Virus record (IMG/VR): IMGVR_UViG_3300027833_000166
Location: 1-29,845 of that record
Source: a virus
Length of the DNA: 29,845 nt
Strand: one strand, 5' to 3'
The notes beneath the pieces were generated by a model. It saw nothing but the letters and a program-made list of their open reading frames with translations. It did not search any database and was not told the DNA's origin. Shown one piece after another: positions 1 through 29,845 of the stretch. The position numbers and the translations under genes are program-made. Numbering within the stretch: the stretch's first letter is position 1; every line of letters starts with the position of its first letter.

Positions 1-466
1 TTTCACCACGACCAATACTTTCACCACCGGCTGTAGCAACAACAAATGAGCTGTCGAGTACATCAAATGTCAGCTCTCGCCTGGATGAGTATTTAGTGTG
101 TGGTTTTAGCAGCTCTGGGCAGTTTTCATGGTAACGCTTTGTCATATCAAAGAGCGCCCTGGTACTGTCAGAGTGATGGGTTACAACCATAGCTTTACAT
201 GCTTTGCGCTGTGAAACGTTGAAGTAAAGGTAGCCGCCAACGTATGTAGATAGACCCTGCTGCCGTGCTTTCAATATGATTACACGTACCTTACCTTCAG
301 CAGCCATTTGTTTGTCTACGGCATCTTGTAGTAGCAGCTGTGCTGGCTTTAGGTTTAAGTTTCGGATGTCTCCGTCTTTTGTTCGGATCTTGAGAGCTGA
401 CTTAGAGTAAAACTCAAATTCGTCATATAGTTTGCGGCGTATCTCTTTAAGTTTCGGTTCCATCAT
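1..466 (-). CDS. terL: Terminase large subunit, N-terminal part (runs off left edge)
   Basis: About 155 codons are visible and the frame is open at base 1, so the protein is cut by the window edge. Terminase large subunits are the ATPase/nuclease motors that pump DNA into the procapsid. The visible part has the sequence KVRVIILKARQQGLSTYVGG at about residues 59-78, which matches the modified Walker A region (R-Q-x-G-x-S/T) of this family, followed by an AMVVTHHSDSTRALFDM strand-helix typical of the ATPase fold. The nuclease domain would lie outside the window. Two adjacent ATGs (466 and 463) are possible starts; a purine-rich AGGAAGAG lies just upstream, inside the preceding gene. It overlaps the small-subunit gene by about 20 bases, a usual terS-terL arrangement. 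Confidence 0.88.
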   Translation of the reverse strand, partial: MMEPKLKEIRRKLYDEFEFYSKSALKIRTKDGDIRNLNLKPAQLLLQDAVDKQMAAEGKVRVIILKARQQGLSTYVGGYLYFNVSQRKACKAMVVTHHSDSTRALFDMTKRYHENCPELLKPHTKYSSRRELTFDVLDSSFVVATAGGESIGRGE

Positions 467-953
467 TGTCAGGTTGCTCTTCCTCAGTTTCGCTTGTTAA
501 AAGCGACTCCAAGAAGGCTTCTGCTTTGCCAATGGTAACTTCGCTCTTTGCAGCTGGTTTAGTCTTTGTAAAATCTAAGACCATTCGTGCTGCTGTTAGT
601 CGGTCACGGTTTTGACCAGGCTCACGCATTATTTCAACTGCTGCTTTCAAAGCCTCAACTGCATATACGTCATCTATTTCATTATCTTTGGCCATAATTG
701 CCACGATCCTTTCAGCATCTGCTTTTGCTTGTTTTCGTATTGGTGTTATGGCCTCAAGAGTATAACCATCTGGTGTACCTTGTGGCCGACCAGGGTTCTT
801 ACGTTTTTTCGTTGACCACTGTTTCCGGAGTGCTCTACCTTCCTCCGTTTGCATTAGTTTTGTGAAGTAGTTGTTCTCTTTTGGTGTTGCTTTTTTTGGA
901 TACTTCAGTTCTTTTTTTGGCGACTTTGGCCGTGGGTTTTTGGGTGCTCCCAT
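447..953 (-). CDS. terS: Probable terminase small subunit
   Basis: 168 residues. It has a very basic, proline/lysine-rich N-terminus (PKSPKKELKYPKKATPKE), a helical middle (residues about 70-125, including AVEALKAAVEIM and RLTAARMVLDFTK) and an acidic C-terminus. Small terminase subunits bind the packaging site and load the large subunit. The assignment rests on position directly before terL with a short overlap, on the size, and on the helical ARMVLDF-type segment common in small terminases of tailed phages. The start at 953 is well supported: AGGAGG sits 5-6 bases before the ATG. The first 119 bases are shared, in another frame, with the upstream 103-residue gene. Identity as TerS is an inference from context rather than from a diagnostic motif. 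Confidence 0.7.
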   Translation of the reverse strand: MGAPKNPRPKSPKKELKYPKKATPKENNYFTKLMQTEEGRALRKQWSTKKRKNPGRPQGTPDGYTLEAITPIRKQAKADAERIVAIMAKDNEIDDVYAVEALKAAVEIMREPGQNRDRLTAARMVLDFTKTKPAAKSEVTIGKAEAFLESLLTSETEEEQPDNDGTET

Positions 954-1146
954 TCGCTCCTCCTATGATACTTTTGATTACTGCGTGAGTTTGTGGGCAT
1001 TGCTGACAAAAGACTATGTCAATAAATGATTTATCCATCTCTTGTAGTATCTGTGATCTCTGGTCTTTGCTTAATAAAGACGAGGATTTCACTTTCTCAA
1101 TAGCATCCAGGTAAGGTACCAAGTCGTATGCTGTTTTTACTATCAT
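835..1146 (-). CDS. Small basic protein of unknown function overlapping terS
   Basis: 103 residues, not recognised. The N-terminal two-thirds look like a small folded domain with a CxxC (FCQQCPQTH, about residues 47-55). The last 40 residues are a Lys/Arg/Thr/Asn-rich tail (AKVAKKRTEVSKKSNTKREQ) with no hydrophobic core. The start at 1146 has a good AAGGAAG ribosome site about 5 bases upstream. The gene ends 119 bases inside the terminase small-subunit gene, and the basic tail is exactly the overlapping part, so it may be shaped by the overlap. It lies at the start of the packaging block, just after a hairpin that follows the giant virion gene. It could be a head-completion or DNA-binding accessory factor, but nothing in the sequence decides this. 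Confidence 0.6.
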   Translation of the reverse strand: MIVKTAYDLVPYLDAIEKVKSSSLLSKDQRSQILQEMDKSFIDIVFCQQCPQTHAVIKSIIGGANGSTQKPTAKVAKKRTEVSKKSNTKREQLLHKTNANGGR

Positions 1147-1165
1147 TTTGCTTCCTTAATGTAAT

Positions 1166-1187
1166 AAGACCCCATCTCTGGGGCCTT
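1166..1187 (-). terminator. GC-rich hairpin between giant virion gene and packaging genes
   Basis: On the minus strand AAGGCCCC and GGGGTCTT can pair around a six-base loop (8 pairs including one G-U). It sits in the 57-base gap after the stop of the 1743-residue gene. The bases after the stem (ATTACATT) are only moderately U-rich, so it may be a leaky terminator or an RNA-processing/stability hairpin that lowers expression of the packaging genes. Confidence 0.35.
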
Positions 1188-1203
1188 ACTTTTGTAGTTT
1201 ATC

Positions 1204-4200
1204 CTATGCAGCTAATATGCCTGGGGCAGGGGTAAGTGCACCTGGGGGCATTGGCTGCTGCTGTTCCTCTGGCGGTTCATCACCACGGGCCATCATTGCT
1301 AATATGACTGCAATTGTCATTGCTAACGGATGACTGAAGAATTTGATGCCACTCTTGTTCTTAGAGTTATCAAAAAGATGCTTTAGTAACTTGTAAGTAT
1401 CAGGTGCAACTTTCTTCATTATCTTTGGATGCATCATGGCAACTTGTAGAGCGTTTACAGTTAACTCTGGAATAGACTGTTCGTAGTTACGTTGGTCTAC
1501 TATTTGTTTTTCAAACGCTTTTACATCTTTGTTAAACTGTTCACTTCTTGTACCGTTGGCTTTTGCTTTTCGCTGTCCGGCATTATAAGAATCAATCAGT
1601 GATTTAGTCTGCCGTAGAGGTACCACTTGTCCAGTGTTTGGATCTTTAAACGTAAGGTTTTTCTGTATTGCTAACATCTCTGCAATGATTTTATTCTGAG
1701 ATCGAGCAGAGTTTGGAGTGCTAACTAAACCACCAAACACATCCTCTAAGCTATTTATGCCGGCTGTGTCGTCTTGGTTGGTTAAGTAGTTAAATACAAA
1801 CTTGTCACCCATAAACTGATTTGTGTCTATGTCAGATCCAGTTATGCCATGTGCAACTTCATGTATCATATACGAAAGAGACGCTAGGCCACTTACAGTA
1901 CCACCAAACGCATCTACACCACCTGGCATTATTGCCATAGCCTCTCGATTGTTTGGGTTATATGCACCAAGGGCGCCCTCTGTAATAGTAGGGTCAGCTC
2001 TTTCCATATCTTTAAAAGATCTAAATAGCTTTGGTGCTATATTGTATGCACTAGCCAGTTTAAATGTTGCATCAAAGTCTTTAAGGCCGTTTTCGTATGC
2101 AGAGCCTTTTTTACCAATTTCAAACAAAGACTGTACAACTGGTATCTGTGCTCTTATTTCAGCTTCGGATACTGGTTGGGATCTATCATTATTTTTTGAC
2201 GCAGCATTCCTTTGTCCTCCGAAGAATTGTCCAAGGATGCCTTGTCTTGTTGCCCCTGGTAATCCTGCATCGGCAAGTGCTGGCCCTCCTCCTGGAGATC
2301 CAGTTCGTCCAGAAGATCGTAATCGATTTCCGATTGCAGTTTTTGCCGCATTTGCATAATCTGGCGCTTCGTCATCTTTGTAGCCACGACTTTCTCCATC
2401 TTTTTGTTTTGCTGTATCATACAGACGTTTCTCAGGGTACCACAATAAAGCCTGTAAGTCACTCATTGTTAGTGCTTCATTACGTCCTTGGCGAATTTCT
2501 GGCATATCCTGTAGTTTATTAAGGCCTTTTGTGAAAACGGATCTAATAAATGTACGCTCCGCTGCTCCAGCAGGGGCTTCAACTTGGCCATCTAAATACT
2601 TAGCTAAACCATTACCGGCTTTGCGTAATTCAGCACCACCAGGTATTGCATTTATCTGGTTTCTCCAAGCTGGTGACATAGATTCTTTAGCAATTACCTC
2701 ACTAAAAAGATGTACCATATCATTTGACATTCTTTTTGTTGGAAAAACACCTGATTTCTTAAACAAGGGTTTAAAAGCCTTTAAGTCTGCCGTAGATAAC
2801 ATTGATTTGATTTCTGTAGTTTTCTTCTTAACCATTGGCTGGTTTATTTTAACAAGACCACCACGCCACCTACCTACTGATCTCATTAACCAACGATCCA
2901 TAGTTAATTCGTCAAAGTTTCCATATAAGTTTGAGAAAAATCCGTTACCTATCTTAGGACCAAGTATTGAGGCACCACGAACTAATGTGTCTTTACCTTC
3001 TCCAGATATTTTTACACCATACTGTTTTTCAAGATCTCTTACAGTTAGTTTACTATTCATAAACTGCTCTAGAGCTGCATGGTCACCGTCAAATTGATCT
3101 AGCATTGTGTGGTACTGTGCTAAGCCACCATTTATAGCAGACGCTGCTTCCCCTATGCCGGCATTTGTTGGAAAACGTCCAGTTTCTTTAAGTGTTTCAT
3201 ATACATCTAGTGCTAAGTCAAAGTTCTTATCAACTTTAAGGCCGTTTGATGTAACAGCAGTTGCCCATATAAACTGTAGTTTAGCAGCTGGGTCTGTAGC
3301 TATCTCTGGGTGCAACTCAGCAACTGTATCAAGTGCATTGGTAACTGTGCGGTCATACCAGCCTATTGCGTTTTGATTGTCTTTGATTGCTTCAATCGCA
3401 TCTGCAACTACAAAGTCAGCCAAGCGATCAATGTTTGCGTCATCAAGGGTACTAAGGTCTATACCTTCGCGTTCTTGTGCTTCAAGTGATTTTGCCTGGA
3501 GATCTAATTTAAAATCGCGGCCTTTGTTGTATACTTTGTCTCGTGCCATTGTGAATGAGTTGTTAAGGTTAGTATCAAGAGCAACATCTGTCGTAGAACC
3601 AAATTGTGGTAAAACGGGTACAGATCTTTGCTCTTTGGTTTTTCCATCAGTAACGCTTTCGTTAAAAAACGGGCCATTAATTGTTTGGCCATCCTGACTT
3701 GTCATTGTGTTATTTATATTAGTTAGCACATCTGGTGTAAAATCTCTTGCACGATTTACAGAATTACTATTAGAAAATAAATGTACTTCAACAGGGCTGT
3801 CACCAAATGTTTCTTGGATAGCAACCATTCTGCTACGGCCATCGTGCCCAATAACCCCAGTTGGTTTATCTTCTGAGTAATTAAGATTAAGAAAAGGCGC
3901 ACCAATAGAACCACCAGATTTAATATGATTAACTACGTCATTAACTGCGGGTACTCCCCCCCTATCTGCTGCTAATTTTAAAAATGTACTTGGTTTCATT
4001 TTAACACGTTTACCAAAATAATCGACTTCTTGATTGTAGGGCACAGCCCCCCAACCTTCCTTGTTGTCAATAATTACATTCTTAGTTTTTATACCAAACT
4101 GCGCTGGGACAGCTACAGATCTCTGCTCTTTGGTTTTTACAGTACGCTGCTTCTGCTGCTTAGTAATACGCTCGTACATTGGATCTATGATATCTTGTAC

Positions 4201-6435
4201 AAGTTTAGGATCTACGTTCTCTAACTTCTTGTAGACTGCTTCAAATGTTTCAAGTGGCTTTGATCCTAAGTTACCGTCAAGTTCATCTATTGCCTGGCTA
4301 AGTGTCTTATAGTCACTTTCGCTCATAATGCCTTCGTTGTTAACTTCGTTTAGTGCTGTCTTCTGATCAGCGTTGAACTTCTTGTTAGCTTCGATGCCAC
4401 GGTTGTAGTTTTCTTGGGTAGTAAACCTTGGGCCGAACTGTGGCTCTGCATCAAGTTTAGCGTTTGTAGTGTTTGTTTCACCTGGGATCGGCTGCGGCTT
4501 GTTTATAACCTGGGCTTGCACAAGTGGGTCACTCATTGTCTTGGCTTTTACCAGGCGAATAAGTTGTGTGAGGTTAGTAACTGTACCACTTTCGCGCACT
4601 GACTTGCGGTAGCTGTCAATTGCACGTTGTACAATAGGTGTAACACCATCTGCCTCTATTTTAGCTAGGGCTTCGGCAACACCAACTTTACTCAGACCAG
4701 TACTATTTTCCATTACATATTGTGGTGCAGGGTTTTGATCATTTGGGTCGCCTTTTGGTGGAGCGTTCATGTCATCCAAAGATCTGTTAAGTTCTACCTC
4801 TTCCATCTTTTGTTGTTCAGCTTGTGATATTCTGTCTTCACGCAGAGAAGGGCCAGTAGGGCTTAACTGATTCATCCTATCGGATTTTGTGTTGTCTCTA
4901 ATGTACTTGTTAACTGTAGAGCGTCTACCTGTCACTGCATCAATGGCTCGACCACCGACAAATGCGCCACCTTGTATAGCTAGACCAGTACCACCACCGG
5001 CCATGTAAGCTGCACCTGTAGTCGCTAGTCCGGTTAAGCCACCTTGGGAACTGAACGGGTGTGTCAGGTTGTTCAATGGGTTTGCCAAGTCTGTAACTTT
5101 TGACACGCCACCTTTGTAACCAGATTTGTGTAGAGCTGTAAGTTCGTTCATCTCTAGTAAAAGATTACGAGCCTTTTGGCCTTCGTATGTTTGTCCAGCA
5201 AGTCTATCCAGGGCGTTTAGTTCTTGTTCGCCTACCTGGCTTTTTGCTAAAGTTTTACCTTCTGCTAAAGCAGCTTCTGAAAGTATTTTATCTTCAAGAT
5301 CTACAAGTGTATCTTGGTCAGTTACTGCCACTAGAGGTTTTAGATCTTTAAAAACTTGCTTTAGATCTTTTTCAATTTGTGTGTGGGCTTTTGTTACAGC
5401 TTCTCTAGCGCCGTTAGTTGACTTAACGTCAACGTCTTTTAAGTTGTGGTTGTTTGCTTCTGCTACTTTTACTAAACGGTTTGCAAAGGCTGTAGCTGCA
5501 CGGCTTTGTTCTGTGTTCTCAAAAGGCTGTGCGTTTAAACCTTCTACGGCTGCGGTACCTGTTCTAATAGTACCACCAGCGCCAGCACCGGCTATAGACG
5601 CTTCTTTCAAACGTTCGAATATCTCGTTATCTTTGAACTCTTTGCCACCTAGTGCATCTGCACCAATAACGACACCTTCTTGTAGTCCCTCAGTTACACC
5701 TTCGGTTGCCATAGCTGCTACTACTTTTACAGGTAGCTGTGCTAGGCCCTTGGCCGTTAGTATTGAGTTGATTTTCTTGACGCCCATAGCGCCTACAACT
5801 TCTGGCGTCATACCTTTAAACAACATGCCCAAACCTAGGTTTTCTAGAGCTGCTATTACAAGACCACCGCCAGTGGCTAACTTTACACGCTTCTCTGGGT
5901 CAAGACCTTCGATCTCTTTTAGTGAAGTGTTGACTTCGCCAGCACCTAAGAACGGTGTGATAGTGCCACCAGTTGCTAGAGCTGCAGCTATACCGTCAGC
6001 ACTTTCTGCAACTTTCTGTGCGCCGTAATATAATGCAGAACCTGGGCCTTTTATGCTGTCAGATGTAAGTGACTCATAATTAAGAGCATCACGCTGATTT
6101 TGTAGCTCGGCTACTTTTTTGCGTTGTTCTGCCACTGTTGCAGCGTCTCTTGTTGCATCATCTATTGGCTCTGCACCAAAGAAGCCTCGTATTTTATTGC
6201 GTGCATCATAAAGTGTATTTGCAAAACCAGAGTTGTTAAATTGCTCACTTAGATCTGCAACATAGTCATTTGTGTTTGCGTAGGTGTTTAGTTTACCAAA
6301 CTCTAAGGCTGTACCGAGTGAGCTATCTTTTTTGGGGTTTAGTGTATTATTTAGGGCTTCTATTGCACCTTCACGGTTGGGGCCAGATACTTTGTACTTC
6401 TTGCCGTTAGGTGCAAGTATAGTAAAATTTGGCAT
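1204..6435 (-). CDS. Giant internal virion / polyvalent protein with metallopeptidase and ParB-like segments
   Basis: 1743 residues. The ATG at 6435 has GGAGG 9 bases upstream. The N-terminus (MPNFTILAPNGKKYKVSGPN) resembles the start of large phage DNA-ejection proteins. Residues about 130-300 and 465-500 hold Gly/Ala-rich hydrophobic helices that could insert into membranes. A ParB/sulfiredoxin-like signature, GVIGHDGRSRMVAIQ, lies around residues 861-875 (H864, D865, R867, R869). A zinc-metallopeptidase motif HEVAHG starts at H1525 (E1526, H1529), preceded by hydrophobic LASLSYMI. The sequence KTKEQRSVxVxxQFG occurs twice (about residues 758 and 923), flanking the ParB-like segment. Size and place among virion genes fit a T7 gp16-like ejected protein. 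The domain mix also resembles phage polyvalent proteins delivered with the DNA. Role as ejected peptidase is inferred. Confidence 0.8.
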   Translation of the reverse strand: MPNFTILAPNGKKYKVSGPNREGAIEALNNTLNPKKDSSLGTALEFGKLNTYANTNDYVADLSEQFNNSGFANTLYDARNKIRGFFGAEPIDDATRDAATVAEQRKKVAELQNQRDALNYESLTSDSIKGPGSALYYGAQKVAESADGIAAALATGGTITPFLGAGEVNTSLKEIEGLDPEKRVKLATGGGLVIAALENLGLGMLFKGMTPEVVGAMGVKKINSILTAKGLAQLPVKVVAAMATEGVTEGLQEGVVIGADALGGKEFKDNEIFERLKEASIAGAGAGGTIRTGTAAVEGLNAQPFENTEQSRAATAFANRLVKVAEANNHNLKDVDVKSTNGAREAVTKAHTQIEKDLKQVFKDLKPLVAVTDQDTLVDLEDKILSEAALAEGKTLAKSQVGEQELNALDRLAGQTYEGQKARNLLLEMNELTALHKSGYKGGVSKVTDLANPLNNLTHPFSSQGGLTGLATTGAAYMAGGGTGLAIQGGAFVGGRAIDAVTGRRSTVNKYIRDNTKSDRMNQLSPTGPSLREDRISQAEQQKMEEVELNRSLDDMNAPPKGDPNDQNPAPQYVMENSTGLSKVGVAEALAKIEADGVTPIVQRAIDSYRKSVRESGTVTNLTQLIRLVKAKTMSDPLVQAQVINKPQPIPGETNTTNAKLDAEPQFGPRFTTQENYNRGIEANKKFNADQKTALNEVNNEGIMSESDYKTLSQAIDELDGNLGSKPLETFEAVYKKLENVDPKLVQDIIDPMYERITKQQKQRTVKTKEQRSVAVPAQFGIKTKNVIIDNKEGWGAVPYNQEVDYFGKRVKMKPSTFLKLAADRGGVPAVNDVVNHIKSGGSIGAPFLNLNYSEDKPTGVIGHDGRSRMVAIQETFGDSPVEVHLFSNSNSVNRARDFTPDVLTNINNTMTSQDGQTINGPFFNESVTDGKTKEQRSVPVLPQFGSTTDVALDTNLNNSFTMARDKVYNKGRDFKLDLQAKSLEAQEREGIDLSTLDDANIDRLADFVVADAIEAIKDNQNAIGWYDRTVTNALDTVAELHPEIATDPAAKLQFIWATAVTSNGLKVDKNFDLALDVYETLKETGRFPTNAGIGEAASAINGGLAQYHTMLDQFDGDHAALEQFMNSKLTVRDLEKQYGVKISGEGKDTLVRGASILGPKIGNGFFSNLYGNFDELTMDRWLMRSVGRWRGGLVKINQPMVKKKTTEIKSMLSTADLKAFKPLFKKSGVFPTKRMSNDMVHLFSEVIAKESMSPAWRNQINAIPGGAELRKAGNGLAKYLDGQVEAPAGAAERTFIRSVFTKGLNKLQDMPEIRQGRNEALTMSDLQALLWYPEKRLYDTAKQKDGESRGYKDDEAPDYANAAKTAIGNRLRSSGRTGSPGGGPALADAGLPGATRQGILGQFFGGQRNAASKNNDRSQPVSEAEIRAQIPVVQSLFEIGKKGSAYENGLKDFDATFKLASAYNIAPKLFRSFKDMERADPTITEGALGAYNPNNREAMAIMPGGVDAFGGTVSGLASLSYMIHEVAHGITGSDIDTNQFMGDKFVFNYLTNQDDTAGINSLEDVFGGLVSTPNSARSQNKIIAEMLAIQKNLTFKDPNTGQVVPLRQTKSLIDSYNAGQRKAKANGTRSEQFNKDVKAFEKQIVDQRNYEQSIPELTVNALQVAMMHPKIMKKVAPDTYKLLKHLFDNSKNKSGIKFFSHPLAMTIAVILAMMARGDEPPEEQQQPMPPGALTPAPGILAA

Positions 6436-6457
6436 GTGCTATAGCCTCCATTATTGT

Positions 6458-7354
6458 TTATTCTGGGTCAGATGTCTCATCTTCGATCTCAAGCACTTCG
6501 TATTGTGCGTTTGCTTCTGGCATAGACATGTCTGGCATTGTTTCAGACAGTGGTGCATTTAGATCTGTCAGACGTGCATTAGGGTTCAATATTCTGTTCA
6601 TGAATATCTCTTGCATCTGCATCTTACGATCTAACCAGGCAATCCAGACACTTTCGTCGTCGTAGTCACTTGGTGCAGAACTAGCGAACAATTTCATCTC
6701 AGCGTTTGATATTGCACCTTTAGTTTCCGCAACACGGGCCATAACTTCGTCAAGTTTAAGTTTCTTTAAAAATAAACGGTCAGCTTGTTCTTTGTTACCG
6801 ACGGTAGATCCAACAAGCCTATTCCAGAAATCACCACCTGATTTACCTGTAACGTTTTCACTTTCTTGGAGTATTCTTTTGGCTTCTTGCATCTGATTTA
6901 GAGAGATACGCAAGTCACCAACTTTTTGGTTGTTCTCTATGTCTAATGTCTCTTGCTTCTCAGCTTTCTTTGCCGCTGCAAGTGCTTCAGCTTTCCTGTT
7001 AATCATGTCAGCGTTGTATGCGTCAGCTTCTGCTTGGCGGTTTGCATCTTTCATAGCACCATATTCAGCACCGGCTGCTGACATAGACGCACCAAACCCA
7101 TCAGAAGCACCTCCCATACCGGCCGCAGCAGCTCTTAAAACCATTTCGCTATTACTAATCTGGTTATTAGGACGTCTTGAACCACGGGCATTCCCTGTAA
7201 GACTATTACTAGTAACATCTAAAATACCAGACTGTGGATTTGCTTCATTTGGATTTTGTAATAGTGGATATCCATAATTTAGACGTGGATCGTTTGGGGC
7301 GTTATTTGTTGTAGGGAATTGAGGCATCATTTGATTTTGTATATAATTTACCAT
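6458..7354 (-). CDS. Putative internal virion protein (298 aa)
   Basis: 298 residues, no family recognised. The N-terminus is Asn/Pro/Gln-rich and disordered-looking (residues 1-65). A Gly/Ala-rich segment follows (AAAAGMGGASDGFGASMSAA), then a long charged helical region with coiled-coil character (about residues 95-165), and an acidic C-terminus ending in EIEDETSDPE. The start at 7354 has AAGGA about 9 bases upstream. It lies between the 332-residue Gly/Asn/Met-rich protein and the giant virion protein. In T7-like and P22-like phages this position usually holds the set of proteins ejected ahead of the DNA, so a partner in an ejection complex is a reasonable inference. No enzymatic motif is seen. 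Confidence 0.72.
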   Translation of the reverse strand: MVNYIQNQMMPQFPTTNNAPNDPRLNYGYPLLQNPNEANPQSGILDVTSNSLTGNARGSRRPNNQISNSEMVLRAAAAGMGGASDGFGASMSAAGAEYGAMKDANRQAEADAYNADMINRKAEALAAAKKAEKQETLDIENNQKVGDLRISLNQMQEAKRILQESENVTGKSGGDFWNRLVGSTVGNKEQADRLFLKKLKLDEVMARVAETKGAISNAEMKLFASSAPSDYDDESVWIAWLDRKMQMQEIFMNRILNPNARLTDLNAPLSETMPDMSMPEANAQYEVLEIEDETSDPE

Positions 7355-7367
7355 GCTTTATGTTCCT

Positions 7368-8366
7368 TTATTGCCCAAAACCAAAGTTTGGCATGCCACC
7401 ACGTTGGTAACCAGCCATGCCACCATTGATTGCACCAGCTAAAGGGCTGTGCATGTTAGCTTTTACATTTTGACTAGAGTCAGGCGCTCTACCTAAGATT
7501 CCAGCGTTATACATAGTGCGCTGCTGCATCTCAAAGTCACGTTGGTCTTCAAAGCGTTGACGCATGTCATTTAGCTGTGCCTGGTTATAACCTTGCAACG
7601 AGTTACCAGCGTTCATACCGAAGTTAGAACCTTGGCCCATAGTATTTAGACCAACACCATATGCATTTGATATTGCATTGTTTGCACCCATAGCGCCAGA
7701 CAATGCGTTCTGCTGGTCAGCAAATGCTTGGTTCTGCGTGTTTAAGCTGCGGTCAATCAAACTGTTCTGTATGTTTGATGCCATGTCAGCTCTACGGTCG
7801 TCATATGCTCGGTTGGCTACGGCTGTAGCAACACCAGCGCGACTAGAGTTCATGTTGCCAGAACCCATTGCTGCCATGTCAATCCCGGTTAATGTGTTCT
7901 CTTGTAGATTGCGACGATCATCACGCATAGCTGTATCCAATAGAGATCCAGTGTTGGCGTTTGCATAGTTAATAGCGTTACCCAGGCGATCTTGCTGCTG
8001 TGCGTTGTTTACCATGCCCTGGTACTGGCCGTACATGTTGTTTGCGTTGTTGCCAAAGCCAGCGTTGTTGCCCATCATGGCGTTGCCAGAGTTCATCATG
8101 CCCATGCCAAAGTTGCCCATAGTGTTGGCAGTTCCAGTTTGGAAAGCGTTTGGGCCAGCATATGTCTGTCCAGTGTAGGCACCAGTGTCTAAGACGTTGT
8201 TAAGTGCGCCTTCGGAGCCTTTTAGGTTGTTGTCCACATACGGTTTGTATTGGTTGAAACCAGCCATAAGTGCAGCATTTTGTGCAGCTTGGTTCTTGCG
8301 ATCTTCTTTTTTACCTAAGTACCCTAGACCAGCACCTAGTAGTGCTCCAGCTATTTGGAATCCCAT
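7368..8366 (-). CDS. Putative internal virion / DNA-ejection protein, Gly-Asn-Met rich (332 aa)
   Basis: 332 residues. It opens with a short Gly-rich hydrophobic helix (FQIAGALLGAGLGYLG) followed by charged KKEDRKNQAAQN. The rest is unusually rich in Asn, Gly, Met, Gln and Ala, with NMGNFGMGMMNSGNAMM near residues 82-98 and QNQAFADQQNALSGAM near residue 210, and it ends in GGMPNFGFGQ. Proteins with this composition and a glycine-zipper N-terminus are typical small ejection proteins of podoviruses and may form part of a channel through the cell envelope. The start has AAGGA about 10 bases upstream. The gene is packed tightly between a 93-residue gene and the 298-residue gene. Function is inferred from composition and position only. 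Confidence 0.72.
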   Translation of the reverse strand: MGFQIAGALLGAGLGYLGKKEDRKNQAAQNAALMAGFNQYKPYVDNNLKGSEGALNNVLDTGAYTGQTYAGPNAFQTGTANTMGNFGMGMMNSGNAMMGNNAGFGNNANNMYGQYQGMVNNAQQQDRLGNAINYANANTGSLLDTAMRDDRRNLQENTLTGIDMAAMGSGNMNSSRAGVATAVANRAYDDRRADMASNIQNSLIDRSLNTQNQAFADQQNALSGAMGANNAISNAYGVGLNTMGQGSNFGMNAGNSLQGYNQAQLNDMRQRFEDQRDFEMQQRTMYNAGILGRAPDSSQNVKANMHSPLAGAINGGMAGYQRGGMPNFGFGQ

Positions 8367-8393
8367 GATATCATATTCCTTTGTTTATATGTT

Positions 8394-8675
8394 CTATACG
8401 GCTATCCAAGCTGTGCCATTGTACACAACAAGTTTAGATACGCCTTGTCCTATTGGTTCCCAAGGATACACGGCATAGCGCACCATACCTTTCCTTGGGT
8501 TAGGTGGTTCTCTATCGGTAACTTGGGTACTGGCGTCTGCTAATGATTTTATAGACGCTTCTATTTCTCTTAGTTCTTCCTGTAAGTAGTTGGGAAGGAA
8601 CTCTGGAGAGAGTGTTGGTGCTTGGCGTCTAACGTAAGCAGACACCAGCATGTTTATTTTATCTGAGATAGCCAT
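8394..8675 (-). CDS. Small virion-block protein (93 aa), unknown
   Basis: 93 residues. Residues 1-45 look helical (INMLVSAYVRRQAPTLSPEF, LQEELREIEASIKSLADAS). The C-terminus reads PIGQGVSKLVVYNGTAWIAV, a short beta-hairpin motif ending in a W-x-x-V strand that recurs at the ends of phage tail and fibre proteins. GGAGGT lies about 10 bases before the ATG. It starts 9 bases after the 535-residue virion gene stops, so the two are surely cotranscribed. The C-terminal resemblance suggests a structural or assembly role, such as a connector between fibre and tail. This is not demonstrated. Confidence 0.65.
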   Translation of the reverse strand: MAISDKINMLVSAYVRRQAPTLSPEFLPNYLQEELREIEASIKSLADASTQVTDREPPNPRKGMVRYAVYPWEPIGQGVSKLVVYNGTAWIAV

Positions 8676-8683
8676 ATTGTCAG

Positions 8684-10291
8684 TTACCTCCGGCCAGTGA
8701 CAGTGATCTCAACATCCATACCAGTGAAGTTAAAATCTTTGTCAGCTGTGGTTGCCAACTTGTACGACAAGTATCTACCAGACATACGGGCATCTACTTT
8801 GTAGTCGGTTAGAGCATTGAAAGTTACTGCACCACCATAATTAGGTGTAGCATGAGGTGTATCGGCTGCCCCAAAAGTAAACTCAAACTGTCCGTTTGAA
8901 CTGTCAGTAGATACCTGGGGTGCAAGTCTTGAGATAACTTTGTAGCCAGTAAGTGGTACACCTTGTTCGTCCAGGTCAAGACCCACACGCTCTATAAAGA
9001 AGGGCTTAGATACTGCCGTGTCTATAGCTTGCGATAGACTACCTTTTTCTATCAAGTCGATACCATAGACCTTACTGTTAGCTACCCCACCACCAGCTTT
9101 CGCTAGGACAAGTGGGTGTCTTTGGTATGGGCTTTCTTGAGAGTGGTATGAGCCACCTACATTGTCGTAAGTAGTCGTAGCGTCTGCATATGTTGACGCT
9201 GTGTTTACGTTGGCTTCAGCACCAGAGACTACGTTAGGTAAATCATAGAATGACCAGATGTCTTCTTTGTAGTTGTAGACAGCGGCTCGGTTACAACTGT
9301 CGCCATCTGCGTACTCAGCCATGTCGTCACCACTGTGGTAACAGAAGTACACCTCTTCGAGCATTGAGTTATGCAAGACAAAACACTGTTCAGTCTTAGA
9401 GTTGTCTAGGCCGTTAAAGATGTAGTCTCGGACTCGACCATCGCATATAGACTGTCTGGTGTTGCCATCAGTTACATAGATGTCATCGCGGTCAAAGACG
9501 TAATGCTTTCCCTCGACTTCTTGTATACAATTTTGATTGATGACCCCAGCGTCGTCAAAGAGTTTCCTAAAGTTAAAGATAAATGCACCGCCTACGAACT
9601 CCATCATCCAGACCTGGTCTTGTGAATACACCAGGAAGTTGGAGCCAAGAGTAGCACCATCAACAATAGGGGTCTTCATTTGCACAAGGTCATTAAAGCC
9701 AGCACTGTTGGTTAAGTCTGCTGCATCCCATGTACTTGGGACTTGGTTAGCTAACACTGGGTCACTAAAGCGAACCCTGTTAGGGAAGTCCGTACCGCTC
9801 TCTACAGTGCCTAGTGCTAACAAGAAGTCACCATATGATTTCATGGATGTTGTGGTTACTCCAGAAGGCCAGTTAGGCAATGCAGTAAAGTTAGTTGCGC
9901 TGGGCACTCTATGAACTGGCACTGTGTTTGCCCTGTTGATATACTGGACGTCTGCAAGTATCGTGGCTGTCACGGGTGTGATAGACGATGCAGACAGTGA
10001 ACTGTTGAACTTTTGTGATAAGACGCCATTAGACATCTCATAGATGTCAAAAGTATCATCCACTACCAATACTGTATCAAAACCTGAGAGAGCACTGACA
10101 CCATAGATGAACTTAGGACTAACTGTAAGGTTACCTACTGATATGCTTCTGTAGATGGGTGCTCTGGTTACTTTGGCCTCATTGAACCTTACGTTCTTGG
10201 CGCGTGTATAGGCATTGATAGGGAGGCTGTATGGGTCAATGTCCGTAACGACACCAACAGACCCAAGCCCACGGATAGGGAGGTTAGTCAT
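8684..10291 (-). CDS. Conserved-type virion (tail) structural protein, 535 aa
   Basis: 535 residues, mostly predicted beta-structure. The N-terminus (MTNLPIRGLGSVGVVTDIDP, then NAYTRAKNVRFNEAKVTRAP) is the kind seen at the start of a tail/structural protein family common in marine podoviruses. The body has repeated strand-turn units such as FLVYSQDQVWMMEFVGGAFIF, HYVFDRDDIYVTDG and AAVYNYKEDIWSFYDLP, which read like blades of a propeller. The C-terminus is a strand-rich GYKVISRLAPQVS...VDARMSGRYLSYKL region. It follows the collar-type fibre protein, so a tail-hub, tail-tube accessory or stopper role is likely. No exact homologue can be named from sequence inspection. A GGAG box lies about 13 bases before the ATG, a longer spacing than its neighbours use. 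Confidence 0.75.
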   Translation of the reverse strand: MTNLPIRGLGSVGVVTDIDPYSLPINAYTRAKNVRFNEAKVTRAPIYRSISVGNLTVSPKFIYGVSALSGFDTVLVVDDTFDIYEMSNGVLSQKFNSSLSASSITPVTATILADVQYINRANTVPVHRVPSATNFTALPNWPSGVTTTSMKSYGDFLLALGTVESGTDFPNRVRFSDPVLANQVPSTWDAADLTNSAGFNDLVQMKTPIVDGATLGSNFLVYSQDQVWMMEFVGGAFIFNFRKLFDDAGVINQNCIQEVEGKHYVFDRDDIYVTDGNTRQSICDGRVRDYIFNGLDNSKTEQCFVLHNSMLEEVYFCYHSGDDMAEYADGDSCNRAAVYNYKEDIWSFYDLPNVVSGAEANVNTASTYADATTTYDNVGGSYHSQESPYQRHPLVLAKAGGGVANSKVYGIDLIEKGSLSQAIDTAVSKPFFIERVGLDLDEQGVPLTGYKVISRLAPQVSTDSSNGQFEFTFGAADTPHATPNYGGAVTFNALTDYKVDARMSGRYLSYKLATTADKDFNFTGMDVEITVTGRR

Positions 10292-10312
10292 GGTGGGCTA
10301 TTTACTCCGTTC

Positions 10313-11038
10313 TTATGTTTTCATTATGTATGCTAGGGCATAGTAGGGCGGTCTGTTCTCATGGGCAGTTCCGCTACCAGTGTTGTTCGTTGTACCACTT
10401 ACAGAAACTGTGTGACTGTGGTTCCCAGCAGACCCTGTGTTTACGTTTCCGTAATTAGGGTCATTAGTTGCAAAGCCTACATAGTGCCCATCTGCTCCTC
10501 GTGGCCCATACCAACCAGATGAGTGATTGTGTGCTCCTGTAGTATTCGTAGAGCCAGTGCCACTAAAGCTGTGATTGTGTGCTGGTAGGTTGGCTGTAGA
10601 TAGGTTGACAGCATCAGTACCACCAGTGGCGTTGACTGCATAGGATGAACCAGCACCCACCACAAACCGATTACGAAGGTCTGGGGTACTGTTGGAGCCA
10701 TTACATAAGACCCAACCAGTGGGTATCGCTGAGACTGCCCCAGACCACATTATGATACCACCAGCAGGGATGGCTCCACCAGCGGCAAGGCTGTTCAGCT
10801 GTGATGTCGTGGCAGTCAATCCGTCTAACTTGTTGATCTCTGTAGTTGACGCTGTGACACCATCGAGAACATTGATTTCTGTGTGTGACGATGTGATTGC
10901 ACCAGTGACGTTTGGTAACGTAGCTTTGATGGTAGACTTGAGTAGTCTGATGTGGTCATCAGCTTGCGCCAAGCCATCTGTGGAGGCTGGGTTTGAGGCG
11001 TTGAGACTGTTGACGTAAGTTCCTGTTTCGAGTGCCAT
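10313..11038 (-). CDS. Tail-collar-domain fibre/tip protein
   Basis: 241 residues. Residues about 52-85 contain TEINVLDGVTA and TEINKLDGLTA repeats, short phased units that act as trimeric stems in phage fibres. From about residue 90, IPAGGIIMWSGAVSAIPTGW followed by VLCNG and PDLRNRFVVGAG is the classic phage tail-collar domain. The C-terminus has several H-x-H pairs (HNHSFSG, HNHSSG, HSHTVS); such pairs coordinate metal in the intertwined tips of some phage fibres. The ending RPPYYALAYIMKT is also standard for this family. It is the first gene after the long leader region and its promoter. An AGGA box lies about 10 bases upstream. The product is probably a host-recognition or baseplate-like spike; the receptor is unknown. 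Confidence 0.88.
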   Translation of the reverse strand: MALETGTYVNSLNASNPASTDGLAQADDHIRLLKSTIKATLPNVTGAITSSHTEINVLDGVTASTTEINKLDGLTATTSQLNSLAAGGAIPAGGIIMWSGAVSAIPTGWVLCNGSNSTPDLRNRFVVGAGSSYAVNATGGTDAVNLSTANLPAHNHSFSGTGSTNTTGAHNHSSGWYGPRGADGHYVGFATNDPNYGNVNTGSAGNHSHTVSVSGTTNNTGSGTAHENRPPYYALAYIMKT

Positions 11039-11408
11039 AGTTCTGGGTTCCTGACTTATGTGTTTCTGGGACGACTGATCTTCAAGAGGCCTGACAACAA
11101 CAACAACAAGCCAAGGGTTTAGCTGCGTTTTTGAAATTGGATTCTGAAGTTAGGTACGGGGGTCATTTTTTGCCTAGGGAACCTAAATCGACATTCATTT
11201 CTATTGATATTATTTGTGGGCATCTGTAACCCACTGATATCATTGCATTTCTATGTAAACAGATTAGTAATCCGTTGACGACAAGGATAGCTTATTAGAC
11301 ATTAGGGAAATTTATCTGGATACATGCTCATTTCTTTGAACACAGAATACAGACACACAGACCTTAGTTACACCTATGTATCTACCTATGTCACACCAAT
11401 GTCATCAC

Positions 11409-11549
11409 TTACGTCTCCCAACGTTTATCCTTGTGACACCAAGGGCAATCACTATGTGCTTCGACAGCAATGCTGCTCCGGTTAATACCAAAGTCTTTCA
11501 GCTCTGGATCAGACGCCATTCTAAGACGATCAGCAGACCTGTTTGCCAT
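11409..11549 (-). CDS. Possible 46-residue CxxC peptide
   Basis: A short frame beginning MANRSADRLRMASDPELKDF and ending CPWCHKDKRWET. The composition is protein-like (charged and helical, then a CPWC pair) and unlike the surrounding non-coding bases. The same frame stays open upstream to about 11630, with a GTG directly before the ATG. No strong ribosome site precedes the ATG (only GAG about 9 bases upstream). It lies in the leader of the virion transcript, downstream of the phage promoter. CxxC peptides of this size are often small zinc-binding regulators, but function cannot be assigned and the call is tentative. Confidence 0.4.
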   Translation of the reverse strand: MANRSADRLRMASDPELKDFGINRSSIAVEAHSDCPWCHKDKRWET

Positions 11550-11683
11550 CACATGGTACTCATATGCTCCAAGCCATAGGACGATAGTCTTCAATGTTCT
11601 CACTGTTACTCTAAGTGTAAGTACTAGCATTGGTCATATGTCTTTCTATATGTATTAATCGTAGTGGTAGTAGTCGTTATGTA

Positions 11684-11791
11684 TTAACTCTTCAGTAAAC
11701 TCATGTGTCTCAACAAACGGATCTCAACTCGCGGGAGTTCAACGCCTGTATCTTCGGGAGAGAACGACATATGAGTTTACAGAAGAACTAA
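11684..11791 (-). ncRNA. Long-stem structured RNA element in virion-operon leader
   Basis: The arms 11690-11709 and 11766-11785 are inverted repeats matching at 18 of 20 positions. Pairing continues outward (11684-11693 with 11782-11791) across a small internal loop. Inside the 56-base apical region a short AACTC-CCGC-GAGTT hairpin can form. On the minus strand the element begins about 40 bases after the promoter at 11828-11852, so it would lie near the 5' end of the virion mRNA. It could be an mRNA-stabilising 5' structure, an RNase III processing site, a small RNA, or a DNA site. The fold is seen; the function is inferred. Confidence 0.55.
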
Positions 11792-11827
11792 CAGCTGTAG
11801 TTACCTGTGTGCTATGACACCAACGTT

Positions 11828-11852
11828 TCTCTATTAGGGTGGACACAAGGTC
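11828..11852 (-). promoter_or_regulatory. Phage RNA-polymerase promoter P3 (virion block)
   Basis: On the minus strand the site reads GACCTTGTGTCCACCCTA then ATAGAGA. It matches the sites at 20942-20965 and 23610-23632 over the whole GACCTTnTGTCCACCCTA block, with one extra A before the AGAGA region. The CAC..TA..AGAGA outline recalls the T7 class of promoters. It is the only such site ahead of the collar and virion genes. Confidence 0.8.
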
Positions 11853-11945
11853 AGATGTTGTATAATGTATTACCTGAACCTACTATTTGAGGTACATTTG
11901 TTACCCAAAAGAGTAGGAACACGACGCACTTTAATCGGTGCTAGG

Positions 11946-11983
11946 GGCCTGGAGAGTACCGCAACTATGTGGTTTCCCAGGCC
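11946..11983. other. GGCCTGG/CCAGGCC hairpin after the replication operon
   Basis: Seven perfectly paired bases (11946-11952 with 11977-11983) enclose a 24-base loop, just after the stop codon at 11992. On the minus transcript no U-tract follows, so it is not a canonical terminator. It may mark an RNA-processing site or a 3' stability hairpin. On the plus strand a CTTTTT run does follow, but no plus-strand gene is seen. Confidence 0.4.
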
Positions 11984-11991
11984 TCGTCTTT

Positions 11992-12252
11992 TTACTCCTG
12001 TACACTACCGCTGTTGACAGTCTCCATACGGTACATACCGTTGACTGCATCAGCCTCTAGTGACTTCACCATATCAATGAACTGCTTGTAGCTGATGTGT
12101 ATCACCTGGTACTCGTTCAGCGTCTCTGCATACTGGCGTATGAACACTGTGCCGTTGTCTTCCAGGTAGATCTCAAGATCCTCATGTTGTGACTTGTCGT
12201 CGAGGGTAACGACCTTCATGTAGTCTTTCTCAATCTCTACTGTGAACGTCAT
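11992..12252 (-). CDS. Small protein of unknown function (86 aa)
   Basis: 86 residues from the ATG at 12252, which has GGGGAG about 10 bases upstream. A longer reading from a GTG at 12306 lacks a ribosome site. The sequence begins MTFTVEIEKDYMKVVTLDD and continues with EDLEIYLEDNGTVFIRQY and EYQVIHISYKQFIDMVKSLE. This alternates beta-strands and a helix in an acidic alpha/beta domain, with no cysteines or membrane segment. It overlaps the preceding 71-residue gene by 23 bases and is the last gene of the replication/nucleotide operon. It is unrecognised. Position suggests an early or middle accessory protein, perhaps a host-takeover factor. Confidence 0.65.
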   Translation of the reverse strand: MTFTVEIEKDYMKVVTLDDKSQHEDLEIYLEDNGTVFIRQYAETLNEYQVIHISYKQFIDMVKSLEADAVNGMYRMETVNSGSVQE

Positions 12253-12445
12253 TCTTGCGTGTCTCCCCGTATCTTTCGATGCGTACTTCTGCACCTCTGC
12301 GGCCACCGATCTTAGACGCTTCGAACTGCTGCCATCCTGACATGTTGCCTCGTATTGCGTGGACTTTACGCATCCGTTTGTTCTCGTATTGGGAGAAGTG
12401 TTCGTGGACTGCTAACAAGAACTCTTCTTTATCATACTTCTTCAT
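12230..12445 (-). CDS. Small basic protein of unknown function (71 aa)
   Basis: 71 residues, rich in Lys, Arg and Glu. It begins MKKYDKEEFLLAVHEHFSQY and contains a Gly/Arg-rich stretch, KIGGRRGAEVRIERYG. The ATG at 12445 has AAGGAA about 10 bases upstream. It follows the RNR gene after a 90-base gap that contains a strong hairpin, and it shares 23 bases with the next gene. The charge pattern fits a nucleic-acid-binding or inhibitor-type small phage protein. No family is recognised. Confidence 0.6.
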   Translation of the reverse strand: MKKYDKEEFLLAVHEHFSQYENKRMRKVHAIRGNMSGWQQFEASKIGGRRGAEVRIERYGETRKNDVHSRD

Positions 12446-12469
12446 TTGTTATGTTTCCTTATGTTGCTT

Positions 12470-12522
12470 CTAGGTGACAATCCCAACCAGGACTTTGTTT
12501 TACCTTGGTTGGGATTTCCTAG
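12470..12522. other. Strong hairpin between RNR and the next gene
   Basis: AATCCCAACCA (12479-12489) pairs perfectly with TGGTTGGGATT (12506-12516). An outer CTAGG/CCTAG pair (12470-12474 with 12518-12522) extends the stem beyond a small asymmetric internal loop. No U-tract follows on the minus strand, so an RNase III-type processing site or mRNA 3' stabiliser is more likely than a simple terminator. Confidence 0.5.
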
Positions 12523-12537
12523 ATTATGTTTTGTTAA

Positions 12538-14316
12538 TTACTCACAAGTTTTCAGACCCGTGTATGGATCGTGGTAACAAGCGCCACCTTCGTGCTCATC
12601 GACAAACGTATTGTCATCGACCACCTCAACAACTGGTGATGCTGCTGCTACCTCTTCAGATGATGCAGCGTTCAATATGCCAAAACGCTTTCCAGATGCC
12701 CTAAAGGTCGTGCAGCCGCTGGCACCTCCGTCATATGCTTGCATGTAGACGTCTTTGAACTGTTCCCAGGTAACTTCGTCACCCACGTTACAGGTCTTTG
12801 AACAGGCGCTGTCCACGTACTTAGATGCCAGGTTAAGAACCTTGACGTGGTCAAACACTGACAGCTCGTCTGCGGTTTTACCTTTGACACCAAAGTCTCG
12901 ATAGCCGTAGTCCTCGATGCGTTCTACTCTAGGGCCATCAAAGGTCTGGATAGTCCTGTCGTAGTAGTGGCTGAACACTGGCTCTATGCCACTAGACACA
13001 TTGTCTGCGGATAGACTGATTGTCCCTGTAGGTGCGACTGACAACAAGTGACTGTTGCGTATACCGTGCTCACGAATGTCTGCTCGGATATCATCTGGCA
13101 GCGTCATGCAGAACTCACTGGCTAACATCAGTTCCTCGTACAATGGGAACGGGCCTTTCTCTTTGGCCAGCTCTATTGATGTACGATAGACCTCGTCACG
13201 TATAGTTCGCATGATACGCTCTAGCTCCATCATGAAGCCATTGGATCCAAACGTGTAGCCCAGCGCCTCGATAGCGTTTGCAACACCTGTAACACCCAAG
13301 CCCATACGACGCTTTGATTTAGCTTCCTGTTCTTGTTGTGGTAGTGGGAAGATTGCACGATCGACTACATTATCCATTGCTCTTACGACCGCTGGTATGT
13401 CTTTGATTAGATTACTGTAGAGAAACGCTCTGGCGCCCTGGGCATCTGTGTGCACGTACTTCACCAGGTTAAAAGACCCAAGCAAACAAGCGCCATTCGG
13501 TGGTAAAGGTTGCTCGGCACATGGGTTCGAGCTGGCTATAGTTTCACAGTACCAAAGGTTGTTCTTTGCGTTGATGCGATCCATGAATAATATACCAGGC
13601 TCTGCCCAATCCCATGTGCTGCGTAAGATATCATCCCACAGTGCTCTAGCGTCAATTGTCTTGTGTACTTGGCCTTCGAACACCAGGTCAAAGTCCGTGC
13701 CGTCTTTCACTGCTTGCATAAACTTATCAGTCACACCGACACTCATGTTGAACTGTGTCAGGTCAGTGCTGTTGTTCTTTGCGTGTACAAACTCTTGGAT
13801 GTCAGGGTGGTCAACTCGCAGTACACCCATTTGTGCTCCACGTCTGTGACCGGCAGATGCAATCGTCTTACATATAGAGTCAAAGATACCCATGAATGAC
13901 ATTGGGCCACTAGATCTACTGTCTAGGCTCTTGATCAACGCACCGTGTGGTCTAAGGGTGCTAAAGTCGTATCCAATACCACCACCCATCTGCATCGTCT
14001 TTGCAGCGTTCTTAGCAGCATCCATGATGCCGTTCATACTGTCGTCGATTGTTGCAGACACAAAGCAGTTGTACGGTGTTACCTTGCGTGGTGCTCCCAT
14101 TGCAGACTGAACACGACCAGCCGGTAGAAACCTCTGGTTGTACAGTATGTCACGAAACTTATCGAAGTGCCTTTCGTCGTCTTTGAGGGCTTCTGCTACC
14201 CTTGTCATTGCCTCTTTGAATGACTCACCAACCGACCTGTATTTCATTGCGTGGATCTCCTCAGATATAGCAATGGTTGGGCCGTATGGTGCATTGTTAG
14301 TTATGTTCTTTAGCAT
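12538..14316 (-). CDS. nrdJ: Class II (adenosylcobalamin-type) ribonucleoside reductase
   Basis: 592 residues from the ATG at 14316, two bases after the stop of the DUF3310 gene; the upstream TTG at 14340 has no ribosome site. It reduces ribonucleotides to deoxyribonucleotides for phage DNA synthesis. Visible hallmarks are YNCF (C84, first redox cysteine), MGGGIGYDFSTLRP (about 110-123), SAGHRRGAQMGVLRVDHPDI (154-173), NPCAEQ with N264, C266 and E268 (radical and catalytic residues), an ATGTISL phosphate loop followed by NVSSGIEPVF, and a C-terminal cysteine pair (C580, C591) of the thioredoxin-linked type. No small subunit (NrdB) or activase lies nearby, and the spacing of motifs fits the B12-dependent class II type found in marine podoviruses. 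Cofactor use is inferred from class. It sits in the replication operon with MazG and the polymerase. Confidence 0.9.
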   Translation of the reverse strand: MLKNITNNAPYGPTIAISEEIHAMKYRSVGESFKEAMTRVAEALKDDERHFDKFRDILYNQRFLPAGRVQSAMGAPRKVTPYNCFVSATIDDSMNGIMDAAKNAAKTMQMGGGIGYDFSTLRPHGALIKSLDSRSSGPMSFMGIFDSICKTIASAGHRRGAQMGVLRVDHPDIQEFVHAKNNSTDLTQFNMSVGVTDKFMQAVKDGTDFDLVFEGQVHKTIDARALWDDILRSTWDWAEPGILFMDRINAKNNLWYCETIASSNPCAEQPLPPNGACLLGSFNLVKYVHTDAQGARAFLYSNLIKDIPAVVRAMDNVVDRAIFPLPQQEQEAKSKRRMGLGVTGVANAIEALGYTFGSNGFMMELERIMRTIRDEVYRTSIELAKEKGPFPLYEELMLASEFCMTLPDDIRADIREHGIRNSHLLSVAPTGTISLSADNVSSGIEPVFSHYYDRTIQTFDGPRVERIEDYGYRDFGVKGKTADELSVFDHVKVLNLASKYVDSACSKTCNVGDEVTWEQFKDVYMQAYDGGASGCTTFRASGKRFGILNAASSEEVAAASPVVEVVDDNTFVDEHEGGACYHDPYTGLKTCE

Positions 14317-14317
14317 G

Positions 14318-14575
14318 TTATATGTCTTCTTCTTTTTCAATTGTTTCGATTAATCGTTGTAGGTACCAAGAGCACTTGCGGAGATCCTCTAGGCGTTTTG
14401 CTTTGTACGGCCAGCGCCACATGTACTTGAATGCGTTTTGCCAGAGATAAGCAGCGTGTCCTTCAACGCCACTTCCGTCAGCCATTGCCTTCATTGCATC
14501 GATGCATTCCACGCTCCCATTGTTGTAATGTCGTGGACGTTCTACTGGGTCATGCTGCTGATCTTGGTGATGCAT
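14318..14575 (-). CDS. DUF3310-type nucleotide-kinase-like protein
   Basis: 85 residues from the ATG at 14575, which has GGGAG with 7 bases of spacing inside the end of the exonuclease gene. A longer reading exists but lacks such a site. The signature HYNNGSVECIDAMKAM, then AYLWQNAFKYMWRWPYK, then EDLRKCSWYLQRLIETIEKE, is the standard DUF3310 pattern: a small helical domain common in phages and often labelled nucleotide kinase without biochemical proof. It overlaps the exonuclease by 26 bases and ends just before the RNR start, so it is translationally tied to DNA-precursor genes. A role in the nucleotide pool is plausible by association only. Confidence 0.8.
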   Translation of the reverse strand: MHHQDQQHDPVERPRHYNNGSVECIDAMKAMADGSGVEGHAAYLWQNAFKYMWRWPYKAKRLEDLRKCSWYLQRLIETIEKEEDI

Positions 14576-15332
14576 TGCTTGGCTCCCATAGTTTGATGCT
14601 TTCGGTCTTTGTGTCCCAATCAGTGTGACGTAAGATCCTGGCAAGCTGTGCTTGTACGACGGCATCCGCTACTGGGATGTCCTTCTTGGCGTATGCTTGT
14701 GCTACTAGATCCCATGATGGACGGTTGCCCAGGATCTTTGCTGCTGTGACTTTGCCAACACCTTTTAGTCCGGCGTACCCATCAGTAGGGTCACCTGTAA
14801 GTGCTTGCATCAACCAGTTCTTGTCAGCTTCGTCCTGGTCAATTGCCATGCGTTCTTCAGACTGAGGCCTGTAGAGACGGCACGGTATAGACATCATATC
14901 TTTATCGTCGCTGATAATGATGGTGTTGCTGCCTGGTGTGCTGCCAAGTATACCCAAGACATCATCTGCTTCCATCTTAGGAACAGTAATGTTGTCGTAA
15001 GTATCCCTAGCCCACTGTACCAGGGCTTTGTAACCAACAGGTTTACGTGTTTTCTTCCTGTTTGATTTGTACGCTGGGTAGATGTCTTTTCTAAAGTTCT
15101 CTCTGTCAGAGATCGTTAGTAGTACCTGGTCGGTCTCAAACTTAGCGCAGAAGTCTAAGATGTTGTTGCGAAAGATATCTTTTGCAATCTTTAGATCTGC
15201 CCATAGGCTCCAGACGTCATCGCCCCAATCTTGTTCTTGTTCTGCTGCTGCACATGCCCTGTATAAGTACAGGTCAGCATCAATGAGTAGTGTGGTTTCC
15301 GCTGTCTTCAAAGACGTTCCGTAGAATTTCAT
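14550..15332 (-). CDS. FEN-type 5'-3' exonuclease (T7 gp6-like)
   Basis: 260 residues. It is expected to degrade duplex DNA from 5' ends, remove RNA primers and help break down host DNA. Metal-binding acidic residues appear in the expected order: LLIDADLYLYRA (D18, D20), MEADDVLG (E121, D123, D124), IIISDDKDM (D142, D143, D145), then GDPTDGYAGLKGVGKVTAAK (D181, D184 and the helix-three-turn-helix DNA clamp). PAYKSNRKKTRKP supplies the basic arch. AAGGAAG lies about 6 bases before the ATG. It starts 53 bases inside the upstream 129-residue gene and its end overlaps the DUF3310 gene, part of an unusually nested run. The order polymerase, small gene, exonuclease matches T7-like phages. Confidence 0.9.
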   Translation of the reverse strand: MKFYGTSLKTAETTLLIDADLYLYRACAAAEQEQDWGDDVWSLWADLKIAKDIFRNNILDFCAKFETDQVLLTISDRENFRKDIYPAYKSNRKKTRKPVGYKALVQWARDTYDNITVPKMEADDVLGILGSTPGSNTIIISDDKDMMSIPCRLYRPQSEERMAIDQDEADKNWLMQALTGDPTDGYAGLKGVGKVTAAKILGNRPSWDLVAQAYAKKDIPVADAVVQAQLARILRHTDWDTKTESIKLWEPSNASPRSAA

Positions 15333-15669
15333 TTAGCTCTTCCTTAAATTCCATACCGATTTCTGTTATTCGCCATTTGTCATCCCAGTTGTCATCGCCG
15401 ACGTTTGTCGTGATGAACCCTTCAGATGCTGCTATAGCAATGACCATTGCACCTTCCCTTGAGAAGCGAGAGCCAACTTTGAATGGATCTCTCCAGGCAC
15501 GATCGATTACGATGTACATGCCAAGGGCAAGGATGATTGATGAATCAAGATTAGTGGGTATCAGCCCAAGTTCTGCTAGGCGCTGAATACTCTGAGTCGA
15601 TGGGGATTTTTGTTTTGAAAGCAACTCCTGACTCTGTTGCCAGTCGTTTAGTGATAGTTTGGACGCCAT
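15280..15669 (-). CDS. Unknown 129-aa protein overlapping DNA polymerase 3' end
   Basis: 129 residues, not recognised. The start at 15669 has GGAG 7 bases upstream, all inside the DNA polymerase gene, so the first 119 bases are read in two frames. Residues 1-40 are Ser/Gln/Leu-rich (QQSQELLSKQKSPSTQSIQ). The rest looks folded: IILALGMYIVIDRAW, a helix AMVIAIAASEGFI, then WRITEIGMEFKEELNEI, which resembles the strand-and-helix end of a winged-helix domain. The C-terminus overlaps the exonuclease start by 53 bases. Its place between gp5- and gp6-like genes is where T7-like phages carry small host-interaction proteins. A DNA-binding or host-inhibitor role is a guess. Confidence 0.65.
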   Translation of the reverse strand: MASKLSLNDWQQSQELLSKQKSPSTQSIQRLAELGLIPTNLDSSIILALGMYIVIDRAWRDPFKVGSRFSREGAMVIAIAASEGFITTNVGDDNWDDKWRITEIGMEFKEELNEILRNVFEDSGNHTTH

Positions 15670-17317
15670 GTGATATCTCCAATGTTTTACATGCTATTTG
15701 TACTTCGTCGTGAACCCACGCTATTATCTGTGCGTCACGGCCGTACTTCTGTTTCAGTTCTTTGTGGACGAGCTGCACCCATTTCTTACAGATGATTGCA
15801 CCACTACCTTGGAGCAATTGCGATAATGCATTCCTCTCGCTGCGTAAGTATAAGTGTCTGCCATCGATACCTTTGAGGTACCCACGCTTTGCAGCTCTAG
15901 CTAAGTTACGCTTTAGTTCAGCAAAGGCTGGCACAGCTTTATCGTATGCTTCTTTCAGCTTGGCGCCTTCCTTTGCACCGCCGCCAACAACAGCTCCTAA
16001 CCTCGGATTACCGGCTCCAAAAATCATAGAATATATGGCGGTCTTGGCTGTTGGTCGATCAACACCAAATGCTTTTGCGTTGTAGCTGTGTATGTCGCCT
16101 TCCAAGATCTGCTTGGCGTACTCACCGTTGTCGTTGAGGTTATTGGCGAGGCACCTCAATTCGAGTCCCGACAAATCAGATCCGACCAGGTACCAATCTT
16201 TAGGCACTGTAAACAAGCTGCGGCACTCTTTGCCGTATGGGCTGTAAGTACCAGGTACTTGGCCGAGGTTTGGCCCACGGTGTGCTGCTCGGCCCGATAT
16301 TGTAGCACCTGACACAATTGTATGTCTGATCTTACCGTCATCATCGACCATCTTTAACCAGGCACCAGCACCTTCAGCTAACATCCCGATACGCTTTTGT
16401 ATCAAGAAGTATTCAGCTAGACGCTTTGCTTCTGGGAACGGCAGCTCAGACAACACAACATCGTCTATCTTGGCTTGGCCAGACGCAGAGAACTCTTTAG
16501 GGCGCCACTTGTACTTATCGACCAGGCACTTGTGTATGTGCTGCCTTGATGCAGGGTTAAACGACACGACTTTCTTCTTGATGAAGATCTCACCTTTGAT
16601 GTACCCTAGTTTAGCGTTGTTAACTTTGGGCAAGAACTCAGTCTCAATAGTCCACGGTGGGAACAAGTCGTCTAGCTCTGTGCCTAGTTCATCACGGCGC
16701 TGGGCTAACTTAGCGTATAGCTCTGACGCTGCTTTGATATCAAACGTCCAACCGTTGTTACCAATCTCCAGGCAAATCTCAGCCAGGTCATGTTCCAGGT
16801 CAATGCTCTCCTGGGAGAACCCTGCTTTCATAAACTGGTTGTAGATGGTCAACGTCACAGATGTATCTTGCAGACAATAGTTGCCCATCTCTTCGCTGTA
16901 GGTTTCCCAGCCACCATCGTAGTCACCTTTATGGTTACCAGTGCGATACCCCCAGGCAGCCAACGAGTGGCTACCCATGTATTTCTTTGGCAGCTCCTTG
17001 AGCAAGAACACACTAGTGGCGTCCTCTTGCATGAGGTTAGCTCTGATCAACCGAGACAATACTAATGTGTCAGTGATCTTGGCGTTGGTTGTCCACTGTG
17101 GATGCAGCTTACGGATCACTTCGTTGTCATATGCAATACCGTTGTGTGCGATGATCTCTTCAGCTCTCTGTAGTATATCAAGTGCCATCTGGATCTCGTC
17201 AGGGCCGTACAACATGCCTTCGCCAGTATCTACGTTACGCAGAGCAATACAATGTATGACAGAGACTACATCCAGCAGCCCATCTGTCTCAAGATCATAT
17301 ATCCAACGCCCTGTCAT
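15551..17317 (-). CDS. Family A DNA polymerase with 3'-5' exonuclease (T7 gp5-like)
   Basis: 588 residues, shorter than the 704 of T7 gp5. It copies the phage genome. Proofreading motifs are intact: Exo I IYDLETDGL (D8, E10), Exo II AHNGIAYD (D64) and Exo III YCLQD (Y147, D151). Polymerase motifs follow: A LVGSDLSGLELRCLA (D381), B RPTAKTAIYSMIFGAG (R421, K425, Y429) and C AWVHDEVQIAC (H536, D537, E538). The C-terminus SRTWADTH resembles the aromatic-His end of T7 polymerase. The missing length is spread between Exo III and motif A, so the thumb insert that binds thioredoxin in T7 may be reduced or absent. Its ATG overlaps the MazG stop in an ATGA. The last 119 bases are shared with the 129-residue gene. 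Confidence 0.95.
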   Translation of the reverse strand: MTGRWIYDLETDGLLDVVSVIHCIALRNVDTGEGMLYGPDEIQMALDILQRAEEIIAHNGIAYDNEVIRKLHPQWTTNAKITDTLVLSRLIRANLMQEDATSVFLLKELPKKYMGSHSLAAWGYRTGNHKGDYDGGWETYSEEMGNYCLQDTSVTLTIYNQFMKAGFSQESIDLEHDLAEICLEIGNNGWTFDIKAASELYAKLAQRRDELGTELDDLFPPWTIETEFLPKVNNAKLGYIKGEIFIKKKVVSFNPASRQHIHKCLVDKYKWRPKEFSASGQAKIDDVVLSELPFPEAKRLAEYFLIQKRIGMLAEGAGAWLKMVDDDGKIRHTIVSGATISGRAAHRGPNLGQVPGTYSPYGKECRSLFTVPKDWYLVGSDLSGLELRCLANNLNDNGEYAKQILEGDIHSYNAKAFGVDRPTAKTAIYSMIFGAGNPRLGAVVGGGAKEGAKLKEAYDKAVPAFAELKRNLARAAKRGYLKGIDGRHLYLRSERNALSQLLQGSGAIICKKWVQLVHKELKQKYGRDAQIIAWVHDEVQIACKTLEISHGVQTITKRLATESGVAFKTKIPIDSEYSAPSRTWADTH

Positions 17318-17691
17318 CGCTTGTCACCAGAGCCACCCAGGACACCGCGCTTCTTACGTGACTTGAGTTTCTCCAGGTTAATTGCTGCAATGTCATTTAA
17401 CGACAGGTTGAGGTCACGTGCCAATGCAGCAAGGTACCAGAGTACATCTCCTAGCTCATCTGCAATCTCTGCTTTCTTTTCGTTTGATATTGTATTGAAA
17501 CCAGTGAAGCTGACATCGTCGTCACGCAGTAGTTTCTTAATTTTACCGAGCACCTCACCTGACTCATTAGCCAAACCAAGACTGCTATATATAACTTTGT
17601 GCTTATAGATCATAGTTTCAGCAGCGTCTGCTTGGTATTCATTCATGGTATAATGATGTAAACCTGTAGAGTTTATTCTGACTGTATTCAT
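17314..17691 (-). CDS. mazG: MazG-family nucleotide pyrophosphohydrolase
   Basis: 125 residues. MazG-type enzymes hydrolyse (d)NTPs or alarmones to monophosphates. Phage copies are thought to shape the nucleotide pool. The family pattern is visible: LHHYTMNEYQADAAET at the N-terminus, GLANESGEVLGKIKK (about residues 39-53, with the E-x-x-E pair region) and KAEIADELGDVLWYLAALA (about 73-91, with the second E-x-x-D helix). It starts with an ATGA overlap with the winged-helix gene and ends with an ATGA overlap with the DNA polymerase, so all three are translationally coupled. The C-terminal tail (LKSRKKRGVLGGSGDKR) is the usual basic ending of single-domain MazG proteins. Confidence 0.9.
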   Translation of the reverse strand: MNTVRINSTGLHHYTMNEYQADAAETMIYKHKVIYSSLGLANESGEVLGKIKKLLRDDDVSFTGFNTISNEKKAEIADELGDVLWYLAALARDLNLSLNDIAAINLEKLKSRKKRGVLGGSGDKR

Positions 17692-18020
17692 AGCTGTAGT
17701 TCTCCCTGGTGCTGCTCTTGCACTCTTGCTTTTCCTAATTTTGTAATGACATAGACGCGCTGGGGGCGGCCCGATAAGCCACGCCTTTTGCCTATTACTT
17801 CAATGTGACCTTTGTTGATCAACTCTCGGAAGTGATTGGTGACGCTGCCGTATGGCATAGTCTTTAATGATTTTTGGATTTGGTCACTTATGCAGCCAGT
17901 AGAGCCGTAAGCGGCAATTGTTGATAAGACTAGTCTAGTGTTCCTATCAGCGTCAGTATTTTCATAAGCGTATTCAGAAGTCGCAGCTATGCCACGACCA
18001 GCAGGGATAAATGTTCCCAT
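17688..18020 (-). CDS. Winged-helix DNA-binding protein
   Basis: 110 residues. Residues about 27-105 look like a winged helix: TRLVLSTIAAYGSTGCISDQ, then MPYGSVTNHFRELINKGHIE (recognition helix followed by a wing), then GLSGRPQRVYVITKLG. This is the MarR/PadR-like arrangement of small regulators. The start has AAGGAG with 6-7 bases of spacing. It lies between the primase-helicase and MazG and is coupled to MazG by an ATGA. It is the clearest candidate transcription regulator in the window, which otherwise shows no classical repressor next to the integrase. It may therefore bear on lysogeny, or it may only be a replication accessory. The target is unknown. Confidence 0.7.
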   Translation of the reverse strand: MGTFIPAGRGIAATSEYAYENTDADRNTRLVLSTIAAYGSTGCISDQIQKSLKTMPYGSVTNHFRELINKGHIEVIGKRRGLSGRPQRVYVITKLGKARVQEQHQGELQL

Positions 18021-18068
18021 TGTAGTCTCCTTTATTGTGTGTTTTCGATTTGTTAAGTAAGGTGGTGC

Positions 18069-19706
18069 TTAGAACGCACTGAATGTGTCGGCATCGATAA
18101 GCCGAGATGTAGACCGGTCATATTGAAGAGTACCGGCGTAACCGCACTCTCCCGTCTTTCTGTTCTTTAAGATTACAAGTTCTCGTATGCCACTTGTTGG
18201 GTCGTCTTCATCGACCTGTAGTCCAATGCAGAAATCAGATAGTTGTGCAATCGAGTGGCTAGACCTCAGTTCAGACAATCGAACCTTGGCGCCGCCTTCG
18301 TGACCTTTCTCACTGTTTGGGCGTTTGAGGTGAGACACCATAAACAAGGTAATACCCAGCTCCTGGACAATCGTTGTGCGTAGGTGGTGTACTATGTCAT
18401 CTACCAGGCGTCTCTCGTCAGTAACCTTACCTGTCAGACCACTGACCAAGAGCGATATGTGATCAAGTATAATAATGTTACAGCCCAGCGCCTTGTGCAT
18501 GTATGTAATTTTGTTACTAATGTCTTGCATGGCCGTTGATCCGAAGTGGTCTAGCAAATAAAACTTACCCCCTTTACTCAGTAAGTCGTCATAAGCATCT
18601 GCAATTTCATCTGGCGTAGCTGCATCAGGATCAATTGTAATGTTCTTGTTCATATGCAAACCCACCAAACCCTGGGCAGATCTCTTTGGTGTTTCCTCTA
18701 GCAGTAATAGACCAACGTTTTCACCTTGGGTCATGAAAGAGTAACAAAATTCCCGAACTAAGGTACTTTTGCCAACACCCGATCCAGCAGCTATAGTTAT
18801 CAGCGCTGGTCTTTCTACGCCTTTGCACATGGTGTTCAATCGCTCATAAGGGAAGTGAACAGCGGACATAGCGTCTACCTGGTGTATCGCTTCACGTAAG
18901 TCATCTGGTGACAGTATGCCATCTGGCCTGTATGCCTTTGCCTGGAAGATAGCGTTGATGACTTCACCTGATGCACCTTTGACCAGGCACTCATTTGCAT
19001 CTTTGTACGGCAGGGTGCCAATAGACACACGACCAACAGGCAGTGCTTCAGCTACTTCAATCGCTGCTTTCTGACCACTTTCGTCTTGGTCAAACAACAG
19101 TACAATCTCCTGGAAGTTCATCAAGTAGTCGTAGCTGGCAAGCACAGACTTACGTGCTGATGTATCTCCATTGGGTATGCTGCACGTTGCCCATTTGTGT
19201 CCTTGGATCTGGGATATAGACATGCAATCCAGTTCCCCAGTACACAAAACGATCTTCTTGCCAGACGTCCAAAGATGACTGCCAAACAGGGTCATTTTCT
19301 TTGCGTCACCAAGGATACTAAAGTTCTTATCTTTGGTTCTCACCTTCTGTGCACATAATGCCCCAGATGTGTCCCTGTACGAGGCCGCCTGGACTGCCTG
19401 GCCTTTGTGGGTGGCAACCATGTACCCAAACTTGCGACACGTCTCAGCGGTCAGCTTACGTGCTCTCAGATCAACGTATTCACCAGAGAGTAGGTTGCTG
19501 TGGTGGGTGTGTTGCTGTTGTTTCTCTGGGGTAACACTAGTGCCATTCCCATCGCCAGATGAATATGCCTGGCACCCGAAACAATACGTGTGGCCGTCAC
19601 TAAATAATGCTGCGTTGTCGCGACTTCCACATGCATCACATGGTAGTCTTTGAACAAAGTCACTGTCTTCGTGTTTCTGTTGTGATTCAATGTTAAATAT
19701 AGTCAT
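18069..19706 (-). CDS. Bifunctional primase-helicase (T7 gp4-like)
   Basis: 545 residues from the ATG at 19706; a longer frame exists but starts without a better ribosome site. It makes RNA primers and unwinds the fork. The N-terminal zinc ribbon is C23DAC26 and C42FGC45 within LFSDGHTYCFGCQ, almost the T7 gp4 pattern. The TOPRIM part shows CTGELD (E158, D160) and VLLFDQDESGQKA (D206, D208). The RecA-like helicase domain has GSGVGKST (Walker A, 308-315), NIIILDHISLLVSG (Walker B region) and MVSHLKRP. LKNRKTGECG near the end fits the C-terminal loop of this family. It follows endonuclease I after a 69-base gap and precedes the winged-helix gene. Confidence 0.95.
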   Translation of the reverse strand: MTIFNIESQQKHEDSDFVQRLPCDACGSRDNAALFSDGHTYCFGCQAYSSGDGNGTSVTPEKQQQHTHHSNLLSGEYVDLRARKLTAETCRKFGYMVATHKGQAVQAASYRDTSGALCAQKVRTKDKNFSILGDAKKMTLFGSHLWTSGKKIVLCTGELDCMSISQIQGHKWATCSIPNGDTSARKSVLASYDYLMNFQEIVLLFDQDESGQKAAIEVAEALPVGRVSIGTLPYKDANECLVKGASGEVINAIFQAKAYRPDGILSPDDLREAIHQVDAMSAVHFPYERLNTMCKGVERPALITIAAGSGVGKSTLVREFCYSFMTQGENVGLLLLEETPKRSAQGLVGLHMNKNITIDPDAATPDEIADAYDDLLSKGGKFYLLDHFGSTAMQDISNKITYMHKALGCNIIILDHISLLVSGLTGKVTDERRLVDDIVHHLRTTIVQELGITLFMVSHLKRPNSEKGHEGGAKVRLSELRSSHSIAQLSDFCIGLQVDEDDPTSGIRELVILKNRKTGECGYAGTLQYDRSTSRLIDADTFSAF

Positions 19707-19775
19707 GATTACGTGTGTCTCCCTAAAACTAAAAAGGCCGCGCAACCAATATGTTAAGCTGCGCGACCCAAGCCA

Positions 19776-20216
19776 CTAGAGTAATGCGGATAGGCTCTCA
19801 TCAATCCACTCTTGTGGTATAACTTTGTTAGCAAGTGTGAAGCCCTGCTTTTCAGCAAACATTTTGTATGTCGTTGGGCTTCCTTTGTAGATCTTAGTAT
19901 TCCAGTTCTGAAACACATAACGTAGATCCATATCGGGGTGTTGCTTGTACAATAGACACGCTTTGGATCTGTCAGATACTGACCAGAACCCTTTGGTTTC
20001 CACATAGTAAAAGCCACCAGGTTTCGGTAGTTTAAAATCTGGTGTGTACTTAGCGTTGCGTGATGGCCAGACAAACTCGATCTTATCAGTCTCAAAAAGC
20101 AAAGGCAGCCCAGCGTCTGTGATCTGCTTACTGGCTGCCTCTTCAAACCCAGATCTGTAACCGTGCTGTATGGCTCGACGACGAGTAGCTGAGTATCTTG
20201 CTTTATTAGAAGTCAT
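19776..20216 (-). CDS. Endonuclease I, Holliday-junction resolvase (T7 gp3-like)
   Basis: 146 residues from the ATG at 20216, which overlaps the end of the SSB gene by 11 bases; an upstream ATG at 20249 is possible and neither has a strong ribosome site. T7 endonuclease I cuts branched DNA during recombination, packaging and host DNA breakdown. The PD-(D/E)xK core is visible: SGFEEAASKQ (E25/E26), FETDKIEFVWPS (E42), KYTPDFKLP (D60) and YVETKGFW (E73, K75). KIYKGSPTTYKMFAEKQGF and VIPQEWID repeat the C-terminal pattern of the T7 protein. Its place between SSB and primase-helicase is the T7 gene order. Confidence 0.92.
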   Translation of the reverse strand: MTSNKARYSATRRRAIQHGYRSGFEEAASKQITDAGLPLLFETDKIEFVWPSRNAKYTPDFKLPKPGGFYYVETKGFWSVSDRSKACLLYKQHPDMDLRYVFQNWNTKIYKGSPTTYKMFAEKQGFTLANKVIPQEWIDESLSALL

Positions 20217-20772
20217 AGTCGATTGTGTTATCGGTATCTTCAGCAGCATCTAGGGAAGCGTGACCATTAATCGTCACTTCATCAGCTGCTGTAATGAAGC
20301 CACCTTCAACCGGTGCAAACGCCATGCCGCCACCGTCACCACCTGATACTGGCTCGATAACCTGGACACTGTTGAGGCTAAGTGAAATACCTTTGTTACC
20401 GTTGCGTTCATAGCACACTGCAACACCACCTAATTTTAAGACTGAGCCGCCATACAGCTTTGGTAGCTTCTCATGTGGGATGTACTGGCCGGAGCTGTCG
20501 CAGCTCTTTGGCTCAAACTTACTCTTGAGTTTAAATATGACCTCGCCGGTTTCTTCATCAGTCAAGATAGGCACTGATACTTTTGCTTTGGTGCCAAACT
20601 CTTCTTCACGTAGGTTTTTGATACTGTCCAATAGTGACTTAGACTCTTTTGGGTCACATATTAACATACAGCTATAGACACCTTCCGCTGAATAAGCTGT
20701 GTCTCTTTCGTTTAACCAGGCATACTTTGCTCGGCCAATCGGTGTATGAAATTCAATCTTTGCTTTTGCCAT
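20206..20772 (-). CDS. Single-stranded DNA-binding protein (gp2.5/DUF2815-like)
   Basis: 188 residues. It coats single-stranded DNA and coordinates polymerase and primase-helicase. MAKAKIEFHTPIGRAKYAWL with the following AEGVYSCMLI and SLLDSIKNLREEEFG match the OB-fold family known as DUF2815. The C-terminus is acidic and ends in an aromatic residue (ASLDAAEDTDNTIDYDF), the feature that in T7 gp2.5 contacts partner proteins. AAGGAG lies 9 bases before the ATG. It is the first gene after promoter P2 and a leader with two hairpins, so it should be among the most strongly expressed replication proteins. Confidence 0.85.
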   Translation of the reverse strand: MAKAKIEFHTPIGRAKYAWLNERDTAYSAEGVYSCMLICDPKESKSLLDSIKNLREEEFGTKAKVSVPILTDEETGEVIFKLKSKFEPKSCDSSGQYIPHEKLPKLYGGSVLKLGGVAVCYERNGNKGISLSLNSVQVIEPVSGGDGGGMAFAPVEGGFITAADEVTINGHASLDAAEDTDNTIDYDF

Positions 20773-20820
20773 CTTCGTTATTCTCCTTGTTTGTTATATT
20801 TTGGTATTCTAAAACGGAAA

Positions 20821-20849
20821 CACCCCAGAACTTTGCTAGTTCCAGGGTG
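20821..20849 (-). other. Leader hairpin B upstream of SSB
   Basis: On the minus strand CACCC-TG-GAAC and GTTC-TG-GGGTG pair around a TAGCAAA loop with a 2x2 internal loop. UUUCCGUUUU follows, so it could act as a weak terminator or attenuator between promoter P2 and the SSB. It lies about 50 bases before the SSB start. Confidence 0.4.
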
Positions 20850-20894
20850 CTTTGAGGGATTTGTTCACCACGTTGTTTGTGGTATTCTAGTAAC

Positions 20895-20915
20895 CCCAAG
20901 ACCTTTTCTCTTGGG
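20895..20915 (-). other. Leader hairpin A upstream of SSB
   Basis: CCCAAGA and TCTTGGG pair perfectly around a seven-base loop, about 30 bases after the presumed start from promoter P2. The nine bases ggtattcta (plus strand) occur next to this hairpin (20881) and again near hairpin B (about 20809). The pair of hairpins with repeated flanks looks like a duplicated unit. Confidence 0.4.
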
Positions 20916-20941
20916 TGCAATCTATGGCTCCTTTTTTGTAA

Positions 20942-20965
20942 TCTCTATAGGGTGGACACAAGGTC
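20942..20965 (-). promoter_or_regulatory. Phage RNA-polymerase promoter P2 (replication operon)
   Basis: The minus strand reads GACCTTGTGTCCACCCTA then TAGAGA, starting two bases after the RNAP stop codon. The TATAGAGA end is the closest of the three sites to a T7-type initiation region. It would drive SSB, endonuclease I, primase-helicase and the genes after them. Confidence 0.85.
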
Positions 20966-20966
20966 G

Positions 20967-23588
20967 TTAACTAAAACAATACTCACTTTCTAATACGCCA
21001 TTTAGATCCAAGTTACCTTTTTTAGGGATTGCCGGCAGTTTCTGCTCTGGGTTTGCTAGGCGCTGTCTGATGTGCTTCTCAAACTCTGCGTACAAGCATT
21101 TGTCTTTAAAAGTAGCAACAAACGAATGGCGAATGCAGTGGTACATAGTCCAAGTATCCTGGACTGTTGTAGCAAATGAATCATGTATCATAAAATAATC
21201 CGTAATGTCATTATCCAGACACAAGAGAACTGTGCTCTGCATGAGACTTGCGTCAAGTGAGTGTACATAGTTAGCCGCCACAGCTGCCCTCATCTTACGC
21301 TTGTCTATCTGGTAAGGGTTTGGCTCTCGAGTAGTCACTTGCTTGCGTACAAGTGCTTTTACTTTGCGATCCCACAAGTAGACTTTAGTCTTCTTCTTTG
21401 TCCACTTTGTGTACGACATGACTACAGGAAACCCAGACGGTGTTTGCCAACGTACCGACTTACCTTCACTAGAGACGGCATCTGTCATCCCTTGTAAGAA
21501 CTCCATACCTACAGCCACTGACTTTGTGACGTTCTGTACAGAGTTGTAGTTGATCTCAGCTAGATACCTTGCGTTGGTGGTCTGCTGTCTCCTAGTGCCA
21601 AAGTGGTGCTTCATAAGTTCACCTGGATTAGCAATGTTGTGCTTTGCTACAGAGCGGCGCATAGGTATCATGATCTGTGTAACTAATTGATCAGTGAACC
21701 CTGCTACAACACTGGAGTAACCGTAGGTCATTGTATTAGTTTTGACCTGTTTACGACCAACACCAAAGTCTAACCAAAGACCAGCTGTCATACAGCCTTC
21801 TTTGCGCCTCTGATTGAGAACACTGACTGTCTGCTTTGCAACATCAGAATAAACGTCCTGGCAATCAGGCATAGGTATTAGGTTTGTTTTCCTTCCGTCC
21901 TCAGTGTCCAGAGATAGAGCTGAGTAGATCTGGGTGCCTGAGTTCGTCGCATCCATCCCGACAGGAAGGTAAGCTACCCAATCATCACCTTGATCAATCA
22001 TGTCAGCATAAGCCTGGCAAGCAGCCAAATATTGAAACGGCTTGTCTGCGGCAGACCAGTGATCAAATGTACCTTTGTAGTCACTAGCAACTTCCATAAT
22101 CATGAGGTGGTTGTCAGACACCCATTGCATTCGGTCTTCCAGGCACTTCTTATCAATGCCATCAAAGGCTCCAGTGTTGGCAACAGCAACCATGACCCAT
22201 CCACGATTTTCTGCTGTGACCTTCTTACCGTTGGCCATGAGAAACAATGCTTTTACGTGATCATCGCGGTGGTAGTTGAATGTAGACACTGGGTACATCC
22301 TAGATCTCCAACAGAAGTTCCACGGCAAGTAGAACTGCTCGTACTCGTTCATCTCATTTGCTGTCTTAATGACAACACGTAAGTTTTCTCTAGACGCATC
22401 AGCTTCACGTAGCTTTAAGTGGTGTTCTTTTCGCTCTGCAAAGATCTCTTCAATGATATCTGCATCCATTTCCATGAGATTTTCTGGCACTATAGGTAGC
22501 TGTGGATCTACGATAATTGGGAAATCATCAAGTAGTCCTTTTTCTATAGCTCTACCGCCTTTGATCTCATCTTGTACCCAAGACAATGCATCCAAGACAC
22601 CTTCATTGATTTTCAGAGGTGTAGCTTGGATGGCGTTTAGCGCCTTGACGTAACTAGGTTCTACATAGTTGACAAAGTGTCTATCGATTGCATCCTTTTG
22701 CTCCTTACAAGCACCGCGCACAAGAGACACAGAGCCAGCGAGGGCAGGGTCATAGTAGCAACCAGTGTCAAAAGACGTCCAAGGCTTTGGTGGTACAATC
22801 ATTGGGCCATACATAGGCTCTGCCCAAGATGCATCGATCTCTAGTGTCTTCAGCTCTTCTCTAGCTTCATCAGTTAGACCTATGCAGAACTTAGTCTTTC
22901 TTTTGACCTGGGCCTTGCCGTCTTTGCCTCTAACTACCTCTCCTTTAACTTTAACTACAGTCACTGGGTTTGGGTCGGCATCAAATTCCATGAAGAGGTC
23001 AGACACTTTTAAGACAGCATTTAGTACACAGCTACCAGCTTTTTTACATCTAGGTGCATCCCATTTCTCAGGTTTGTAGCCACCTTTGTTTGCGATGATT
23101 CTAGCAGCCTTAATTCGGTAGCGTTGACTAGTGTGATCCTTAGTGACTTTAGCTTCAATCCGTCTAGCCATATGTGGGTCGTAATCCTTTAGACCCAGCG
23201 CCCAGTTCTCTAGTTCAATCCTACGACCAATAGATGTCAAAGTCGTGGTTTTAGATGCAAACTTTAGTATACTATCGAAACACATGTTTAGACCTATGTA
23301 GGCAAGTGTATCTATGTCCACTCCCACCACGTCTTTATAAAAGTCAAACACACGGCCTTTAGTGCCGCCGCAGTTGAACTTAGCTTCTTCAGCCTCAAAG
23401 ACCTTTGTAAGTTCTGCGGCGACTGCCGGTAGTGCTTTAGTTATAAGTTTATGGGGTTCGTTTTTTAACGATGCTGACTTTAGAGCGTTAGACCTTTTAG
23501 TGTATCTTTGTTCACCGTTGTCTATCATTAGTCTTTCGAGTTCGACTTGTTTATTCACAAGTTCTTCATTGTTTACTGCTCTGCTCAT
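20967..23588 (-). CDS. Single-subunit DNA-dependent RNA polymerase (T7 gp1-like)
   Basis: 873 residues from the ATG at 23588 (T7 has 883). GGGAG lies about 9 bases upstream, and an ATGA overlap links it to the 68-residue gene. It transcribes phage genes from its own promoters. Motif A is LPVGMDATNSGTQIYSAL (D546, T7 D537). Motif B keeps the R-x3-K-x7-Y spacing: R612, K616 and Y624 in GRKQVKTNTMTYGYSS. Motif C is FMIHDSFATT (H801, D802, T7 D812). FYLPWNFCWRSRMYPVSTFN (419-438) matches the T7 region that reads FxxxxDxRGRxY; here it is WRSRMYP. The C-terminus ends in Cys-Phe-Ser; T7 ends in a similar short hydrophobic foot. It contains no early stop or frameshift. It lies between promoters P1 and P2. 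Confidence 0.96.
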   Translation of the reverse strand: MSRAVNNEELVNKQVELERLMIDNGEQRYTKRSNALKSASLKNEPHKLITKALPAVAAELTKVFEAEEAKFNCGGTKGRVFDFYKDVVGVDIDTLAYIGLNMCFDSILKFASKTTTLTSIGRRIELENWALGLKDYDPHMARRIEAKVTKDHTSQRYRIKAARIIANKGGYKPEKWDAPRCKKAGSCVLNAVLKVSDLFMEFDADPNPVTVVKVKGEVVRGKDGKAQVKRKTKFCIGLTDEAREELKTLEIDASWAEPMYGPMIVPPKPWTSFDTGCYYDPALAGSVSLVRGACKEQKDAIDRHFVNYVEPSYVKALNAIQATPLKINEGVLDALSWVQDEIKGGRAIEKGLLDDFPIIVDPQLPIVPENLMEMDADIIEEIFAERKEHHLKLREADASRENLRVVIKTANEMNEYEQFYLPWNFCWRSRMYPVSTFNYHRDDHVKALFLMANGKKVTAENRGWVMVAVANTGAFDGIDKKCLEDRMQWVSDNHLMIMEVASDYKGTFDHWSAADKPFQYLAACQAYADMIDQGDDWVAYLPVGMDATNSGTQIYSALSLDTEDGRKTNLIPMPDCQDVYSDVAKQTVSVLNQRRKEGCMTAGLWLDFGVGRKQVKTNTMTYGYSSVVAGFTDQLVTQIMIPMRRSVAKHNIANPGELMKHHFGTRRQQTTNARYLAEINYNSVQNVTKSVAVGMEFLQGMTDAVSSEGKSVRWQTPSGFPVVMSYTKWTKKKTKVYLWDRKVKALVRKQVTTREPNPYQIDKRKMRAAVAANYVHSLDASLMQSTVLLCLDNDITDYFMIHDSFATTVQDTWTMYHCIRHSFVATFKDKCLYAEFEKHIRQRLANPEQKLPAIPKKGNLDLNGVLESEYCFS

Positions 23589-23791
23589 ACTTTTGTTCTC
23601 CCTTGTGTACTCTGTAGGGTGGACAGAAGGTCTAGAGCCATAGAAACAAGGGGTGGGCCTGTGTATGGATTTACCCAAGAGGACACTGGCCTAGAGTTGC
23701 CACCGTTAGATTGGTTTAAGGCCGATATTATCTTCAACATGTTACACCAAAACATTGTTTTTACAGTTAGTGTGTCAGCTTGTTCTTTCAT
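23585..23791 (-). CDS. Small protein coupled to RNA polymerase (68 aa)
   Basis: 68 residues beginning MKEQADTLTVKTMFWCNMLK, with AGGGAG about 9 bases before the ATG. The stop codon overlaps the RNAP start as ATGA, so translation is likely coupled. The middle is Asn/Ser/Pro/Gly-rich (SNGGNSRPVSSWVNPYTGPP) and the end is ALDLLSTLQSTQGRTKV. No domain is recognised and there is no clear membrane segment. The last quarter of the gene also carries promoter P1 in its DNA. It may be a host-takeover peptide, or mainly a device for setting RNAP translation. Confidence 0.6.
   Translation of the reverse strand: MKEQADTLTVKTMFWCNMLKIISALNQSNGGNSRPVSSWVNPYTGPPLVSMALDLLSTLQSTQGRTKV
23610..23632 (-). promoter_or_regulatory. 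Phage RNA-polymerase promoter P1 (upstream of RNAP)
   Basis: The minus strand reads GACCTTCTGTCCACCCTA then CAGAG, differing from P2 by one base in the upstream block and by C for T before AGAG. It sits inside the end of the 68-residue gene, about 25 bases before the RNAP start codon. It would let the polymerase amplify its own gene after first being made from a host promoter. Confidence 0.75.
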
Positions 23792-23909
23792 TTTTTATTC
23801 TCCCTTTTTGTTATGTAAGTCTAATAGTGAGACTACGTTTGTTGTTGAGTCAATGATTCGGAATACAAAAGCGACACAACATATGCCGCTTCTGTTATAT
23901 ACTTTTTTG

Positions 23910-24017
23910 TCAATTATGGCCGTAGACAACGACTAAAACTGTAATAATAATCCCTGATATAAGACTAAAGTCTGCCCAAAATTCGGGGGTTGATAGACGA
24001 TTTAATAGATCTTTCAT
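23910..24017 (-). CDS. 35-residue single-pass membrane peptide
   Basis: The frame begins ATG AAA GAT directly after the stop of the methyltransferase-like gene (TAG then ATG). It encodes a short polar N-terminus (MKDLLNRLSTPEFWADF), a hydrophobic span (SLISGIIITVLVVVYG) and a short polar end. The composition is a textbook single membrane helix. The ribosome site is poor (a GGGGG run about 10 bases upstream), so re-initiation after the preceding gene is likely. Small early membrane peptides in phages often block superinfection or disturb the membrane; which applies here is unknown. It is followed by about 120 bases with no gene before the 68-residue gene. Confidence 0.55.
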   Translation of the reverse strand: MKDLLNRLSTPEFWADFSLISGIIITVLVVVYGHN

Positions 24018-24665
24018 CTAAGCTACTTGCCCCCACTGATTAGCCATTGCATCAGCCATGCCTTTGAAAAAGCGACTACGCTCAGTTGCACGGTCTTTAC
24101 CAGGTGATGCAAAATGGACGCTGTTACGAGCTGTAGATCCGTCTAATTTACCAGTTGGTATTAGTGGCTTTAAACCCCTAGTCCAAAAGCCCGTTCTTTT
24201 CTTTTCATTATCAGGGCTATCATCACTGTCAGCAAACTGCCAAGGTTGCACATAAAAAGGTTTAGTATTTCCAAAATTAATGCGCTCTTTAGCATACTTA
24301 TGCATTACAGGATTTTCAATTGCGATGTATGGGATATCAGCATTTAAGCACTTATTAAACAAGGCTGCGCCATCGTCTAATTCCTTCCACATCTGATCTA
24401 AAGTTTTGTTAGGTGGCGGTACTTTTAACCATCTAACACCACTATTACAAAGACGGGTGCAAGGTGGGTGCATCACTGCAAGCATGTCCCATTTACCAAA
24501 AATATGCTCATTAGCAGGGTCTATTGCTTCTAATATATCAGCAACAAAATGACGATTTGAGCCATATTCGTCACGCTTAATATCACAACTATATGCATCA
24601 TGTCCTTGTTTTAAAAAAGCATCTCTAACAGTACCCGAGCATTCACAACCGATTAAAACCCTCAT
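24018..24665 (-). CDS. C5-cytosine-methyltransferase-like protein
   Basis: 215 residues. The N-terminus RVLIGCECSGTVRDAFLKQG followed by SCDI matches the SAM-binding motif I arrangement of C5-cytosine methyltransferases. AVMHPPCTRLCNSG holds the PPC catalytic motif (C69), and YIAIENPVMHKYAK holds the E-N-P variant of motif VI (E117, N118). It is much shorter than full enzymes and has no evident target-recognition domain, as is usual for this phage subfamily, so activity is uncertain. The start overlaps the integrase stop as ATGA, making an integrase-methyltransferase pair. It may modify phage DNA against host restriction or mark lysogenic DNA. It could also be an inactive relative with another role. 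Confidence 0.72.
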   Translation of the reverse strand: MRVLIGCECSGTVRDAFLKQGHDAYSCDIKRDEYGSNRHFVADILEAIDPANEHIFGKWDMLAVMHPPCTRLCNSGVRWLKVPPPNKTLDQMWKELDDGAALFNKCLNADIPYIAIENPVMHKYAKERINFGNTKPFYVQPWQFADSDDSPDNEKKRTGFWTRGLKPLIPTGKLDGSTARNSVHFASPGKDRATERSRFFKGMADAMANQWGQVA

Positions 24666-25507
24666 AATAAGCTATCCATTGCATTTTCTACTGTCTTTTC
24701 TTCAGTATGAATATACCTAGCAGTCGTTGCCAACGATCTATGCCCCAGGATCTGTGCAATGATAGCCGTGTTGTAATGGGCTGATGCCAGCGCTGTAGCC
24801 GTTGTGTGGCGTAAGCAGTGAAACACGAACAGCTTATCACCAGGTGCAATCCTACGACGAGCCTCACCCCATGTGTCATAGAACTTGCGGTGGCTGTAGT
24901 ATTTACCTGGTTCAAAGTCCAAGTTGCACAACGCATCATACGCATTACAGTTTAAGAAAACACGGCGATCATCTCCATTTTTAGTGTCTTTTAGATCCAC
25001 AATGTGTTTGCCGTTTGCGTTCATGTGGTAGTCACCTGGTGTAATCTTCAAGATCTCCCCAAGACGCATCCCAGTTTGTACAGCTAGTGTAGCAAAGTCT
25101 GCCATCCAGCTGTTTTCGTGGCCAAGGAAAAACTCGTTCAGAGCGTGTAGTTCATCTTTAGACATAAAACGAGGTCTACCAGACTTCACTTTGTGCCATT
25201 TGATTCGTGGTATTTGAAACTGCTCAATAACTCGCATATCGTGTGCGTACTTCAGCAGCGAAGATACAGCAGCAAAATAGTGGTTCACAGTGTTCTTACA
25301 GACACCTGTTTCTAACAAGTGATCACTGAACAAGTACATATCTTCTGGCACAAAGCTATCAATGCTCCTAGTACCAAAGTCTGCGTAATCACAGAAACGC
25401 ATTACCTTGTTAGTGCTTTCAGTAAGATGTTTACCGTGCCAAACTCGATGTCCATTGCTGGACAAGAAACTTAGCAGCGTATGATTTGTAGTAGTAGTAG
25501 TAGTCAT
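24662..25507 (-). CDS. int: Tyrosine-family site-specific integrase
   Basis: 281 residues from the ATG at 25507, with GGGAG 7 bases upstream; the frame is open farther up but that would read through the attP tRNA segment. It catalyses integration between attP and the host tRNA gene. Residues 25-110 form the SAM-like core-binding domain (YFAAVSSLLKYAHDMR). Catalytic residues are R148 (TGMRLGEIL), K176 in DTKNGDDRR, H230-x-x-R233 (FHCLRHTTAT), H256 (LGHRSLATTARYIH) and Y265. The N-terminus has six Thr codons in a row, from an ACT repeat. It is the first gene after the attP region, and the methyltransferase-like gene is translationally coupled. A full catalytic set suggests the phage is or recently was temperate. 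Confidence 0.95.
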   Translation of the reverse strand: MTTTTTTNHTLLSFLSSNGHRVWHGKHLTESTNKVMRFCDYADFGTRSIDSFVPEDMYLFSDHLLETGVCKNTVNHYFAAVSSLLKYAHDMRVIEQFQIPRIKWHKVKSGRPRFMSKDELHALNEFFLGHENSWMADFATLAVQTGMRLGEILKITPGDYHMNANGKHIVDLKDTKNGDDRRVFLNCNAYDALCNLDFEPGKYYSHRKFYDTWGEARRRIAPGDKLFVFHCLRHTTATALASAHYNTAIIAQILGHRSLATTARYIHTEEKTVENAMDSLL

Positions 25508-25562
25508 AATTCGTCTCCCATTTTGAGTTATGGGCCGATGAAAATCCGATGACACTAAGATT

Positions 25563-25615
25563 TGGAGGCGAGTACCGGAATCGAACCGGTGTACACGGAT
25601 TTGCAATCCGCTGCC
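25563..25615 (-). other. attP core: 3' portion of a tRNA-Cys gene
   Basis: On the minus strand the segment runs from the end of the D arm through an anticodon stem-loop with TTGCAAA (anticodon GCA, 25602-25604), a short variable loop, the T arm ACCGG-TTCGATT-CCGGT, the 3' acceptor strand ACTCGCC and TCCA. The anticodon and T arms are perfect tRNA-Cys. Upstream the sequence does not give a D stem and pairs the acceptor only partly, so it is not a working tRNA. It lies 55 bases before the integrase start, as expected for an attP core that rebuilds the host tRNA 3' end on integration. Confidence 0.85.
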
Positions 25616-25624
25616 TTCTCCTGA

Positions 25625-25731
25625 TGTCACTGGCACATGGCCCGTAGTCAACGGATATACTATTGTGACACCGATTGCAATACCGTGACACCACTTTTCG
25701 AAAAAACACAGATCGTTATGCCGATGTGACA
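25625..25731. repeat. GTGACA boxes beside attP (probable integrase arm sites)
   Basis: The plus strand has GTGACA at 25665, 25685 and 25726 and its inverse TGTCAC at 25625. The first two share GTGACACC and lie exactly 20 bases apart; the third is 41 bases on. Spacing near whole helical turns beside the attP core suggests arm-type binding sites for the integrase or an accessory factor. A related GATGACAC lies on the other side of the core at 25548. Confidence 0.5.
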
Positions 25732-25744
25732 TTGATCTGTGTTT
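25700..25744 (-). terminator. Rho-independent terminator after the lysis genes
   Basis: On the minus strand AAACACAGATC and GATCTGTGTTT (11 pairs) enclose a 19-base loop, and the stem runs into a TTTTTT tract. It starts 9 bases after the endolysin stop. It separates late lysis transcription from the attP/integrase region. Confidence 0.75.
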
Positions 25745-25752
25745 CCGAGCTG

Positions 25753-26265
25753 TTATTCAACCATGCTAAGTGCTTGTTCTAACGTCTCTTTATTGCGCCT
25801 AGTCCACCCTCTACCAAACGTGTCAAAGGTTCTAAGGCTCTCGTAAAACGCCTGGCGAACTGTGTATATGTAGTCAATGACAAACTCAGGGTCTTTCTCA
25901 GCTACCAGCTGCAAGGTTTTAGGCCCAACGGCACCGTCTGCAACTGCACCAACTGCCCTTTGCAGCGCCTTGGCTGGACGACTAGGCCCCGAGTTTACAC
26001 AAAAATCCATCAGCGCCCAATCGATACCAGACCCTACATCATCCAGGCGTAGCCTTGACCAGTAGTTCTTACGGTAAATAGGTGCAACATCTTCTGGTGT
26101 TAGATCTCGCATCTCTTGTTCGGTTGATTCTCTGCCTATCCATTCGTCATATACACGTTTAGTAACGCCAAGGTTAGTCATGCCTCCAGGGTCGCTGGGG
26201 TGATTAACGTAGCCACCTTCGTGATGTAATAACATCTCTAAGCATTTATCAAAGTTCTTTTTCAT
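25753..26265 (-). CDS. Endolysin, GH108-type muramidase
   Basis: 170 residues. It cleaves peptidoglycan glycan strands at the end of infection. MLLHHEGGYVNHPSDPGGMTNLGVT (first 20 of these residues cover E16, the expected catalytic Glu in the EGGY motif) is the glycosyl-hydrolase 108 signature. The C-terminal half (KALQRAVGAVADGAVGPKTL, about 103-122) is the peptidoglycan-binding domain that usually accompanies it. There is no signal peptide, so release needs the holin encoded just upstream; the two genes overlap by an ATGA. It is followed directly by the terminator. Confidence 0.9.
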   Translation of the reverse strand: MKKNFDKCLEMLLHHEGGYVNHPSDPGGMTNLGVTKRVYDEWIGRESTEQEMRDLTPEDVAPIYRKNYWSRLRLDDVGSGIDWALMDFCVNSGPSRPAKALQRAVGAVADGAVGPKTLQLVAEKDPEFVIDYIYTVRQAFYESLRTFDTFGRGWTRRNKETLEQALSMVE

Positions 26266-26633
26266 TTGTTCACCTTTTTAACTTTCTCAAAGCTGCGGAG
26301 GCCACCAAGTCCAAGCATACCCATAAGAACTGGCATCATGACTGATGTGTCAGCTTGTGGGACAACTACCCCAAGTGGGGCAAGTAGTGGTGAGATGAGG
26401 AAGTTTACTGCCATACCAAGAACACAGATCCAGGCAACAGCTGGCCGCCAGGACGATTGAAACCAATTTCCCTTGGCTTCCTCTTTGTTGACCGCAAGTT
26501 GTGCTAGTGAAAGTTCCTGGGCGTGTTTCTCAGACATCGTTGCTATCTCATGGGCAAGAGATGCTGCCTGGTCTTTGTCAGGGATGAACTTATCTAGCAG
26601 CCCAGCGACAGGGCTTATCAATGATTGTATCAT
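26262..26633 (-). CDS. Holin, GTA-type three-TM family
   Basis: 123 residues. Holins permeabilise the inner membrane and let the endolysin reach the wall. The pattern is an N-terminal amphipathic segment (SLISPVAGLLDKFIPD), a charged helix with EIATMSEKHAQELSLAQLA, then WFQSSWRPAVAWICVLGMAV leading into two hydrophobic spans (about residues 64-82 and 95-112) and a basic tail (FEKVKKVNK). The SWRPAVAW-type motif is typical of the holin family first described for gene-transfer-agent release. AAGGA lies about 8 bases before the ATG. The stop overlaps the endolysin start. Confidence 0.82.
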   Translation of the reverse strand: MIQSLISPVAGLLDKFIPDKDQAASLAHEIATMSEKHAQELSLAQLAVNKEEAKGNWFQSSWRPAVAWICVLGMAVNFLISPLLAPLGVVVPQADTSVMMPVLMGMLGLGGLRSFEKVKKVNK

Positions 26634-26644
26634 GTGTGTAATCC

Positions 26645-27097
26645 TTAGTTTAGTGGATTGTTTGCAAGGCTGTCATAAGCCTTCCAGATGTCGTCTATTT
26701 CCGTTTGATAAACATCCAGCTTATCGCCGATTTGATCCGTGATTGTACTCGACTTTTCAACTTTAGAACGTAAGTCCAACAAGTCTTTCTGTTGTTCCAG
26801 AATTGTTTGCATCTGCGTACTAATCGTTGATAGCCGCGTGTTAAGACCTCTAACATCATTATCTTGTACCGCCTGTTCTAGCGCCTGTATGCGTGAGTTG
26901 AAATCTGTGGCTCTGACGTTAAACATGTCAGCTTCAGTCGTCACAAGATCGATTCCAGTCTCTACTGCATAGAAGCGATTGAGGGTGTCATACCCGTAAT
27001 AAATACCGCCGCTGATTGCAGACAGTATTGGCAAGGCCGCCGCTATGTACCACCCTTTGAAGGTGAAACCGCCGACCTTTAGTTCTGTGTCTTCCAT
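26645..27097 (-). CDS. Membrane-anchored coiled-coil protein (150 aa)
   Basis: 150 residues. A single hydrophobic span lies at about residues 17-35 (YIAAALPILSAISGGIYYGY), after a short acidic N-terminus. The rest is a long heptad-rich region (ATDFNSRIQALEQAVQ, TRLSTISTQMQTILEQQKDL, DQIGDKLDVYQTEIDDIW). This topology fits an i-spanin-like or other envelope-spanning lysis accessory, and the gene lies directly before the holin. Other uses, such as a superinfection or adhesion factor, remain possible. AAGGA lies about 12 bases before the ATG, overlapping the end of the preceding gene. Confidence 0.65.
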   Translation of the reverse strand: MEDTELKVGGFTFKGWYIAAALPILSAISGGIYYGYDTLNRFYAVETGIDLVTTEADMFNVRATDFNSRIQALEQAVQDNDVRGLNTRLSTISTQMQTILEQQKDLLDLRSKVEKSSTITDQIGDKLDVYQTEIDDIWKAYDSLANNPLN

Positions 27098-27102
27098 TGA
27101 AT

Positions 27103-27942
27103 TTACATGTCCTTGATTGGTGTTCCATGTTGTTGCATGTAGGTGTTCGCGCCATAGATGGCTGTAGCATCCTTCATGTCATCTGTTAGATAACCAGACC
27201 AACCAGTGCCATTTCCAGACCATGTGATGACAAACTCATCGACATTCTGTGTGTACGTGATGGCTGTGTAGTTACCAGCGACTAGATTATTGGTAGCTGT
27301 GTAGCTGTCTATAGACGCCGTTAGATCAGTGTTGTTTGCCGCCGCCATGAACGCACCAGCTTGCTGGGCATACTTCTCGACGTTATCTACAGCATCATTG
27401 TATGTAGCAACTTCAGACGCCTGTATGGAATACTCGTCTGTCTGTAGCATGTCTTGAAGTGCAACTTGCTCTGGCTTCGTGTCAGCTTCAGCCGCCACTG
27501 CGGATACTGATGTAGCTGTAGCAAGAACAGACGTTGCTGATGTCAGTAGGTCAACAGCAAGTGTCAACTGGTTCATTGCCGCTGTGTGCTCTTGTGTGAA
27601 CAACTGTTTGGCATCTTGTGCTGTAGCGTAATCGTGTGCAACTACTTTGTCTAAAGCCGCTTCGTAAGCAACAAACTGTGCATTTGTTATCTTACCGCCA
27701 TCTAGGGCATCATCGATTACCACACGTCCAACTGTAGCGTATCCGACAGCACCATTTGTAAGCTGTCCGCTTGCAAGCAGTTTGTTATTGATGATGTCAA
27801 TCGTTCCCTTCAGCTCCGTTATCTTCTGTGCGCCCGTCTGGCTGTATGACGGGGGTTGGTATGACTCTGCGTGAGCTACGGAACCGCTGACTAATAGTGC
27901 GGTTGTCGCTGACAACAGTAGCTTTTGCTTTTGTTTCTTCAT
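27103..27942 (-). CDS. Sec-exported protein of unknown function (279 aa)
   Basis: 279 residues from the ATG at 27942 (a GTG lies directly before it). It has a clear Sec signal peptide: MKKQKQK, a hydrophobic LLLSATTALLVSGSV and a cleavage-like AHA-ES. The mature part is Ala/Thr/Asp-rich and mostly helical, with repeated-looking AEAD, ATSVSAVAA and ASIDSYTATN stretches. A more structured C-terminus (EFVITWSGNGTGWSGYLTDD) follows. No enzyme motif is seen. A GGAGAAG box is present upstream. Its first 146 bases overlap the preceding exported-protein gene. Export of a phage protein to the periplasm beside lysis genes could serve lysis timing, superinfection exclusion or surface change. Confidence 0.65.
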   Translation of the reverse strand: MKKQKQKLLLSATTALLVSGSVAHAESYQPPSYSQTGAQKITELKGTIDIINNKLLASGQLTNGAVGYATVGRVVIDDALDGGKITNAQFVAYEAALDKVVAHDYATAQDAKQLFTQEHTAAMNQLTLAVDLLTSATSVLATATSVSAVAAEADTKPEQVALQDMLQTDEYSIQASEVATYNDAVDNVEKYAQQAGAFMAAANNTDLTASIDSYTATNNLVAGNYTAITYTQNVDEFVITWSGNGTGWSGYLTDDMKDATAIYGANTYMQQHGTPIKDM

Positions 27943-28564
27943 CACTTAAATCTTCTCCAATTCTGAGCAGAGTGTCCCAGAATACTTTGTCAGTCTCATA
28001 ACCAACAATGTAGACCTCTGGGTGTTCTCTGTATTTATCTATTGCCGCTTTACCCATTAGGATTTTACCAGTGACCACATCCATGATTGGACAGGGCGTC
28101 GAGGCTAACATCATACTTTTAAATACACTCTGCCCACCTTCGCCATCTTTGGTTTTTGGTGTGGCTGGCGAACTACAGAGAACTGATATGGCTGAAACTT
28201 GTAGCCCTAGTCCTCCAATTTGCTGTGGTGTTCCTAGTAGTCTTGCGTTCTTGCGGCGGTTACAGTGCTCATCCTGTTGCATACTGCCTTGAGAGAAACC
28301 AAACATTGTCATCTGGATTCCCGATGTCGTGGGTAATAGACAACTATCGTTACCACCGCCGCCCATTACTGTAGGGGCAATGGAAGACATTACAGGTGCG
28401 GCCTGAGAAGCCCCAGCGGCATTGTAATTATTAGTTTCGTTAGTTGTCGCATTGTTACTATCGACTGCGGAGTCTTGGTAGTTGTTGCTGAAGTCTCCAT
28501 TGATGTCGTTTGCATACGCTGAAGTTGTCATCAGTATTAATAAAGGGGTGAGTAGTTTCCACAT
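27797..28564 (-). CDS. Sec-exported, cysteine-containing protein (255 aa)
   Basis: 255 residues. The N-terminal signal peptide reads MWKLLTPLLILMTTSAYA-ND. The next 50 residues are Asn/Thr/Ser/Ala-rich. A more conserved-looking part follows, with DSCLLPTTSGIQMTMFGFSQ, QDEHCNRRKNARLLG, VLCSSP and TPCPIMDVVTGK, giving four cysteines that could form disulfides in the periplasm. The C-terminus is basic (SQRFRSSRRVIPTP) then acidic. The ribosome site is weak. It overlaps the lipoprotein gene by 28 bases on one side and the 279-residue gene by 146 bases on the other. Function is not recognised. It may be a virion or envelope protein. Confidence 0.65.
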   Translation of the reverse strand: MWKLLTPLLILMTTSAYANDINGDFSNNYQDSAVDSNNATTNETNNYNAAGASQAAPVMSSIAPTVMGGGGNDSCLLPTTSGIQMTMFGFSQGSMQQDEHCNRRKNARLLGTPQQIGGLGLQVSAISVLCSSPATPKTKDGEGGQSVFKSMMLASTPCPIMDVVTGKILMGKAAIDKYREHPEVYIVGYETDKVFWDTLLRIGEDLSDEETKAKATVVSDNRTISQRFRSSRRVIPTPVIQPDGRTEDNGAEGND

Positions 28565-28788
28565 TCTTCAACCATAACTTTCTCTACTTTGTAATCTTCG
28601 CACATCAGCTTTGTCGCCGCATCCTTGTGGCCTATGTAAGCCAAGGTCTGTGCATTGAGATTACGTTCACAAACTGTATCTCCCATAGGACATGAAGACG
28701 GAAATGCTATCGGAGTGTCTACATGGATTTCGGGGATACAGGCTGTTGTTAGTGATAAGGTTGCTAGTGCTAGGACAAACCTAGTCAT
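28537..28788 (-). CDS. Small putative lipoprotein (83 aa), o-spanin-like candidate
   Basis: 83 residues. MTRFVLALATLSLTTAC is a short signal peptide ending in a lipobox-like TTAC, so Cys17 could be lipidated, although the -3 residue is not ideal. The mature part has five more cysteines/acidic patches (CPMGDTVCERN, LMCEDYKVEKVMVEECG). It overlaps by 8 bases the upstream gene for a one-TM coiled-coil protein. A membrane coiled-coil protein followed by a small lipoprotein is the arrangement of i-spanin/o-spanin pairs, which disrupt the outer membrane, but the mature domain is richer in Cys than usual Rz1 proteins. Treat the spanin idea as tentative. Confidence 0.6.
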   Translation of the reverse strand: MTRFVLALATLSLTTACIPEIHVDTPIAFPSSCPMGDTVCERNLNAQTLAYIGHKDAATKLMCEDYKVEKVMVEECGNYSPLY

Positions 28789-29056
28789 CGCGGTCTGCCA
28801 TCTTTTCGACTGATGTGCGGATGTGTTCTATGTTCACGTCTATCCGTGCCATTGAGACGGCTTGTGATTGAACCATCTGTTCTACTTTAGATATACGTTG
28901 TCCGAACTCAACGATGTCTGTTTGGTTTTCTTGGATGTCTGCCATCATCATTGAGACAGTCCATACGATTGCTCCAGCTTGTGTGATGAGGCCGAGTAGG
29001 AGGGTTACAGGGACACTCTTGGCTATGTGCCAGCCATCAGTAGTGTCTGCCATCAT
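28781..29056 (-). CDS. One-TM coiled-coil membrane protein (91 aa)
   Basis: 91 residues. The hydrophobic span is SVPVTLLLGLITQAGAIVWTV (first 20 at about residues 14-33). A heptad-bearing helix follows to the end (ENQTDIVEFGQRISKVEQMV, then ARIDVNIEHIRTSVEKMADR). This topology is shared by i-spanins and by a common class of small phage membrane proteins of unknown role. It starts in an ATGATG that overlaps the stop of the 61-residue gene and ends overlapping the lipoprotein gene, so three small genes are tightly coupled. Confidence 0.65.
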   Translation of the reverse strand: MMADTTDGWHIAKSVPVTLLLGLITQAGAIVWTVSMMMADIQENQTDIVEFGQRISKVEQMVQSQAVSMARIDVNIEHIRTSVEKMADRDD

Positions 29057-29238
29057 TCAGCATCCGCAATTGTCAGAGTACCAGCCTCGACTTGCTTGAG
29101 TATCTCTGCGTAGTGCCTGTTGGCTGGGTCTAGTGGGACGAACATCTCTTGTCCGTCTATTGTTGCTTTGATGTTTGAGTTGTTACCATCTTCGTTAGCT
29201 TCGTATTGTGCTATTGTAATGTTCATATTATTTTCCAT
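29053..29238 (-). CDS. Small protein downstream of fibre gene (61 aa)
   Basis: 61 residues. GGAG lies 8 bases before the ATG at 29238, two bases after the fibre gene stop. The sequence MNITIAQYEANEDGNNSNIK then ATIDGQEMFVPLDPANRHYA and EILKQVEAGTLTIADAE resembles the short proteins found after tail-fibre genes in marine phages, with a DPANRHYAEI pattern near the middle. It has no membrane segment. Role unknown; a fibre-assembly or chaperone function is conceivable from position. Confidence 0.7.
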   Translation of the reverse strand: MENNMNITIAQYEANEDGNNSNIKATIDGQEMFVPLDPANRHYAEILKQVEAGTLTIADAE

Positions 29239-29240
29239 GA

Positions 29241-29845
29241 TTATAGCTCCGCATCAAAATATATTCTGGATGTAATGTCGTTGTACGCCCTCACTTTTAT
29301 CATGTAGCCAGCAACCCAATTAGGGCTAGTAGCATTCGCTCTTATTGACATAAACCTACAACTGCCATCAGCTTCAACAAATCCGCCCATGTTACTCAGA
29401 GTGCAAGAAGAAGAAACTCCATTACCACCATCAAAGTTACCCGTTGATGAACCTGTTGGCACGGCCCTCATAGGCTCATCAAGGTATTTATGTCCAGTAG
29501 CTGTAGTTGAGTTGTATGAACCCCCCATAAAAAATTTGTGATAAGTACCACCACCACCGTATTGTTGATAATACCTTTTACACTTCTTCACTTCTTCTGC
29601 GTATGAAATGTGCTGGAAATCGGTAGCCTCTGAACCTAATTCTAATTTTACTCCTGTGATTTCAAAAGTAGCATCGTTAGTTGTGTACCAAGTAGAGTCC
29701 ATATTTGGCGCTCTTACATTTGTGTCGTATGCCTCCCAAACATTTAAGGCTCTTGTACCAGTAGAGTCTGTTCCTCTAAACATTATAAACTCAAGCAAAG
29801 CCCCCAGATTATTATCATTATTAAAAGCTACAGCAGAACTACCCG
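29241..29845 (-). CDS. Fibre-like virion protein, C-terminal part (cut at right edge)
   Basis: The frame is open from the stop at 29241 through base 29845 with no start needed, so at least 200 residues of a longer protein are visible and the 5' end lies outside the window. The region before residue 110 is strand-rich and resembles a carbohydrate-binding jelly roll: ALLEFIMFRGTDSTG, VWEAYDTNVRAPN, then WYTTNDATFEITGVKLELGS and SYAEEVKKCKRYYQQYG. This ITGVxLExGS...CKRYYQ ending is a recurring C-terminal module in phage tail-fibre and minor structural proteins. The last part forms a small beta domain (FMSIRANATSPNWVAGYMIK). Likely receptor-binding or adhesion. It is followed two bases later by a small gene. 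Confidence 0.8.
   Translation of the reverse strand, partial: GSSAVAFNNDNNLGALLEFIMFRGTDSTGTRALNVWEAYDTNVRAPNMDSTWYTTNDATFEITGVKLELGSEATDFQHISYAEEVKKCKRYYQQYGGGGTYHKFFMGGSYNSTTATGHKYLDEPMRAVPTGSSTGNFDGGNGVSSSCTLSNMGGFVEADGSCRFMSIRANATSPNWVAGYMIKVRAYNDITSRIYFDAEL

Follow-up and report, generated by a model that had tools for sequence, protein, structure and literature searches.

The window analyzed here, a virus record of 29,845 bases (G000), carries at the head of its virion transcript a long stem-loop that is real and structured, and that is probably a functional leader RNA (Table 1). The element is to date uncatalogued as an RNA family: neither the window nor any of 12 relatives had an Rfam family reaching the gathering score, and the weaker matches (up to E=5) were unrelated, snoRNA-like chance matches. 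The reading that we favor, at about even chances, is that of a structured 5'-leader RNA of the late (virion) transcript, acting in cis as a stabilizer and/or as an RNase-processed stem-loop. It would be a new form of a type of phage leader stem-loop that is already known and, if functional, makes late gene expression of such phages amenable to testing.

Table 1. Positions of the stem-loop, of the surrounding leader features and of the putative promoters in the window.
Feature	Position	Strand	Basis or context
First virion gene, tail/collar fiber-like protein, opening the virion and packaging operon	10313..11038	minus	PHROGs; gene order in complete relative
Family-wide conserved DNA element, (TTG)5-6, TGACCCCC, ATTTCAAAA	11045..11187	minus	directly upstream of tail gene
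DUF1127-like small protein gene, 71-73 aa, C-terminal H..CPWC motif	11409..11630	minus	amino-acid conservation
Whole element, long stem and loop	11682-11793	minus (transcribed)	
3' arm of the long stem	11682..11709	minus	fold, inverted repeat, pair counts
56-nt loop	11710..11765	minus	alignments of relatives
Inner hairpin inside the loop, two helices of 7 bp	11713..11749	minus	fold and pair counts
Unpaired C-rich stretch GUUCUCUCCCGAAGAU in the loop; CUCCCGAA invariant across all relatives	11750-11765	minus	alignments
5' arm of the long stem	11766..11793	minus	fold, inverted repeat, pair counts
P3, putative phage RNA-polymerase promoter, CCTTGTGTCCACCCTAATAG	11829..11850	minus	repeat of motif; conserved in relatives
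P2, P3-like copy just past the end of the RNA polymerase gene	20945-20963	minus	
T7-type single-subunit RNA polymerase gene	20967-23678	minus	
P1, P3-like copy at the start of the RNA polymerase gene	23612-23630	minus	

All main genes of the window lie on the minus strand, in a series made of a tail-fiber-like protein, lysis genes, an integrase, a methyltransferase, the T7-type single-subunit RNA polymerase, an ssDNA-binding protein, a primase/helicase, a DNA polymerase, an exonuclease, a ribonucleotide reductase, the leader, and then the tail and other virion genes. The label "virion transcript" is right, since in a complete relative the leader is followed by the tail gene and then by genes for an ejection protein, terminase and portal. 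This relative (L262-L264, 41,074 bases) is a mosaic: one strand carries the genes for replication and for the T7-type RNA polymerase, the opposite strand those for the virion and lysis, and the terminase and portal genes lie in the middle of its virion operon. No DNA match to any isolated phage was found in a collection of 50,697 records, and the RNA polymerase of the window shares at most 28% identity with those of isolates; a scan of 84,980 prokaryote genomes gave no relatives of this polymerase at its sensitivity. The host is likely an alphaproteobacterium (roseobacter), because of the relatives of the ribonucleotide reductase and of the roseophages that carry the small protein described below. 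The window has no tRNA, and no sigma-70 promoter or intrinsic terminator was found within the leader.

The inverted repeat on which the initial annotation had focused is real: its 26-nt arms (11684-11709 and 11766-11791) are 85% complementary and separated by 56 nt. Folding of the minus-strand RNA gives helices of 12, 10, and 4 bp with two 1x1 mismatches between them, and reproduces the 56-base loop with an inner hairpin that had been described (-38.8 kcal/mol over 148 nt, z -2.5). A good fold is likewise obtained for the plus strand, over a shorter stretch (z -3.6). When the whole window was scanned for ungapped stems, this was the sole stem scoring at least 17, and hence the strongest, with 20.5 on the minus and 17.5 on the plus strand; the same scan of 12 shuffled windows returned at most one stem, with a score of 17. 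The minus strand scores above the plus strand because G-U pairs turn into A-C mismatches on the latter.

A promoter-like motif, CCTTGTGTCCACCCTA..AG, occurs in three minus-strand copies in the window. P1, P2, and P3 presumably act as promoters for the phage RNA polymerase, since the motif is repeated and suitably placed and a single-subunit RNA polymerase is encoded. The base of the stem lies about 36 nt past the presumed RNA start at P3 and the stem is 646 nt away from the tail gene, close to the distances of about 40 and 650 bases proposed beforehand. Among the three promoters, only P3, that of the virion genes, precedes such a stem, with no comparable one after P1 or P2. This is equally the case for two sister genomes, G005 and G006, whose promoter sequences are unrelated: there, a strong fold follows the virion promoter and not the early ones, and the virion leaders of these two genomes reach -67 and -73 kcal/mol per 199 nt, versus -27 to -47 at early promoters. 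For the L159 lineage, a first-guess promoter was dropped because the strong fold lies upstream of the guessed site.

Besides the window itself, eight contigs from close relatives cover the leader, and every one of them keeps the stem-loop. When seven distinct sequences were aligned for pair counts, 98.9% of the paired cells remained paired. At four variable pairs the pairing is retained (GU/GC, UG/CG, UA/UG, and AU/GU), two pairs are lost in some members, with one stem pair lost in two relatives, and in the most divergent member, L007, both main-stem mismatches become pairs (U-U to U-A and A-C to A-U). Pairing is thus maintained across relatives, but the compensatory changes that the initial annotation had named as support for an RNA function were not found in the element of the window: none of its 40 pairs is changed on both sides, all changes being one-sided among seven sequences too similar for this to be decisive. 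Its structure consequently rests on conservation and thermodynamics. Gap-free columns are invariant more often in the hairpin (96 of 111) than in the flanking spacers (42 of 67; p=4e-4), and this is also true of the loop alone (48 of 55; p=0.003 versus spacers), whose conservation about equals that of the stem. The leader stretch between the small gene and the conserved DNA element is similar to the hairpin in this respect (160 of 190 columns invariant). A covariance model of the element matches only its close relatives. Scanning viral contigs at the DNA level added no members either, as the three additional exact matches proved to be unrelated.

In other phages, the place upstream of this tail gene is taken by different long stem-loops, whose sequences are unrelated to that of the window, and it is in one family of these that compensatory changes are clear. 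Six compensated pairs were counted in family 3 (16 sequences), with 96.3% of cells paired; its covariation score was matched by none of 500 shuffles, and slid registers came nowhere near it. Its apical loop CUUCCCUU is invariant, the sequences having been gathered by that very motif. Family 2 keeps the loop CUCCCAGCC while its stem exchanges C-G for G-C and A-U for G-C, and family 4 has a CCUCCCA loop; more generally, CUCCC or CUUCCC is present in loops of the sister lineages' own stem-loops. No Rfam match was found for representatives of the sister families. More distant contigs also show stable folds upstream of the DUF1127-like gene, and in some sister lineages the stem-loop occurs without this gene, the slot holding another small gene or none. 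One such slot occupant is another conserved small protein (LGQAG.DW.W), seen in L069, L070, L071, L073, L074, L075, and L082. In one sister lineage, a promoter-like TTAATACTTATGTCACCCTT precedes a hairpin whose loop is rich in CUCCUCC, behind which comes a terminator-like hairpin (L170:3139-3290, L223:4557, L175:1006, and similar sites). The sister elements parallel that of the window in place and build; their common ancestry is unproven, as the covariance model fails to bridge lineages. Together, these elements suggest that the virion-transcript leader is a fixed site for several structured RNA families, as yet uncatalogued, among uncultured marine podoviruses that encode a T7-type RNA polymerase. 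The proposal that the virion transcript begins with a functional RNA gains support from the restriction of the stem to P3, its retention in relatives and the sister stem-loops at the same place.

The leader is not simply non-coding. Its 646 nt hold a small gene, overlooked in the initial annotation, and a family-wide DNA element, so that the argument from retained non-coding DNA loses its footing even though its outcome, a functional RNA, is well supported. The small gene of the window encodes a 73-aa protein that is widespread in uncultured marine phages, is conserved across many contigs despite diverged DNA, and combines a DUF1127-like core (LKDIGITRG) with a C-terminal H..CPWC. Five of 10 family members match Pfam DUF1127 (best E 3.5e-4), and matches in sister contigs lie below the cut-off; the window's own protein has no match to this family (PF06568) and does not reach the gathering cut-off. 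It shares with DUF1127 proteins the LKDIGI.R core and the size, and differs from them by the extra C-terminal H..C.WC motif and by lying below Pfam detection. Relatives of the small protein are found in the isolated roseophages CRP-114, -227, -361, -113, -171, and -125, near the genome end and after the maturase gene, and DUF1127 is unmentioned in the published account of roseobacter Autographiviridae phages (PMC11092137). Among 84,980 prokaryote genomes, no relatives were detected at the sensitivity of that scan. The protein is an undescribed neighbor of the leader RNA and resembles a host RNA-binding family.

How could such a leader act? Place, strand, and strength of the stem-loop fit a role in cis. 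The phage RNA polymerase would start at P3 and, within about 36 nt, transcribe the 26-bp stem with its partly structured loop. This stem would stabilize the 5' end of the long late mRNA and/or be cut by a host double-strand RNase of the RNase III type, in which case the message encoding the DUF1127-like protein and the virion proteins would be severed from a short leader RNA. Late transcripts of phage T7 have RNase III sites and 5' stem-loops (R-sites). Both phages have a T7-type RNA polymerase, and the window's element shares with the T7 sites a long imperfect stem located tens of bases past a phage promoter and before late genes. It differs from R-sites in its larger size, its conserved loop, its occurrence only after the virion promoter and the small gene next to it, and cleavage is here putative. 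A multi-site arrangement of the T7 type was not found either, there being no comparable stem at P1, at P2 or elsewhere in the window. In addition, a loop as conserved as the stem would be needless for a pure RNase III site.

This loop conservation would suit a function in trans, which we regard as a tentative alternative, clearly below the cis-acting leader in probability. The stem-loop would then be excised from the leader and its exposed CUCCC loop would pair with Shine-Dalgarno-like GGGAG in host or phage messages, in the manner of CcsR/cuckoo RNAs and possibly with the DUF1127-like protein as a partner. The CcsR/cuckoo loop motif is CCUCCUCCC, longer than that of the phage. With these sRNAs of the DUF1127/CIN1 locus, the phage element has in common a C-rich loop and a stem-loop located in one presumed transcript with a DUF1127-type gene; it precedes this gene, whereas CcsR follows it, and it has neither an Rfam match nor a significant motif enrichment. 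CcsR-like sRNAs do sit beside DUF1127 genes in alphaproteobacteria (PMC10253847), and the trans-acting reading further draws on the CUCCC or CUUCCC of sister loops and on the CUCCUCC-rich hairpin that, in one sister lineage, follows another promoter-like sequence. The loop can also pair with the GGGAGAAC that precedes the RNA polymerase and MazG genes; however, its pairing with phage start regions is no better than that of shuffled loops (71 of 200 as good). Likewise, CUCCC is present and conserved in the window's loop but its 22 occurrences are no significant excess over the 13.4 expected from local composition, shuffles giving up to 30, and while the DUF1127-like gene follows the stem-loop on the same strand here, sister stem-loops also occur without it. 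By analogy, the phage lineage might even possess its own module of DUF1127 protein and C-rich-loop RNA, placed at the head of the virion transcript and seizing host post-transcriptional control late in infection. We consider this doubtful; if functional, such a module would be the phage counterpart of a host sRNA-protein locus.

The presence of the small gene raises another, unlikely explanation, namely that the leader regulates this gene in cis, either by the 5' arm alternating between the 3' arm and the start of the small gene or by attenuation as in Sinorhizobium. Such a switch could make use of a 14-nt, 93% complementarity between 11761-11774 and 11634-11647, in the start region of the small gene, but this alternative pairing is missing in L007 and the switch was therefore rejected. 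Leader-controlled DUF1127 genes with C-rich elements are known, one in Sinorhizobium meliloti having an attenuating leader which, like that of the phage, is structured, C-rich and upstream of a DUF1127 gene (PMC12218461). The S. meliloti leader needs a translated upstream frame, whereas the phage leader has no conserved one: a possible 28-codon frame spanning the hairpin lacks a ribosome-binding site and carries a frameshift in L007, and was ruled out on these grounds. Other lineages, moreover, pair the stem-loop with another small gene or with none. A DNA-level element, such as a cruciform, a replication start or a packaging or recombination signal, is quite improbable. The initial annotation had allowed for RNA or DNA, and the arms are indeed near-perfect as DNA too, in a leader that includes the DNA element conserved throughout the family and, for one relative, an attachment-site-like antisense tRNA-Tyr; DNA is nonetheless less likely than RNA, because the G-U pairs and the one-sided changes (U-A/U-G and G-U/G-C) fit pairing on the transcribed strand, and because arm sequences vary across lineages while the stem-loop position persists. 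Finally, a functionless, incidental palindrome is hardly credible. The sequence is common to a few close relatives only, but shuffled windows do not reach the strength of the stem, all relatives keep it, and sister lineages offer positional parallels.

Two other leader features are also of note. The conserved DNA stretch directly upstream of the tail gene, which also includes GGCTAAAG, is found at the same place in about 20 relatives, across all lineages. No consensus fold was obtained for it (11045-11187), and it is possibly a packaging, end or recombination signal. In one sister phage, an antisense tRNA-Tyr (GTA) lies directly upstream of the leader (L088:51-134, minus strand) and is likely an attachment site for the integrase; related tRNA-like remnants are present in others.
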